From Candidatus Peribacteria bacterium RIFCSPHIGHO2_01_FULL_55_13 (GTDB lineage Bacteria > Patescibacteriota > Gracilibacteria > Peribacterales > Peribacteraceae): a DNA stretch of 51,314 nt. The notes beneath the pieces are model-generated. The model had not been told where the DNA came from, did no database searches, and saw only the letters and a program-made list of their open reading frames with translations. Positions 1 through 51,314 of this stretch are shown one piece after another; position 1 is the first letter of the stretch; each line of letters begins with the position of its first letter. The translations under genes and the position numbers were made by a program. The stretch spans positions 1 to 51,314 of the forward strand of contig MFXS01000041.1 in the NCBI GenBank assembly GCA_001788925.1, in the 5' to 3' direction.

Positions 1-2619
1 AGAAGAGTTTCCTACAAACTATTCAAGACTCAAGCCAGATTAGGAACCGCAAGGAATTATCTGTCGTTTCTCAAATACCACACTCACGAGGAAGCTGTTC
101 AAATGACTAAGCACCTCGATGACCCAGATGTTGAGTCAGAAAAACTTTCCGAAATGAACTTAGAAAAAGTGATCGCCTTCTTCCGTACTCAGCAGGGAGG
201 AGAGATGAAATTAAAAATCTATCTTCAATTTGCATATCCGAATCTGAGCGAGAAGGAAATCGACCGTCTAGTCATTCGCAGCTTCAAGAATATGTACGGT
301 GGCAAATCGATCACCAAGGAAGAAGAGTATCTGAAATGGGGGAGAAAACTGGCTCCCATAGAAATAAATAGGACGTATGCTCGGGAAACACGTGAAAACA
401 TCGTAACAATTAGTGGGAAAGCCCCTGGCTCTGAATGCGTACACGTTTGCGGCACATGGAGCCGCCAAGTGCGTGTAGAAGCAGATGGGATTTTTACTGT
501 GACTATTCCGTTGAAAATCGGACAGAGAAATGAAATCCGTTTGATGGGAATCGACCGCAATCAGGAGTACCGAAGTCAACAAGAGTTGATCGCAATCCGC
601 CAGACGGGAAAGTCGGATGATGTAGAGGCCTTGGTCCGTTTGCTTGAAGAAATGAAATATGAACTTGCCGCGCAGATAGCAGTGGATCCAGGTCGAAGAG
701 AGTATTTAGCTGAATGTATCGAACGTGTAGTGTTTAAGAAATTCGGACAGTCATTTGCTTCTGGGAAGAAATACATGAAAGATTTATTGCGCTGTACCAA
801 AAAGGGAATCGTGCATGACGTGATCGGCCATGTACTTGCCAAATTTCTTTGGATGGAGAGCATGCAATTACCCAACGTTCAAAAAGGTTCTTTGATGTTT
901 TTCCAGAAATACTGCACCACGAGAATCCGTGAAGCGATACGACAGGGCAAGAATGGAATCAACTTATGCAATGACCCTGGACTTGGAAAAACACGCACTG
1001 TTTGGGCCGCGGTTGCCGACCAGTCGGCAGTCGTATTCACTCCCAACTCCGTTGTGAGTGCATGGAATACTGAAGCCAGCAAATGTCTTGTTGATCCTGA
1101 CTTATTGGTGCTAGACGATTCTAGCCATGCTGTGCGCAAGAATCGGCTACGCAGCAGGACACATCAACGAAGGGTGACGAATACAAAATTCCTACAGAAG
1201 ACTGAAGATCAAGAGAGGTTCGACTTAGTCAGCAATGAGCATGATATTGTGGTTTTTGATGAAGCTCATAGCCGCAAAAATGAGCACAGTGAGCAGAGTA
1301 AGGGCGCGAGGAAGGTAAAACACAAATTCACAATCAACGTTACTGCAACTCTCGCACGTAATCCTGTTGAACTTAGAAAGATGCTGCATACTCTAGATCC
1401 CACCCGTCCAGAATTCAAAAGCGATGCGGCATTCATAAAAGCATTTCCGGCTGATGCTCCGGAAGCACTCAAGAGTCTGAAGCTGCTTGTGGACCAATAT
1501 ACAATCCGTTTCCAGAAGCACGAAGTAATGGAAGAAATCGATCCCGATGAGCCGCTCTCAAAGCAGCTATACCGGCTACCGAAAAAGGAGCGGATCTCTC
1601 CGGATAACATTGGAAAATTCGAGATGTCTGAGAGGCAGGCCGACGCCATTTTTGAACTCTTCGTAGACTGGCCTGCTTGGTGTCAAAAATATGGAAAATA
1701 TATTCCCGATAATGAAGTAAATAAGGAGGACGGCCTTCGGACCACAAAAGGCCAGGGTTTTGCAAAAATGCATGCCTTCCGCCAGATTATCAATAATCCA
1801 ACCTTTGTTGGAGATCGAAAATCGGTTGATCAGAAAGCTTGGCAAATGGAATGGATGATAAAAAAATGCATCAAAGAAGGACGAAAACCAGTCATATTCT
1901 GCAAATACGAAGCTCAGGCGCTTAAATACGCAGAACTATTCAAGAAATATAATCCTTCATCGTATACAGGGCAGACGTCTAGAAAAGGTGTTGTGAAGGA
2001 TGTTAATAATAAGCCGAAAAAATATTCGGTGCGTGATGGCCAATATTATGAGGACCCGAACGGTACTCCAATGAGCATGCTCGATTATGAATCTGAGAAA
2101 TTCCAAAATGATCCTACGAGTCAGCTACTCATTGTCACATATGGTGCGGGTTCAGTGGGTACTACATTCACAGCCGGCAAGACAATGATCTATGATGATC
2201 TTCCTTCTGATTGCAAGGAAGATATCCAGGCTGAAGACCGCATCCATCGTATCGATCCCAAGCGGCAAACACATGCCACTGTTCAATATCATCAGATGCA
2301 GGCTAGATATCCAAAACGGTTTTTGGAGCGCATGAGAAAGACTTGGATCCGCCGCAACACTGATGTTGATGGCAGAAAAATTTCCGGTTGGGAGGAATAC
2401 TCGAGCAAAGGTAGGCCGCAAGATGATGTAGAAAATAATCCCTGGGTTACTGCGTTTGAAACCTTCTTTGAACAGGGAACCTACGACCAAGTACAGAGCG
2501 AGAATCTAGTGAATCAAAGAATTGGCTTTCACCTTATGAATGATGGTATTGGCGACGAATCGGAAGTAATGCGGGATCAGAAGAAGTTCTTTGGTACTGA
2601 GAATGGGCATGAAGTCTGA
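1..2619 (+). CDS. SNF2-type superfamily 2 helicase, 5' end outside window
   Basis: DEAD/SNF2-like ATPase. Numbering from the first visible ATG (103): Walker A GLGKT at 293-297, DEAH at 386-389, motif III TAT a few dozen residues later, and a C-terminal helicase lobe ending in QAEDRIHRID (709-718), the SNF2-style arginine-finger motif VI. Residues about 100-170 read as a beta-sandwich (Ig-like) module before the ATPase core. The frame is open from base 1 to 103 with protein-like sequence, so the gene probably begins upstream and 103 is only the first ATG seen. Base use is AT-richer than the rest of the window, suggesting transfer. Such helicases occur in phages and mobile islands; the role here (remodelling, defence or replication) cannot be fixed. 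Confidence 0.85.
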   Translation, partial: RRVSYKLFKTQARLGTARNYLSFLKYHTHEEAVQMTKHLDDPDVESEKLSEMNLEKVIAFFRTQQGGEMKLKIYLQFAYPNLSEKEIDRLVIRSFKNMYGGKSITKEEEYLKWGRKLAPIEINRTYARETRENIVTISGKAPGSECVHVCGTWSRQVRVEADGIFTVTIPLKIGQRNEIRLMGIDRNQEYRSQQELIAIRQTGKSDDVEALVRLLEEMKYELAAQIAVDPGRREYLAECIERVVFKKFGQSFASGKKYMKDLLRCTKKGIVHDVIGHVLAKFLWMESMQLPNVQKGSLMFFQKYCTTRIREAIRQGKNGINLCNDPGLGKTRTVWAAVADQSAVVFTPNSVVSAWNTEASKCLVDPDLLVLDDSSHAVRKNRLRSRTHQRRVTNTKFLQKTEDQERFDLVSNEHDIVVFDEAHSRKNEHSEQSKGARKVKHKFTINVTATLARNPVELRKMLHTLDPTRPEFKSDAAFIKAFPADAPEALKSLKLLVDQYTIRFQKHEVMEEIDPDEPLSKQLYRLPKKERISPDNIGKFEMSERQADAIFELFVDWPAWCQKYGKYIPDNEVNKEDGLRTTKGQGFAKMHAFRQIINNPTFVGDRKSVDQKAWQMEWMIKKCIKEGRKPVIFCKYEAQALKYAELFKKYNPSSYTGQTSRKGVVKDVNNKPKKYSVRDGQYYEDPNGTPMSMLDYESEKFQNDPTSQLLIVTYGAGSVGTTFTAGKTMIYDDLPSDCKEDIQAEDRIHRIDPKRQTHATVQYHQMQARYPKRFLERMRKTWIRRNTDVDGRKISGWEEYSSKGRPQDDVENNPWVTAFETFFEQGTYDQVQSENLVNQRIGFHLMNDGIGDESEVMRDQKKFFGTENGHEV

Positions 2620-2637
2620 GCTACTGAGGAAATTGCG

Positions 2638-2662
2638 AGGAGTCCGATTGTACTCCTTTTTA
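2638..2662 (+). terminator. Intrinsic terminator after helicase gene
   Basis: Stem AGGAGT (2638-2643) pairs with ACTCCT (2652-2657), followed directly by a T-rich run. It lies 19 nt after the helicase stop codon and separates that AT-rich gene from the LCP gene. Confidence 0.7.
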
Positions 2663-2742
2663 TATAGAGAAGAGTACTGTGAGTTCGGAAAATAATCATT
2701 CGGCGGAGGGATGTGGCTAGAACAAATATTCCTTAATCCTAA

Positions 2743-2766
2743 GCCGCACCCCTCCGTGGGTGCGGC
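2743..2766. repeat. Perfect 9-bp hairpin before LCP gene
   Basis: GCCGCACCC (2743-2751) and GGGTGCGGC (2758-2766) form a perfect stem with a 6-nt loop. No T-run follows on either strand, so it is not a standard terminator. It lies upstream of the LCP promoter and may be a REP-like unit. Confidence 0.5.
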
Positions 2767-2793
2767 GCCGTGCGACGATAAAAGACCATTCGC

Positions 2794-2822
2794 GTGACGC
2801 CCGTCCTCCTCTCCTCTACAAT
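2794..2822 (+). promoter_or_regulatory. Promoter for LCP gene, nearly leaderless
   Basis: A -35-like GTGACG (2794-2799), a 17-nt spacer and a -10 TACAAT (2817-2822) end 8 nt before the ATG at 2831. Transcription would start at or beside the start codon. No Shine-Dalgarno sequence precedes the ATG. Confidence 0.5.
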
Positions 2823-2830
2823 TCTCGCCG

Positions 2831-4351
2831 ATGTCCTTTACCGTACGACGACTCAAAGAGCCTCCCAAGCGGCGTTTCCCGTGGAAACGCTCTCTCCTCT
2901 GGGGCATCACCTTCGCCCGGCCACTGCTCGGATGGTATCAGTCGTGGAAACGCCGACAGGAGGAAGAGCACCAGACGATGCTTCTGAAGCGCATCCTCTT
3001 TGTCCTCATTGCCGTCTTCCTCGCACTCTTTTTGATCGCGGGAACCGCCAAGGCGCTCGTGGGGCTGAAATCCTTGGGCCTGAAGACGCTGGTAAGCGTG
3101 ACCGGAGGAGAGCTGATGCACGATACAAACGGTTACACCAACATCCTTCTTCTCGGCCAGGGCGACAGCGGCCATGACGGCAAGGATCTGACCGATACGC
3201 TGATGGTGGCGAGCATCGATCCGACCCATACCCAGAGCGTGGTGGTGGTATCACTCCCCCGTGATCTTTATTTCCTCGCGACCGACAAGATGGGCAAGGG
3301 CCGCATCAACAGCCTCTACCGCGATTACAAGGGATACCTGCGCGGCACCGGGATGGAAACGCCCGCGGCTTCCAAGGAAGCGATGCGCGAACTCTCTCTG
3401 GAGATCGGCCGGACACTGGGAATGGAGATCCATGGCGTCATCAAAGTAGACTTTGAAGGATTCGTGGACGCGGTGGACGTGATCGGCGGGATCGATGTCA
3501 CGGTTCCCGAAGACATCGTGGATACGGAGTACCCGGATGAAAACTACGGATACGAAACCTTCTCCTTGCGTTCGGGCCCGCAGCATTTGGATGGGGCGAC
3601 GGCACTCAAGTACGTCAGAAGCCGGCACAGCAGCAGCGACTTCAGCCGTTCCGCCCGCCAGCAGCAGATCATCATCGCGATGGCGGAGAAGTCCAAGACC
3701 GAAAAACTCCACCGCGACGTGGGCGCCATCACGGAACTCCTCTCGGTGATGCGCGAGCACGTGGAGACTACCTTTGGTATCCGCGAATTGATCGCCCTTG
3801 GAGGAGTGGCCGATAAGATCGACCGCACACGGGTGGTGACGATGCAACTCTCAGACAGAAACGGCCTCTATAACTCGCTGCCGCAGCCCGGAGGCTTCCT
3901 CTATGCCCCGCCCAGAGAACTCTTCGGTGGCGCTTCGGTGCTGCTCCCCGTCTCGATCCCCGAGTACCCCGTCACCTGGAAGCAGGTACAGGCACTTTCC
4001 AAGATCCTCTTCGCGAAGCGTTCGATTTATCTGGGCAATCCCCAGATCAGCATTCTGAATGCCGGAGCAAAGCCGGGCTCCGCGCGGGCACTGAGTAATG
4101 AACTGGTCCGCTACGGATTCGAAGTCGACTACGTCAACAACGCCGAGACACTTCCGGATCAGGAGAAATCATGGATTTTTGAGCGATCAGCCGAAGCACA
4201 AACCCCCGAAGCAGCCTTCTTTGTAGATCTGCTGAAGCTGCCGGCGCAAGCAAGTACGGAACTGACCTCGGAGGAACTGCGGACAGTGACGATCGTGCTG
4301 GGAAAAGATTATACGTATCAGCCGATGCAGGATCTCCTGCCTGCGCAGTAG
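2831..4351 (+). CDS. LCP family (LytR-CpsA-Psr) envelope protein with LytR_C tail
   Basis: Membrane-anchored LCP protein; this family transfers polyprenyl-phosphate-linked glycopolymers onto the cell wall or surface proteins. 506 residues: basic N-terminus, a membrane segment at about residues 55-77, then the LCP domain with NILLLGQGD, DTLMVASIDP, SLPRDLYF, an IGGIDVTVP core, and LDGATALKYVRSRHS carrying the conserved Arg residues that bind the pyrophosphate. Residues about 400-440 (ISILNAG, ARALSNELVRYGF) match the LytR C-terminal domain. The start at 2831 is chosen because a -10 box ends 8 nt upstream. It stands alone and implies a Gram-positive-like surface with attached glycopolymer. Confidence 0.88.
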   Translation: MSFTVRRLKEPPKRRFPWKRSLLWGITFARPLLGWYQSWKRRQEEEHQTMLLKRILFVLIAVFLALFLIAGTAKALVGLKSLGLKTLVSVTGGELMHDTNGYTNILLLGQGDSGHDGKDLTDTLMVASIDPTHTQSVVVVSLPRDLYFLATDKMGKGRINSLYRDYKGYLRGTGMETPAASKEAMRELSLEIGRTLGMEIHGVIKVDFEGFVDAVDVIGGIDVTVPEDIVDTEYPDENYGYETFSLRSGPQHLDGATALKYVRSRHSSSDFSRSARQQQIIIAMAEKSKTEKLHRDVGAITELLSVMREHVETTFGIRELIALGGVADKIDRTRVVTMQLSDRNGLYNSLPQPGGFLYAPPRELFGGASVLLPVSIPEYPVTWKQVQALSKILFAKRSIYLGNPQISILNAGAKPGSARALSNELVRYGFEVDYVNNAETLPDQEKSWIFERSAEAQTPEAAFFVDLLKLPAQASTELTSEELRTVTIVLGKDYTYQPMQDLLPAQ

Positions 4352-4437
4352 ACGATTTATGATTGACGATTGATGATTTACGATTTTCTGCTTTCGGCTG
4401 TAAATCGTAAATGTGTAAATCGTAAATCGCCAATCGT
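4351..4437. repeat. Inverted pair of degenerate 7-bp tandem repeats
   Basis: Left arm: GACGATT, TATGATT, GACGATT, GATGATT, TACGATT (4351-4385). Right arm: TAAATCG, TAAATGTG, TAAATCG, TAAATCG, CCAATCG (4401-4436), the approximate reverse complement. The 15-nt centre makes a long AT-rich hairpin possible. It fills the gap between the LCP gene and the next membrane protein gene; no gene is seen in it. Confidence 0.8.
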
Positions 4438-4476
4438 CTTGTCCCGATTTCCTGTATCCTGATCCCAATCTTCCCT

Positions 4477-5388
4477 ATGACACCTCGAGAGATCATCGCC
4501 AAAGCCTGGGCCATTACCAAGAAGGAACGGGGCATCCGCGCATGGGGATACGTGGGCTCGTTTTTCGAGACGATGCTCCATCTGAAGGTTCTCCTGTATC
4601 AGATCTACTTCTTCTGGAGCTTCATCATCGTCGGTAATACGGTCGGTCTCTTTGAGATTGAAGAGATGCTCTATGCATATCTCCCCGTGGAAGTCTTCGC
4701 CACCATCATCATCATCTTCCTGGTGATGTTCGTCATCGAAATCTTCCTGCCGAGCCTGTGCCTGGGCGCCATCATCGGCTTAAGCGCCAAGTCCTACCGT
4801 AAGGAAGAGGTGAAGGGTGGTCTGGTGCTGGGGCTCTACAACTTTTTCCCGCTGTTTGTGCTCAAAGAGGCCCTGGTATTAAGCAGCGTTTCGATGGCCG
4901 TTACCTTTAGTTCCCTGATCCTGCGCTACGGCGAGAACCGGGGCCTGATTATCTTCCTGCTGTGTGCTCTGTGGTTCCTGTGGCTCTTTTCCATGATGCT
5001 GAAATTCCTCCTGAGCTTCGCCGAGGAAAGCGTCGTCATCCGCAAGGTCTCCACGTTCAACGCCATGGGGAAAAGCTTCAAGATGGTGATCAGCCATCTC
5101 AGCAAAATCGTGTTCCTGATCATCCTTCTCTTCGTGATTTCGCTGCGTATTCTTATCAATGCCCTCATGGCGCTGCTTCTTCCCGCACTCATCGTCGGAT
5201 TCGCCTTCCTCTTCTCGCTCTTTCTTTCTGCAACTCTCACGGTGCTCCTCACCGGCATCATCGCGGTGATTTTGATCGGACTCGCCAGTTACCTCTTTGC
5301 CTACCTCGAAGTTTTCAAACAGACCGCGTGGACGATTACGTTCCTCGAACTCAATGCACTGAAGGATTTGGATGTCATCGAGGAATAA
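4477..5388 (+). CDS. Multi-pass membrane protein of unknown function
   Basis: 303 residues, mostly hydrophobic, with about six to seven predicted membrane segments and short polar loops. The N-terminus is polar (MTPREIIAKAWAITKKERG) and a charged loop SAKSYRKEEVKGG lies between segments. It loosely resembles the polytopic domain seen in CPR and Gram-positive proteins of unknown role (the glycerophosphodiesterase membrane-domain style), but I do not recognise a function. It lies between the LCP gene and lexA on the same strand; the lexA promoter starts 6 nt after its stop. Confidence 0.75.
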   Translation: MTPREIIAKAWAITKKERGIRAWGYVGSFFETMLHLKVLLYQIYFFWSFIIVGNTVGLFEIEEMLYAYLPVEVFATIIIIFLVMFVIEIFLPSLCLGAIIGLSAKSYRKEEVKGGLVLGLYNFFPLFVLKEALVLSSVSMAVTFSSLILRYGENRGLIIFLLCALWFLWLFSMMLKFLLSFAEESVVIRKVSTFNAMGKSFKMVISHLSKIVFLIILLFVISLRILINALMALLLPALIVGFAFLFSLFLSATLTVLLTGIIAVILIGLASYLFAYLEVFKQTAWTITFLELNALKDLDVIEE

Positions 5389-5394
5389 AAGCCC

Positions 5395-5442
5395 TTGACG
5401 GTGTACGGACGGACACCCTATGATGGTGTACGTATGATCACC
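5395..5442 (+). promoter_or_regulatory. lexA promoter with two LexA-type operators
   Basis: Promoter: TTGACG (5395-5400), 18-nt spacer, TATGAT (5419-5424), start codon 9 nt later. Operator 1, GGTGTACGGACGGACACC (5400-5417), has perfect 5-bp inverted arms and fills the spacer. Operator 2, GGTGTACGTATGATCACC (5425-5442), covers the start codon and matches most of operator 1. Binding at either would block RNA polymerase, the expected layout of an autorepressed lexA. Confidence 0.8.
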
Positions 5443-6042
5443 CTCACCCCCCACCAACGCACGGTTTTGAGTTTCGTGCGTGAATTCCAGACGAAACGGG
5501 GCTACAGCCCTTCACTGACCGATCTCGCGGTGGCCTTCGGCGTCCGCAGCAAGAACGCCGTTGCCAAAGTAGTACGGGCGCTCACCAAGATGGGATTTCT
5601 GGAGAAAGATCCCCGCGGGCGCATCAAGTTCACGGAGATGACGGAGCGTGATGAACGTCCGGCCGCTCTCGCTCTTCCCCTCTTCGGGCCCATTGCCGCA
5701 GGATTCGCGGCGCCGGTAGAAGAGCAGGCGGAAGAGATGGTTACGCTCGACCAGTACATGATCCGCGACCGCACGAAGACGTTCCTGCTTCGAGTGAAGG
5801 GTGACAGCATGATCGACGCCGGCATCTTCGAAGGTGACCTCGTGATCGTGGAGCGGGGTAAAGAACCACGGGCGGGAGACATCGTCGTGGGAATCCTCGA
5901 CGGGGAGTTCACCTTGAAACGGCTGCGGAAAGATAAGGGGAAGTATTATCTGCAGGCGGAGAACCCGGCGTATCCCGATATGTATGCGCTGGAAGAGCTG
6001 CAGGTGGCGGGAGTCGTAAAGGGCATCATGCGAAAGTATTAG
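5434..6042 (+). CDS. lexA: LexA SOS repressor (self-cleaving)
   Basis: Transcriptional repressor of the SOS response; RecA filaments on single-stranded DNA trigger its autocleavage. 202 residues: winged-helix LexA DNA-binding domain (1-65), cleavage site A89-G90 in GPIAAGFAAP, and an S24-type protease domain with Ser125 (GDSMIDAG) and Lys162 (FTLKRL) as the catalytic pair. I chose the ATG at 5434; an upstream in-frame TTG at 5395 is the -35 hexamer itself. The promoter carries two operators, so it should repress itself, and dinB follows on the same strand, as expected for an SOS operon. Confidence 0.95.
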   Translation: MITLTPHQRTVLSFVREFQTKRGYSPSLTDLAVAFGVRSKNAVAKVVRALTKMGFLEKDPRGRIKFTEMTERDERPAALALPLFGPIAAGFAAPVEEQAEEMVTLDQYMIRDRTKTFLLRVKGDSMIDAGIFEGDLVIVERGKEPRAGDIVVGILDGEFTLKRLRKDKGKYYLQAENPAYPDMYALEELQVAGVVKGIMRKY

Positions 6043-6044
6043 AA

Positions 6045-6132
6045 GCAAATTAGCAATTAGGAACTAGCAATTAGAAATTAATATTCCAGATTAAGGATCA
6101 TTGCTAATTCCTAATTTCTAATTGCTAATTCA
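6045..6132. repeat. Inverted 7-bp tandem repeat array (TAATTnn type)
   Basis: Left arm GCAATTA, GGAACTA, GCAATTA, GAAATTA after GCAAATTA; right arm TAATTCC, TAATTTC, TAATTGC, TAATTCA. The arms are near reverse complements around an AT-rich centre. It occupies the whole lexA-dinB gap, so dinB has no obvious separate promoter. Confidence 0.8.
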
Positions 6133-6137
6133 TTTCC

Positions 6138-7382
6138 ATGATCGCCCACATCGACGTCGACGCCTTCTTCGCTTCCGTCCTCGTGCGCAGCGATCCTTCC
6201 CTCCAGGGAAAACCCCTCCTCGCCTTAGGGATGGGCGGGGGCTGCGTTATTGCCGCAAGTTACGAGGCCAAGGCAAAAGGAGTGAAGACAGGGATGCGGC
6301 TTCTCGACGCACGCAAGATCTGCCCCGGCGCCGTCGAACGCATCTCCGACTTCGCCGAAGCCTGCCGGGCATCCGCGCACATCGAAGAGATCTTAGGGCG
6401 CGAGTGTCCGGACATGGAAAAGATGTCCGTGGACGAATGGTTTTTGGATCTTCGCACTCTTGTGGGGGGAATCCCGAAGAATCCTGCTGTGTGGGCACAA
6501 GATATTCGGATGATGATCCAGCGACATCTCGCTTTGAGTGTCTCGGTGGGCATCGGTCCGACGAAGACCATCGCAAAAATGGCCAGCGAATACCGAAAAC
6601 CTGCAGGGATTACTATTGTCACTTCTCCAGAAACTCCTTTACGTAATTCTCAATTTTCAATTTTCAATTTTCAATTCCTCCGTGATCGTCCCGCTGCTGC
6701 CGTGCCGGGTTTGGGCCCGCGAAGAATGATTCATGCCGAAAAACACGGTTGGAAAACCGCGTGGGATTTTGCCAACGCTCCAAAGGATACGGTCGTACAC
6801 CTCTTCGGGCGTCCGGGGGGTGAGCTGCAACAGGAACTTCTGGGGACGGTGATGTACCCACTGCAGGTGAACGAACGTCCACCCAAGTCCATTTCGCGCT
6901 GCAGGAGCTTCCGGAGAACTGGCAACGAAATGGCCGTCTACGGACAATTACAGGAACATATGACGGTGACCGTGATGCGTATGCGCAAGGAAGGACTCAG
7001 TGCGCGCAACATGAGCGTGTGGGTGCGCGACCAGGAGTATGACCACGCCGGAGCCGAGTGCCGCCTCCCCCGCCCCATGGATACGGAAGAGGAATTGCTG
7101 CCCTACGCGCGCCGCGCCTTCCGCCAAGTATGGAAAAAAGGAGGGATGGCCACGCAGGTAGGACTGGCTCTCTACAATCTCTCACCAGCCGGAGGAAACC
7201 AGTACTCGCTCTTTGAAGATCCTGCTGCATCCCATCGCCGAGGAAATATTCAGGAAGCCCTGGACGAAATCCACAACCGATTCGGACGCGATGCCGTGGT
7301 CCGGGGACCGGTGGTGGCACTGGGGCGAGAGCGAAAGAAGAGGACGACGATGGTGGGGGATGTGTTTAGCCAATCATCTTGA
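6138..7382 (+). CDS. dinB: Y-family DNA polymerase (DinB / Pol IV-like)
   Basis: Error-prone translesion polymerase. 414 residues: HIDVDAFFASV at 4-14 gives the first catalytic Asp, MSVDEWFLDL supplies the Asp-Glu pair, and VGIGPTKTIAKMASEYRKP is the palm/fingers signature; a helix-hairpin-helix thumb (VPGLGPRRM) and little-finger domain follow. Trp in SVDEW replaces the small residue usual there. Residues about 169-180 are encoded by an in-frame 7-bp tandem repeat between palm and thumb. It lies after lexA, fitting SOS control by read-through. Its last 17 bases overlap the 3' end of valS on the other strand. Confidence 0.9.
   Translation: MIAHIDVDAFFASVLVRSDPSLQGKPLLALGMGGGCVIAASYEAKAKGVKTGMRLLDARKICPGAVERISDFAEACRASAHIEEILGRECPDMEKMSVDEWFLDLRTLVGGIPKNPAVWAQDIRMMIQRHLALSVSVGIGPTKTIAKMASEYRKPAGITIVTSPETPLRNSQFSIFNFQFLRDRPAAAVPGLGPRRMIHAEKHGWKTAWDFANAPKDTVVHLFGRPGGELQQELLGTVMYPLQVNERPPKSISRCRSFRRTGNEMAVYGQLQEHMTVTVMRMRKEGLSARNMSVWVRDQEYDHAGAECRLPRPMDTEEELLPYARRAFRQVWKKGGMATQVGLALYNLSPAGGNQYSLFEDPAASHRRGNIQEALDEIHNRFGRDAVVRGPVVALGRERKKRTTMVGDVFSQSS
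6644..6678. repeat. In-frame 7-bp repeat inside dinB
   Basis: TAATTCT, then CAATTTT three times, then CAATTCC: five 7-mers, 35 nt. They encode about 12 residues (NSQFSIFNFQFL) at the palm-thumb junction, where homologues have an unrelated short linker. The reading frame is kept. Confidence 0.8.
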
Positions 7383-10032
7383 GCCGCTCCGTGATTTTCC
7401 GGAGCTTCTCTGCGCCCGTTTCCAGTTTTTCCTTCTCGGCCACAATCACCTTTTCCGGTGCGCGAGCTACGAATTCTTTATTACCCAGTTTTGCCTCGAT
7501 GCCTTTCACATATTTTTCCAATTCCACCTTCTCCTTCTCCAATGTTTTGCGCTCCGCGGCAATATCGATCACCCCCTCAAGCGGCACATGCACTTCAATC
7601 TCGGGCAAAAATACACTCCCCGCATTCTTATGCGGCTTCGCATCGGTATCGAACGTAAGACTGCTGATTTTTCCCATACGTCGGATGTGCCCCTCCTGGG
7701 ATTCCAGAAGTTCCACCCATTTTTTCGTGTGGATGATCGTGGAGATCTCTTTTCCCGGCTCGATTCCCTGATCTGCGCGGATTTTTCGAACAGCCTGAAT
7801 GACGGAAATCAGCTGCAGGAATGCCTCTTCGGCTTTCGTATCCACCAATTCCTTCTTCACTTCCGGCCAGGGCTTGCTGATGAGCATGCCGGCATCCTCC
7901 GCTTTCACCTGCGACCAGAGTTCTTCCGTCACAAAGGGGCAGTACGGGTGCAAAAGCTGGAGAATTTTTCTCAGAATATGAACGAGGACCGCCGTGTTTG
8001 CATTCCCTTTCGAAAGTTCCAGATACCAGTCACAGAAATCGTCCCACACGAAACTGTAAAGGGTGTCCCCTGCTTCGCTTAAGCGATACTCGGTGAGTCC
8101 CTCCGTCACTTTTTTGGTGATCGTCTGCAGTCGCGAGAGCATCGCGCGGTCGGCGAGAGAGAGATCCGAACTTTTTGGAAGTTTCGTGATGGATTTTGGA
8201 TCAACTCCTGCTTGCTCGCACTGAAGAAGGACGAACCGCGACGCGTTCCAGAGCTTGTTCACAAAATTCCGGTATCCGGCAATTTTCTCTTCGTAGAGCC
8301 GTGAATCGGCTCCCGGACTCTGTCCGACGATCATCGACAGGCGCAGCGCGTCTGCGCCGTAGTTTTGAATCATATCCAGCGGGTCGATCATCGTTTCCGG
8401 ATGTGACTTACTCATTTTTTTCCCGTCGCGCGTCCGAATGAGACCGTGGAGATAGACCGTCTTGAACGGAATCTGTCCCGTCGCATAGGTCGTCATCAGA
8501 ATCATGCGCGCGACCCAGAAGAAAAGGATGTCGTAGCCGGTCTCCATCACGCTTGTGGGATGGAACATCTGGAAATCGGGGCTCTGCTTCAGAATTTCTT
8601 CGAGGGATAACGCGGGGTCGGCCGCTTTTTTGGGATCGATCAGCGTGGACCACGTCCAGAGCGCCGAAGAGAACCAGGTATCGAGAGTGTCGGCGTCCTG
8701 TTCCCATCCTTTTCCCGGAGAATCTGCTCCAATCTGCATTGCATCGTCCTTGTACCAGACCGGTACCCTGTGTCCCCACCAGATCTGGCGGCTGATGCAC
8801 CAGTCACGGAGATTATCGATCCAGTGGAAATACGTTTTGTCGAAGCGTTCGGGGATGATCGTGATATCGCCGTGATGCACGACGGAATGCATGATCTGCT
8901 TGAGGCTCATCTGCTCTCCTTTCCACGGCACCATCTCTTTATTCACGTCGATGAACCATTGCAATTTAATCTGCGGCTCGATTCCTCCACCGCCGCGCTG
9001 GCTGACGGCTTTATTATGGACATAATTCTCGTCAACTTTAACGAGTAACCCTTTGCTCTTCAGTTTTTCGACAATGAGTGGACGGGCGTCGTCGATTTTC
9101 ATCCCGGCGAATTCTCCGGCGACCGGAAGAAGCTTGCCGTCAAAACCGATGATCTGCTCTTTCTCGAGTCCGTGCTTCTCGGCGATGGCGAAGTCTGTGT
9201 GGTCGTGCCACGGCGTGATCGTCATCACACCGGTGCCGAATTCCGGATCGATGGATGCGTCCTTGATGACGGTCGCCCGTACGGGCCCGTTGATCCACTC
9301 GGCCTCGAAGGTCTCGCCATGCTTGTACTTGGCGTAGCGCTTATCCTCCGGATGCATCACCACGTACTTGTCGCCGAATTTCGTCTCGGGGCGCGCGGTG
9401 GCGATCTGGAACGGCCCGTATTGGAACGTATAGAAGAAGCTCATTTCCTCTTTGTATTCCACTTCGTCATCGGAGACGGTGGTCTGGAGCTTCGGATCCC
9501 AATTCACGATGCGGTGCCCTCTATAGATGAGGCCGTCGCCGTACATCCGCGCGAAGACTTCGTTCACGCAGCGGTTGAGTGACGGCTCAAATGTGTAGCG
9601 CTCTCTGGACCAGTCGCAGGAAGACCCCATTTTCCGCACCTGGGAACGAATGGTAGCTTTACTTTTCTCCACGAACTTCGCGATCTCCGCGATGAGCGCC
9701 TCGCGGCCGAGCTCTTTACGCGGATCGCGCATGCCCCCGTCTTTGAGTAGCTTGATCACGACGTTCTCCGTGGCGATGGCTGCGTGGTCGGTGCCGGGCA
9801 CCCATAGGGCCTTCTTGCCCCGCATACGCTGAAATCGGATGAAGATGTCTTCGAGCGCCAGCATCACCGCATGGCCGAGATGCAGCTGCCCCGTGGCATT
9901 GGGCGGCGGCATGGAGATCGTAAACGGCTCCCCCTTCGGGTCGCAGCTTTCCGGGCGAAACGCACCGGACTCCTCCCACTTCGTATAGATGGAGTCTTCG
10001 ACGGACGATGGGTCGTAGGCTTTGGGAAGCAT
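7366..10032 (-). CDS. valS: Valyl-tRNA synthetase
   Basis: Charges tRNA-Val in the cytoplasm. 888 residues, normal for ValRS: class I HLGH at 51-54 within PPPNATGQLHLGH, KMSKS at 539-543, a connective editing domain inserted between them, an anticodon-binding helical domain, and a C-terminal coiled-coil arm (last about 65 residues, rich in Lys and Glu). ATG at 10032 gives the expected N-terminus. Upstream on the same strand lie a terminator and two further hairpins, suggesting leader control. The 3' end overlaps dinB tail to tail by 17 bp. Confidence 0.96.
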   Translation of the reverse strand: MLPKAYDPSSVEDSIYTKWEESGAFRPESCDPKGEPFTISMPPPNATGQLHLGHAVMLALEDIFIRFQRMRGKKALWVPGTDHAAIATENVVIKLLKDGGMRDPRKELGREALIAEIAKFVEKSKATIRSQVRKMGSSCDWSRERYTFEPSLNRCVNEVFARMYGDGLIYRGHRIVNWDPKLQTTVSDDEVEYKEEMSFFYTFQYGPFQIATARPETKFGDKYVVMHPEDKRYAKYKHGETFEAEWINGPVRATVIKDASIDPEFGTGVMTITPWHDHTDFAIAEKHGLEKEQIIGFDGKLLPVAGEFAGMKIDDARPLIVEKLKSKGLLVKVDENYVHNKAVSQRGGGGIEPQIKLQWFIDVNKEMVPWKGEQMSLKQIMHSVVHHGDITIIPERFDKTYFHWIDNLRDWCISRQIWWGHRVPVWYKDDAMQIGADSPGKGWEQDADTLDTWFSSALWTWSTLIDPKKAADPALSLEEILKQSPDFQMFHPTSVMETGYDILFFWVARMILMTTYATGQIPFKTVYLHGLIRTRDGKKMSKSHPETMIDPLDMIQNYGADALRLSMIVGQSPGADSRLYEEKIAGYRNFVNKLWNASRFVLLQCEQAGVDPKSITKLPKSSDLSLADRAMLSRLQTITKKVTEGLTEYRLSEAGDTLYSFVWDDFCDWYLELSKGNANTAVLVHILRKILQLLHPYCPFVTEELWSQVKAEDAGMLISKPWPEVKKELVDTKAEEAFLQLISVIQAVRKIRADQGIEPGKEISTIIHTKKWVELLESQEGHIRRMGKISSLTFDTDAKPHKNAGSVFLPEIEVHVPLEGVIDIAAERKTLEKEKVELEKYVKGIEAKLGNKEFVARAPEKVIVAEKEKLETGAEKLRKITERLKMIG

Positions 10033-10084
10033 GGAGCCAGCGCAGTGTAGCGTTTAAAGATGCACCAATCTAATAAGCCGCCGA

Positions 10085-10167
10085 AGCGCGGGTCTCGCGG
10101 GCCCCGCGCTGGAGGCGCTCCACTAAGGGAAAAGAGGGCTCATGGGAGAGAAACCGTAGGTTTCTCT
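10085..10167 (-). promoter_or_regulatory. Two strong hairpins in valS leader
   Basis: AGCGCGGG (10085-10092) pairs with CCCGCGCT (10103-10110), and AGAGAAACC (10147-10155) pairs with GGTTTCTCT (10159-10167). Both perfect stems lie between a leader terminator and the valS start. I see no canonical T-box sequence, so the ligand or role is unknown. Confidence 0.45.
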
Positions 10168-10170
10168 TCC

Positions 10171-10329
10171 ATGCATCAAAAAACGGCCGCTACCCTTGCG
10201 GGCGCGGCCATCGAAGAAAGGAAAGAGCAGGAAACTTCTTTCGAAGCCGCGACTTTTTACCGCACTATGGTCAAAGGGCGCAAGAAAAAAGAGGAGAATC
10301 TGCTCAACAGATCGGCGGAAGAGTTGTAG
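10171..10329 (+). CDS. Possible 52-residue charged small protein
   Basis: An open frame from ATG 10171 to a stop at 10329 encodes a Lys/Glu-rich peptide with no membrane segment. It is followed 12 nt later by another small gene on the same strand. Against it: the first third is the terminator hairpin read on the other strand. No family recognised; it may be non-coding leader sequence of valS. Confidence 0.3.
   Translation: MHQKTAATLAGAAIEERKEQETSFEAATFYRTMVKGRKKKEENLLNRSAEEL
10178..10209 (-). terminator. Terminator upstream of valS (possible attenuator)
   Basis: Read on the minus strand: GGCCGC, inner CCC-GCAA-GGG with a GNRA tetraloop, GCGGCC, G, then six T. It lies about 145 nt before the valS ATG on the same strand. 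A GCGGCT segment around 10244-10249 could pair with the first arm as an antiterminator. It overlaps a doubtful small plus-strand ORF. Confidence 0.55.
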
Positions 10330-10341
10330 AATCTCATTACA

Positions 10342-10755
10342 ATGTTTCGCTCAAATGTCATTTCGAAGACTGGCGAACTGATCGCGAAGGACACCGCAGG
10401 GAATCCTGATGCAACCGATACCCTCGGTATGATTCGCGGAGCTGTTGGCTATTTCGGGGCAAAGATCCAACGACTGATCACGCGTCCGGCAAACGTACTC
10501 ATTGATCTCCCCAGCGACAAGCAGTACGCCCTTGCTCCCCGCGACGGAATCACCTCGGAAACGCGCGCAATGATCCAAGAAGTATGGGAAACCCAATGGG
10601 TACATAATGGCATTGGCCGCATCGTCAATGTGGTGCCCAAAGCCATCAAAGCCCTCATTAGTGCCCCGGATGCCATTGGTCGGGATGCTCTGCAGCTCAT
10701 TGGTGGGGGAAGACCAAACGATGGATACAGGCTCACTCCCGTCGGTAACGCATAA
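10342..10755 (+). CDS. Small protein of unknown function (137 aa)
   Basis: 137 residues, no signal peptide. It has a predicted mixed fold with a mid-hydrophobic stretch (MIRGAVGYFGAKIQRLITRPANVLIDLP) and a C-terminal IGRIVNVVPKAIKALISAPDAIGRDAL amphipathic part. I recognise no domain. Composition and lack of low-complexity runs favour this strand over the opposite frame. It is followed after 2 nt by a 48-residue membrane peptide gene, so the two are likely co-translated and may act together at the membrane. Confidence 0.55.
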   Translation: MFRSNVISKTGELIAKDTAGNPDATDTLGMIRGAVGYFGAKIQRLITRPANVLIDLPSDKQYALAPRDGITSETRAMIQEVWETQWVHNGIGRIVNVVPKAIKALISAPDAIGRDALQLIGGGRPNDGYRLTPVGNA

Positions 10756-10757
10756 GT

Positions 10758-10904
10758 ATGGCTGTTGAACACGCAGCAGAGGCAACATTCGAGGCAGCCG
10801 GGAATTTTCTGGCGAGCCCTGCTGTTCTTGCTGTGGCTACGATTGCAGGTGTCGCAGCAATCAGCTATTTTGCCGTGAGGAATGTCTTTCGATCTTTTTC
10901 GTAG
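10758..10904 (+). CDS. 48-residue single-span membrane peptide
   Basis: ATG 10758 to TAG 10902-10904. Sequence begins MAVEHAAEATFEAAGNF, then one hydrophobic segment ASPAVLAVATIAGVAAIS and a short basic tail ending VRNVFRSFS. Two nt separate it from the preceding small gene, an operon-like spacing. No family recognised. Confidence 0.5.
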   Translation: MAVEHAAEATFEAAGNFLASPAVLAVATIAGVAAISYFAVRNVFRSFS

Positions 10905-10960
10905 AAGAAAGAACCCGCAGCAATCTCGTAGAGATCGCAACTTTCCGCTACGGTTTCCCC

Positions 10961-11278
10961 ATGCCCACGTTCGATTTCCTCTGCACCGCCTGCAACTCTA
11001 CGTTTGAATTCTCCCGCCCATTCGGGAGCACCGAGCATCCGAAGTGCCCTGCCTGCGGATCGAAAAAGACCGAAAAGCAGATCGCGCCACCGGTGATCCA
11101 GTTCAAGGGGAAGGGCTTTTACAAGACAGACAGCCAAAAAATGGCGACACCTGCTAAGCATACGAAACCCACTGAACCCAACAAACCCAATAAACCCACC
11201 GAACACAACGAATCCAACGAACCTACAAAACCCACCCCACCTGCTGCTCCAAAGAAAGAGGACAGCAAGCCAAAATAA
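10961..11278 (+). CDS. FmdB-family zinc-ribbon protein with repeat-encoded tail
   Basis: Small regulatory-type zinc ribbon of the FmdB/CxxC_CXXC_SSSS family. Cys8-x2-Cys11 and Cys29-x2-Cys32 form the ribbon (residues 1-40), then the family QIAPPVIQFKGKGFYKTD segment. From about residue 68 the tail is low-complexity K/E-P-T/N triplets encoded by eight 9-bp repeats. FmdB homologues end soon after the GFYKTD motif; a variable tail is common but a repeat array is unusual. Function in the family is unclear; metal-dependent regulation is the usual guess. Confidence 0.8.
   Translation: MPTFDFLCTACNSTFEFSRPFGSTEHPKCPACGSKKTEKQIAPPVIQFKGKGFYKTDSQKMATPAKHTKPTEPNKPNKPTEHNESNEPTKPTPPAAPKKEDSKPK
11164..11235. 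repeat. 9-bp tandem repeat array inside fmdB-like gene
   Basis: Eight units near NAAACCCAM: GAAACCCAC, TGAACCCAA, CAAACCCAA, TAAACCCAC, CGAACACAA, CGAATCCAA, CGAACCTAC, AAAACCCAC. Being a multiple of three, it keeps frame and encodes Pro-rich triplets. The same 9-mer type recurs at 16598-16642. Confidence 0.8.
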
Positions 11279-11287
11279 TGCTATACT
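11259..11287 (+). promoter_or_regulatory. Promoter for K+ channel gene
   Basis: AGGACA (11259-11264), 17-nt spacer, TATACT (11282-11287), 8 nt before ATG 11296. It lies inside the 3' end of the preceding gene and implies a leaderless or nearly leaderless transcript. Confidence 0.45.
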
Positions 11288-11295
11288 ATTCAGAA

Positions 11296-12132
11296 ATGCC
11301 CCTCCGCCGTCACTCCCTCATCATCGAGAAAATCCTCCAGCTCCCCTACTCCGCTTTCGGCATTTTGTGGGGCGGACTCGTACTCGCGTTTGCGGCAATG
11401 TATTTCGGTCTCGGGCAGTGGATGCCCACGCAAGCGCCCACGCCGATCGGCTCCGAATCGCTCTGGAAGAGCCTGGGCGACAGCATCTATTTCAGCGTCA
11501 TTACATCGACCACGGTGGGATACGGCGACATCATTCCCCAAGGCTTCAGCAAAGTCCTCGCAGCCGTGCAAAGTGTCTTCGCGTTCTTTGTGTTCGGACT
11601 CTGTATCAGCAAGCTCGTCTCGAACAAACAGGAGATGGCCATCCGGCAGATGCATAAATTGACGCTGGAAGATGTCTTCCGCAATACGAGAGAAGGCCTC
11701 TACATCGTCCGTAAGGATTTCGACCACATCATGGCACAGGCGGAAGCGCTCAAGAAGATCGACGAGGAGCACTGGGAAAATCTCGCAGTCGCCTACAAGC
11801 AGGCACAGTCGATCATTGCTGAAATCCCGGATTTCTACCGCGGCGACGGCGATCTTTATACGATCGACGAACGCCGTGAACAGCTCCTGCAGGAAGCCGT
11901 GCATCGCACGCTGCACCGCATCAACCAGTTGATCGATGTGTTCGCACGCGTGGGGATCGATTGGATCGCGGATAGTGCGAGCGTAAGTGAACTCCTGTCT
12001 CTTGTGACGCTTGTTCATGCAATCACGCCGGACTGGAAGAACAATTCCCCGTACACGCAGCACGAAGCGTTTGAAGATATTTTGGGGGAAAGCGGGAAGA
12101 TTCATCAGAGGATGGTGAACGTGGCCGCGTAG
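11296..12132 (+). CDS. Two-transmembrane potassium channel
   Basis: Ion channel of the inner membrane. From ATG 11296 (MPLRRHSLI): first membrane segment at about residues 17-41, pore loop with the selectivity filter TTVGYGD, second segment AVQSVFAFFVFGLCISKLV, then a roughly 170-residue cytosolic helical domain (EMAIRQMHKLTLEDVFRNTREGL onward) not like a standard RCK domain. An alternative ATG at 11278 overlaps the previous stop; I prefer 11296 because a -10 box ends 8 nt before it. The C-terminal domain could gate or sense, but I cannot name it. Confidence 0.85.
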   Translation: MPLRRHSLIIEKILQLPYSAFGILWGGLVLAFAAMYFGLGQWMPTQAPTPIGSESLWKSLGDSIYFSVITSTTVGYGDIIPQGFSKVLAAVQSVFAFFVFGLCISKLVSNKQEMAIRQMHKLTLEDVFRNTREGLYIVRKDFDHIMAQAEALKKIDEEHWENLAVAYKQAQSIIAEIPDFYRGDGDLYTIDERREQLLQEAVHRTLHRINQLIDVFARVGIDWIADSASVSELLSLVTLVHAITPDWKNNSPYTQHEAFEDILGESGKIHQRMVNVAA

Positions 12133-12188
12133 AGACGTACCTTTGGTACGTCTCCACCTACCAAAGAGACGCACCACAGGTGCGTCTC
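12132..12188. repeat. Tandem REP-like hairpins (GAGACG type)
   Basis: Two perfect 10-bp hairpins: GAGACGTACC/GGTACGTCTC (12132-12154) and GAGACGCACC/GGTGCGTCTC (12166-12188), each with a 3-nt loop and TAGAGAC-type outer ends. They lie between the convergent ends of the channel gene and pnp, where they could block read-through both ways. The GTAGAGACG...CGTCTCTAC form is a known style of bacterial intergenic palindrome. Confidence 0.8.
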
Positions 12189-12216
12189 TACATCCACAAT
12201 CATGTTTTTCGTATGT

Positions 12217-14490
12217 TTACCGTCTAAATCCCCCTCCCCTTGGCGGTCCACCGCGTCCTCCGCCAGCGAATCCTCCGGGGCGCGGGCCACGCGGGCTGTC
12301 ATTGAACCCTTCTGGAGTTCCTGCAGGGCGTTCCTGCATTTGCTTGAGGGAGAGACGGGTCTTTCCTTCGACGGCATCGTACTCGATGCACTTGGCCTGC
12401 ACTTTCTGACCGACCGTGAGGACGTCTTCCACCTGGTCTGTGCGCTTCCACTGAAGCTCGGAGATATGGATCATGCCGTCCTTGCCGCGGAGGAATTCCA
12501 CGATGGCGCCGACGCCCGCGATGATGCGGACGACTGTGCAGTCGTAGATGGTGCCCACGACGGGCTTGGCGACGATGCCGAGGATCCATTCCTTGGCCTT
12601 GATCATGGCTTCGCCGTTCACGGAGGTCACGAAGACGAGGCCGCTGTCTTCAATATCGATCTCCACGCCGAGTTCCTTCGTGATCTTCTGGATCGTCTCT
12701 CCACCCTTGCCGATGACGAGGCGGATATCCTCCGGATTCACCTGGATCGTCTCGATACGCGGTGCGTACGGCGAGAGCTCCTTACGAGGCTCGGCGATGG
12801 CTGCAAGCATTGTTTTGAGGATGGATGCGCGGCCGGTCTTGGAGCGCTCGAGGGCTTCTTTAAAGACGCTGTCAGGGAGACCTTTGATCTTGATATCCAT
12901 CTGGATGGCGGTGACGCCCTTCGCCGTTCCTCCGACTTTGAAGTCCATGTCGCCGCCGAAATCCTCTTCATCCTGAAGATCGGAGAGGATGATGTATTTG
13001 CCTTTCTCTTCATCGGAGATAAGCCCAAGGGCGATACCGGCAACAGGAGCGGAAATTGGAACGCCGGCGGCCATCAGTGCCAAGGTTGATCCACACGTTG
13101 CAGCCATCGAGGAGCTGCCGTTACTTTCCAGAATTTCGGTGACCGTGCGGATGGTGTACGGGAAGTCTTCCTCTTTCGGGAGTACCGGCTCCAATGCGCG
13201 CTGCGCAAGGTTGCCATGGCCGATTTCGCGGTTACCCACGAAAAGACGATTCGAAGTCTCTCCCACGGAGAACGGCGGGAAGTTGTAGTGATGCATGTAG
13301 CGAAGCTCCGATTCCCCTACCATGCCTTCGCTGAGCTGCTTGTCGCCGGGACCGCCGAGTGTACAGGTGGTAAGGCCCTGTGTTTCACCGCGCTGGAAGA
13401 GCGCTGAACCGTGTACGCGGTTCGGGAGAATGTCGATGATGGAACCGATCGCGCGGATCTGATCGAATGTGCGGCTGCTCATGCGGAGGCCCTCCTCTAA
13501 TACGAGTCTGCGCATCTCGTTCTTCACGATCTTGTCGACCATTGCCGATCCGTAGCCGACGAGCTTCTCCTTCTCCTCATCGTTTTCCACTTTCAGCTTT
13601 CCACTATCCACTTGCTCTGTGAGCTTCTCCCCTGCTTCCTCCATGAGCTTGGTAAAGATCGCCCGGCGTTCCAGTTTGGGAAGCGTTTCTTTGATCGCTT
13701 TGTTGATGACCGGAAGCGTCCAGCCCTTCAGGAATTCATACGCCTCTTTGTGCTCATACGGAGCATCGAACTCGCGTTTGGTCTTGCCAACTTCTTTCTG
13801 GATATCGGCGAAGAACTTTGCGATCTTCTGCGCCCACTTCTTGCCAAATTCGATGGCGCGGAGGATCTCCTCTTCGGGCACCTGGTTCGCTCCGGCTTCG
13901 ATCATCACGACGCGATCGAGAGATGCTGTAAGAAAGAGATCGAGTTCGGATTTGAGCATCGCCTCGCGGCTGGGGTTCAAGACCAGCTCGCCTCCGATGA
14001 GCCCCACGCGGACAGACGCAATCGGCCCGTCGCACGGACAATCGGAAATGGCGGCGGCCAAGTTCGCGGCGTTTGCGCCGGCGACATCGTATTCATTCTC
14101 AAAGTCGTAGCTGAGCACCGTGCAAAAGACCTGAATGTCATTGCGGATGTGCTTGAGGATCATCGGGCGAAGACCGCGATCGACGACACGAGCCGTGAGG
14201 ACGAAGTTGTCGCTCGGCCTGCCTTCGCGCTTGCGGAAGCGGCTCCCGGCGATCTTGCCTCCGGCGTAGAACTTTTCCTGGAACACAACCTGCAACGGCA
14301 GGAAATCGACCCCGGCGCGTGCCTTGGCCGAAAGCGTGACGTTACCCATGACGACGGTGTCGCCCATCTGGCAAAGCACCGTGGCATTCGCCTGGTTTGC
14401 AAGCATGCCGGTACGGACGATGAGCGGGGCATCCCCGAGCATCAAAGCGAACTCTTTGTTCGGCGCAATCGCCGATGATGATGTAGACAT
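12217..14490 (-). CDS. pnp: Polyribonucleotide nucleotidyltransferase (PNPase)
   Basis: Phosphate-dependent 3'-5' exoribonuclease for RNA turnover. 757 residues: two RNase PH domains (about 10-240 and 310-545) around a helical linker, KH domain with VIGKGGETIQKI, S1 domain ending GKDGMIHISELQW, and a Gly/Arg-rich tail (GGFAGGGRGGPPRGGGFRR) that should add RNA affinity. Residues about 293-304 in the inter-domain region come from a 7-bp repeat. pnp normally follows rpsO; here rpsO is 2.1 kb upstream with five other genes between. Confidence 0.95.
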   Translation of the reverse strand: MSTSSSAIAPNKEFALMLGDAPLIVRTGMLANQANATVLCQMGDTVVMGNVTLSAKARAGVDFLPLQVVFQEKFYAGGKIAGSRFRKREGRPSDNFVLTARVVDRGLRPMILKHIRNDIQVFCTVLSYDFENEYDVAGANAANLAAAISDCPCDGPIASVRVGLIGGELVLNPSREAMLKSELDLFLTASLDRVVMIEAGANQVPEEEILRAIEFGKKWAQKIAKFFADIQKEVGKTKREFDAPYEHKEAYEFLKGWTLPVINKAIKETLPKLERRAIFTKLMEEAGEKLTEQVDSGKLKVENDEEKEKLVGYGSAMVDKIVKNEMRRLVLEEGLRMSSRTFDQIRAIGSIIDILPNRVHGSALFQRGETQGLTTCTLGGPGDKQLSEGMVGESELRYMHHYNFPPFSVGETSNRLFVGNREIGHGNLAQRALEPVLPKEEDFPYTIRTVTEILESNGSSSMAATCGSTLALMAAGVPISAPVAGIALGLISDEEKGKYIILSDLQDEEDFGGDMDFKVGGTAKGVTAIQMDIKIKGLPDSVFKEALERSKTGRASILKTMLAAIAEPRKELSPYAPRIETIQVNPEDIRLVIGKGGETIQKITKELGVEIDIEDSGLVFVTSVNGEAMIKAKEWILGIVAKPVVGTIYDCTVVRIIAGVGAIVEFLRGKDGMIHISELQWKRTDQVEDVLTVGQKVQAKCIEYDAVEGKTRLSLKQMQERPAGTPEGFNDSPRGPRPGGFAGGGRGGPPRGGGFRR
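13583..13611. repeat. In-frame 7-bp repeat inside pnp
   Basis: TTTCCAC, TTTCAGC, TTTCCAC, TATCCAC on the plus strand (13584-13611). On the coding strand this gives SGKLKVEN in a Lys/Glu-rich surface segment. It is shorter than the other coding arrays, so chance is not excluded. Confidence 0.6.
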
Positions 14491-14567
14491 AAAAAGAAGA
14501 GGAAGGAAATACCCTTCCGCTCATGCGTACTCCTCATTCCTCGGATGGATTCACATTGCAGTCTCCG

Positions 14568-14600
14568 ATCATGTCATGCTGAGCTTGTCGAAGCAGACAT
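14568..14600. repeat. CTGAGCTTGTCGAAG-type dispersed repeat in pnp leader
   Basis: Contains ATGCTGAGCTTGTCGAAGCA, a widespread intergenic repeat core. Another copy (reverse form CTTCGACAAGCTCAG) lies at about 24931-24945. It sits in the 270-nt gap upstream of pnp, which has no gene; a small hairpin GGAAGG/CCTTCC lies near the pnp start. Confidence 0.6.
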
Positions 14601-14692
14601 ACGAGGAAACTCCAACGTAAACCCAAGGGGAGGAGTAAGAAGAGATCGGCGGAGGGAAGGAACTGGGGAGAGTATACACTCATCCATTACAT

Positions 14693-14731
14693 AAAAAGCC
14701 CCTTTCCACCGAAAACTCGGGGAAAGGGGCA
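14693..14731 (-). terminator. Terminator after first novel paralogue gene
   Basis: On the minus strand CCCCTTTCC (14731-14723) pairs with GGAAAGGGG (14709-14701), then GGC and five T. It ends the transcript of the 14763-15590 gene pair, so pnp must have its own promoter; I see TATACT at 14676-14671 but no good -35. Confidence 0.75.
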
Positions 14732-14762
14732 GACTGCAGATCTCAAGGAGCAGAGGTGTTGA

Positions 14763-15305
14763 TCACAAAGACGCAATTAGTTTTCCAAATGTCTGCAAAA
14801 AAACTAACTGCGTTTGTTCCGAAGCAAGAATGTAGTCTTCATACAATTCGTAAAGACTCGTCTGATAATATTCAGGACTCCTAAACTCGCTTTCGGCGTA
14901 ATGCATCTTGGGAAACATTGGCAGTATCAGTACTTTATGGACGGAAAAGTAACGTGCTAACCTTGCAGCAACGGAGGCTTTGCTCAGTATCTCACCTGTA
15001 AATGGATCATTCAGCCAGTGCTTTGGGTACGAAACTCCACAACGATGTCTCTTACCGTCACCGATACGTGGCAATATCCATCTTCTACTTAGAAAACCCC
15101 ACTTATGTTCGTAGCATTTCTCCTCTTCTAGATATTCGCCTGCTATGTGTCTGTGGATACCATACATTTCGTAAACTGCTTTAGGGCAGGAAGTACCCAC
15201 ACTAATTATTCTGTATGGGAGACCACCCATAGGATGGTATTGCATGCCGCATGCTCGATCCATCTCATCAGCCGTAAAGCTGAATGGCAATACTCGTTTT
15301 TTCAT
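14763..15305 (-). CDS. Novel small-protein family, copy 1 (180 aa)
   Basis: No known domain recognised. It shares an order of motifs with the two genes upstream: an aromatic-T-A/S-x-x-hydrophobic-D/N-R start (FTADEMDRACGM), HPMGG, then RIGDGKRHRCG, P-x-x-W and DPFTGEIL. After that it has an extra about 70-residue C-terminal part (ARLARYFSVHKVLILPMFP onward) that the others lack. Start ATG 15305 directly abuts the stop of copy 2, so the two are co-translated. The pair is driven by a promoter with a LexA-like box. No signal peptide or membrane segment; likely cytosolic. Confidence 0.65.
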   Translation of the reverse strand: MKKRVLPFSFTADEMDRACGMQYHPMGGLPYRIISVGTSCPKAVYEMYGIHRHIAGEYLEEEKCYEHKWGFLSRRWILPRIGDGKRHRCGVSYPKHWLNDPFTGEILSKASVAARLARYFSVHKVLILPMFPKMHYAESEFRSPEYYQTSLYELYEDYILASEQTQLVFLQTFGKLIASL

Positions 15306-15590
15306 CTACTCTCTCCTTAAAAATTCTCCAGTAAACGGATCAAATAACCAAAGACGGGGATAGGGGTCTCCCGCTTCATATTTCTTCCGACCTCCCGTGA
15401 TGCAACGCAGATGATCATAGCGATACTCCGTCTCACCCCAACCCATAGGAAGGATAGGAATACAGCGACACCATCGTTGCCCATGTCTGCAAAATTCCAA
15501 CGCACTCAGGCGTTCCCCACTGAGAGGATGAAACGTCATCCCCTCCCCGCGATTAAGCTGCTTCGCCGTATAGGCTCTTAAAAAGTTCAT
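15306..15590 (-). CDS. Novel small-protein family, copy 2 (94 aa)
   Basis: Minimal form of the family: YTAKQLNRGEGMTFHPLSGERLSA at the N-terminus (split here: YTAKQLNR, FHPLSGERL), a middle with GWGETEYRYDHLRCI, GGRKK, then DPYPRLWLFDPFTGEFL at the end. I chose ATG 15590 because the aligned motif then begins at residue 7, as in copy 1; a longer frame to 15653 adds unaligned residues. Next in the transcript comes copy 1 without a gap. Function unknown. Confidence 0.6.
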   Translation of the reverse strand: MNFLRAYTAKQLNRGEGMTFHPLSGERLSALEFCRHGQRWCRCIPILPMGWGETEYRYDHLRCITGGRKKYEAGDPYPRLWLFDPFTGEFLRRE

Positions 15591-15693
15591 GATCGATCTT
15601 CTCCTTGTCGGTGCTGTGAATGATCTGCAGCCAGACTCGCAAAAGCGAATCAACCCTACTCACATGAGCAGAGCGCACTACAGACTTCATTCT

Positions 15694-15774
15694 TCAATTC
15701 GACACAATCTCCAGGGCGCTCCACTCGTGTGTGGAACGCCGCCAAGCGCCGACGGGGGAAAGTGCATAAATCAT
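15694..15774 (-). CDS. Possible 26-codon leader ORF before novel gene pair
   Basis: ATG 15774 to TGA at 15696-15694, starting MIYALSPVGAWRR. It begins directly at the edge of the LexA-like operator, about 15 nt after the expected transcription start, in an otherwise 200-nt leader. Could be a real microprotein, a regulatory leader or chance. Confidence 0.25.
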   Translation of the reverse strand: MIYALSPVGAWRRSTHEWSALEIVSN

Positions 15775-15824
15775 GTGTACTGATGTACCGGAACAAATGT
15801 ACATTGTGACAAACGCGTTGTCAA
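15774..15824 (-). promoter_or_regulatory. Promoter with LexA-like operator for novel gene pair
   Basis: Minus-strand TTGACA (15824-15819), 17-nt spacer, TACATT (15801-15796). The start region is covered by GTGTACTGATGTAC (plus strand 15775-15788), which matches 12 of the 14 core bases of the lexA and rmuC operators (GTGTACnGACGnAC with C to T). Position just after the -10 is suited to repression. A TGACAA...TTGTCA inverted repeat overlaps the -35. Confidence 0.6.
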
Positions 15825-15825
15825 G

Positions 15826-16266
15826 TTATTTCTGAAGCGGCTGTCGTGTTTGCCAGTGAAACTTCCAATGCGGCAACGGAAAATCGGACTCCGCATGGTC
15901 CTTGCCATCGCCGATGCGAGAAAGCTGTTCCGACTCCGCAGTGTTTTCCCCCCAACCAGAATACTGATGTTCCACGACATGGCAGTGACGTGCCTCATCA
16001 AACCGTGTGCCTACAATGCAATTGCCTGTAATGGGATGGTAGAGTAGACCAAAATGTCCCCGATCAATCTGGTCCGAAGTCCACCGACGCACATGCTCCG
16101 CACTTTGCACTTGGTTCGGTAGTAATGTCTCCGTGGGCTCGCGGATTGCAAGCGTGAGATTCGGTACTGCATTGGACACCGGAGAAGCATCCGGCGATGA
16201 TGCTGGGACAGTAATCTGTTCCGGAACGAGTATATAGCCGTCAGATGGAGAATCATGAAGAAGCAT
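15826..16266 (-). CDS. Novel small-protein family, copy 3 (146 aa)
   Basis: The family block occupies residues about 63-146: WTSDQIDRG, LYHPITGNCI, RHCHVVEHQYSGWGE, RIGDGKDHAE, then LPHWKFHWQTRQPL where the final DPFTGE motif has decayed to HWQTRQ. The first about 60 residues are a Pro/Ser/Thr-rich extension not shared with copies 1 and 2. ATG 16266 overlaps the end of the TrpR-like gene by 14 bp, so they are translationally coupled. Unlike copies 1-2 it lies before the LexA-like promoter and would follow trpR/rpsO transcription. Confidence 0.6.
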   Translation of the reverse strand: MLLHDSPSDGYILVPEQITVPASSPDASPVSNAVPNLTLAIREPTETLLPNQVQSAEHVRRWTSDQIDRGHFGLLYHPITGNCIVGTRFDEARHCHVVEHQYSGWGENTAESEQLSRIGDGKDHAESDFPLPHWKFHWQTRQPLQK

Positions 16267-16570
16267 GATGTAACCGCATCTTCCTTTTACTCACTCCAAG
16301 CTTCTTCAGGAAATACTCAAATCCCCCGCTCCCGTACTGCAGCATTCTCGATCCCCGGGTAATTTTACTGATGCTCACTCCCAGATCCTGCGCGATGTCG
16401 CGCTGCGGCTCCCCCGCATGAAGTTTCTGAATGAGTTGCCACCGCTCCGAAAGGCTCGCCAATTCCTGGGGCGTCAGAAGGTCCTGCAGAAGCATCTCAG
16501 CTTCCTTGGGAGTGTCGACAACCGCAAAGAGGCGGTAGAGCTCCTGCTGATGGGGATCGGACGTGCGCAT
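16253..16570 (-). CDS. TrpR-superfamily transcriptional regulator
   Basis: DNA-binding repressor of the Trp repressor fold. 105 residues from ATG 16570 (MRTSDPHQQELYRLF): LLTPQELASLSERWQLIQKLHAGEPQRDIAQDLGVSISKITRGSRML matches TrpR through its helix-turn-helix, including the hallmark ITRGS. The YGSGGFEYFLKKL end also recalls the YerC/YecD branch, so ligand use (tryptophan or none) is uncertain. A longer frame to 16633 would start in the 9-bp repeat array and is rejected. Located between rpsO and a novel family gene, overlapping the latter. Confidence 0.75.
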   Translation of the reverse strand: MRTSDPHQQELYRLFAVVDTPKEAEMLLQDLLTPQELASLSERWQLIQKLHAGEPQRDIAQDLGVSISKITRGSRMLQYGSGGFEYFLKKLGVSKRKMRLHHASS

Positions 16571-16597
16571 CGCGTACCAGTATACCACTACGACGGT

Positions 16598-16642
16598 ACA
16601 ACCCAACAAACTCACCAAACCCACAAAACCCAATAAACCTAC
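16598..16642. repeat. 9-bp tandem repeat between rpsO and trpR-like gene
   Basis: ACAACCCAA, CAAACTCAC, CAAACCCAC, AAAACCCAA, TAAACCTAC: five units of the same 9-mer seen in the fmdB-like gene. The rpsO stop codon lies inside the last unit. Confidence 0.75.
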
Positions 16643-16908
16643 TTCTTGAGTTTATTCTTCTCCAGCGTCTCCTGATACTCATCCGGCTTGTTCATCCGGA
16701 GGTAATTCAGAAGCGTGCGGCGCTTTGCCACTTTGCCAAGGAGTCCGCGGCGAGCGGAGTGATCTTTCTTGTGTTCCTGAAGATGCTCCGTGAGCTTCCC
16801 AATCTCCTTACTGAGAATCGCAACCTGCACTGGAGGAGATCCAGTGTCTTTTGCATGTGTGCGGTGCTTGGTAATGAGACGTTTCTTGTCTGTGCGCTTG
16901 AGAGTCAT
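16639..16908 (-). CDS. rpsO: 30S ribosomal protein S15
   Basis: Binds the central domain of 16S rRNA in early 30S assembly. 89 residues from ATG 16908 ([15 protein letters not shown]), the normal length; the frame extends to 16950 but the extra 14 residues are not in the family. Conserved [35 protein letters not shown] and the C-terminal RRTLLNYLR are present. rpsO usually precedes pnp directly; here the trpR-like gene and three novel paralogues intervene. Confidence 0.95.
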
Positions 16909-17066
16909 GGGGCAGCGGGGATTAGGTAAAAAACGTGCGGAAAGTTCCACGCAGCTCCACCCGAGGCGATGTCCGCACCCAGGAGAGCTACGGGCCTATT
17001 GTAATCGGAAATCGTCCTGCAGCAAGGTATATACAGAATAAAAATGAAACTGAGGCAAGGGATGCC

Positions 17067-17084
17067 GGTGTACAGACGTACACC
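17067..17084. promoter_or_regulatory. LexA-type operator upstream of rmuC
   Basis: GGTGTACAGACGTACACC, identical to lexA operator 1 at 16 of 18 positions and with perfect 5-bp arms. It ends 40 nt before the rmuC ATG; a possible -10 TAGTAT lies at 17111-17116. Confidence 0.75.
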
Positions 17085-17124
17085 CCTCGCGTACGCTCGG
17101 GACAAGCCCTTAGTATCCCTCTCG

Positions 17125-18258
17125 ATGGATCCCCTTTCTCTCATCATTGGCCTCGTCATCGGACTTATCGCCGGAGTCGCGGCGAGCAAGTTTCTCCTGA
17201 AAAACAACATGAAGGATGTGGAGGCCATGGCCGAGAGTCTTTCCTCGCAGGTCGTGAGCAAGCAGACGGAGAAGATTCTGCAGCTTGCTGAGACCAAACT
17301 CTCCGGAAAGAAGGAGCTGATTGACGGGACGCTCAGGCACATGAAAGACGATCTCAATAAAGTAGAACGTCTGATTCAGGATCTGGGCGACAAGAATACG
17401 AAGGTCGATGCGCGTCTGGAAAGCGCGGCAAAAGTGATCCGCGAACTGACGGATACCACGGGCAGCCTGAAAAACGCCCTCAGCAGCAACAGCAACCGTG
17501 GCCAATGGGGCGAGCGGATGGCCGAGGACGTGCTGCGGCTCTCGGGCCTCATCGAAGGCGTGAACTACGTGAAGCAGACGAAGCTTGCTGCGGGATCGCG
17601 CCCCGATTTCACCTTCATGCTCCCCAAAAACCTCAAACTCAACATGGATGTGAAGTTCCCATTCAATAATTATCAGGTCTTCGTGGAAGCAACGACGGAA
17701 GCCGAGCGCGAGAAAGCCAAGAAAGAGTTCCTCGCGGATGTGAAGCGCCGTATCAAGGAAGTGCAGACCCGCGACTACATCAATCCGGAGGATCAGACCG
17801 TGGACTACGTGCTCCTCTTTGTCCCGAACGAACAGATTTACACGTTCATCAACGAGATCGACCCGGAGATTCTGGACCACGCCATGCGCGGAAAGACGAT
17901 CCTCTGCTCTCCGATGACCCTCTACGCCATCCTCGCCGTCATCCGGCAGTCCATCGATAGCTTCTCCGTGGAGATCAAATCCAAAGAAATGCTGACGCTC
18001 TTCAGCGGCTTCAAGCAGCAATGGGAAAAGTTCAAAGATCAGATGATTACGGTGCAATCACGCTTCGACCAGGTGCACAAAGGCTACGAAGAACTCACGG
18101 GTACACGCGTGAACATGCTCGACCGGAAATTGACGAAGATTGAGGAGCTCAGAACTGAACAGAGCCTGCCGATTGAGGGAGCGGACGAAGTCTTTGAGAA
18201 AGTAAGTCGAAAGAAGTTGACAGAGATTTCTTCCTCGTTAGACTCCCGACACAAATGA
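17125..18258 (+). CDS. rmuC: RmuC-family DNA recombination limiting protein
   Basis: RmuC has a PD-(D/E)XK-like nuclease fold and limits inverted-repeat recombination. 377 residues from ATG 17125: N-terminal membrane anchor (MDPLSLIIGLVIGLIAGVAA), coiled coil at about 25-125, then the RmuC domain with NRGQWGERMAEDVLRLSGL, RPDFTFMLP, MDVKFPFNNY and VDYVLLFVPNEQIY. I chose 17125 since the anchor then starts the protein; upstream in-frame sequence to 17044 contains the operator. The LexA box suggests SOS induction. A small ORF and terminator follow directly. Confidence 0.9.
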   Translation: MDPLSLIIGLVIGLIAGVAASKFLLKNNMKDVEAMAESLSSQVVSKQTEKILQLAETKLSGKKELIDGTLRHMKDDLNKVERLIQDLGDKNTKVDARLESAAKVIRELTDTTGSLKNALSSNSNRGQWGERMAEDVLRLSGLIEGVNYVKQTKLAAGSRPDFTFMLPKNLKLNMDVKFPFNNYQVFVEATTEAEREKAKKEFLADVKRRIKEVQTRDYINPEDQTVDYVLLFVPNEQIYTFINEIDPEILDHAMRGKTILCSPMTLYAILAVIRQSIDSFSVEIKSKEMLTLFSGFKQQWEKFKDQMITVQSRFDQVHKGYEELTGTRVNMLDRKLTKIEELRTEQSLPIEGADEVFEKVSRKKLTEISSSLDSRHK

Positions 18259-18305
18259 CCTTGTTCGCATCCATCGTCAGCCTCGTCGTCCTTACCCGCA
18301 GCTAG
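18255..18305 (+). CDS. Possible 16-residue leader peptide after rmuC
   Basis: ATG 18255 overlaps the rmuC stop as ATGA; MTLFASIVSLVVLTRS then TAG. Half the residues are Ile, Leu or Val. A GCGAGG segment at 18305-18310 could pair with CCTCGC (18333-18338), the first arm of the terminator downstream, giving an attenuator layout. The next gene is not a branched-chain amino-acid gene, which weakens the idea. Confidence 0.3.
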   Translation: MTLFASIVSLVVLTRS

Positions 18306-18330
18306 CGAGGCCTCTGAACCGTACTCTTCA

Positions 18331-18359
18331 GCCCTCGCACAAGCGGGGGTTTTTGTTTT
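18331..18359 (+). terminator. Terminator after rmuC
   Basis: GCCCTCGC (18331-18338), loop ACAA, GCGGGGG (18343-18349), then TTTTTGTTTT. It separates rmuC from the next small gene, which starts 15 nt on. Confidence 0.85.
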
Positions 18360-18373
18360 CTTCCCAAGATTCT

Positions 18374-18613
18374 ATGGCACCTAATGGTTTCTCACCCCGA
18401 CCCGAAGACGAACCACGACGAATTCATCCTCTGGAAATTCCGACGCGCGAACCAGATGAAACCAATGGTCTCTATGTATGGAACGAAGGATCGAGAATCA
18501 TCGCACAACTTCCAGATCGGGTGAACATAGCAGCCGCAGCGTATTGTTATGATGCGAATGGCATAGAAAAAACAACAAGGGAGCTGCGATTATATTTGGA
18601 AGAATTATTGTAA
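18374..18613 (+). CDS. Small hypothetical protein (79 aa)
   Basis: ATG 18374 (MAPNGFSPRPEDEPRR) to TAA 18611-18613. Polar, Pro/Glu-rich N-terminus, then a compact segment with DRVNIAAAAYCYDANGIEKTTRELRLYLEELL. No signal peptide or known domain. It begins 15 nt after a terminator and lies 52 nt before the UvrD-like gene on the same strand. Confidence 0.5.
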   Translation: MAPNGFSPRPEDEPRRIHPLEIPTREPDETNGLYVWNEGSRIIAQLPDRVNIAAAAYCYDANGIEKTTRELRLYLEELL

Positions 18614-18665
18614 TGCAGAGAAGAATCTCTCTGCCAAGTGATGGCGTATACGTTACGATAACCAC

Positions 18666-20939
18666 GTGACTACTGACCCCATCCTCTCCCCTCTCAACGA
18701 AGCCCAGCGTGAAGCGGTTCTTCAGACGGAAGGACCTTCGTTTATTCTTGCCGGAGCGGGTTCGGGGAAAACACGGGCCCTCACGCACCGCATTGCGTTT
18801 CTCATCAGCAAAGGCGTGGAGCCCTGGCAGATTCTTGCGGTGACGTTCACCAACAAAGCGGCCAATGAGATGAAAGAAAGAGTCAGAAATCTGCTTCAGA
18901 TAACAGCACCGGAGGAATTCGGAATGCGGAATGCGGAATTCGGAATGAGTGGGGGTGCGAAATTACCGACCATGGGAACCTTCCACAGCGTCTGCGCGAG
19001 GATACTGCGCCGCGATATCGAGCATCTGGGCCGCGACCGAAGCTTTGTGATCTACGACGGCGATGATCAGGAGAAGCTGGTGAAAGAAATCCTCAAAGAA
19101 ATGAAGGTCGACGAGTCCGAACTCAAGGCGCGCGCGGCACTGAGCTATATCGGACGGTTCAAGTCCGAAGCAGTAAGCCCTGCGGAGGCGAAGCTCCAGG
19201 CAACAAGTGCCAAGATGCAACTCGTGATCAATGCCTATGCGCACTACGAAAAAGCATTGCGGACCAATAACGCTCTCGACTTCGACGACCTCTTGCTCGA
19301 AACCGTCCGCCTGTTCCATGAAGCCCCAAAGGTTCTTGAGCGTTACCAGAAAACGTGGCGATATCTTCTGATCGACGAGTATCAGGACACGAACCACGCG
19401 CAGTATCTCTTCGTGACGATGCTCGCCAAGGGGCACGGCAACCTTTGTGTGATCGGCGACCCCGATCAGTCCATCTACGCCTTCCGCGGCGCGGACATCC
19501 GCAACATCCTGGAGTTTAAAAAGGATTACCCCGCTGCGGTGCAGCACACACTGGACCGCAACTACCGCTCCACCCAGATGATTCTGACTGCGGCGGACGC
19601 CGTGATCGAGGCAAATCCGAGCAGGCCCGAAAAGAAAATGTGGACGGACCGCACCGAAGGGCCGAAGGTAATCGTCAACGAAGTACACGACGAGCGCGCG
19701 GAGGCCGATGACGCCGTACGAACGGCACTCAAACACCGAGGAGAAGGCATGCGCCTCAACGAGCAGGTGATCCTCTATCGCACCAACGCACAGTCGCGCC
19801 TCTTTGAAGAAGCGTGCATGCGCTCCGGCATCCCCTACCGCATCATCGGCGGGACGAAGTTCTACCTGAGGCGCGAAATCAAAGACGTGCTCGCCTATCT
19901 GCATGTGATTCTGAATCCCGGCGACTCGCTATCGCTGCTCAGGGTCATCAATGTCCCCAGTCGCAAGATTGGCGGGACGACGCTCGAACATTTGCAGGCT
20001 TTCTGCCGCGACCAGTCGATCATTTTGTGGGAAGCGCTGCAGCGGGCAAACGAGATCCCCGCGTTGCCGGAGGCGACCGCTGCGCGTTTGCAGAAATTCG
20101 CGGATCTGATTGTGCAGGCCAAGCTCAAGGCCGAACGCATACCGGTGACAGATCTCACACGCTGGCTGCTCGATACGATCGGAATGGAAAAATGGCTACG
20201 CGACGACACGGATGAAGGCGAAGACCGCTGGAGCAACATCGAAGAATTGCTCTCTGTCATGCGGAAATATGATCAGCTCGACCCGCAGACGTCGCTTCTG
20301 AGTTTCCTGGAGGAAGCGAGCCTGGTTTCGGAAGTGGATAAACTCAACGATACGAAAGACGACGCGCTGACATTGATGACCCTCCACCTTTGTAAAGGAC
20401 TCGAGTTCGAAGCGGTGACGATCGCCGGCTGCGAGGAGGGCATCTTCCCGCACAGCTCCTCCAGCTTTGATCCGGAGCAGCTCGAAGAGGAGCGGCGCAT
20501 CATGTACGTGGGAATGACGCGGGCGAAAACACATCTGCGGCTGCTGCTTACCCGAAGCCGCATGCTCTGGGGCGAGACCCGGTCAAATGCGGGAAGCCGC
20601 TTCCTGGATGATCTCCCCGAAAGCGTGACCGAACGCCGCAGCGACGACATCTTAAGCGCCTTCGCCTGGTCTTCGCGCACAATGGCGGAGAATGAACCGC
20701 GGCGCACCCGTCTGGAACCCTTCCGCCAGAACGAGGTGCATGTGGAATTCAATCAGGATCTTTCCTTCGCGGCCGAAGATGAAAACCAGGAAACGCTCGA
20801 AATCGGCGCGCGCGTCTCCCATTCCGTTTTCGGCGAAGGAACCGTCATCGCGCTGCGTGGCGACATCGCCACCGTCCGGTTTGATTCGGGAAAAGAGAAG
20901 ACGCTGGCGTTGAGTATTGCGCCGTTGAAGAGGTTGTAA
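18666..20939 (+). CDS. UvrD/PcrA-type superfamily 1 DNA helicase
   Basis: ATP-driven 3'-5' helicase for repair and replication restart. 757 residues from GTG 18666: Q-motif LNEAQREAV, Walker A AGAGSGKT (29-36), Walker B IDEYQDT with D237/E238, GDPDQSIYAFRGAD, TLHLCKGLEFEAV and YVGMTRAK. The C-terminal GARVSHSVFGEGTVIAL segment is the Tudor-like domain of PcrA that binds RNA polymerase. A -10-like TACGAT (18654-18659) with CTGCCA 17 nt upstream ends 6 nt before GTG, so the transcript may be leaderless. Residues about 83-95 come from a 7-bp repeat. pcrA is the likelier name than uvrD. Confidence 0.93.
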   Translation: MTTDPILSPLNEAQREAVLQTEGPSFILAGAGSGKTRALTHRIAFLISKGVEPWQILAVTFTNKAANEMKERVRNLLQITAPEEFGMRNAEFGMSGGAKLPTMGTFHSVCARILRRDIEHLGRDRSFVIYDGDDQEKLVKEILKEMKVDESELKARAALSYIGRFKSEAVSPAEAKLQATSAKMQLVINAYAHYEKALRTNNALDFDDLLLETVRLFHEAPKVLERYQKTWRYLLIDEYQDTNHAQYLFVTMLAKGHGNLCVIGDPDQSIYAFRGADIRNILEFKKDYPAAVQHTLDRNYRSTQMILTAADAVIEANPSRPEKKMWTDRTEGPKVIVNEVHDERAEADDAVRTALKHRGEGMRLNEQVILYRTNAQSRLFEEACMRSGIPYRIIGGTKFYLRREIKDVLAYLHVILNPGDSLSLLRVINVPSRKIGGTTLEHLQAFCRDQSIILWEALQRANEIPALPEATAARLQKFADLIVQAKLKAERIPVTDLTRWLLDTIGMEKWLRDDTDEGEDRWSNIEELLSVMRKYDQLDPQTSLLSFLEEASLVSEVDKLNDTKDDALTLMTLHLCKGLEFEAVTIAGCEEGIFPHSSSSFDPEQLEEERRIMYVGMTRAKTHLRLLLTRSRMLWGETRSNAGSRFLDDLPESVTERRSDDILSAFAWSSRTMAENEPRRTRLEPFRQNEVHVEFNQDLSFAAEDENQETLEIGARVSHSVFGEGTVIALRGDIATVRFDSGKEKTLALSIAPLKRL
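18914..18948. repeat. In-frame 7-bp repeat inside uvrD/pcrA
   Basis: GGAATTC, GGAATGC, GGAATGC, GGAATTC, GGAATGA: five units, 35 nt, encoding about 12 residues (EFGMRNAEFGMS) in subdomain 1A/1B before the TFHS motif. Confidence 0.85.
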
Positions 20940-20955
20940 TTCCTCCATCCCCCGA

Positions 20956-20980
20956 CCCCTTCCTCCACGGGAGGAAGGGG
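20956..20980. repeat. REP-like hairpin after uvrD/pcrA
   Basis: CCCCTTCCTCC and GGAGGAAGGGG, perfect 11-bp stem, 3-nt loop. Lies in the 160-nt gap between convergent genes; no gene seen there. Confidence 0.8.
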
Positions 20981-21049
20981 AGCTCAAGACAAGAGCATGA
21001 TGAAATTCCACACACTAAAGTTTTTGCATGCAAACAAAACAACAAACAT

Positions 21050-21074
21050 CCCCCTCCTCCTGTGGAGGAGGGGG
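21050..21074. repeat. Second REP-like hairpin between convergent genes
   Basis: CCCCCTCCTCC and GGAGGAGGGGG, perfect 11-bp stem with TGT loop; same family as the unit at 20956. A TTTGCATGCAAA palindrome lies between them at 21022-21033. Confidence 0.8.
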
Positions 21075-21099
21075 TAGGGGTGGAGGAGTTTCACGGGAA

Positions 21100-22320
21100 T
21101 TAATACGAATAATACGTCCCCCGTATCACCGGTGCATCAGCCCCCACCCAATCGAAAGTCGTCGATCCGTCCGTCCATTGGATAGCTCCAGCGGACGTGG
21201 TCGTACCGGGTTCATTGAGGCTGACCTGGAGTGATGCGCGGTTGCCCGTGTTGCTAATGGCGATATCCGCAAGCAACGTAAGCCTGCGCGGACCGCTACT
21301 GAGTGATCCAAAAGAAGCGGAAAGCGGACACGTGATGGTCGAAGAGGAAATAGTGCAGCTGCTTCGGTCGCTGCTGCCATCGGCGATGATTTCGGCGTTG
21401 CTGAGGCTGACATTTCCCGTCTGGGAAAGCGTGAAACGAAGCTCCGTGAGCCGCAGGTCGGCGCTGCCGTCACCCCGGACCCCCATGAAACGGAACTTGC
21501 CGATTTCGCGGTCGCTACCGGAAAGCAGAGGTTCGTTCGTGGGACCGCCATTCATGATGGAAGTGATCACCGAACGCGCGATTTGGTGCGTGCTGAAGGT
21601 GCCCGTCAGGGATTGCGTGTAGCTCCGGTTGCTCCACACGCCGCTTCCTTCCAGCGACACGGAAGCAGCTGTGAGGAGTTCGGCGCTCACCCCGCCGGCA
21701 TCGCGGTTCTTGAGGACAGCCCGGATATAGAAGGAGTAATCCTCGCGATGTGGAACGACGATGTTTTTCGTCTTGAGATTCAGCACGTACGTCTTTCCGC
21801 CGCTGACAGACGAATCCAAGCGTGCGGAGCCCAAAAGCCATGCGTCGTGGTCGTAGATCAGAAGCTGGTCGACGGAGTGCACAGCGGTGTCCAGCGTCAC
21901 CGTGATGGTGGTGGCGCGCAGCGGCTCCGTATTGCTGAAGGCCTTCACGGACCCGAGCACAGGAGACGTTCCCCCCAACAGCACGATGCGTCCACCGAGC
22001 GACACATCCGGATACGGATCGCGGACGCCGGATACCGAGGAAACCGAAGAGCGGGAAGAAGACGCCGAGGAACGTGAGATGGAAGACAATCTGCGGTTGC
22101 GCCTGGCCACCGCGGCCCGAAGAGCACGGCGCGAAGGGTGCGATGCGACCGAGGAACGCGCTTTGGAGATCACCGGACTACCGGTGCGCACGAGTGTCGG
22201 GGTGATTCCCCTCATCTGTTCGATACTCTGAAGCGTCCACGCATGGGCGGGAACAGCGCTCAGTAAGCTGGCCGTCACGGTGGTGGCGGAAAGAAGTCGG
22301 CGAAAAGAAAGGTGGTCCAT
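21100..22320 (-). CDS. Secreted beta-rich protein of unknown function
   Basis: 406 residues with a Sec signal peptide (hydrophobic core TTVTASLLSAVPAHA, cleavage after AHA at about 26). A Ser/Arg-rich low-complexity linker follows (about 65-105), then two beta-rich regions with repeated patterns such as ATTITVTLDTAVHSVDQLLIYD and LTELRFTLSQTGNVSLSNAEIIADG, suggestive of Ig-like or pilin-tip-like folds. Probably exported and surface or matrix associated. No catalytic motif seen. It ends in a GTYYSY tail and faces the helicase gene across REP-like hairpins. Confidence 0.75.
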   Translation of the reverse strand: MDHLSFRRLLSATTVTASLLSAVPAHAWTLQSIEQMRGITPTLVRTGSPVISKARSSVASHPSRRALRAAVARRNRRLSSISRSSASSSRSSVSSVSGVRDPYPDVSLGGRIVLLGGTSPVLGSVKAFSNTEPLRATTITVTLDTAVHSVDQLLIYDHDAWLLGSARLDSSVSGGKTYVLNLKTKNIVVPHREDYSFYIRAVLKNRDAGGVSAELLTAASVSLEGSGVWSNRSYTQSLTGTFSTHQIARSVITSIMNGGPTNEPLLSGSDREIGKFRFMGVRGDGSADLRLTELRFTLSQTGNVSLSNAEIIADGSSDRSSCTISSSTITCPLSASFGSLSSGPRRLTLLADIAISNTGNRASLQVSLNEPGTTTSAGAIQWTDGSTTFDWVGADAPVIRGTYYSY

Positions 22321-22386
22321 AGGTAAAGAGAGAATAGCGCAAAGACTGCGAAGGAGAAGACGAAGGTATAGAAGGTTTCTTACGTA

Positions 22387-22698
22387 TTATTCCCACTCTG
22401 ATGGTGTGGAAGCCTTCTTCAAATCACGTACAAGTTTTTGCACATGATCCTGCATTTTACCCAAACGTCGCCCTGCTTGATCTGCTTGCTTACGAAGCAA
22501 CAAAATAAGCTCTTCATCAGACGAAGTATCCATATCTTCCATGCGCATGCCACACCAACGCACACACATTTTCCTGATAGCTGCTTCAGCACCGCGAAGA
22601 TTTTTTAAGGATGCAACGGTGTTGCCGAATTGTGCCAGCCCCTCACCAGGAGCGGCATTTTGGGAATGTCCTGTCTGATGGAGTTCGGAGAGACTCAT
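22387..22698 (-). CDS. Small cytosolic protein downstream of DAHP synthase (103 aa)
   Basis: No confident family. Helical and charged; the segment SSDEELILLLRKQADQAGRRLGKMQ recalls the LLxxRxxLAxxVGxxK rhythm of AroQ chorismate mutase, but the catalytic Arg and Lys positions are Gln here, so it is at best a degenerate relative. Placed 181 nt after the DAHP synthase gene on the same strand, behind its own terminator/antiterminator, so its expression seems switched separately from aroG. Confidence 0.55.
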   Translation of the reverse strand: MSLSELHQTGHSQNAAPGEGLAQFGNTVASLKNLRGAEAAIRKMCVRWCGMRMEDMDTSSDEELILLLRKQADQAGRRLGKMQDHVQKLVRDLKKASTPSEWE

Positions 22699-22719
22699 AG
22701 GAAGAAAAGAAAAGCAGAT

Positions 22720-22746
22720 AAAACCCCTCCTCTACTCGGGAAGGCG
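22720..22746 (-). terminator. Leader terminator before 103-aa gene
   Basis: Minus strand: CCTTCC (22744-22739), loop, GGAGGG (22730-22725), then GTTTT; the ATG follows 22 nt later. Its first arm CGCCTTCCC (22746-22738) is complementary over 9 bp to GGGAAGGTG (22794-22786) upstream, an antiterminator arm. Confidence 0.55.
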
Positions 22747-22770
22747 TCTCTGCCCTTTTGATCATTTGAT

Positions 22771-22835
22771 CTTCAGGCAGCCAGGCACCTTCCCGCGCGC
22801 GGCGGGGTAAAGGGCACCGGCAGTGTTGCCTGAAG
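22771..22835 (-). promoter_or_regulatory. Long imperfect hairpin sequestering antiterminator
   Basis: Outer stem CTTCAGGCA/TGCCTGAAG, middle GGTGCC/GGTGCC (with wobbles), inner CCCGC/GCGGG. The 3' side contains GGGAAGGTG, so folding of this hairpin would release the terminator downstream. It also serves as a plausible end for the aroG message. Confidence 0.5.
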
Positions 22836-22841
22836 AAACAT
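22773..22841 (-). CDS. Possible 22-residue leader peptide
   Basis: ATG 22841, MFLQATLPVPFTPPRAG..., TGA 22775-22773. Contains two Phe and a Pro-Pro pair and runs through the long hairpin, so its translation would disrupt it. Overlap with a regulatory hairpin supports a leader role; codon content alone is weak. Confidence 0.35.
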   Translation of the reverse strand: MFLQATLPVPFTPPRAGRCLAA

Positions 22842-22879
22842 TACGGTTACTGTATCAGGAAATAGGGGGAATGCAAGAG

Positions 22880-23893
22880 CTACAGCTTTCCGGCTGCATC
22901 GAGCAATATGCGGCGCGTGTCCTCCCAACCGAGGCAAGCATCCGTGATGGAAACATGAGGATCCATGCCTAGTGTAATAGGCTGCTTCCCTGCCTTAATA
23001 TTGGATTCAACCATGAAACCACGCACGTTATTGTATTCCTCACGTTCGCGGATCATGCCATGCATGACGGCAATCAATACATCTTCCTGAAGAAGAGGAT
23101 CTTTGCCTTCTCCATTCATGGAATTATCGTGGCTTGCATCCACGATAATCGCAGGATTGATAACCTTAGCTGCTTTCAATAGCTTGTCGGCCTTGGCGAT
23201 GGAACGCGGACCATAATTGCTACCATCTCTACCTCCTCGGAGTATCAAATGCGCATAGGGGTTTCCTGTGGTCTCCACCTGATTTCTATGCAGTGCAAAT
23301 GTATGCGGAGCCTGAACAGCAAGGACTCCGTTCACACCGATTTCAATATCTCCACTTGTGGGGTTTTTTACTCCCACCGGGACATCGAGACCGGATGCGA
23401 CATAACGATGCTCCATGTCTTCGGCGCTCCGCGCACCAAGAGCGAGATAGCTCAGAGCATCATCAAAATATGGACCGTTGTGTGTGAAAAGCATTTCATC
23501 TGCAATCGGCAATTTAAGCGCCGTATCGCACATCATCCGCCGACATTCATGAATCCCACGGATAATATCCGGCGGGGCCAGTGGATCAGGTTGGTTCAGT
23601 GGTCCCGGCCAGCCCACCGTCGTCCTCGGTTTTTGAATATATGTTCGGAGAACAAGCAAAATCCTCTCTTCGATGTCTTCCTGCAGACGAGCGAGTCGGT
23701 CTGCATATTCCCGTACGGTATCGAAGGGGTACGCGGAACAGAGACCGGCGATCACCATAAGACGCTTGTCGCGCCCGGCAAGAATCTCCTCAATCATATG
23801 CCTGCGCTCCGGCACGTGATGCTCCGGAGTGATGGGATACTTCTGCACGATTTCTTCGGCAGGCGGTAGTGGTTGAACGATGCGGTTGGCCAT
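22880..23893 (-). CDS. aroG: DAHP synthase, class I (AroG type)
   Basis: 3-deoxy-D-arabino-heptulosonate-7-phosphate synthase: condenses PEP and erythrose 4-phosphate, first step of the shikimate pathway. 337 residues. Metal ligands appear intact: Cys52 (in GLCSAYP), His in DASHDNS, Glu in MVESN, Asp in SITDACLGWEDT; KPRTTVGWPGPLN and VGVKNPTSG line the active site. The usual GPCS motif reads GLCS, an uncommon change next to the ligand Cys. Upstream are a leader peptide rich in Tyr and Phe codons, an antiterminator and a terminator. Confidence 0.93.
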   Translation of the reverse strand: MANRIVQPLPPAEEIVQKYPITPEHHVPERRHMIEEILAGRDKRLMVIAGLCSAYPFDTVREYADRLARLQEDIEERILLVLRTYIQKPRTTVGWPGPLNQPDPLAPPDIIRGIHECRRMMCDTALKLPIADEMLFTHNGPYFDDALSYLALGARSAEDMEHRYVASGLDVPVGVKNPTSGDIEIGVNGVLAVQAPHTFALHRNQVETTGNPYAHLILRGGRDGSNYGPRSIAKADKLLKAAKVINPAIIVDASHDNSMNGEGKDPLLQEDVLIAVMHGMIREREEYNNVRGFMVESNIKAGKQPITLGMDPHVSITDACLGWEDTRRILLDAAGKL

Positions 23894-23916
23894 GGAAATG
23901 AAGTTGGAAACGATAC

Positions 23917-23942
23917 AAAAACACCTTCCGGCTGGGAAGGCG
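23917..23942 (-). terminator. aroG attenuator terminator
   Basis: Minus strand: CGCCTTCC (23942-23935), loop CAGCC, GGAAGGTG (23929-23922), then five T; 23 nt before the aroG ATG. The first arm is perfectly complementary to GGAAGGCG (23989-23982) inside the leader ORF, so terminator and antiterminator exclude each other. Confidence 0.8.
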
Positions 23943-23964
23943 CTTGAGTGACTTTCTTCTGTTC

Positions 23965-24039
23965 TCAGTCACGCACGCAAACGCCTTCCGCCGTAAAGCT
24001 AAAGGTGTAAGCGCCGTAGTTGAGAGTCGAGTAGACCAT
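23965..24039 (-). CDS. aroG leader peptide with Tyr/Phe codons
   Basis: 24 residues: MVYSTLNYGAYTFSF then TAEGVCVRD, stop TGA. Tyr codons at 3, 8, 11 and Phe at 13, 15: five aromatic control residues in the first fifteen. The antiterminator arm GGAAGGCG lies in codons 17-20. A ribosome stalled for charged Tyr/Phe tRNA leaves that arm free (aroG on); one that reaches the stop covers it (terminator forms, aroG off). This is the classical amino-acid attenuation layout. Confidence 0.75.
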   Translation of the reverse strand: MVYSTLNYGAYTFSFTAEGVCVRD

Positions 24040-24049
24040 GAACACCGTG

Positions 24050-24077
24050 ATTTTAATTAAGAACAGAGTAAAGTCAA
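24050..24077 (-). promoter_or_regulatory. Promoter of aroG leader
   Basis: TTGACT (24077-24072), 16-nt spacer, TAAAAT (24055-24050), 10 nt before the leader peptide ATG. Start would be at or near the leader start codon. Confidence 0.7.
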
Positions 24078-24090
24078 GGAAACGCCCCCT

Positions 24091-24903
24091 ATGCCAGAAG
24101 TTCGTGAATTCCTTCGGCGCCACGGAATACGACTCAATACCGATCTTGGGCAACATTTTCTAATCGACGAGGAGGTTCTCCGCAGTATCGTTGAAGCGGC
24201 TGGGATAGAGCCTACAGATCATGTGGTCGAAATCGGACCAGGCATCGGCGTGCTCACGGCAGAACTCCTCAAGCGCACAGCCAAAGTGACGGCAATCGAG
24301 TTGGACGAGAGAATGATCCCGCTGCTCAAAATATTTACTTCTGAGCAGCTGAGCAGCCAAGAAGCTGAGAAGCTCGTCGTGGTCCAGGGCAACGCCCTCC
24401 ACATTCCCATGCCTTCGGAGAAGTACCGCGTCGTCGCCAATATTCCCTACCACATCACCTCCCCTCTCCTGCGCCATGTATTTCTGGAGTCCCCCGTGCA
24501 TCCGGATTCGCTGACCCTTTTGATCCAACGCGAAGTCGCGGAGAAGATCTGTGATGCAGAAGACCGCGGACTCCTTACGATCCTCGTTGGCCTCTTCGGG
24601 AAACCTCGCATCATCCGAAAAGTTCCGCCGGGCTGCTTCCTTCCCCCGCCGGCCGTGGACTCCGCAGTGCTCCAGATCGACTGCTTCGATGCGCCTCTGG
24701 CAGGCCGGGAGACCATTGAGGAGGTCTTCCGAATGGTAAAGATCGGCTTCGGCCAAAAGCGGAAGATGCTGCGCAATACCTTCGGCCCGTTCCCCGAGCT
24801 CATGGAACGCCTTTCTTCGCTAGGGATAGACGAAAAACGGAGACCGCAGACTTTATCAATTGAAGAGTGGATCGCTTTGGCAAAGCTAAAAAGGAATGCT
24901 TAG
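24091..24903 (+). CDS. rsmA: 16S rRNA dimethyladenosine transferase
   Basis: Dimethylates two adjacent adenosines in helix 45 of 16S rRNA late in 30S assembly, using S-adenosylmethionine. 270 residues: LGQHFLID (19-26), SAM motif EIGPGIGVLT (47-56), acidic IELDERM, and catalytic NIPYHITSP (117-125). C-terminal helical domain with FGQKRKMLRNTF. Divergent from the aroG leader; ATG 24091 is 14 nt past the aroG -35 on the other strand. Confidence 0.95.
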   Translation: MPEVREFLRRHGIRLNTDLGQHFLIDEEVLRSIVEAAGIEPTDHVVEIGPGIGVLTAELLKRTAKVTAIELDERMIPLLKIFTSEQLSSQEAEKLVVVQGNALHIPMPSEKYRVVANIPYHITSPLLRHVFLESPVHPDSLTLLIQREVAEKICDAEDRGLLTILVGLFGKPRIIRKVPPGCFLPPPAVDSAVLQIDCFDAPLAGRETIEEVFRMVKIGFGQKRKMLRNTFGPFPELMERLSSLGIDEKRRPQTLSIEEWIALAKLKRNA

Positions 24904-24907
24904 AAAG

Positions 24908-25036
24908 CACTGTGTCGCTCTTCGATACCCTTCGACAAGCTCAGGACAGGCGCGCCGCCATGTCATGGTGAGTAGCCCGAGCGATAGCGAGGGCGTATCG
25001 AACCAGACTGGCGGCGCTACTCAGAGTGACACAGCA
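24908..25036. repeat. Composite 130-bp imperfect palindrome with dispersed-repeat core
   Basis: Outer arms TGTGTCGCTCT (24911-24921) and AGAGTGACACA (25023-25033); inner arms TTCGATAC (24921-24928) and GTATCGAA (24995-25002); between them CCCTTCGACAAGCTCAGGAC, a widely dispersed intergenic repeat. It fills the rsmA-comEC gap; no gene is seen. Confidence 0.75.
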
Positions 25037-25053
25037 CTGCATTTCGGATTTTC

Positions 25054-26469
25054 ATGCGTCCTTCCTTTATCGCCTCCCTCTTCATCGGCACATTTCTTTT
25101 TGCGACGTTCCTTCTGCAATGGTGGCAACTGGCCTCCTATCCTCTGTGGATCTGGACAGTCCTCGTCCTCTTCGGACTCGTCGGTCTCCTTGGTCTCAGT
25201 ATTCGCCGCCATTGCACCGGCCCCTGTCTGGTAATCGCACTCAGCATCGCTCTCTCCTTATGGACCGTCTCCCATGCCCACAAGAAATTCCAAGCACAAA
25301 CTCTTCCTCAATACACCGCGCAGAACATCACCCTCCTCGGTACTGTCACGGGAGGTCCATCCGGCAAACCTCCCGCTGCACTCTACCCCGTGCGCGTCGA
25401 AGCGATGGATAGCTCGGGAACATTGATCCCTGTAAGCGGTTCTGTGCTCATAGAAGACTACGGCGGCTGGCCGGAGTACCACATTGGAGATCGCATCCGC
25501 GCGGAAGGAATGCTGGAACTTCCCAAGAACTCCGAAGATTTCGATTACGGCCAGTATCTCCGGCTGCAGGGAATTTCGACGATTCTGAAACGGGCAAAAC
25601 TATCCCCTGTATCTGTAGGGGCATTGCATGCAATGCCCCTACCCCTCCGCCTACGCAGGATGCTGCAGTCGTCCAAAATCTGGTTCGAATCCCGCATCAA
25701 CCTCCTCTTTCCCGAGCCCGAAGCGGCACTCATCACCGGACTTCTTACTGGGGAACGGCGGGGGTTCAACAAACGCGTGCTCGATGATTTTGCGACAACC
25801 GGCCTCACACATCTTGTGGCGATCTCCGGGACGAACGTGACGATCATCATCGGCATTCTCGGCGGACTCCTCTTCTGGCTGCCGCTCAAGTGGCGATTTT
25901 TTCCGCAAGTGATCGCCATCGCGCTCTTCACGCTCTTTGTGGGTGCTTCGGCATCGGTTGTCCGCGCTTCGGTGATGGGAATCCTGGGGCTGACCGCTCT
26001 CGAACTCGGTCGCATCCGCGATACACGTCTTGCGATCCTGTGGACGGCCTTCTTCATGACGCTCTGGAAGCCGGAGCAGCTCTGGTGGGACGCGGGATTT
26101 CAATTATCGTTCGCCGCCGTGATCGGCGTGACGGAGATTGGCCCGCGATTTCAGAAAGCATTCTCCAAAATTCCCGAAACGCTCGGCCTCCGAGACAGTC
26201 TCGCGATGACACTTGCCGCGCAGATCACGACGCTTCCGGTAAGTATCCTCACGTTCGGCCGTGTTTCGCTGATTGCACCGCTCAGCAATATCCTTGCAGC
26301 GCCGCTCGTTCCAATTGCGATGCTCTTTGGATTTCTGGGGACGATCGCAAGCATTGTGTGGTTCCCGCTCGGGCAGCTCGTAGGATTTGCGGGGTATGGA
26401 GCGGCGGAGTGGATTACGGGGACCGCGAGTATGTTGGCAAAGGTGCCCTTTGCGGCAGTGGGATGGTGA
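25054..26469 (+). CDS. comEC: ComEC/Rec2 DNA-uptake channel
   Basis: Inner-membrane channel for single-stranded DNA in natural transformation. 471 residues: two to three N-terminal membrane segments, an OB-like soluble domain (about 80-180; GSVLIEDYGG, YHIGDRIRAEGML), then the Competence domain with ITGLLTGERRGF, TTGLTHLVAISGTNVTIIIGIL and many membrane spans. The C-terminal metallo-beta-lactamase domain of longer ComEC proteins is missing, as in many short homologues. Residues about 188-197 are encoded by a perfect palindrome. Its stop directly abuts the convergent methyltransferase gene. Confidence 0.92.
   Translation: MRPSFIASLFIGTFLFATFLLQWWQLASYPLWIWTVLVLFGLVGLLGLSIRRHCTGPCLVIALSIALSLWTVSHAHKKFQAQTLPQYTAQNITLLGTVTGGPSGKPPAALYPVRVEAMDSSGTLIPVSGSVLIEDYGGWPEYHIGDRIRAEGMLELPKNSEDFDYGQYLRLQGISTILKRAKLSPVSVGALHAMPLPLRLRRMLQSSKIWFESRINLLFPEPEAALITGLLTGERRGFNKRVLDDFATTGLTHLVAISGTNVTIIIGILGGLLFWLPLKWRFFPQVIAIALFTLFVGASASVVRASVMGILGLTALELGRIRDTRLAILWTAFFMTLWKPEQLWWDAGFQLSFAAVIGVTEIGPRFQKAFSKIPETLGLRDSLAMTLAAQITTLPVSILTFGRVSLIAPLSNILAAPLVPIAMLFGFLGTIASIVWFPLGQLVGFAGYGAAEWITGTASMLAKVPFAAVGW
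25615..25642. repeat. 28-bp perfect palindrome in frame inside comEC
   Basis: Half-site GTAGGGGCATTGCA followed by its exact reverse complement. It encodes VGALHAMPLP at the junction between the OB-like domain and the Competence domain. GTAGGGGC...GCCCCTAC palindromes are otherwise typical of intergenic DNA. Confidence 0.9.
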
Positions 26470-27003
26470 TCACCATTTGTAGACCCGCACCGCCCTCTCA
26501 CTCCCCATCCACGGAACTTTCACTTCGTGTTCCGGTTGCTTCCCGGGAATTTTAAACACGTACGCGACAACGCGTGTACCGGGACGAAGTTCCTGATCGA
26601 ATTTTTCTTTGAGCTTCTCCATCAGACTGGGAATCAGATAGAGGAACACGCAGTCCGCGTCCTGAAGATCGCAGTGGAGGATGTTCTGAAACCGCAGCGT
26701 CACCTTCTGCCGGGATTGGAGGATATTCATCTTCCCCAATGCCCACACGGTGGGGATCAATTCACAGCCGATCGCTTCGATGCCCGGCTCTTTCCGTTTC
26801 GCGGCGATGAGGAGACGCGCGTCCCCCGCCCCAAGATCGTAGACGCGGTCCCCGGGCTTCAGATATGCGAGCTCCACCATCTCTTTGACGACTGCATGAG
26901 GAGTCGGCACGTAGACCACCGGCACCCAGAGGTGCGCGATGAAGGTGATCGCAATAAGGAGCGTCATCACGACAAGGCCGGCGAGCGCGAGATCGGCGAG
27001 CAC
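26470..27003 (-). CDS. Membrane-anchored class I SAM-dependent methyltransferase
   Basis: 177 residues from GTG 27003. One N-terminal membrane segment (about 6-28), then a compact Rossmann methyltransferase: motif I VYDLGAGDARLL (D56-L-G-A-G), acidic IGCELIPTVW, DADCVFLYLIPSLM as motif IV, and a C-terminal TRVVAYVFKIPG. Substrate unknown; the family is common in CPR and often fixed to the membrane. Ends back to back with comEC without a gap. Confidence 0.8.
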   Translation of the reverse strand: MLADLALAGLVVMTLLIAITFIAHLWVPVVYVPTPHAVVKEMVELAYLKPGDRVYDLGAGDARLLIAAKRKEPGIEAIGCELIPTVWALGKMNILQSRQKVTLRFQNILHCDLQDADCVFLYLIPSLMEKLKEKFDQELRPGTRVVAYVFKIPGKQPEHEVKVPWMGSERAVRVYKW

Positions 27004-27077
27004 GGGAAAAGCCTACCCGTCTTGCGTTGGGGAGGCATCCCGATCCGGAAATGATGTTCTGGATATTCTGGTGGCAA

Positions 27078-27326
27078 TTACGCCGCCATGGACTCGTCTT
27101 CAACCGGAGCCTCGGCCACATCATCATTGCCGCTGACGGCGCTGACGTTTTCAGCCTTGGGTCCCTTGTCGCCTTTGACAATGTCGAACTGCACTTTCTG
27201 GCCGATCTCGAACATCTCATACTGGCCGTTGCAGGCGCTGTGATGGAAGAACACATCGTCGGATCCCTCGACGGTGATGAATCCGAAACCCTTTTCGGTC
27301 TTGGTCTTGATAATACCTGTCGTCAT
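27078..27326 (-). CDS. Cold-shock domain protein (CspA type)
   Basis: RNA chaperone. 82 residues from ATG 27326: MTTGIIKTKTEKGFGFI carries RNP1 (KGFGFI, 12-17), VFFHH (25-29) is RNP2, and KGPKAENV ends the fold. An extra acidic tail of about 15 residues (DDVAEAPVEDESMAA) follows. The usual aromatic residue pattern is kept. A leader of about 100 nt before the next gene's promoter region could hold cold-responsive structure; none was identified. Confidence 0.93.
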   Translation of the reverse strand: MTTGIIKTKTEKGFGFITVEGSDDVFFHHSACNGQYEMFEIGQKVQFDIVKGDKGPKAENVSAVSGNDDVAEAPVEDESMAA

Positions 27327-27454
27327 GTAAGTAGGAGTAGAAAAAATAAAAGCGTCTAAAAGACAGGTGATTGTAGCACGACGCAATGTGGGAGAGATAC
27401 CCCGGAGCAAGAAGTTTCCAGAGATAATTTTTGGCACAATGGTACAATTTTTCC

Positions 27455-28030
27455 ATGAAGACCACTCGCCTCGAGGCATTCAGCGATGCCGTCATCGCCA
27501 TCCTCATCACCATCATGGTGCTTGAACTCAAGATTCCCCAGGGTGAGGATATCGCAGCATTGCTGCCCACCTTGCCCCTATTTCTCGGGTACGTATTGAG
27601 CTTTGTATTCCTCGCAATCTATTGGAACAATCATCACCACCTGCTGCAGGTTGCCGATCATGTCGACGGACGCATTCTCTGGGCAAACATGCACCTCCTC
27701 TTCTGGCTTTCCTTGGTTCCCGTCACAACCGCGTGGATGGCCGAGACGCACTTCGCCATGATCCCGACCGCATTCTATGGCGTGGTCCTCCTGCTCGCCG
27801 CAATCAGCTATTCGTTTCTGGTCATGGCTATCAACGCTCACAGCGACGCCAATCATCTTCTGCGAAAAGCTATCGGACGTGACTTCAAAGGAAAGGTTTC
27901 CATCGCGATCTATGTCCTTGCCGTTGTCCTCACGGGTGTGCACCAGTGGATCTCCCTCGCTCTGTACGCGCTCGTCGCCCTGATGTGGCTCATTCCGGAC
28001 CGCAGAATCGAGAGAGTTCTTGGGCACTGA
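27455..28030 (+). CDS. TMEM175-like potassium channel (DUF1211)
   Basis: 191 residues, six membrane segments. The N-terminal RLEAFSDAVIAILITIMVLEL contains the RxxxFSD signature of prokaryotic TMEM175 channels, which lack a classical TVGYG filter. WNNHHHLLQVADHVDGRILWANMHLLFWLSLVP is also typical. An in-frame TTG 24 nt upstream is possible; ATG chosen as the FSD motif then starts at residue 9. Stands alone before tRNA-Glu. Confidence 0.88.
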   Translation: MKTTRLEAFSDAVIAILITIMVLELKIPQGEDIAALLPTLPLFLGYVLSFVFLAIYWNNHHHLLQVADHVDGRILWANMHLLFWLSLVPVTTAWMAETHFAMIPTAFYGVVLLLAAISYSFLVMAINAHSDANHLLRKAIGRDFKGKVSIAIYVLAVVLTGVHQWISLALYALVALMWLIPDRRIERVLGH

Positions 28031-28091
28031 TGACAAAATCTCCTCGCTGCGGCAAATCCGAAAAAAAGCTGTGACGCCATTGCCGGATTGC

Positions 28092-28097
28092 TATACT
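28092..28097 (+). promoter_or_regulatory. -10 box of tRNA-Glu promoter
   Basis: TATACT, with TGTGAC 16 nt upstream as a weak -35. The tRNA begins 23 nt later. Confidence 0.5.
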
Positions 28098-28120
28098 ACG
28101 TACGCGTTCATTTTGCTCCC

Positions 28121-28195
28121 GGCCCCATCGTCTAACGGTTAGGACAGCGGGTTTTCAATCCGTTAACCAGAGTTCGACTCTCTGTGGGGCTGCCA
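28121..28195 (+). tRNA. tRNA-Glu (TTC)
   Basis: 75 nt with encoded CCA. Acceptor GGCCCCA/TGGGGCT, D-arm GTC...GAC, anticodon stem-loop GCGGG-TTTTCAA-TCCGT with anticodon TTC, T-arm AGAG-TTCGACT-CTCT, discriminator G. Confidence 0.95.
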
Positions 28196-28204
28196 AATTC
28201 TCTC

Positions 28205-28900
28205 TCACAGCGACTCCGTAATCTTTTGCCTCATCTGCAAAAACTGATACGAAAACTTTGCGTCGATACCGTGTAACGACGGGCGAAATTCATCAAATTC
28301 GTCGCCGAGCTTTCCGTCGGTCAGAACGATGACTCTATCTGCCAGGACGAGAGCCTCTTCAATATCGTGTGTCACGAGTACCACGGTTGTTTTATGTGCC
28401 CGCCAGACGTCGAGCAACCAAGCTTGCATCTGTTCTCGCGTGTACGCGTCCAGGGACCCGAAGGGTTCATCCATGAGGAGAACGTCGGGCCTGTGCGCGA
28501 TCGCACGGGCGATAGCAATGCGCTGCTGCTGCCCGCCCGAGAGTGCGGCAGGATATTTCTGCGCTTTGTCCTCAAGTCCCGCGAGCCGCAAACTTTCGTC
28601 GATCAGTTCTATTTTTCCCTTACTTTCCATGGTCAGTCCGAATCCGATGTTCTCCTTCGCAGTGAGCCAGGGGAAAACTGCAAACTGCTGGAATACCATG
28701 CCAATTTTTTTCGGAATATTGATCTCGCCCGAGTACGGGAGGTGTCCCGCGAGTGCATGGAGCAGCGTCGATTTTCCGACACCCGATTTTCCGACAATCG
28801 CGACAAATTCGCCAGGAGAGACCTGAAGATGAATATCTGACAAAACTTTGCGACCTCCCCGGCGCACCGTCAGATGCCGCGTCTCGATGCAATGAGTCAT
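28205..28900 (-). CDS. ABC importer ATPase (SsuB/TauB/NrtD class)
   Basis: Energises uptake with the permease and lipoprotein encoded just upstream. From ATG 28900: 231 residues, Walker A GKSGVGKST (37-45), Q-loop FQQFAVFPW, signature LSGGQQQRIAIARA, Walker B VLLMDEP, H-loop VTHDIEEAL. The start at 28900 overlaps the permease stop as ATGA; ATG 28918 is a longer option. The family handles sulfonates, taurine, nitrate or thiamine precursors; the substrate here is not set by sequence. Confidence 0.9.
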   Translation of the reverse strand: MTHCIETRHLTVRRGGRKVLSDIHLQVSPGEFVAIVGKSGVGKSTLLHALAGHLPYSGEINIPKKIGMVFQQFAVFPWLTAKENIGFGLTMESKGKIELIDESLRLAGLEDKAQKYPAALSGGQQQRIAIARAIAHRPDVLLMDEPFGSLDAYTREQMQAWLLDVWRAHKTTVVLVTHDIEEALVLADRVIVLTDGKLGDEFDEFRPSLHGIDAKFSYQFLQMRQKITESL

Positions 28901-29661
28901 TGATGGAGAGAAAGCCATGGAAAGAGACGCAGAACTGTTCTCGTGAATACGCGATCACAGAGCGCACTGAACAAGGCAAGAACGACCAGCCCCGCCATCA
29001 TTTGATCAACGCGATACGCTAGTTGCGTAATGGAGATGCGATAGCCAAGACCACTTTGTGCTCCTGCAAGCTCGGAAACGAATACCATGATGAATGCGGT
29101 CGAGATCGCTGTGCGAACACCTGCAACGATGAACGGTAGCGCTGCAGGGAGAACAACGCGCGAGAATATTGTGAACTTCGATCGTGTCAGTAGCTCCGCG
29201 CTCCACAGGTACTCCTGCACAACGCGTTGAGCACCGATGTGAGTGTTGAGCCAAACAGGAAAAAACACCGCGAGGGCGATCGAGAAAATCTTCGCCGCGT
29301 CGTCAATGCCAAGCCAAACAATGACGATCGGGATGATCGCGACCGGTGGCAGTGGTCTGAGGAAGTTGATAGCGGGCGACATGACGCTATCCAGCGTTTG
29401 CATTCTGCCTGTCAGAAGCCCTGTAGAAACTCCCAAGAGGATTCCGATGCTTAAGCCTGCCAATACGCGCCAGAGGCTCACTGCAGCGTCCACGATAAGG
29501 ACTCCGTTTCGGATCAACTCCCAGAGTGCGAGTGCAACAAGCGACGGTGGGGGAAAGAGCAACGGATTGATCACCGCCGAGCGCGATATAATCTCCCAAA
29601 CGAACAGCAACGCGACGACGGGAGCACAGAGTAGGCCGATGCGTTTCACATGTGCGCTCAT
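28897..29661 (-). CDS. ABC importer permease (SsuC/TauC class)
   Basis: 254 residues, about six membrane spans. The cytoplasmic coupling EAA-like segment lies in ELLTRSKFTIFSRVVLPAALPFIVAG. ATG 29661 overlaps the binding-protein stop as ATGA and its own stop overlaps the ATPase start, so all three genes are translationally coupled. Confidence 0.9.
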   Translation of the reverse strand: MSAHVKRIGLLCAPVVALLFVWEIISRSAVINPLLFPPPSLVALALWELIRNGVLIVDAAVSLWRVLAGLSIGILLGVSTGLLTGRMQTLDSVMSPAINFLRPLPPVAIIPIVIVWLGIDDAAKIFSIALAVFFPVWLNTHIGAQRVVQEYLWSAELLTRSKFTIFSRVVLPAALPFIVAGVRTAISTAFIMVFVSELAGAQSGLGYRISITQLAYRVDQMMAGLVVLALFSALCDRVFTRTVLRLFPWLSLHQ

Positions 29662-30653
29662 AGAGCGACACGTTCGGGAGCGATGCTTTTGAGCGGGTCC
29701 GTGAGAAGGTACGAGCGGAAGTCGGGAACGTTCGTCGTTGCCGCCGCCTTGCCCGTTTCCTTTGCCCAGAGAACTTCCCTGTTCCAGTATTCAAGGAGCT
29801 GCGGCGTGAGGGTGATACGGAAATCGAAACTGGACCAGATACCGTCGATCGTTGCGCGATCGAGACTCGTATACTTCATCACGATTTTTTTCGACTCATC
29901 GGGCGATGCCTGTACAAATTTCTCCGCAGCGATCAATCCCTTTAGTAACTTCTCGACAGTCTCGGGATTCTCGCGTGAGTCCTCGTGTGCTTCGAGAACG
30001 TAAAGCTCGGAATAGATACTGTCGTCGGTGAACGTCGCTGCCTTATTTCCAAGCTGCTTTTCGGCGATGAATGCGAACGGGTCGAAGATGGCAACGGCAT
30101 CGATGCTTCCGCCCACGAGTGCTGCAGGCATGTCGCCTGGCTTCTGACTGACGATCTCTATGTTCTCAGGGGGGATACCAAGCTTCTTCAAAAATTCATA
30201 CGTAAAGAACTCGGGCCCGCCACCGATTGATGTCGCGAGCTTCCGCTTTTTTGCTCCGAAGTATTCTTTGGCTGATCCCGCATGGTCATCACGCCGCACG
30301 ACAACGCGCACCTCGTTTACAGTCCTGCCGACGAGCTGGGCTGGTACGACGAATTTGTGTCCCTGGAGTGCCGCGAGTAGTGGTGGAACATCGCCCGAGA
30401 TTGCGAAGTCGAGGGACCCCGCTAAAAACGCTTCAAGGGCAAATTTACCTGCGGTAAACTCTTTCAGTTCGACATCGAGTCCCTGCGCTTGGAACAAGCC
30501 CTTATCCTGTGCGACCATGACGAGCGCCATCGCGGGGGACGTTTGAATGCCGATAGTCACCTGCTTCGGGGGTACGCTCCCGACGAGCGACTCCTGACAG
30601 GCAACAAGAGACAGGCAAAGCGCGGATAGAACGATGGGCGTTATACGACGCAT
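29658..30653 (-). CDS. Substrate-binding lipoprotein (SsuA/TauA/NMT1 class)
   Basis: 331 residues from ATG 30653: MRRITPIVLSALCLSLVAC is a lipoprotein signal with lipobox LVAC and Cys19. Mature part is a type II periplasmic binding fold: VTIGIQTSPAMALVMVAQDKGLF, AGSLDFAISGDVPPLLAA, IDAVAIFDPFAF. This resembles NMT1/SsuA proteins. First gene of the transporter operon, divergent from a TrmB-like regulator with shared operators. Confidence 0.88.
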   Translation of the reverse strand: MRRITPIVLSALCLSLVACQESLVGSVPPKQVTIGIQTSPAMALVMVAQDKGLFQAQGLDVELKEFTAGKFALEAFLAGSLDFAISGDVPPLLAALQGHKFVVPAQLVGRTVNEVRVVVRRDDHAGSAKEYFGAKKRKLATSIGGGPEFFTYEFLKKLGIPPENIEIVSQKPGDMPAALVGGSIDAVAIFDPFAFIAEKQLGNKAATFTDDSIYSELYVLEAHEDSRENPETVEKLLKGLIAAEKFVQASPDESKKIVMKYTSLDRATIDGIWSSFDFRITLTPQLLEYWNREVLWAKETGKAAATTNVPDFRSYLLTDPLKSIAPERVAL

Positions 30654-30671
30654 AGAGGGAGAGTGGTAATA

Positions 30672-30755
30672 TGTCGCATAGAAACGACACAGAAGACAGA
30701 ACATTGATTTTATTGTTATTTGGACTATAATAAATGGTGTCGTCGTGTCACGACA
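30672..30755. promoter_or_regulatory. Divergent promoter region with two inverted repeats
   Basis: Regulator promoter TTGATT (30704-30709), 16 nt, TATAAT (30726-30731). Inverted repeats TGTCG-N8-CGACA (30672-30689) and GTCGTG-T-CACGAC (30742-30754), sharing TGTCG/CGACA half-sites, lie either side. Likely binding sites for the adjacent TrmB-like protein, controlling itself and the transporter. Confidence 0.6.
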
Positions 30756-30760
30756 ACAAT

Positions 30761-31594
30761 ATGTCTACATCTCTCAATGACATCCTGATTTCTCTCGGTT
30801 TCACCTCTGAGGAAATTCGCGTGTACTCCGCACTCCTTGAGCACGGGACGACAGCCGCAGGAGCACTCTCGAAAAAACTGGGAGTGGTACGATCCTCTCT
30901 CTACGGAATTCTCAAACGCTTACAGGATGGCGGACTCATCACGCAGTCACAACGAGGAGGGGTGAAATTGTTCAGCGCGCAGGAACCTGAAACAATCTCA
31001 TTATTATTCGATCAGAAAATCGGAGAGCTGCAGCAGAAGCAGGAAATCTATAAAACGCTCCTACCGATATTGAGACAGAAGCGAACGGCAAGTCTGCTGA
31101 AGCCCACCTTCCAGTTATTCGAGGGCGAGGAGGGTATGCGGAATATTTTGAGAGACATGCTGCTGTACCGCGATATAGAGACGCAGGCGTTCTGGCCGAT
31201 TAAGCAGATGGTGGATGTGCTTTCTCCAGATTACTTCCGGTATCTCAATAAAATACGCATTGAAAGCAATCTCTATACGCGTGCAATCTGGCCGCAGAAG
31301 CAGATGGTGGATGTCACGAAGCACCCGTACCTTGGCGTAGGGGATGAATTCCGGCGTGAAATCCGTATCGCACCTCCCGAGATCGATTGCTCGATGGGAT
31401 ATTGGATCTATGGGAACAAAGTGGCGTTCATTTCCTCGCGTCGCGAGGCGTTCGGATTCATCATCGAAAGTCGAGAGCTTGCCGAAATGCTACTCACACA
31501 ATTTGAAGTCATCTGGAAACTTTCACAGCCTCTCCGGGTTAATGCTGAGACTACAAAAGCTTTTCTGAAGGAAGTACGGACAAAAAGACGCTGA
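30761..31594 (+). CDS. TrmB-family transcriptional regulator
   Basis: 277 residues from ATG 30761: N-terminal winged helix typical of TrmB (DILISLGFTSEEIRVYSALLEHGTTAAGALSKKLGVVRSSLYGILKRL), a coiled segment, then a C-terminal effector-type domain (YRDIETQAFWPIKQMVDVL, repeated as LYTRAIWPQKQMVDV). Common in archaea and CPR for sugar or nutrient control. Divergent placement makes the neighbouring ABC transporter the likely target. An upstream ATG at 30734 is too close (2 nt) to the -10. Confidence 0.85.
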   Translation: MSTSLNDILISLGFTSEEIRVYSALLEHGTTAAGALSKKLGVVRSSLYGILKRLQDGGLITQSQRGGVKLFSAQEPETISLLFDQKIGELQQKQEIYKTLLPILRQKRTASLLKPTFQLFEGEEGMRNILRDMLLYRDIETQAFWPIKQMVDVLSPDYFRYLNKIRIESNLYTRAIWPQKQMVDVTKHPYLGVGDEFRREIRIAPPEIDCSMGYWIYGNKVAFISSRREAFGFIIESRELAEMLLTQFEVIWKLSQPLRVNAETTKAFLKEVRTKRR

Positions 31595-31625
31595 CATTCT
31601 TCTGGGTAGAAGCAGGAGATCCCTC

Positions 31626-31775
31626 CTACACCACCCCCGCCAGCTTCAGCAGCATCACCAGCGCGACGACGCCGATGACGATGTAACCGATCTGCTTCAG
31701 CTTTCCGTCCATCGGAATGTAGTTGAAGATCAAAGCGACAATGAGAAGAACGATAAATGGTGTGATGGCACCCAT
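31626..31775 (-). CDS. 49-residue two-span membrane protein (Thivi_2564-like)
   Basis: ATG 31775 to TAG 31628-31626. MGAITPFIVLLIVALIFNYI, PMDGKLKQIGY, then VIGVVALVMLLKLAGVV: two membrane segments with a Pro-Met-Asp turn, as in small proteins named Thivi_2564 family. Function unknown. Stands between two plus-strand genes. Confidence 0.75.
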   Translation of the reverse strand: MGAITPFIVLLIVALIFNYIPMDGKLKQIGYIVIGVVALVMLLKLAGVV

Positions 31776-32010
31776 AGAGGAAGGGGGAGATGATGTGGTT
31801 TCAATAATGGAGACGCCCCAAAGATGTATGCATTACACGTATCATCTAGATTCCATGTCCTCTATCCTGAGGAGCTGTAATAGAGGCATGGGATACGCGT
31901 CATAGCAACGATCCCCCAGAAGACCCTCTCTACCCTCCTCCTCCAAGAGCACCCTGCGCAAAACAACCCATATCTCCGCGCCCGATACCATAGCCCTCAA
32001 GCTGAAAGTT

Positions 32011-33348
32011 TTGGCGAAGAAAACGGAGGATGTCCGGCGGAAGCTTGCGATAACGGCAAAAAAGCTTCGTATCAAGGCTGCTGAACTCGCGGTGACCGCC
32101 AGGGAGAAAGAGAATGTCCGGCGGAAGCTGGTGGTGACGGCAGCGAAACTCCACCGGAAAGCAAAAGAACTCGCGGTGACTGCCAGGGAGAAAGAGGATG
32201 TCCGGCGGAAGCTGGTGGTGACGGCAAAGAAACTCAAAGTATCACGCGAAACACTGGAGAAGAAAATTCTGGAACGCACCAAAGACCTGGACCAGAGCCG
32301 GGTGAAATGTGAGGCGATCTTAGCGAGTATCGGCGACGGGATCGTGGTGGCGGACAAAGAAGGAAAGATCACGTACGTCAATAAAACCTTTGAGGATATG
32401 GTCGGTTGGAAAACAAAAAATGTTCTGGGGAAATATATGGTGGAAGTCGTGCCCCGCGAGGATGAAAAAGGCGAGGTCGTGCTCTTGAAAGAGAGAATAT
32501 TGTCCCAGGTCCTCTCCGGAGAGAGGGTGATCGCCGATGTCACCCAACCCTTTTACTACATCCGCAAAAACAAGAGCCGGTTCCCCGCAAGCAGCATCGT
32601 CACGCCGATATTGCTTTCGGGAGAGATCATCGGGATCGTGGAAACGTTCCGGGATATCACAAAGGAAAAAAATATCGACAAGGCGAAAACGGAATTCGTG
32701 TCTCTGGCCAGCCACCAGCTCCGCACCCCGCTCACATCCATCCGGTGGGCTCTGGCGAGCCTGAAACGAGACCGTCTCCCCGACGAACAGAACTATGTGG
32801 TGAGCGGCGCACACGAAGCGGCCGCGCAAATGGCTGCGACGATCAATAAGATGTTGATGATTTCCCGTATCGAAATGGGCGGCATTGATCAAAAAAGGAC
32901 GCATGTATCCCTGCAGACGGTCATCGGGAAGGTCGTCCGGCTTTTTGACGGCGACCGCGAGAGGCATGCACTGGAACTCGCGGTGGAGTGCCCGCGGCAG
33001 CTGCGTGCCCGGGTAGACGAGCAGCTGCTCATCGAAATTCTCAGTAATCTCCTCAACAATGCCTATAACTACACGCCAAAGGGAGGAAAAGTGACCATAC
33101 GCGCCGCTCAGGAAGACGAAATGATCCGCATCGATGTTACGGATACGGGCTATGGCATCCCGCAAGCCGAACAAGGAAGAATCGCCGAGAAATTCTTCCG
33201 TGCTTCCAATGTTGCCAGCCGGGAAGAAGCGGGCACCGGCATAGGACTCTACATGGTATACAATATTGCACGTCTCATTGGCGGGACGATCTCGTTTGTC
33301 TCGGAGGAGAACAAGGGCACCACGTTCACGCTTCTTTTTCCTTCTTAA
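32011..33348 (+). CDS. PAS-domain sensor histidine kinase with repeat coiled coil
   Basis: 445 residues. N-terminal about 85 residues are three near-identical 28-residue units (VRRKLxVTAxKLxxKAxELAVTAREKE) forming a coiled coil; a PAS domain (about 95-215; ILASIGDGIVVADKEGKITYVN, PILLSGEIIGIVETFRDIT), HisKA with phospho-acceptor His235 in SLASHQLRTPL, and HATPase with LLNNAYNYTPKGG, DTGYGIP and GTGIGLYMVYNI. No membrane segment, so cytosolic. Start is unclear: TTG 32011 is used, but the frame is open to 31906 without a better codon. Two receivers follow. Confidence 0.88.
   Translation: MAKKTEDVRRKLAITAKKLRIKAAELAVTAREKENVRRKLVVTAAKLHRKAKELAVTAREKEDVRRKLVVTAKKLKVSRETLEKKILERTKDLDQSRVKCEAILASIGDGIVVADKEGKITYVNKTFEDMVGWKTKNVLGKYMVEVVPREDEKGEVVLLKERILSQVLSGERVIADVTQPFYYIRKNKSRFPASSIVTPILLSGEIIGIVETFRDITKEKNIDKAKTEFVSLASHQLRTPLTSIRWALASLKRDRLPDEQNYVVSGAHEAAAQMAATINKMLMISRIEMGGIDQKRTHVSLQTVIGKVVRLFDGDRERHALELAVECPRQLRARVDEQLLIEILSNLLNNAYNYTPKGGKVTIRAAQEDEMIRIDVTDTGYGIPQAEQGRIAEKFFRASNVASREEAGTGIGLYMVYNIARLIGGTISFVSEENKGTTFTLLFPS
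32032..32283 (+). repeat. 84-bp tandem repeat encoding coiled coil
   Basis: The unit beginning GTCCGGCGGAAGCT recurs at 32032, 32116 and 32200, exact 84-nt spacing (four heptads). The third copy degenerates after about half. A slippage-prone array that can change linker length by 28 residues without a frameshift. Confidence 0.85.
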
Positions 33349-33353
33349 CCCCT

Positions 33354-33725
33354 ATGCGTATCGAACATAAGCATGTCCTGATCGCGGAGGATGACAAATT
33401 CCTCGCTGGTGTCGTGGGGAAATTCTTGAGCGCCCAGGGGCTCCAGGTCACGATCGCCCATGACGGGCGGGAAGCGGTGGAGATCATGGAAAAAACCCTG
33501 CCGCACCTGCTGCTCCTCGATATTCTTCTGCCGGTACTGGACGGCCACGGTGTGCTGAAGATCTTACAGGGAAAAAAAATAGACTGCCCTGTCATCGTGA
33601 TGTCCAACCTCAGCGACAAGCTGGTCCAGAAGAAATGCAAAGACATGCAGGTAAAAGCGTATTTTGTGAAAAGTGATCTCGATGAAGCGACGCTCCTTCC
33701 CGCAATCAAGAAGTTTTTGCGTTAG
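33354..33725 (+). CDS. Single-domain response regulator 1
   Basis: CheY-like receiver, 123 residues, no output domain. Acid pocket E12-D13, phospho-acceptor D56 (LLLLDILLP), Ser84 (MSNLSD) and Lys in FVKSDLD. Starts 5 nt after the kinase stop, so a direct partner. Signals probably through protein contacts. Confidence 0.92.
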   Translation: MRIEHKHVLIAEDDKFLAGVVGKFLSAQGLQVTIAHDGREAVEIMEKTLPHLLLLDILLPVLDGHGVLKILQGKKIDCPVIVMSNLSDKLVQKKCKDMQVKAYFVKSDLDEATLLPAIKKFLR

Positions 33726-33773
33726 TCGGCAAACAGGCCATCCCCTTTTATTTCTCACTCCCCCACCACTGCC

Positions 33774-34145
33774 ATGACTACGAAAAGCAGGCACGTTCTC
33801 ATCGCAGAAGATGCCAAGTTCATCGGCGATATCATGGGGAAAATCATCCGGCAGCACGGTGTACGGGTCACGATCGCGCGCAACGGGCAGGAGGCGCTGG
33901 AAGCCCTGGAAAAGGAATTGCCGGATCTCCTGCTCTTGGACCTCCTCATGCCGGTGCTGGACGGCCACGGCGTACTGCTGGCCATGAAGAAAAAGAAGTT
34001 GCACTGCCCCGTCATCGTCGTCTCCAATATCAGCGACAAGAAGACGCGGGACAAGTGCAAGGGAATGAACGTGAAGGCGTACTTCGTAAAGAGCGATATG
34101 GACGATGACGAGCTCTGGCACGCGATTGAGAAATATCTCCCGTAG
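33774..34145 (+). CDS. Single-domain response regulator 2
   Basis: Receiver, 123 residues, about half identical to the first. Acid pair E12-D13, D56 (LLLLDLLMP), Ser84 (VSNISD), Lys in FVKSDMD. The VLDGHGVL and VKAYFVKSD blocks are shared, indicating duplication. One kinase with two receivers could form a phosphorelay or a branched output. Confidence 0.92.
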   Translation: MTTKSRHVLIAEDAKFIGDIMGKIIRQHGVRVTIARNGQEALEALEKELPDLLLLDLLMPVLDGHGVLLAMKKKKLHCPVIVVSNISDKKTRDKCKGMNVKAYFVKSDMDDDELWHAIEKYLP

Positions 34146-34174
34146 GGGCGCTGCTCTGCGGGATGCGAAGAGTC

Positions 34175-34678
34175 TTACCGTGTGATGATCGGGGCATCGT
34201 CCAACAGCAATCGCAGACTCTGAAGCCCCCGGAAAATACGGACGGAGACTGTGTTCGCATTTTCTCCGGTCTTGCGTGCGATTTCCGCCGGATGCAGTCC
34301 AAGGAGAAAACGGTCATGCAGCACCTGCCGGTACGGACGCGGCATTGTGCGAAGTTTCCGCATCGGCCTCTCGGCGTCCAGCCGGCTGTACGTCTGATGC
34401 CAGAGGTCGACTGAGGGGGCGAATCCCTCCTCCAGAAGCAGGTCGAGCGAGGCTTCCCTCTTCCGGCGCGCATGGTCGATGATGAGATTGTGCGCGATGC
34501 GGTAGAGGAAAGCGCGTTCATGGAGAATCGTGTCTTTCCGCTGCAGGCAGAGCCAGAAACGGAGAAAGGTATCCTGCGTGAGGTCTTTGGCCGTCTCACG
34601 ATCTCTGCATCGCTTGGCGCAGTAGCGGAAGATGGCGTCCTGATAGAGGTCGTGAAAGGCGATGAAATCGTGCGTCAT
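34175..34678 (-). CDS. ECF-type RNA polymerase sigma factor 1
   Basis: 167 residues: region 2 with LYQDAIFRYCAKRCRDRETAKDLTQDTFLRFW and FLYRIAHNLIIDHARRKR; region 4 with MPRPYRQVLHDRFLLGLHPAEIARKTGENANTVSVRIFRGL. No anti-sigma gene adjoins it; upstream on the same strand is a secreted protein gene (30 nt away), which may be co-expressed or a target. Confidence 0.9.
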   Translation of the reverse strand: MTHDFIAFHDLYQDAIFRYCAKRCRDRETAKDLTQDTFLRFWLCLQRKDTILHERAFLYRIAHNLIIDHARRKREASLDLLLEEGFAPSVDLWHQTYSRLDAERPMRKLRTMPRPYRQVLHDRFLLGLHPAEIARKTGENANTVSVRIFRGLQSLRLLLDDAPIITR

Positions 34679-34708
34679 AAAAAGGGGGTGAATTGCAGAA
34701 ATGAGGGT

Positions 34709-35236
34709 CTATTGCCGAGCGACCTCGCGCAGCCTGTTTTGTTCGTCGACGGAAGCGATGATAGACCGGCGGCTTGGCCTGCCTTCATACGTGTGAGAGA
34801 CGGGGACGAGATCAACCATCGCGACCGTGGAGACCGTGGGCGAAGGGCGCGGCGCAGGAGCCGGCGTATTGTTCGTAGACGGATCAAGCTGCGAGAGGCC
34901 GTCGAGCGAGACCGGAAGAGTATGGAACTGGCGGTGCATCATGTTCCTCTCCTGATAAAAGATGCGACGGATATCCTCATAGGCGATCGTGCCGCGTTCG
35001 GGCCGATGATCAGAAAGCCAAGTGAGGAGCGCTGCGGCGCCGTCGCGGTGATACTGGCGATGAACGGCCGTTCCGAGGGTGCTGGTAGAGTGGAGCGTTG
35101 CCCACTCGGGACTCGGGCCCTCGTAAAAACCGTTATCGGGCTGATTCGTGGTCACGACGACTGCAGCAAGCGCCGGTGAAACCGTAGAAGCCAACAAGGC
35201 TGCGGACATGCCGATGGTAACGATGCGATGCTTCAT
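34709..35236 (-). CDS. Secreted hypothetical protein (175 aa)
   Basis: Sec signal peptide (MKHRIVTIGMSAALLASTVSPALA, cleavage about residue 24). Mature part has a His/Arg-rich segment (HRQYHRDGAAALLTWLSDHRPERG, ERNMMHRQFHTLPVSLDGL), a Pro-rich linker NNTPAPAPRPSPT and a basic C-terminus. No domain recognised. Lies 30 nt before the ECF sigma gene. Confidence 0.7.
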   Translation of the reverse strand: MKHRIVTIGMSAALLASTVSPALAAVVVTTNQPDNGFYEGPSPEWATLHSTSTLGTAVHRQYHRDGAAALLTWLSDHRPERGTIAYEDIRRIFYQERNMMHRQFHTLPVSLDGLSQLDPSTNNTPAPAPRPSPTVSTVAMVDLVPVSHTYEGRPSRRSIIASVDEQNRLREVARQ

Positions 35237-35556
35237 AAAACTGGGGAGTAGGGATGGATAAAAAGGGAAATAGAGAGCGCTTAGAAGAGATCTGCCTTTT
35301 GGACATCAGCCGGGATGGCACCGGAACCAAATGTTTCTGGAAACGTTTGCTGATGAATCGCGGGGAACCATGGTTTCTGTGCGTCGGAGAACCGCCGGGT
35401 AGGGAGAAGCGAAGAACGATAGGAACGACAGATGTGCATAGACTGCGGGGGGAAGGAACCGCAACAATGGGCGTATGGTTTTTTTACGCAAGAGCATGCC
35501 GAATACACCAAGTCGCCTATCGGCACACCTTCTGTACGCGTTTGGACGCCGGACGT
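35237..35556. other. Gap of about 320 nt without a confident gene
   Basis: Holds a near-perfect inverted repeat CAAATGTTTC-TG-GAAACGTTTG (35328-35349), and a weak plus-strand frame from 35432 starting MCIDCGGKEPQQWAYGFF whose first about 50 codons look protein-like before running antisense into the transposase. It may be the 5' remnant of a gene cut by insertion. No clear transposon end was found. Confidence 0.35.
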
Positions 35557-36411
35557 TTACCTATCAGAATGCACCTCTTTCCCCACCCATGTTGTCAGGA
35601 AATCTGCGGGCATGAAACCGATGATGTTCTGCGCCTGCCGATCAGGATCAAGAGATCGGTTGTTGTACTTCCACTCAAGCTCCTTGAGAAAGAAACCGGT
35701 GTCGCGCTTCCACATGCCTGTACGGACGTGTGCCCGCTCCTGAATCCATCTCCACAGTTTCTCGGCATTGTCCTTCAGCCCGTCCGCCTTCGCAGAGCGG
35801 TGCAATTTGCCGCAACAGATGAATCCTGCATAGTCCTCAGCGCCTCCCAGGACCATGTGTATCGAACCAAGCGGATCAAAGTGGAGTGCGGCATCATCAT
35901 CACCCAAGGGATCGATGGTGACGGTATCGCTGGCGCCGATCCGCACACCAAACACCGGCGGCTGTTCTTTGTCGGCACCGCGTCTTTTACTCTTGCACCA
36001 TCTGCACCGGGAACGTTCATGGACTACCTGGATATCCCCCGAATGTTTCGAGAGCAATCGCCACTGTCCGGGAGACAAATGTGTTTCCGTCAGGAGTCTG
36101 CGGAAGTGATCGTAGTACAGTGCGACCAGCCGGTAGCGGTGATAGGTAATCTGTGCCGCCTGGCGTTCCGAAAAATCGAGGCAGAAGCAGAGCAGGATCT
36201 CCGCACATTGCTGCAATTTGTTCCCTTCGCTCACTTTATGGATACGAAACTTCTTCCCGCACATGGTGCATTTCCTCCGCCCGTCTCCCAATGTGTTCAA
36301 TCTGGTCCGTATGCCACACTCCGGGCATAGTAAGTGCCGCGAGGCGTCGCTTTGCGTGGGACGCACCTTTTCCTTGAGGTGCGGTAGAAGAGTATCTGCA
36401 TTAATAATCAT
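35557..36411 (-). CDS. IS1595-like transposase, probably inactive
   Basis: 284 residues from ATG 36411 (MIINADTLLPHLKEKVRP). Zinc ribbon CPECG/CTMCGKKF at about 30-57, helical middle, then a DDE-like region with KEQPPVFGVRIGASD, KDNAEKLWRWIQERAHVRTG and FFLKELEWKYNNR, which match IS1595/ISXO2 proteins. The first catalytic DE appears as HE (QVVHERS) and the second Asp position reads LGGAEDYAG, so catalysis looks lost. No terminal inverted repeats were recognised. It could be a decayed element or a domesticated DNA-binding protein. Confidence 0.7.
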   Translation of the reverse strand: MIINADTLLPHLKEKVRPTQSDASRHLLCPECGIRTRLNTLGDGRRKCTMCGKKFRIHKVSEGNKLQQCAEILLCFCLDFSERQAAQITYHRYRLVALYYDHFRRLLTETHLSPGQWRLLSKHSGDIQVVHERSRCRWCKSKRRGADKEQPPVFGVRIGASDTVTIDPLGDDDAALHFDPLGSIHMVLGGAEDYAGFICCGKLHRSAKADGLKDNAEKLWRWIQERAHVRTGMWKRDTGFFLKELEWKYNNRSLDPDRQAQNIIGFMPADFLTTWVGKEVHSDR

Positions 36412-36522
36412 CAGAAGAGCAAAGGGAGACACTTTGACCACTCAATGTAGTCCATTTCAGGAAAAAATGAGAGGAAATAACTCTTGATCGACAAAAATGC
36501 ATAGGGTGTTGCTACATGTATC

Positions 36523-37362
36523 TCAGCGGACAAACGCCGGCTGCATCGTCCTGGGGCTGTATCCCATCATGTACTTTGCATACACCCGCAAACGATCGGT
36601 GAGGAGACGCCGGTCGGACGTAAAGACGGCAGCGTGCTCCGCGGTACTGCAGGAAACAGGACCGAAGCTTCTCAACTTTTTCATGAGCGAAGCCCCCTCC
36701 GCATAGCGGCTGCGGGAATCGTACCCGCCCGCCGCCAGCGCGGCATCGCGCCGAAACCAGGAATTCGCTTCCGCGAGCCCGAAGACAAACGTCTCTCCCT
36801 GTACCGAGCGGGAAAGATTCTGCAGCTGGATGCACAGCTGATACCAGGACGATTCCCCAAGGGGATGAACCCATCCGAATCCTCCCGCAAGCCCGGGATG
36901 CAACCGCCACTCGGCGGCGATGGTATTCAGCCAGTCGGGATGATGAAGCGTGTCACCGTCGGTCGTAACGACGATAGAACCGCGTGCGGCCAGCAAACCT
37001 TCCTGCCGGGCGCCGCCTACACCGCCCTGGCGCCGGTGGATCACCCGAAAGCCCGCGCTCTCCGCTATGCGTTGGGTGAGATTACCCATCGGCTCTCCGT
37101 TGGAGACAATGATGAACTCGGCGCTCTGGTTTGTCTGCTCCGCGAGGGATCGCAGCGTCGCCAGCAGATACCGCGTCTCCTTGTGAACCGGAACGATGAC
37201 GGAGAACATGGGCGGGCCACGCAGGACGTGACGACGCTGCATCCGTCCGCGGACCTGTGCGCATTTTGCGGCGCACTCCGCAGAGGAAAATGTTCCAACG
37301 CCGAACTCTTCCAGGTTACGGACGCGCTCGGGGGGGCCGAAGGAGGACAAAAGAAAAGACAT
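36523..37362 (-). CDS. Family 2 glycosyltransferase
   Basis: GT-A fold: FSVIVPVHKETRYLLATLRSLAEQT, IIVSNGEP, GGVGGARQEGLLAARGSIVVTTDGDTLHHPDW (DxD region), and a C-terminal acceptor part with GGYDSRSRYAEGASLMKKL. No membrane anchor, so likely peripheral. 279 residues from ATG 37362; ATG 37209 would start at the catalytic fold and is an alternative. 8 nt after a hydrolase gene; probably polysaccharide or glycolipid synthesis. Confidence 0.85.
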   Translation of the reverse strand: MSFLLSSFGPPERVRNLEEFGVGTFSSAECAAKCAQVRGRMQRRHVLRGPPMFSVIVPVHKETRYLLATLRSLAEQTNQSAEFIIVSNGEPMGNLTQRIAESAGFRVIHRRQGGVGGARQEGLLAARGSIVVTTDGDTLHHPDWLNTIAAEWRLHPGLAGGFGWVHPLGESSWYQLCIQLQNLSRSVQGETFVFGLAEANSWFRRDAALAAGGYDSRSRYAEGASLMKKLRSFGPVSCSTAEHAAVFTSDRRLLTDRLRVYAKYMMGYSPRTMQPAFVR

Positions 37363-37370
37363 GGAAAAAA

Positions 37371-38342
37371 TCAGGAAGAAGGCACCATGGCGGTGCTGTG
37401 GAGGACGTGGGCGGTAAGATTCTGTTTCGTGGCAACAGAGGGAAGGAGAGAATAATCACCATCCCACGCTTGCCGCACAATGCGGAAGAGGTTATTCATA
37501 TCCGTCAGAAACGTGAGGTGGCCGCCCGGCATCAGAAACGTTCTGCACCGGGGAATATAGCGGGCGATCCCCCGTGCCACGGACCACGGAATGACGTCAT
37601 CGCCCCTGCCATGGAACAACAGGACGGGGACGTGTTCCGGAAACTCGGGAAGATCGAATCCCCAATGGAAATAGAGATATACCTCGTCGATGAGACCCCG
37701 GACGCCGCTCGGTTGCATGAAGACTGCGGCATAATCCTCACGGAACATTGTCTCCAGTCTCCGCTGCATCTCTGCGCTTACCGACGGAGCGGAAGAGGTC
37801 ATGGTCAGCAGACGATAGGCGATGTGCGGAAAGTTCCGGCAAAACACAAATAGCGCGCGCAGCCCCCAGCCCGCAATGCGGTCATGATCATGGCAACCCG
37901 AGAGAAACATCCGGCGGATCATTTTCATGTGCCGCAGGTTGTGGGTCACATTCAGCGGCGCCATGCATCCCGCCACTGCCGTAAAACGAACGCGGTCCGG
38001 CAGGGCAAACGCGCACGAAAGCGCAAAACATCCGCCCCCAGAAACACCCACTGCGGCAAATACGTCGATGTGCAGCGCATCCATCAGTTCCGCGCTGTCG
38101 GCGGCTGTCGCAGTCATCAGGGGAAATTTATGCAGAGAGGAGTGGCCGATGCCCGGTCGGTTGGGTGCTATGATCCGAAGCCCGTTGCGCCGCGCGCAGT
38201 CATCTACCAATGCGCCCTGATGATGTGAACCGAGAAAACCGTGGCAATAGAGCACAGGCTTGCCGCGAGGGTCGCCGTACACGGCGTACTCGAGGAGGCG
38301 ACCGTCGGAAAGCCGAAGAAGGCACGGGTTTGCTGTGCGCAT
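37371..38342 (-). CDS. Alpha/beta hydrolase
   Basis: 323 residues. Core beta strands with LYCHGFLGSHHQGAL and IIAPNRPGIGHSS, nucleophile elbow GVSGGG with Ser101, acid Asp in HGRGDDVIP, and His in MPGGHLTF: a complete triad. A lid region of about 80 residues sits between. Substrate unknown. Operon with the glycosyltransferase downstream. Confidence 0.85.
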   Translation of the reverse strand: MRTANPCLLRLSDGRLLEYAVYGDPRGKPVLYCHGFLGSHHQGALVDDCARRNGLRIIAPNRPGIGHSSLHKFPLMTATAADSAELMDALHIDVFAAVGVSGGGCFALSCAFALPDRVRFTAVAGCMAPLNVTHNLRHMKMIRRMFLSGCHDHDRIAGWGLRALFVFCRNFPHIAYRLLTMTSSAPSVSAEMQRRLETMFREDYAAVFMQPSGVRGLIDEVYLYFHWGFDLPEFPEHVPVLLFHGRGDDVIPWSVARGIARYIPRCRTFLMPGGHLTFLTDMNNLFRIVRQAWDGDYSLLPSVATKQNLTAHVLHSTAMVPSS

Positions 38343-38394
38343 ATGCTGCGGAAACCAGTGTTGATGACGAGGGATTGATGAAAAAATGACACGT

Positions 38395-38457
38395 TTTGCA
38401 CGCGAATTTGCTCATGGAATTCGTTGCACGCGAAATATCCTTCACTCGGTGAAGGAT
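38395..38457. repeat. Direct repeat and hairpin upstream of hydrolase
   Basis: TTGCACGCGAA occurs twice about 28 nt apart (around 38395 and 38423), then ATCCTTCAC/GTGAAGGAT hairpin (38437-38457). Possible operator pair for the hydrolase-glycosyltransferase transcript; no protein-coding frame is convincing here. Confidence 0.4.
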
Positions 38458-38484
38458 GAAAGAACGGCGATGCGTTGATACGGA

Positions 38485-38961
38485 TCAGCGATACAACGGC
38501 CGCACTTCAAACAGTAGCCACAGCCCGATCACGGTCCCGATGACCGTACCAATGGCACTGGAGCCGTAGCCGATGGCGATCTCGATGATAGCGGCGGCTG
38601 TGGTGATGATCGTTCCGTAGAAAATATAGTTCCAGCCCTTTTTCTGACGCTTCTTGAGTGGGCTGAACGCAAGAATCTGGAGAACTGCAGCGATGAGTCC
38701 CGCGAGGACGGAAATGACCCAAGCCACTTCAGAAATACCGCCCGTCATAAACGAGAGCGAGGCAACGGAGAGCAGGACACCTGCGGAGAGAAGGGCGATG
38801 AGGCCAAGGATTCCGAAGATGAGCGAAAGCCACGGCGCGATCGTTGCCAGGAACTCCCGAAAACTTGCGGGGAGGTGCGGCGCCTTGGCGAAGATCGGCG
38901 CAAGCCAGCCCTCGAGGGCAGCCATCTTTTTCTCGGTCGTTTTCTGGAAGTCGTTTGCCAT
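38485..38961 (-). CDS. Four-span membrane protein of unknown function
   Basis: 158 residues. Polar N-terminus (MANDFQKTTEKKMAALEGWL), then four membrane segments (SLIFGILGLIALLSAGVLLSV, VISVLAGLIAAVLQILAF, YIFYGTIITTAAAIIEIAI, IGTVIGTVIGLWLLF). No motif assigned. 27 nt after a lipoprotein gene; part of an envelope cluster. Confidence 0.75.
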   Translation of the reverse strand: MANDFQKTTEKKMAALEGWLAPIFAKAPHLPASFREFLATIAPWLSLIFGILGLIALLSAGVLLSVASLSFMTGGISEVAWVISVLAGLIAAVLQILAFSPLKKRQKKGWNYIFYGTIITTAAAIIEIAIGYGSSAIGTVIGTVIGLWLLFEVRPLYR

Positions 38962-38988
38962 GGAAAAGAATGGGGAAGGAAAGAAAAA

Positions 38989-40326
38989 TTATTTCTTTTT
39001 ATGCGTCGCCTCGTACGTTTTGTCCATCGCCGTCCAGAATACGCGGTTATCGATGCAGAGAGGGTTTCCGCTTCCGGCATCCTTGCAATCGCCGTTTTCG
39101 AGGAGGTTTCCGTACTTCACGAAGCCCGTGTTCGGGTTGTCCTGGTACGGGTTCTCTTTGATGCCTTGTACCGTCGCCTTGTGAACCTGTTCATTGGACC
39201 AGTCGGGATGCGCCTGTGCCATGGTATCGCGGTGGCGATTGTAGGCCGCTGCCATCCCGACAAAGACTTCCTTCTGGGCGCCGTCTTTGAATGAGGTGAG
39301 TGCATGATCGACAATTCCTACGACGACAAATGCGTCACCCGCGACCGTCTTGGCGATGTCTTCGACTCCTTCCTTCAGTTTGCTGGTCGCCTCATCCTTC
39401 GCTTTGGAAATGAGCGTGTCTTTCACACGGTCGAGGCGGCCCTTCTGGAGGAAATCATTGTCTCCCTGCTGTTCCAGCATCTTCTCATACACGGTCAGGG
39501 CATCCTCGGCTTTTGATCTCTCGGTGGGAGCATCTTCGCCGATCAACTTATCTTTCAGGCGGTCGAAGAATCCTTTGCTGAGGATATCTTTCGCCGACAT
39601 ATTTTCGATTGCATCCTTGGGATCGTAACTGTCGATGAAGATCTTCTTGAGTTCCTGCAGCTTCTCGAACTTCGTCGTGACATCCTCCAGTTTCTCGCCA
39701 GATTTATCCAGGAACTCTTTATATTTCTGGAGCCCTGCCAGACGATCGGGGTCTTTTTCTTGGTCGATATCCTTTTCCAGGAGTTCCAAATACTTCTTCC
39801 AGCCCTCGTCGCCGATGCTCTTCAGATCTTCTTTTACCTTATCGTTGGCAAGCGGGTCATCGGTGCCGCCGGCTGCAGGCTTCTCTGCTGTGTCCTCTTC
39901 CTTTTTCACGTCGCAGCTCCCGGCGCCGGCATTCCACACATAACCATCACCGCATCCCTTTCCGTTCTTCGCCCACGCCGCACGGCACTGCACCTCGTTC
40001 TCGGTACTCTTGCAGTCATCCACGGAGTGATTTTTAAACGCAGCCTCGAGGCATTCTTCCTTGGAATAGCCCATAAAACTCCCCTCCACTCCTTCGCACG
40101 CAGAAGGATCGCCCGTATTACCCGCGATCAGCATGTGACATTTTTCCTGCGGAGGAGCGTATTCGATTTTGGCACAATTCTCAGGGTCGCTTTCCTGCAC
40201 CGCAACCGCCTGGTAACAGTGGTCGCTGTCCGGACCGGTCTCACAGAACACCTCCATCACATCACCGAGACAACCGCTGAGAAGCAGTGCTGCAGGAGCC
40301 AGAAGAAGGAGAGATGATCTCTTCAT
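38989..40326 (-). CDS. Cys-rich surface lipoprotein
   Basis: 445 residues from ATG 40326: MKRSSLLLLAPAALLLSGC is a lipoprotein signal (lipobox LSGC, Cys19). The next about 130 residues hold over ten Cys in spaced pairs (CETGPDSDHC, ENCAKIEY, SACEGVEGSFMG, EECLEAA, DDCKSTENEVQC), likely disulphides. A long Lys/Glu-rich helical middle (about 150-330) and a compact C-terminal domain (FKDGAQKEVFVGMAAAYNRHR, GNPLCIDNRVFWTAMDKTY) follow. No enzymatic motif. ATG overlaps the upstream membrane gene stop (ATGA). Confidence 0.8.
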   Translation of the reverse strand: MKRSSLLLLAPAALLLSGCLGDVMEVFCETGPDSDHCYQAVAVQESDPENCAKIEYAPPQEKCHMLIAGNTGDPSACEGVEGSFMGYSKEECLEAAFKNHSVDDCKSTENEVQCRAAWAKNGKGCGDGYVWNAGAGSCDVKKEEDTAEKPAAGGTDDPLANDKVKEDLKSIGDEGWKKYLELLEKDIDQEKDPDRLAGLQKYKEFLDKSGEKLEDVTTKFEKLQELKKIFIDSYDPKDAIENMSAKDILSKGFFDRLKDKLIGEDAPTERSKAEDALTVYEKMLEQQGDNDFLQKGRLDRVKDTLISKAKDEATSKLKEGVEDIAKTVAGDAFVVVGIVDHALTSFKDGAQKEVFVGMAAAYNRHRDTMAQAHPDWSNEQVHKATVQGIKENPYQDNPNTGFVKYGNLLENGDCKDAGSGNPLCIDNRVFWTAMDKTYEATHKKK

Positions 40327-40763
40327 TTCTTCTTGGGGAGGAGAAGCGGAATCGAAAGAAGAATCGTCAGAAGGATCGCCACGAGGGAGCCCCACAGCAT
40401 CGGACGCGTCAGGAATTCGACGACGGCGCGGGCGATTGGAGTAAATGGTGGTTCTTCACTGAGAATCCACGCGAACACAAACCAGGGAACAACCCCGATC
40501 AGAACGACGATGGGATGGAACACTTCCACCCGGCGGATTCGAAAGAGCCTTCGCAGGAGATTGAGGATACCGATACCGATGATGGAAGGAATCGCCATCA
40601 CCGGGCCTACCGCCCACGCGCCGATGTTCATCCATTTTACGATTTCACTGTTGCCGACGCTCTCCCCCGATGGCGCAAGCATCGCAAACGCCGCCGCAGA
40701 AACCCCCGCCATCACCAGGCACATCAGGAACGGGAACCATGCCGAACCGAGGAACCGTCGCAT
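40323..40763 (-). CDS. Four-span membrane protein upstream of lipoprotein
   Basis: 146 residues, four hydrophobic segments and a basic end (LLLPKKK). The stop TGA overlaps the lipoprotein ATG, so translation is coupled and the two may form one envelope unit. No family recognised. Confidence 0.75.
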   Translation of the reverse strand: MRRFLGSAWFPFLMCLVMAGVSAAAFAMLAPSGESVGNSEIVKWMNIGAWAVGPVMAIPSIIGIGILNLLRRLFRIRRVEVFHPIVVLIGVVPWFVFAWILSEEPPFTPIARAVVEFLTRPMLWGSLVAILLTILLSIPLLLPKKK

Positions 40764-41104
40764 TGGAAAATATTGTCGCCCTCCTGCAAGCCGGACGCAA
40801 GGTCATTGTAAGAGAGGCCCCCCTCCTCCGTCTTCTTGAGTACAAGCGACCCGCCTGCAATGCTCGGGTTGCCATCGAAGCAAATGGAGCCTTAAAAGCT
40901 CCCTAGAGGAAATTTCAATCCTCACACGATGGCATCCAGATCGACACTGCGGACGGGTTTGTTTTGAAGCGCTCCAGACCGGCAAAGCCGGACTTCGCGC
41001 TCTTATTTTATGGGTGCTCTCCTTAAGAAAAAGGAAAGTTGGAAAATCACCTATACAAAAAGCAGGGATTACTCCCTGCTTTCTGGCTTCGAAAGTATCA
41101 GTTT
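40764..41104. other. Gap of about 340 nt with hairpins
   Basis: No convincing gene. A nested hairpin AGCGC...CCGGC-AAA-GCCGG...GCGCT lies at about 40977-41021, and the terminator of the next minus-strand gene at 41057-41080. A plus-strand frame at 40739-40906 is basic and Ala/Arg-rich and overlaps the start of the minus gene; rejected. Confidence 0.4.
41057..41080 (-). terminator. Terminator of 41105-41620 gene
   Basis: AGCAGGGA/TCCCTGCT 8-bp perfect stem, GTAA loop, TTTTT on the minus strand; 25 nt after the stop. Confidence 0.85.
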
Positions 41105-41620
41105 TTATTTCTTCATTGCTTCGATGGCGGCATTGACCTTGGCCTGAAGCTTCGCCTTGGCATCGACGATACACGTATCGTGCTCAGTGCCTTTTTTGTC
41201 TTTACAGACAGCAACGGCAGCTTCAGCCTCGGTGTTCAAAGCGGCAGAGAGCTGCATCCTGAGTCCGGAGAGGAAAACACGGACACGGGCGATGGCGGAT
41301 TTACCAGCATCGCGGGCATCGTGCACGCGGGTGCGGATGGACTTGAGTGTGTCGTGCATCGTGCGACGGGCATCCTTGGTTTCCGTCTTGGCCTCAAGGT
41401 AAGCGCGGACACCGCCTTCACATTCGGCTTTTTCCTCACCGGAGAAACGGGCGCAGCGGGCTGTGACTTTGGCGTCGATATCCGCGCTGGCCGCGGAGGT
41501 GGTAACGGACGTGCTGGAATCGAGATCAACGTTGACTCCGAGCGCGAGGGATGAAGCCGGAATGGCGAGAGCGATTGCCGAAGCCGCGAGGGAAGCGGTC
41601 ATGCGATAGAAACGATCCAT
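41105..41620 (-). CDS. Secreted helical protein (171 aa)
   Basis: Sec signal peptide (MTASLAASAIALAIPASSLA, cleavage about residue 26), then an all-helical Ala/Lys/Glu-rich mature part with four Cys: CARFSGEEKAEC and CKDKKGTEHDTC, each C-x11-C-like pair probably forming a helix-hairpin disulphide. No enzyme motif. Start ATG 41620 chosen because the signal peptide begins there. Terminated by a strong hairpin. Confidence 0.75.
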   Translation of the reverse strand: MDRFYRMTASLAASAIALAIPASSLALGVNVDLDSSTSVTTSAASADIDAKVTARCARFSGEEKAECEGGVRAYLEAKTETKDARRTMHDTLKSIRTRVHDARDAGKSAIARVRVFLSGLRMQLSAALNTEAEAAVAVCKDKKGTEHDTCIVDAKAKLQAKVNAAIEAMKK

Positions 41621-41723
41621 AAAAATAGGGGGAAAGAAATAGGGCAACTGGGAAAACAAAAGAACAACTGCATGCATAGAAGTAGACGAAGCAGCCTATC
41701 CCCTCTTACGCGGAAAAAATGGC

Positions 41724-42869
41724 CTACGGCAGCAATCCGCGTTCGATGATCTCTTTCTGTTCTTCGACTTTCTCGCGAAGATTTTTCTCTTGTTCAGAAG
41801 AGGTGGATCCTTCAGCCACCGAAGATGCTTCTGCTGCCGCTGCACTCTCCGTACTCGCATTGCTCTGCGTGGAAGCTTCGGCGGAAGAATCTGTACTGGA
41901 GGACATATCAGCACGAGAACTCCTCGATTTCTTTTCTTGTGCAGCGGAGCGACCGTCTCTGTCCTCGTCACTCGCCTCTTCCGAAACATCCTGCGATTGC
42001 ACCGGGGTGCTGCGGGAACGGGCCTTTGCCGAACCGGAAACCTTGATGCCGATTCGGATTTCTCCCTGCACATCCGCGTTCTTGGTGGAAGAATCGGACG
42101 CGGCACGCTTGAGGATGAAGTTCGCCTCGCTGCGCGCCGCATTTCCGCGCTCACGGACAAACTGCCGCAGATGATCCTCCTCAGATTTCTTGGCCCTGTC
42201 CTCCGGCCCTCCAAACGCGGCCGGAGCGACTGCAGGCGGGAAAGACTCTTCGTACTTTTCAAAGGTGGTCGCCAGGACTTCCTGCACGGCGACGTGCGTT
42301 TCCACGGACGGAGGCGGAAGGAGCGTATCCTGAAGCGTCACCACCTGCAGGGAAATCCTGCGTTCGAGCTCCGCACGGTTCTGCGTAGTAAGCTTCCCTC
42401 TTCCGGCAAGCTGTTGCGCCTCGCGCAGGCGTCGTTCTACCTTGCGGATCTGCCAGACGGCCTGCTTCTGCGGCGTGCGGATCATCTTTTCACGAAACGG
42501 TTCCAGAACATCCACTTTAAGAGCATAGAGAGGATCTCCCGGGATCGCGGATTCGGAGGCATAGGCGAGCGCACCGCTCCCAAGCACAATGATAAGGGCG
42601 CTAAGGGCCAGTGCCGGCATCCGCAGCAGCGGAACACTGATGACCGTCCACCACGCCGAAGTCGGCTCGCGGTCCGCCTGCAGGCGCATGGAGGCAATAA
42701 GGGAGCCACGGCCCATGGCTTTCTCTTCGGCGCTGAGGGCGATGGTCGCTGCATCGTTCAACGCTATCCGTGCGAGGAGCGCACTGCGTCCTTCCTCTTT
42801 TTCATGGTCCGTGAGGCGCAATTGCTTGGCCTCGGAGAGGAGCCGTTGGAAGGCGTCGTTGCGGGTCAT
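41724..42869 (-). CDS. DUF5667 membrane protein, likely anti-sigma factor
   Basis: 381 residues: N-terminal cytosolic about 80 residues, one membrane span (LLRMPALALSALIIVLGSGALA), then the DUF5667 motif SAIPGDPLYALKVDVLEPFREK, a helical domain and a long Ser/Glu/Ala-rich low-complexity tail. The gene begins inside the stop of an ECF sigma gene (ATGA), the usual arrangement of sigma/anti-sigma pairs in CPR and Actinobacteria. Confidence 0.8.
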   Translation of the reverse strand: MTRNDAFQRLLSEAKQLRLTDHEKEEGRSALLARIALNDAATIALSAEEKAMGRGSLIASMRLQADREPTSAWWTVISVPLLRMPALALSALIIVLGSGALAYASESAIPGDPLYALKVDVLEPFREKMIRTPQKQAVWQIRKVERRLREAQQLAGRGKLTTQNRAELERRISLQVVTLQDTLLPPPSVETHVAVQEVLATTFEKYEESFPPAVAPAAFGGPEDRAKKSEEDHLRQFVRERGNAARSEANFILKRAASDSSTKNADVQGEIRIGIKVSGSAKARSRSTPVQSQDVSEEASDEDRDGRSAAQEKKSRSSRADMSSSTDSSAEASTQSNASTESAAAAEASSVAEGSTSSEQEKNLREKVEEQKEIIERGLLP

Positions 42870-43378
42870 TGGGAAATAATCAGGGAACGGAGTTTTTCCA
42901 TGCCGCGGTGAATGCGGACAGAAACAACATTGGGGGAAACCTTGAGAAGGTCGGCGATTTCGCGGGGGAGGAGGCCGTCGACATACCTGAGCACGATGAC
43001 CGTGCGCAGCGGTTCTTCCATTGCATGGAGGACGGTAAGAACCTTTTCGGAATCGATGCGAACGGCGGCGCTATCGTCTTCCTCCGCCGGGGGATCGAAG
43101 CCCTTCTGCTCGCGGAGGTCCTCAAGCGATTCCTCTTTCCGGAGCTTCTTGCGGCGCACGAGGTCGACGATAAGGTTGTTGGCGACGCGATAGAGGAAGG
43201 CGCGGAGATTATCGACTTTCTTTCCCTTGGAGATGTACTCCCATGCACGCAGGAATGTCTCCTGCATCAGCTCGCGCCCCTGCTCCCGGTCGCCGAGGCG
43301 CAGGGCGATGTGCCGGAAGATGGCATCGGCATAATCGTCGTACGCCTGTAGAAATGCTTGTTCAATATTCCGATCCAT
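42866..43378 (-). CDS. ECF-type RNA polymerase sigma factor 2
   Basis: 170 residues from ATG 43378 (MDRNIEQAFLQAYDDYADAIFRHIA): region 2 with DREQGRELMQETFLRAWEYI and LRAFLYRVANNLIVDLVRRKK; region 4 with EEPLRTVIVLRYVDGLLPREIADLLKVSPNVVSVRIHRGM. A longer frame to 43444 adds a basic stretch that is not conserved. Partner of the DUF5667 protein. Confidence 0.92.
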   Translation of the reverse strand: MDRNIEQAFLQAYDDYADAIFRHIALRLGDREQGRELMQETFLRAWEYISKGKKVDNLRAFLYRVANNLIVDLVRRKKLRKEESLEDLREQKGFDPPAEEDDSAAVRIDSEKVLTVLHAMEEPLRTVIVLRYVDGLLPREIADLLKVSPNVVSVRIHRGMEKLRSLIISQ

Positions 43379-43438
43379 GCCGAACAGTGTAGATGACGAA
43401 GGAGCATATGCCCTCTTACGGAGCAGGTTTTCCAGATA

Positions 43439-43467
43439 TTGCATAAATACAATAAATATTGTATAAT
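43439..43467 (+). promoter_or_regulatory. Promoter for small membrane protein
   Basis: TTGCAT (43439-43444), 17 nt, TATAAT (43462-43467), ATG 43477 9 nt later. The spacer holds TACAAT-aaat-ATTGTA, an inverted repeat that could be an operator shared with the divergent ECF gene. Confidence 0.65.
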
Positions 43468-43476
43468 ATCAATAAG

Positions 43477-43911
43477 ATGTCAAAATCACACACTATTACC
43501 GATTTCTCACTCCTCCAGATCATCGTCGCTGGATCCGTTTTGATGGGCCTCATTCTTATGGGACTCGGGGGCATCGGGCATCTTCTCGGAGATCTCACCG
43601 GACAGGGCCAGACGATTTCCACTGCAGCCGAGGTTGCTGAAGGAGAACTCACGGCAACGATTGCTGCTGCTCCCCACGCCGCTGCACCGATTCTCCAGGG
43701 AACTTCAACCGGCGCCGGCATCATGATTATTGTGGGAATGATGCTGATTCTCTGCGGGCTGATGCTGCATGCATTGCTGCTTCTGAGGATGGGTACCGAT
43801 AGACAGGTTCCGGTTCACGTTCGCGAACGCGATCGGAAAACCGTGGAGCGTGGTGCAAGAATGCAAAGAGCGATTGAAGTGTTTTGGGTCGAGCAGGAGA
43901 TCCGCCTTTAA
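43477..43911 (+). CDS. Two-span membrane protein (144 aa)
   Basis: MSKSHTITDFSLLQ, membrane segment IIVAGSVLMGLILMGLGGIG, an Ala/Thr-rich extracytoplasmic loop of about 40 residues, second segment GIMIIVGMMLILCGLMLHALLLL, then a basic cytosolic tail (VHVRERDRKTVERGARMQR). No family. Divergent from the ECF2/DUF5667 pair, so perhaps part of its regulon. Confidence 0.7.
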   Translation: MSKSHTITDFSLLQIIVAGSVLMGLILMGLGGIGHLLGDLTGQGQTISTAAEVAEGELTATIAAAPHAAAPILQGTSTGAGIMIIVGMMLILCGLMLHALLLLRMGTDRQVPVHVRERDRKTVERGARMQRAIEVFWVEQEIRL

Positions 43912-43924
43912 GGACAGCAGGGTC

Positions 43925-43945
43925 CCCTCTCCCATTGGGAGAGGG
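43925..43945. repeat. REP-like hairpin
   Basis: CCCTCTCCC, ATT, GGGAGAGGG: perfect 9-bp stem, followed by a second G-rich half. Common dispersed intergenic type. Confidence 0.75.
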
Positions 43946-44024
43946 ACAGGGAGAGGGGGTCGGGAGGAGGAAAGAAGCTGCACACGCGTGACCTGAGTCG
44001 ACATCACCAATGAATGCTTGCAAT

Positions 44025-44056
44025 AAAAAACGACCAGCATTGCTGCCGGCCGTTTT
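44025..44056. terminator. Bidirectional terminator
   Basis: ACGACCAGCA (44030-44039) pairs with TGCCGGCCGT (44044-44053); A6 on the left and T4 on the right give T-runs on both strands, and the minus-strand loop is GCAA. Serves the Gly/Cys peptide gene (minus) and the membrane protein gene (plus). Confidence 0.85.
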
Positions 44057-44081
44057 CGTGGATGATACAGAGAGCGGATTA

Positions 44082-44150
44082 CTATCCGCCGCAGCCGCAT
44101 CCTCCGTCTTTGAGGCCGCAGGATCCGCAGCCACCACCGAAGGAAATCAT
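44082..44150 (-). CDS. 22-residue Gly/Cys-rich peptide under CIRCE control
   Basis: ATG 44150 to TAG 44084-44082: MISFGGGCGSCGLKD followed by GGCGCGG. Four Cys (8, 11, 18, 20; a CxxC and a CxC) and ten Gly. No signal peptide. It is a complete transcription unit: -35/-10 promoter overlapped by a CIRCE operator upstream, and a strong terminator 26 nt downstream. Composition suggests a metal-binding (metallothionein-like) or redox peptide; a modified peptide is another option. No homologue recognised. The regulatory frame makes it more than a chance ORF. Confidence 0.65.
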   Translation of the reverse strand: MISFGGGCGSCGLKDGGCGCGG

Positions 44151-44181
44151 TGAGTAGGGTGGTAAAAAATAGAACGACCAC

Positions 44182-44210
44182 AGTGTAATCGATACGAGAA
44201 TGTTTGTCTA
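44182..44210 (-). promoter_or_regulatory. Promoter of Gly/Cys peptide gene
   Basis: TAGACA (44210-44205), 17 nt, TACACT (44187-44182). The -35 overlaps the CIRCE element by 3 bp. Confidence 0.65.
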
Positions 44211-44234
44211 GCACTCTCATGGTGAGAGTGCTAA
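44208..44234 (-). promoter_or_regulatory. CIRCE element (HrcA operator)
   Basis: TTAGCACTC-N9-GAGTGCTAG on the minus strand: exact left half, 9-nt spacer, and 8 of 9 bases of the right half of the canonical TTAGCACTC-N9-GAGTGCTAA. HrcA binds this to repress heat-shock genes, usually groESL or dnaK operons. Here the only downstream gene on this strand is the Gly/Cys peptide. Confidence 0.92.
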
Positions 44235-44240
44235 TTCCCC

Positions 44241-45098
44241 CTAAAACGTATGTTTCTTCCCCAATGCATCGCGATGATACTTCCCAAACTCCTCAATCTT
44301 CACACACGCATCGTTTTTCACCACAGGACCTTCTGTACACAGACGGATGCCGAGAGGATCCACCACGCAGTTGCCGCAGATGCCGTACCCACATTTCATG
44401 TAACGCTCCAAAGAAAGCTGCGAAGGAATTTTGTACTTTGCCGTTAGTTCTGAGACGGCCTTGAGCATCATTTCGGGTCCGCATGCAAAGACTTGATCGA
44501 TGGGATCAGTATTTTTCATTTTTCCTTTTTCATTTTTCCTTTTCTTCTGGACCGCCTCCAGCATCTTCTCCAACTGCTGCACGTTAAACCCCTTGAATCC
44601 TTCCGAGCCGTCGTTGGTTGCGACGTGGAGTGATACATGCGGAAGGGATTCCAGTTCTTTCAGATACAGGAGATGTTCCTTGCTGCGCGCACCAACAAAG
44701 ACTTCCAGCGTGCAACCGTGGTGCACGGTTTCTGCGGCGACGAAGTACATGGGTGCCGCGCCGTAGCCGCCTGCGACGAGAGCGATGTGCTGGCCGGGTT
44801 TCCACTCATAGCAGGTGCCGAAAGGGCCGCGAAGACCTACGAGATCGCCCACCGAGCAGCGAGCGAGCGCTTCGGACATCGGACCCACGGCGAAGAACGT
44901 GATCTTGGTCTCCGCGCCGTTATCGAACGCGACGCTGAACGGCTTTTCATCGACACCGGGAAGCCAGAGCATCACAAATTGCCCCGGTCGCGCGCCGAGC
45001 GATCCGTCAAATGTGAAGGTGCGGACCATGTCGGTCTCCTGTTGTATCGCTTTAATGCGATAGGTCTTGGGAAGCCGGGACTGGAGCGGGATCGCCAT
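44241..45098 (-). CDS. pyrK: Dihydroorotate dehydrogenase electron-transfer subunit
   Basis: FAD and [2Fe-2S] protein that passes electrons from class 1B DHOD to NAD+. 285 residues: FAD domain with KPFSV, GPFGTCYEW; NAD domain AGGYGAAPMYFVA; Fe-S cluster Cys in CGYGICGNC and a later Cys in RLCTEGP. Residues about 185-196 (KKRKNEKGKMKN) come from a 7-bp repeat within the NAD domain. ATG lies 1 nt after the pyrD stop. Confidence 0.92.
   Translation of the reverse strand: MAIPLQSRLPKTYRIKAIQQETDMVRTFTFDGSLGARPGQFVMLWLPGVDEKPFSVAFDNGAETKITFFAVGPMSEALARCSVGDLVGLRGPFGTCYEWKPGQHIALVAGGYGAAPMYFVAAETVHHGCTLEVFVGARSKEHLLYLKELESLPHVSLHVATNDGSEGFKGFNVQQLEKMLEAVQKKRKNEKGKMKNTDPIDQVFACGPEMMLKAVSELTAKYKIPSQLSLERYMKCGYGICGNCVVDPLGIRLCTEGPVVKNDACVKIEEFGKYHRDALGKKHTF
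44512..44546. repeat. In-frame 7-bp repeat inside pyrK
   Basis: TTTTTCA, TTTTTCC, TTTTTCA, TTTTTCC, TTTTCTT: five units, 35 nt. Encodes a Lys/Asn-rich loop of about 12 residues where homologues have a short turn. Confidence 0.8.
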
Positions 45099-45099
45099 C

Positions 45100-46080
45100 T
45101 TATTTGTGGGTCATGGAAGTACCTTTCATGCCTCGCTGCTGAAGTTCCTGGTGCATGCCGCCAACGAGATCAGAAACATTATCCACTCCTTCGTTCGTAC
45201 ACCAGAGCTGCATCTCTTCGCAGACTGTACTGAAGACATCAATACCGCGATCAGCGACGGCCGTGCCGATGCCCACGAGAGACGCACCGGCCAGCATCAT
45301 TTCGATCGCGTCTTCTCCGGTATAGACGCCGCCCGTGCCGATGATCGGCACTTTGCCCCCGGTGGCTTCATAGACTTCCGCAACACAGCGGACGGCAATG
45401 GGCTTGAGCGCCGGCCCGGAAAGTCCTCCTTTATGGGCGGCGAGGATCGGCATGCGGCTCCGAAGATCGATTGCCATGCCCGGCCCGACGGTATTGATTG
45501 CCGTGATACCGTCAGCTCCCGCGGCGACGCACGCGGCCGCGATCTGGCCGATATTGGGAACGTTGGGCGTAAGCTTGGCGAACATAGGAATCTTTCCGAT
45601 CTCTTTGCGCACGGCTGTAAGAATCGACGCAGCTTCCCCCTCGTCTTCGGCGAAGAGTTTGCCCCGAAGTTTGAGGAATGTGGGTGTGGAGATATTCACT
45701 TCGATGAAATCAGGCTTCAGAGGTGCGATGGCCGCCGCCACCTCGGCGAATTCGGAGGCGCTGAGGCCGATAATGTTAGCAATGAGGGGAACCTGATGAT
45801 CCTTCATGAAGTCCCCAATCTCCTGACGCGCTTTCTCCGGGCCCGCATCCGGCACACCGACGGCATTGAGCATCCAGTGCTCTGTCGAAATGATCGTCGG
45901 GTTGACGTTGCCCTTATGCTCCTGCGGCCAAAGCGATTTTGTGGTGATAGCTCCTGCTCCGCTTGCGGTGACGAACCGCCAGCTGGATGCCGTAATGCCC
46001 ATGATACCGGAAGCGAGAACGGTCGGGTTTTCGAAGGTGACTCCGAGGATGGTCTGGGAGAGGTTCATCGGAACAATCAT
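45100..46080 (-). CDS. pyrD: Dihydroorotate dehydrogenase, class 1B catalytic subunit
   Basis: Oxidises dihydroorotate to orotate in pyrimidine synthesis. FMN-binding TIM barrel: NPTVLASGIMG, NAVGVPDAG, EVNISTPTF, FAKLTPNVPNI, NTVGPGMAIDL, GGLSGPALKPIA, IIGTGGVYTGEDAIEMMLAGASLVGIGTA. The residue after ISTP is Thr rather than the more usual Asn-Cys-Pro context, but the active-site Cys position of class 1B is hard to place without alignment. ATG 46080 chosen; 46068 is an alternative. Couples to pyrK. Confidence 0.93.
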   Translation of the reverse strand: MIVPMNLSQTILGVTFENPTVLASGIMGITASSWRFVTASGAGAITTKSLWPQEHKGNVNPTIISTEHWMLNAVGVPDAGPEKARQEIGDFMKDHQVPLIANIIGLSASEFAEVAAAIAPLKPDFIEVNISTPTFLKLRGKLFAEDEGEAASILTAVRKEIGKIPMFAKLTPNVPNIGQIAAACVAAGADGITAINTVGPGMAIDLRSRMPILAAHKGGLSGPALKPIAVRCVAEVYEATGGKVPIIGTGGVYTGEDAIEMMLAGASLVGIGTAVADRGIDVFSTVCEEMQLWCTNEGVDNVSDLVGGMHQELQQRGMKGTSMTHK

Positions 46081-46084
46081 AGCA

Positions 46085-46102
46085 GCACGCCTGCAGGCGT
46101 GC
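46085..46102. repeat. 18-bp perfect palindrome between pyrD and permease
   Basis: GCACGCCTGCAGGCGTGC. It fills the 23-nt gap; likely a REP-like unit or weak RNA hairpin inside the operon. Confidence 0.7.
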
Positions 46103-46103
46103 G

Positions 46104-46958
46104 CTAGACCGTTCGCTGTTTTGGGAAGAGCGTATCTCTTCGCACCCACACGGCAACAAAGAGGATCACGCCGAAAAGGATCAGGCGAACCGGACCAAGA
46201 ATATTCGCCGAGAGTGGAAGAAAGCGCATGCCTTCACGAAGAAGCGAAATGAGGACGAGCGAAAGCATGCAGCCGCGCACACTTCCGGGTCCTCCTGCGA
46301 CGACGACCGTGACGAAGAAGATAAACGCCGGATAGCCGAAGTCGCTCGGATGGACGAGATAAATGTACTGGTGGTACTGCACGTTGGTGAGCATCGCTCC
46401 GACGCCTCCGATAAGAAAAACAATGAGATGGATGAATGGACGGTCGATACCGAGTGCCTTGGCATGCCACTCATGTTCCGAAAGCGCCGTAAGCTTGCGC
46501 CCGAATGTTCCGCGATCAATCTTCCAGAGCACAAAGGCCCAGAGCACAGCAACAATCGTGCTGAAGATCATAAAATCCACCGTGGAATGCAAAAAGGGAA
46601 AGCGGGGAACACGGGGAATCCCGAGAGCACCGCGAGTAAGGCTCGTCCAGTTGAGTACAACCGCAAGCAGCGAGAGATGAACCGCGATGGACATGACGCC
46701 AAAGCCGTCGGCATCGAGCCGCAGGCTGAGCCATGCAAAAAACGCGGAGACGATCGCGGCGGCGGCAAAGCCGGCCACAAGTCCGAGAGGGTAACTGCCG
46801 AATGCCATCGTGGTGAGAAACGTCGCATATGCGGCGACGATGGAAACGCCGAGCGGGCCGAAGTGGAAAATTTTTCCCCTCCCGAAAATCAGGTTGAATC
46901 CCAAGATGTTCGGCGCACTCATGGCGATGATGGCGATGACGTGATAAACGAAATTCAT
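46104..46958 (-). CDS. Liv-type ABC permease (LivM-like)
   Basis: 284 residues, about eight membrane spans, with the LivM/LivH fold: FGRGKIFHFGPLGVSIVAAYATFL and the coupling segment FGRKLTALSEHEWHAKALGIDRP. Pairs with the other permease 6 nt upstream. LivM proteins with a longer C-terminal half exist; this one is compact. Confidence 0.88.
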   Translation of the reverse strand: MNFVYHVIAIIAMSAPNILGFNLIFGRGKIFHFGPLGVSIVAAYATFLTTMAFGSYPLGLVAGFAAAAIVSAFFAWLSLRLDADGFGVMSIAVHLSLLAVVLNWTSLTRGALGIPRVPRFPFLHSTVDFMIFSTIVAVLWAFVLWKIDRGTFGRKLTALSEHEWHAKALGIDRPFIHLIVFLIGGVGAMLTNVQYHQYIYLVHPSDFGYPAFIFFVTVVVAGGPGSVRGCMLSLVLISLLREGMRFLPLSANILGPVRLILFGVILFVAVWVRRDTLFPKQRTV

Positions 46959-46964
46959 AAAATG

Positions 46965-47843
46965 TTACGCAGTGCGGGATTGAGAAGAGAAGAGACCGGA
47001 GGGCTTGAGAAGCAGAAAGAAGATGATGAATAGCAGTGCGACGGTCTGCTGATAGCCAGCAGGAACGTAAAATGCGCCGAACCAGTGAACGCCTACAAGT
47101 ACCTGTTCCAGCCCCGCGATGAGGTACGCGCAGAAAATCGCACCCCAGATATTCCCCTTCCCTCCCGCGATAATCGCGGCATACGCCTTAATAGTCAGCG
47201 GAAACGCGAACGTAGGAGAAAGATTCTGATCGATGCCAATAAAAATACCCCCGGCACCCGCAAACACTCCGCTCACAATAAAAATCACTCGGTGGAGTAC
47301 TGCAGAATTGATTCCTAGACTGAGTGCCGCGGAATCATGTTGTACTACTGCGCGCAATTTTCTTCCAAAAGAGGTCCGATGGAACACATAGGCAAAGGCG
47401 AGTAGGGCAACCAGCGTCAGGAGAATAAGAATGCATTGTTCCACGCTGATGCGCGCGCCTTGGATTTCAAAGGTTTTTTTAAGTCCCGGGAGAATGCTGC
47501 GCGGCCGCTCCTCAAAGAGGAGTAGCATCATGCCGTCTAGGATCATGCTCCACGCAATTGTCGTGACGAGCGGAAGAAAGCGGTGATGTTTATAAAACGG
47601 ATTCACGAAGATCTCGAAGGTAAACCACGTCATGAGGGCTCCACTGGCTAATCCTCCAAGGACGCTTGGAATCAACGGCAAATGTACAACTTGATGAAGC
47701 CACCATGTGCTGTATCCCCCGAAGAGCACGAGTTGTCCAAGCGCCATATTAAAAACACCGAGAACTCCATAGACCAGCGCCAATCCTCCAGCGATGAGAG
47801 CCGCAAGGGAACCAGCTATGAGAGCGTTGGCAAGAAGCTGCAT
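46965..47843 (-). CDS. Liv-type ABC permease (LivH-like)
   Basis: 292 residues from ATG 47843 (MQLLANALIAGSLAALIAGGLALVYGVLGVFNMALGQ), a typical LivH start; frames further upstream run into the terminator hairpin. FGRKLRAVVQHDSAALSLGINSA is the coupling loop and IAGGKGNIWGAIFCAYLIAGLEQ the conserved C-terminal part. Confidence 0.9.
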   Translation of the reverse strand: MQLLANALIAGSLAALIAGGLALVYGVLGVFNMALGQLVLFGGYSTWWLHQVVHLPLIPSVLGGLASGALMTWFTFEIFVNPFYKHHRFLPLVTTIAWSMILDGMMLLLFEERPRSILPGLKKTFEIQGARISVEQCILILLTLVALLAFAYVFHRTSFGRKLRAVVQHDSAALSLGINSAVLHRVIFIVSGVFAGAGGIFIGIDQNLSPTFAFPLTIKAYAAIIAGGKGNIWGAIFCAYLIAGLEQVLVGVHWFGAFYVPAGYQQTVALLFIIFFLLLKPSGLFSSQSRTA

Positions 47844-47908
47844 ATATTCAGAAGGCTGCGCGGCACGTCGCATTGTAAGCGACGTGCCATTGGAAGAAAG
47901 GGTAACAC

Positions 47909-47939
47909 AAAAACAGCGGAGGCCAGAAAACCTCCGCTG
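47909..47939 (-). terminator. Terminator between binding protein and permease genes
   Basis: Minus strand CAGCGGAGG (47939-47931), loop, CCTCCGCTG (47922-47914), TTTTTG. Lies within the operon after the binding-protein gene, so it probably lowers permease expression relative to the binding protein. Confidence 0.85.
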
Positions 47940-47955
47940 CGTGAACATATCGACC

Positions 47956-49074
47956 TTAATCCGGCGTGACCGTGTTCAGCTCAACGATCTTGCCGCCTTC
48001 GAATTTCTTGAGAACGTAACCGATACCGACGACATCGCCGTTTGCATCGAAACTGAACGTTCCCGCTGCTCCTTCATAGGTGATCTTGGCAACGGCATCA
48101 CGCACGGCTGTTCCGTCCGTACCAACTTCACCGATAACCTTGGCAAGAAGATTCGTCGCATCATAGGAAAGTGTGGCAAAGCTCAAATTGCTCTGCGGCT
48201 CCCCGTGTTTGGCGCGGAAGTGCACGGCGAAAGAATCTGGGCCCGTGTCTCCGAGCTTGGAAGAGGTGTTGATGAGCTCCATTCCTTCGACGGCTTCACC
48301 AGCGATCTGTCCGAGGTTTGCAGAGTCCGCGACATCCTGGCTGAACGCAGGCGCCGTGAATCCCGCTTCGCGGTACTGCTGCATCGCTGCGGCGATAAAC
48401 GCATCACTCTGGCCGTTCGGGACGAAGACATCAAATTCGGCATCCTCAAGACGCGTCATGAGTGAGCGGAAGTCCTTGGTTCCTGGCTCCGAGGTCTCAT
48501 TGAATACCATTGCATCCGTTCCGACAGCTGCAACCAAGGAATCACGGAGTGCCGTGGCGTAGTCCGTGTTCTCGCTAATGATGGCAATCTTGGCGTAGTT
48601 CTTCTCCGCAAAGACTTTTGCCATGGCCTTGGTCTTCAGTGCATCGCTTGGGGAATTGCGGAAGATGAACTCTCCTGCTTCCGTCACGTCGGGGCTCGTG
48701 CTCACCGGCGAAATCATGACGACCTTTGCCATCTCGGCAATCGGAGCCGCAGCGAGCGTTTCGCCGGAACATTGTCCGCCGATGATGGCGACGACCTTGT
48801 CGATATTCATGAGCTTCTGCGCGGCGGTTGCTGCATCGGCACCCGTGCATTTGCCGTCTTCAGCAATGATTTCGATCTGCTTGCCTCCGATACCTCCAGC
48901 AGCATTGATTTCGTCAACGGCGATCTGCATGCCATGGAGCGTGTCCGCACCGTAGGAAGCCGCATCACCCGTCAGAGGACCGATGAAGCCAAGTTTAATC
49001 GTATCTCCGCCACCAGCGGAACATGCCGCCAATGCCATCGCGGCGAGAGAAGAGAGAGCGAGGAACTTACGCAT
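47956..49074 (-). CDS. Liv-type substrate-binding lipoprotein
   Basis: 372 residues: MRKFLALSSLAAMALAAC is a lipoprotein signal with lipobox LAAC (Cys18). Type I periplasmic binding fold (Peripla_BP_6): IKLGFIGPLTGDAASYGADTLHGMQIAVDEINAAGG, IIGGQCSGETLAAAP, MISPVSTSPDVTE, NTDYATALRDSLVAAVG. The SPVSTSP segment is the usual ligand-contact strand. Ligand unknown; leucine-type amino acids are the family default, but pyrimidine genes surround it. Confidence 0.9.
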   Translation of the reverse strand: MRKFLALSSLAAMALAACSAGGGDTIKLGFIGPLTGDAASYGADTLHGMQIAVDEINAAGGIGGKQIEIIAEDGKCTGADAATAAQKLMNIDKVVAIIGGQCSGETLAAAPIAEMAKVVMISPVSTSPDVTEAGEFIFRNSPSDALKTKAMAKVFAEKNYAKIAIISENTDYATALRDSLVAAVGTDAMVFNETSEPGTKDFRSLMTRLEDAEFDVFVPNGQSDAFIAAAMQQYREAGFTAPAFSQDVADSANLGQIAGEAVEGMELINTSSKLGDTGPDSFAVHFRAKHGEPQSNLSFATLSYDATNLLAKVIGEVGTDGTAVRDAVAKITYEGAAGTFSFDANGDVVGIGYVLKKFEGGKIVELNTVTPD

Positions 49075-49152
49075 AAAGAAAAATGGAATGAAACAAAAGG
49101 AAAAGAGGATATCGTGACCTAGAGTACTAGGGAAGGAGTTTTGGGCAAGTGT

Positions 49153-49887
49153 TTAGGTGGTGGGATCTGCCCCAAAATACAGCTCCCGGAGCTCTTTGCT
49201 CTGTTTCACCTCATTCGGTTTCCCTGTTAAGACAACTTTACCTACATCCATAACGATGACGCGGTCGCAGATGCTGCCGATGAAGGGAAGATCATGCTCG
49301 ACAACGAGGACGGTCTTGCCCTGCTTCTTTAATTGCAGGATGAGATCGGCCACTTGCTGTGTGAGTTTCGGAGAAACACCGGCTGTGGGTTCATCGAGCA
49401 GAAATAATTCTTTGCCCGACATCAGCGTGCGTGCGATTTCGAGGAGACGCATCTGCCCCCCGGAGAGTGATCCTGCTTTGGTGTGTGCATTCCCCTCCAG
49501 TCCGACCATCTCCAGTGTTTCCATCGCGAGCTTTTTCAGATCGCCACGGTTCTTTCGCTCCTCCTTCGGTAATGCCTCGAGTGCAACCAGGACGTTTTCG
49601 ATGAGTGTCATTTCGCGGAAGATACCGAAGTTCTGAAAGACTCTGCCGATCCCCTGCCCGGCGCGCTTCGCGGGCGAGAGATGCGTGATGTCTTCTCCGC
49701 GCAGATGAATGGTTCCGGTGCTCGGTTTGAGAAATCCCGAGAGGACATTGAAGAGAGTGGTCTTCCCCGAACCGTTCGGCCCGATGAGACCGATGATTTC
49801 TCCGCTTTCCACGGAAAAGGAAATATCGGAGAGAATGCGGTGTTCTCCGATGGAAAGAGAAAGGTGGCTGGTGGAGAGGATAGACAT
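49153..49887 (-). CDS. Liv-type ABC ATPase (LivG-like)
   Basis: 244 residues: Walker A GPNGSGKTT, LSPAKRAGQGIGRVFQN (typical LivG), signature LSGGQMRLLEIART, Walker B LFLLDEPTAGVSP, H-loop VEHDLPFI. No LivF partner is seen within the window, so the ATPase may work as a homodimer or its partner lies elsewhere. First gene of the transporter set, 24 nt after pyrG. Confidence 0.9.
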   Translation of the reverse strand: MSILSTSHLSLSIGEHRILSDISFSVESGEIIGLIGPNGSGKTTLFNVLSGFLKPSTGTIHLRGEDITHLSPAKRAGQGIGRVFQNFGIFREMTLIENVLVALEALPKEERKNRGDLKKLAMETLEMVGLEGNAHTKAGSLSGGQMRLLEIARTLMSGKELFLLDEPTAGVSPKLTQQVADLILQLKKQGKTVLVVEHDLPFIGSICDRVIVMDVGKVVLTGKPNEVKQSKELRELYFGADPTT

Positions 49888-49911
49888 CGGACAATATTCT
49901 ACCTCACATCC

Positions 49912-51314
49912 CTATTTCCCTGTCACCGCCTTCATAAATCCTTCAAACAACGGATGTGGCCGGTGCGGTCGGCTTTTAAATTCCGGATGGAACTGCGAGC
50001 CCACCATGAACGGATGATCTTTCACTTCGACGATCTCCATCAATCCCGTTTCGGGCCACTCACCCGAGAACACCAATCCCTTCTCTTCAAGACGCTTCCG
50101 GAATGACTGGTTGAATTCATAGCGGTGGCGGTGGCGCTCGGAGATCGTCCCGTCGGATCCGAGCTGTCCCGCCTCTTTATAGGAGGCATAGGCTTTCGTC
50201 CCCTTCTTGAGGCGGCACTGGTAGGCGCCGAGACGCAACGTTCCTCCCATGCTGCGTCCTTTGTGTTGGCCCGGGAGGTAATGGACGACGTAGCGCTCTT
50301 GGCCGAGCTTTCCCTTCTCATCGAATTCCTGACTCGTGAGCTGGTCGTCTTTGAGCATGCTACGAGCAAATTCAATCGCGAGGATTTGTGAACCGAGACA
50401 AAGGCCCAGATACGGAACCTTATGTGTACGTGCATAGCGCGCGGCGGCGATTTTCCCTTCAATGCCACGGCTCCCAAATCCGCTCGAAACGATGATGCCC
50501 TCTGCACTCTTGAGATCTTTCCAAACGTCTTTGTCCTGCTTCTCCAGCTTCTCGCTGTCCACCCATACGATCTCCGCTTTGCGCCCGTGAAAGACCGCAG
50601 CGGATTTGATCGATTCGATCTGGCTCAGGTACGCATCATCGAGGTACGTGTACTTGCCCACCAGAGCGATGCGCACAGGTTCCACAGCTTCTTCGTAGCG
50701 CTTGCGACCCTTCTCCCACTCACGCATATCAGGCTTCAGCTTTCCGAGCCCGAGCTTTTTCCCGATGAAGTTCGCCACGTTGTAGTTTTGCAGATTGAGC
50801 GGCACATCGTAGATCGATTTTACCGTCGGTGCAGGAATGACGGCTTCACGGGCGACGTCGCAGAATTTGCTCACTTTATCGAGCAGCTCCACCGGGATTT
50901 TGTAGTCCGCACGCGTGAGGATCATATCGGGCTGCAGGCCAATTCTCCGCAGTTCCCGCACGGAAAGCTGTGTGGGCTTGGTCTTGAGCTCCTTCGATGC
51001 GGCAAGATAGGGCAGAAGCGTGAGATGGACGTGGAAGATGCGCTCGGGACCCATCTCGGATTTCATCTGCCGGATGGCTTCGAGATACGGCTCTCCCTCG
51101 ATGTCTCCGACGGTTCCGCCGACTTCCACCATCATGATATCAGCCTTGCTCTTCTTGGCGGCTCCCGTGATGGAATCCTTGATGGCATTGGTGATGTGGG
51201 GAACCACCTGAATGGTGCCGCCGAGGAAATCGCCACGACGTTCCTTTGCGAGGACATCCGTGTAGATCTTTCCCGTGGTGATGGTGGAGAGCTTGCTCAT
51301 CGGCTCGTCGATGA
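49912..51314 (-). CDS. pyrG: CTP synthase, 5' end outside window
   Basis: Converts UTP to CTP with glutamine. The frame is open to the window end (IDEPMSKLSTITTGKIYTDVL), so 51300 is not the start; roughly the first 75-80 residues are missing. Visible: KERRGDFLGGTIQVVPHITNAIK, MMVEVGGTVGDIEGEPYLEA in the synthase domain, and a C-terminal class I glutamine amidotransferase with the nucleophile Cys in LGLCLGSQ and His-Glu in SQFHPEFKSRPHRPHPL. The usual CLGMQ reads CLGSQ. Followed by the Liv-type ABC genes. Confidence 0.95.
   Translation of the reverse strand, partial: IDEPMSKLSTITTGKIYTDVLAKERRGDFLGGTIQVVPHITNAIKDSITGAAKKSKADIMMVEVGGTVGDIEGEPYLEAIRQMKSEMGPERIFHVHLTLLPYLAASKELKTKPTQLSVRELRRIGLQPDMILTRADYKIPVELLDKVSKFCDVAREAVIPAPTVKSIYDVPLNLQNYNVANFIGKKLGLGKLKPDMREWEKGRKRYEEAVEPVRIALVGKYTYLDDAYLSQIESIKSAAVFHGRKAEIVWVDSEKLEKQDKDVWKDLKSAEGIIVSSGFGSRGIEGKIAAARYARTHKVPYLGLCLGSQILAIEFARSMLKDDQLTSQEFDEKGKLGQERYVVHYLPGQHKGRSMGGTLRLGAYQCRLKKGTKAYASYKEAGQLGSDGTISERHRHRYEFNQSFRKRLEEKGLVFSGEWPETGLMEIVEVKDHPFMVGSQFHPEFKSRPHRPHPLFEGFMKAVTGK

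Follow-up and report, generated by a model that had tools for sequence, protein, structure and literature searches.

A family of cysteine–glycine micropeptide genes associated with the heat-shock operator CIRCE in the bacterial order Peribacterales

In bacteria, the heat-shock repressor HrcA and its DNA element CIRCE are known from the groESL and dnaK operons, and CIRCE-controlled genes are normally those of chaperones and proteases. Small Cys-rich peptides are known from other settings. Bacterial metallothioneins such as SmtA and MymT carry CxC and CxxC motifs, and tend to be about 50 aa in length. Low-molecular-weight thiols, such as glutathione, bacillithiol and phytochelatins, are made by enzymes and not by ribosomes. 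A CXC redox motif is found in Hsp33, and the CGC triad, with a disulfide potential of -167 mV, near that of the CGHC of PDI, mimics PDI (Woycechowsky and Raines, 2003, cited in PMC4316792). Here we describe an unannotated gene for a Gly/Cys peptide, placed behind a CIRCE in a member of the order Peribacterales. Its relation to the HrcA regulon lies in the sequence and promoter position of CIRCE and in the presence of hrcA in the same genome, but the target is a 22-aa Gly/Cys peptide instead of a chaperone or protease, and some genera use another operator. Compared with metallothioneins, the peptides of the family are shorter (8–29 aa), with no detectable similarity, no folded zinc finger and no recognised metal operator. 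With Hsp33 and the CGC peptides they share only thiol-pair motifs, without a folded domain. In the literature searched, no paper joins CIRCE/HrcA with candidate-phyla bacteria, and genes of 8–29 codons are invisible to standard annotation.

The window analysed is a whole stretch of 51,314 nucleotides (contig MFXS01000041.1, assembly GCA_001788925.1, Candidatus Peribacteria bacterium RIFCSPHIGHO2_01_FULL_55_13), and the features of the locus are collected in the table. The original prediction, that a near-perfect CIRCE overlaps the -35 of a minus-strand promoter followed by a 22-residue Gly/Cys ORF and a terminator, was confirmed and proved to be understated. CIRCE has 1 mismatch to TTAGCACTC-N9-GAGTGCTAA, and 0 matches are expected in shuffled sequence at up to 3 mismatches. 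The -35 overlaps the end of CIRCE by 3 bases. The promoter scan expects 0.5 such sites by chance in the region, so that support for the promoter comes mainly from the same layout in relatives. The terminator was recognised by our own rule, whereas a mechanical terminator scan did not list it. Two corrections are needed. First, the promoter of the peptide gene lies only about 10 nt after the stop of pyrK, so the pyrDK transcript may also read into it. Second, CIRCE is not the only operator used by the family. In the same genome, the other strong CIRCE sites lie at groES (Cpn10), between dnaK and obgE, and at a Clp_N gene, whereas a 3-mismatch site at a contig edge looks like chance. Interestingly, one CIRCE sits between divergent dnaK and obgE (Obg GTPase) both in this genome and in G022 (loci L005, 1500-1590, and L015, 1500-1530; here and below, G, C, L and g numbers denote genomes, contigs, loci and genera of the set searched), so obgE may be in the HrcA regulon.

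Features of the micropeptide locus and its upstream neighbours in the window
Feature	Position	Strand	Description and support
CIRCE element (HrcA operator)	44208-44234		17 of 18 consensus bases
Promoter	44182-44210	minus	-35 TAGACA (44210-44205), 17 nt spacer, -10 TACACT (44187-44182); the same CTAGACA / TATACT layout recurs in relatives
5' leader	44151-44176	minus	pyrimidine tract (GTTCTATTTTTTACCACC), no Shine-Dalgarno; transcript start inferred
Micropeptide gene	44082-44150	minus	MISFGGGCGSCGLKDGGCGCGG, 22 aa, ATG to TAG; 4 Cys (CxxC and CxC), 10 Gly
Intrinsic terminator	about 44025-44054	minus	hairpin followed by TTTTTT, -14.8 kcal/mol
pyrK	44241-45098	minus	dihydroorotate dehydrogenase electron-transfer subunit; Pfam PF10418, PF00175; upstream of most copies
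pyrD	45100-46149	minus	dihydroorotate dehydrogenase; Pfam PF01180
CCCCTCTCCCATTGGGAGAGGGACAGGGAGAGGGGG repeat	43920-43966		between the micropeptide terminator and the next gene; similar stretch in G008 downstream of its copy

The gene was then searched for in relatives. A DNA search gave matches in all four other genomes of the genus. A pattern search for CIRCE, a gap, ATG, Cys and Gly hit 40 of 74 genomes of the order, and reading of the hits left 34 genomes with a Gly/Cys micro-ORF (35 copies), in which the gap from the GAGTG core of CIRCE to the ATG is 49–64 nt. A stricter pattern gave 33 of 353 genomes of the class, all in the order and none among the other 279. Four isolated hits elsewhere in the phylum (G390, G398, G546 and G628) have no Gly/Cys ORF at the CIRCE. 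A collection-wide DNA scan gave 13 contigs named Peribacteria, Peribacteraceae, Peribacter or Peregrinibacteria, of which 12 have the micro-ORF and one was examined only over a shortened stretch, and the 29 other contigs gave one chance hit, MTETCCG. More members without the CIRCE pattern were found by looking downstream of pyrK in genomes that lacked hits and by using the leader pattern. In total, 51 copies were found in 48 of 74 genomes and 25 of 40 genera: 38 with CIRCE (37 genomes of 20 genera), 1 with a decayed CIRCE (G030), 8 with another palindrome and 4 with no recognised operator. Looser candidates in G001, G029, G046, G059, G061, G062 and G063 are left out of the count. The searches rest on patterns of our choice without E-values, and the 26 genomes with no confirmed copy may be incomplete or diverged. 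hrcA is present in 68 of 74 genomes of the order. In two genomes, two copies lie near each other (G045:C13:506-783; G070:C35:69315-73278); in G070 each has its own CIRCE, and in G045 the second has none. The original prediction would have been refuted by a lack of conservation of the Cys pattern or of the CIRCE position in relatives, and this was not what was found. An HrcA-regulon micropeptide is therefore well supported, although the heat or metal stress named in that prediction remains an inference.

The peptides are 8–29 aa in length and consist of 65% Gly and Cys (Gly 339 and Cys 183 of 805 residues over the 50 tabulated copies). Acidic and basic residues balance (29 to 26), and there is no hydrophobic stretch. 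Of the 50 copies, 48 have CC, CxC or CxxC, and the two exceptions have CxxxC. In 27 the last residue is Cys, and in 21 one or two residues follow. The shortest forms are of 8 aa (MTGGCGCK and MTGPGCGC). All four Gly codons and both Cys codons are used. Substitutions between same-genus copies fall 109/86/309 on codon positions 1/2/3, and identical peptides differ only at third positions. The pN/pS over 45 same-genus pairs is 0.26, so the ORF looks translated and selected; this figure is approximate, because the pairs are not independent and pS is near saturation. The same kind of ORF is otherwise almost absent: a scan of 361,588 bp around the loci gave 50 Gly/Cys micro-ORFs, of which 49 are members. 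A chance ORF was rejected on this rarity and conservation. No Pfam or NCBIfam model matched at E <= 10, although the shortness of the peptides limits the power of this search, and all Rfam matches were below the gathering score. From sequence, it is close to certain that this is a real, conserved and regulated micropeptide gene.

Members share a leader with a pyrimidine tract (ATTTCTTTCCC) about 10–25 nt before the ATG and no Shine-Dalgarno. The leader motif was found in 72% of members, against 3.8% of long ORFs, whose starts are less certain, and 1.4% of random 40-mers. A similar leader precedes ORFs beginning MSKQDL in two genomes, which look like HU genes, so it may be a translation signal of highly expressed monocistronic mRNAs in this lineage rather than part of the function of the peptide. 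By a simple rule, 47 of 50 copies have a terminator. Because a terminator follows and downstream genes differ or converge, an attenuator or leader peptide for a downstream gene was rejected. pyrD and/or pyrK lies upstream on the same strand within 3 kb in 43 of 51 copies, and within 800 nt in 41. Some of these were found by looking there, but 31 of the 36 copies found by CIRCE patterns alone show it too. Genus g19 has the gene behind a PyrD with no PyrK match in the genome. This synteny therefore marks orthology. Joint transcription with pyrDK is possible in copies like that of the window, where CIRCE begins about 10 nt after pyrK.

In three genera (g19, g20 and g33), the copies carry TTGACAATTAGTTTAGTNCTAAACTATACT (with small variations), a palindrome in the -35/-10 spacer, in place of CIRCE. 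A search of the order for TAGTTNAGNNCTNAACTA with one mismatch gave 16 sites in 9 genomes. Eight are at the micropeptide genes, and seven of the other eight are in the same eight genomes. The reversed control pattern gave a similar number of sites (12), so number alone proves nothing, but those are scattered over other genomes, with two in G037. Of the seven sites, four sit just upstream of nitroreductase genes (G036, G037, G038 and G057; an MsrA gene lies beside those of G037 and G038), one at the start of an MFS transporter gene (G056), one at an ABC transporter (G056) and one elsewhere (G037). Such targets are typical of MarR-type repressors of quinone or drug stress, for example MhqR of S. 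aureus (PMC6798810), but a MarR-type regulator is suggested here only by the target genes, and the repressor was not identified. HxlR family members are absent from these three genera. An HxlR-family regulator gene lies about 1.1–1.2 kb downstream of the micropeptide in two genera (L090, G048:C29:10041-10301, and L091, G050:C1:826764-827024). The shared operator points to general thiol/xenobiotic stress rather than heat alone, so that control of the family by stress, as inferred from its operators, is not exclusively by HrcA.

What is constant in the family is a short, flexible pair of thiols embedded in glycine at or near the C-terminus, and everything else is variable. This fits a bulk chemical role better than a specific protein partner. 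We tentatively propose that the locus is a stand-alone gene repressed by HrcA, to be released when heat or proteotoxic stress inactivates HrcA, as at groES and dnaK, and that its short mRNA (about 150 nt) is translated into an unstructured peptide accumulating during stress as a ribosomally encoded small (di)thiol. It would bind soft metals released from damaged proteins, trap electrophiles, and exchange or reduce non-native disulfides, as glutathione-like thiols or minimal metallothioneins do elsewhere. In the three genera above, the gene would have been rewired to a different repressor that also appears to control nitroreductases and a drug-type transporter, consistent with this role. The proposal rests on sequence only, without expression, peptide or metal data, and less than even confidence is placed in it. 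The number of cysteines (2–7) and their spacing vary more than a specific site would allow, and conservation next to pyrD could mean a pyrimidine-linked role. A further-reaching reading, that these peptides do in Peribacterales the job that glutathione or bacillithiol does elsewhere, the regulator having been swapped during evolution while the peptide stayed, is not excluded but is doubtful; enzymatic thiol pathways were not searched in these genomes. If true, it would be a ribosomal alternative to enzymatically made small thiols in reduced genomes of uncultured bacteria.

Among other explanations, a minimal metallothionein-like peptide dedicated to one soft metal (Cu+, Zn2+, Cd2+ or As(III)), induced because metal stress unfolds proteins and so releases HrcA, survives best but is still unlikely. 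The density of CxC, CC and CxxC, the Gly linkers, and His near the end in a few copies (GHHG, CGH, CSH) are in its favour. However, no conserved metal-handling gene was found among the neighbouring gene clusters, forms with only two Cys in 8 aa are too small to bind a cluster as a monomer, and the alternate operator sits at nitroreductase and MFS genes. Less likely is a regulatory or chaperone-linked peptide that binds DnaK, DnaJ, GroEL or HrcA and tunes the heat-shock response. Although the gene belongs to the CIRCE set alongside groES, dnaK and clp, the peptide is low in hydrophobic residues and varies freely apart from Gly and Cys, and three genera have it without CIRCE. A small accessory of dihydroorotate dehydrogenase (PyrD/PyrK), for example for Fe-S or redox maintenance, is similarly improbable. 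It would account for the upstream pyr genes, but the gene has its own stress promoter and terminator, g19 has no PyrK match, and several copies sit away from pyr genes or inverted (G009, G041 and the first G070 copy); shared ancestry explains the synteny. A regulatory small RNA or HrcA decoy site with an incidental ORF, in which the leader, conserved more than in other genes, would be the active part, is very unlikely, since third-position changes dominate, pN/pS is low, length changes keep frame, ATG and stop, and no Rfam family was matched above the gathering score. The weakest is a precursor of a modified peptide natural product (azole- or thioether-type), whose cores the composition may resemble, because the 8–15 aa forms have no leader region and no conserved maturation gene was found in the neighbourhoods.

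Pyrimidine leaders were also found in front of other small Cys-containing genes. In G012, G014 and G025 (L194, L195 and L198), small membrane proteins with Cys-rich ends (MSCCSSGCCQPCGACK...) lie behind the same leader. Longer Cys-containing small proteins are present in G001 (L193), G062 (L205) and G046 (L223). The G001 protein has two CGCGSG-K..SECC units like the zinc-binding SEC-C motif, and the G046 and G062 ones are highly acidic; those of G001 and G062 have a similar pyrimidine leader. A further copy, MFGGKGGCGCG, has about 140 nt of identical upstream DNA in genomes of two different genera (L196 and L197; G020:C33 and G051:C33), which reflects either recent transfer or a mis-binned contig.
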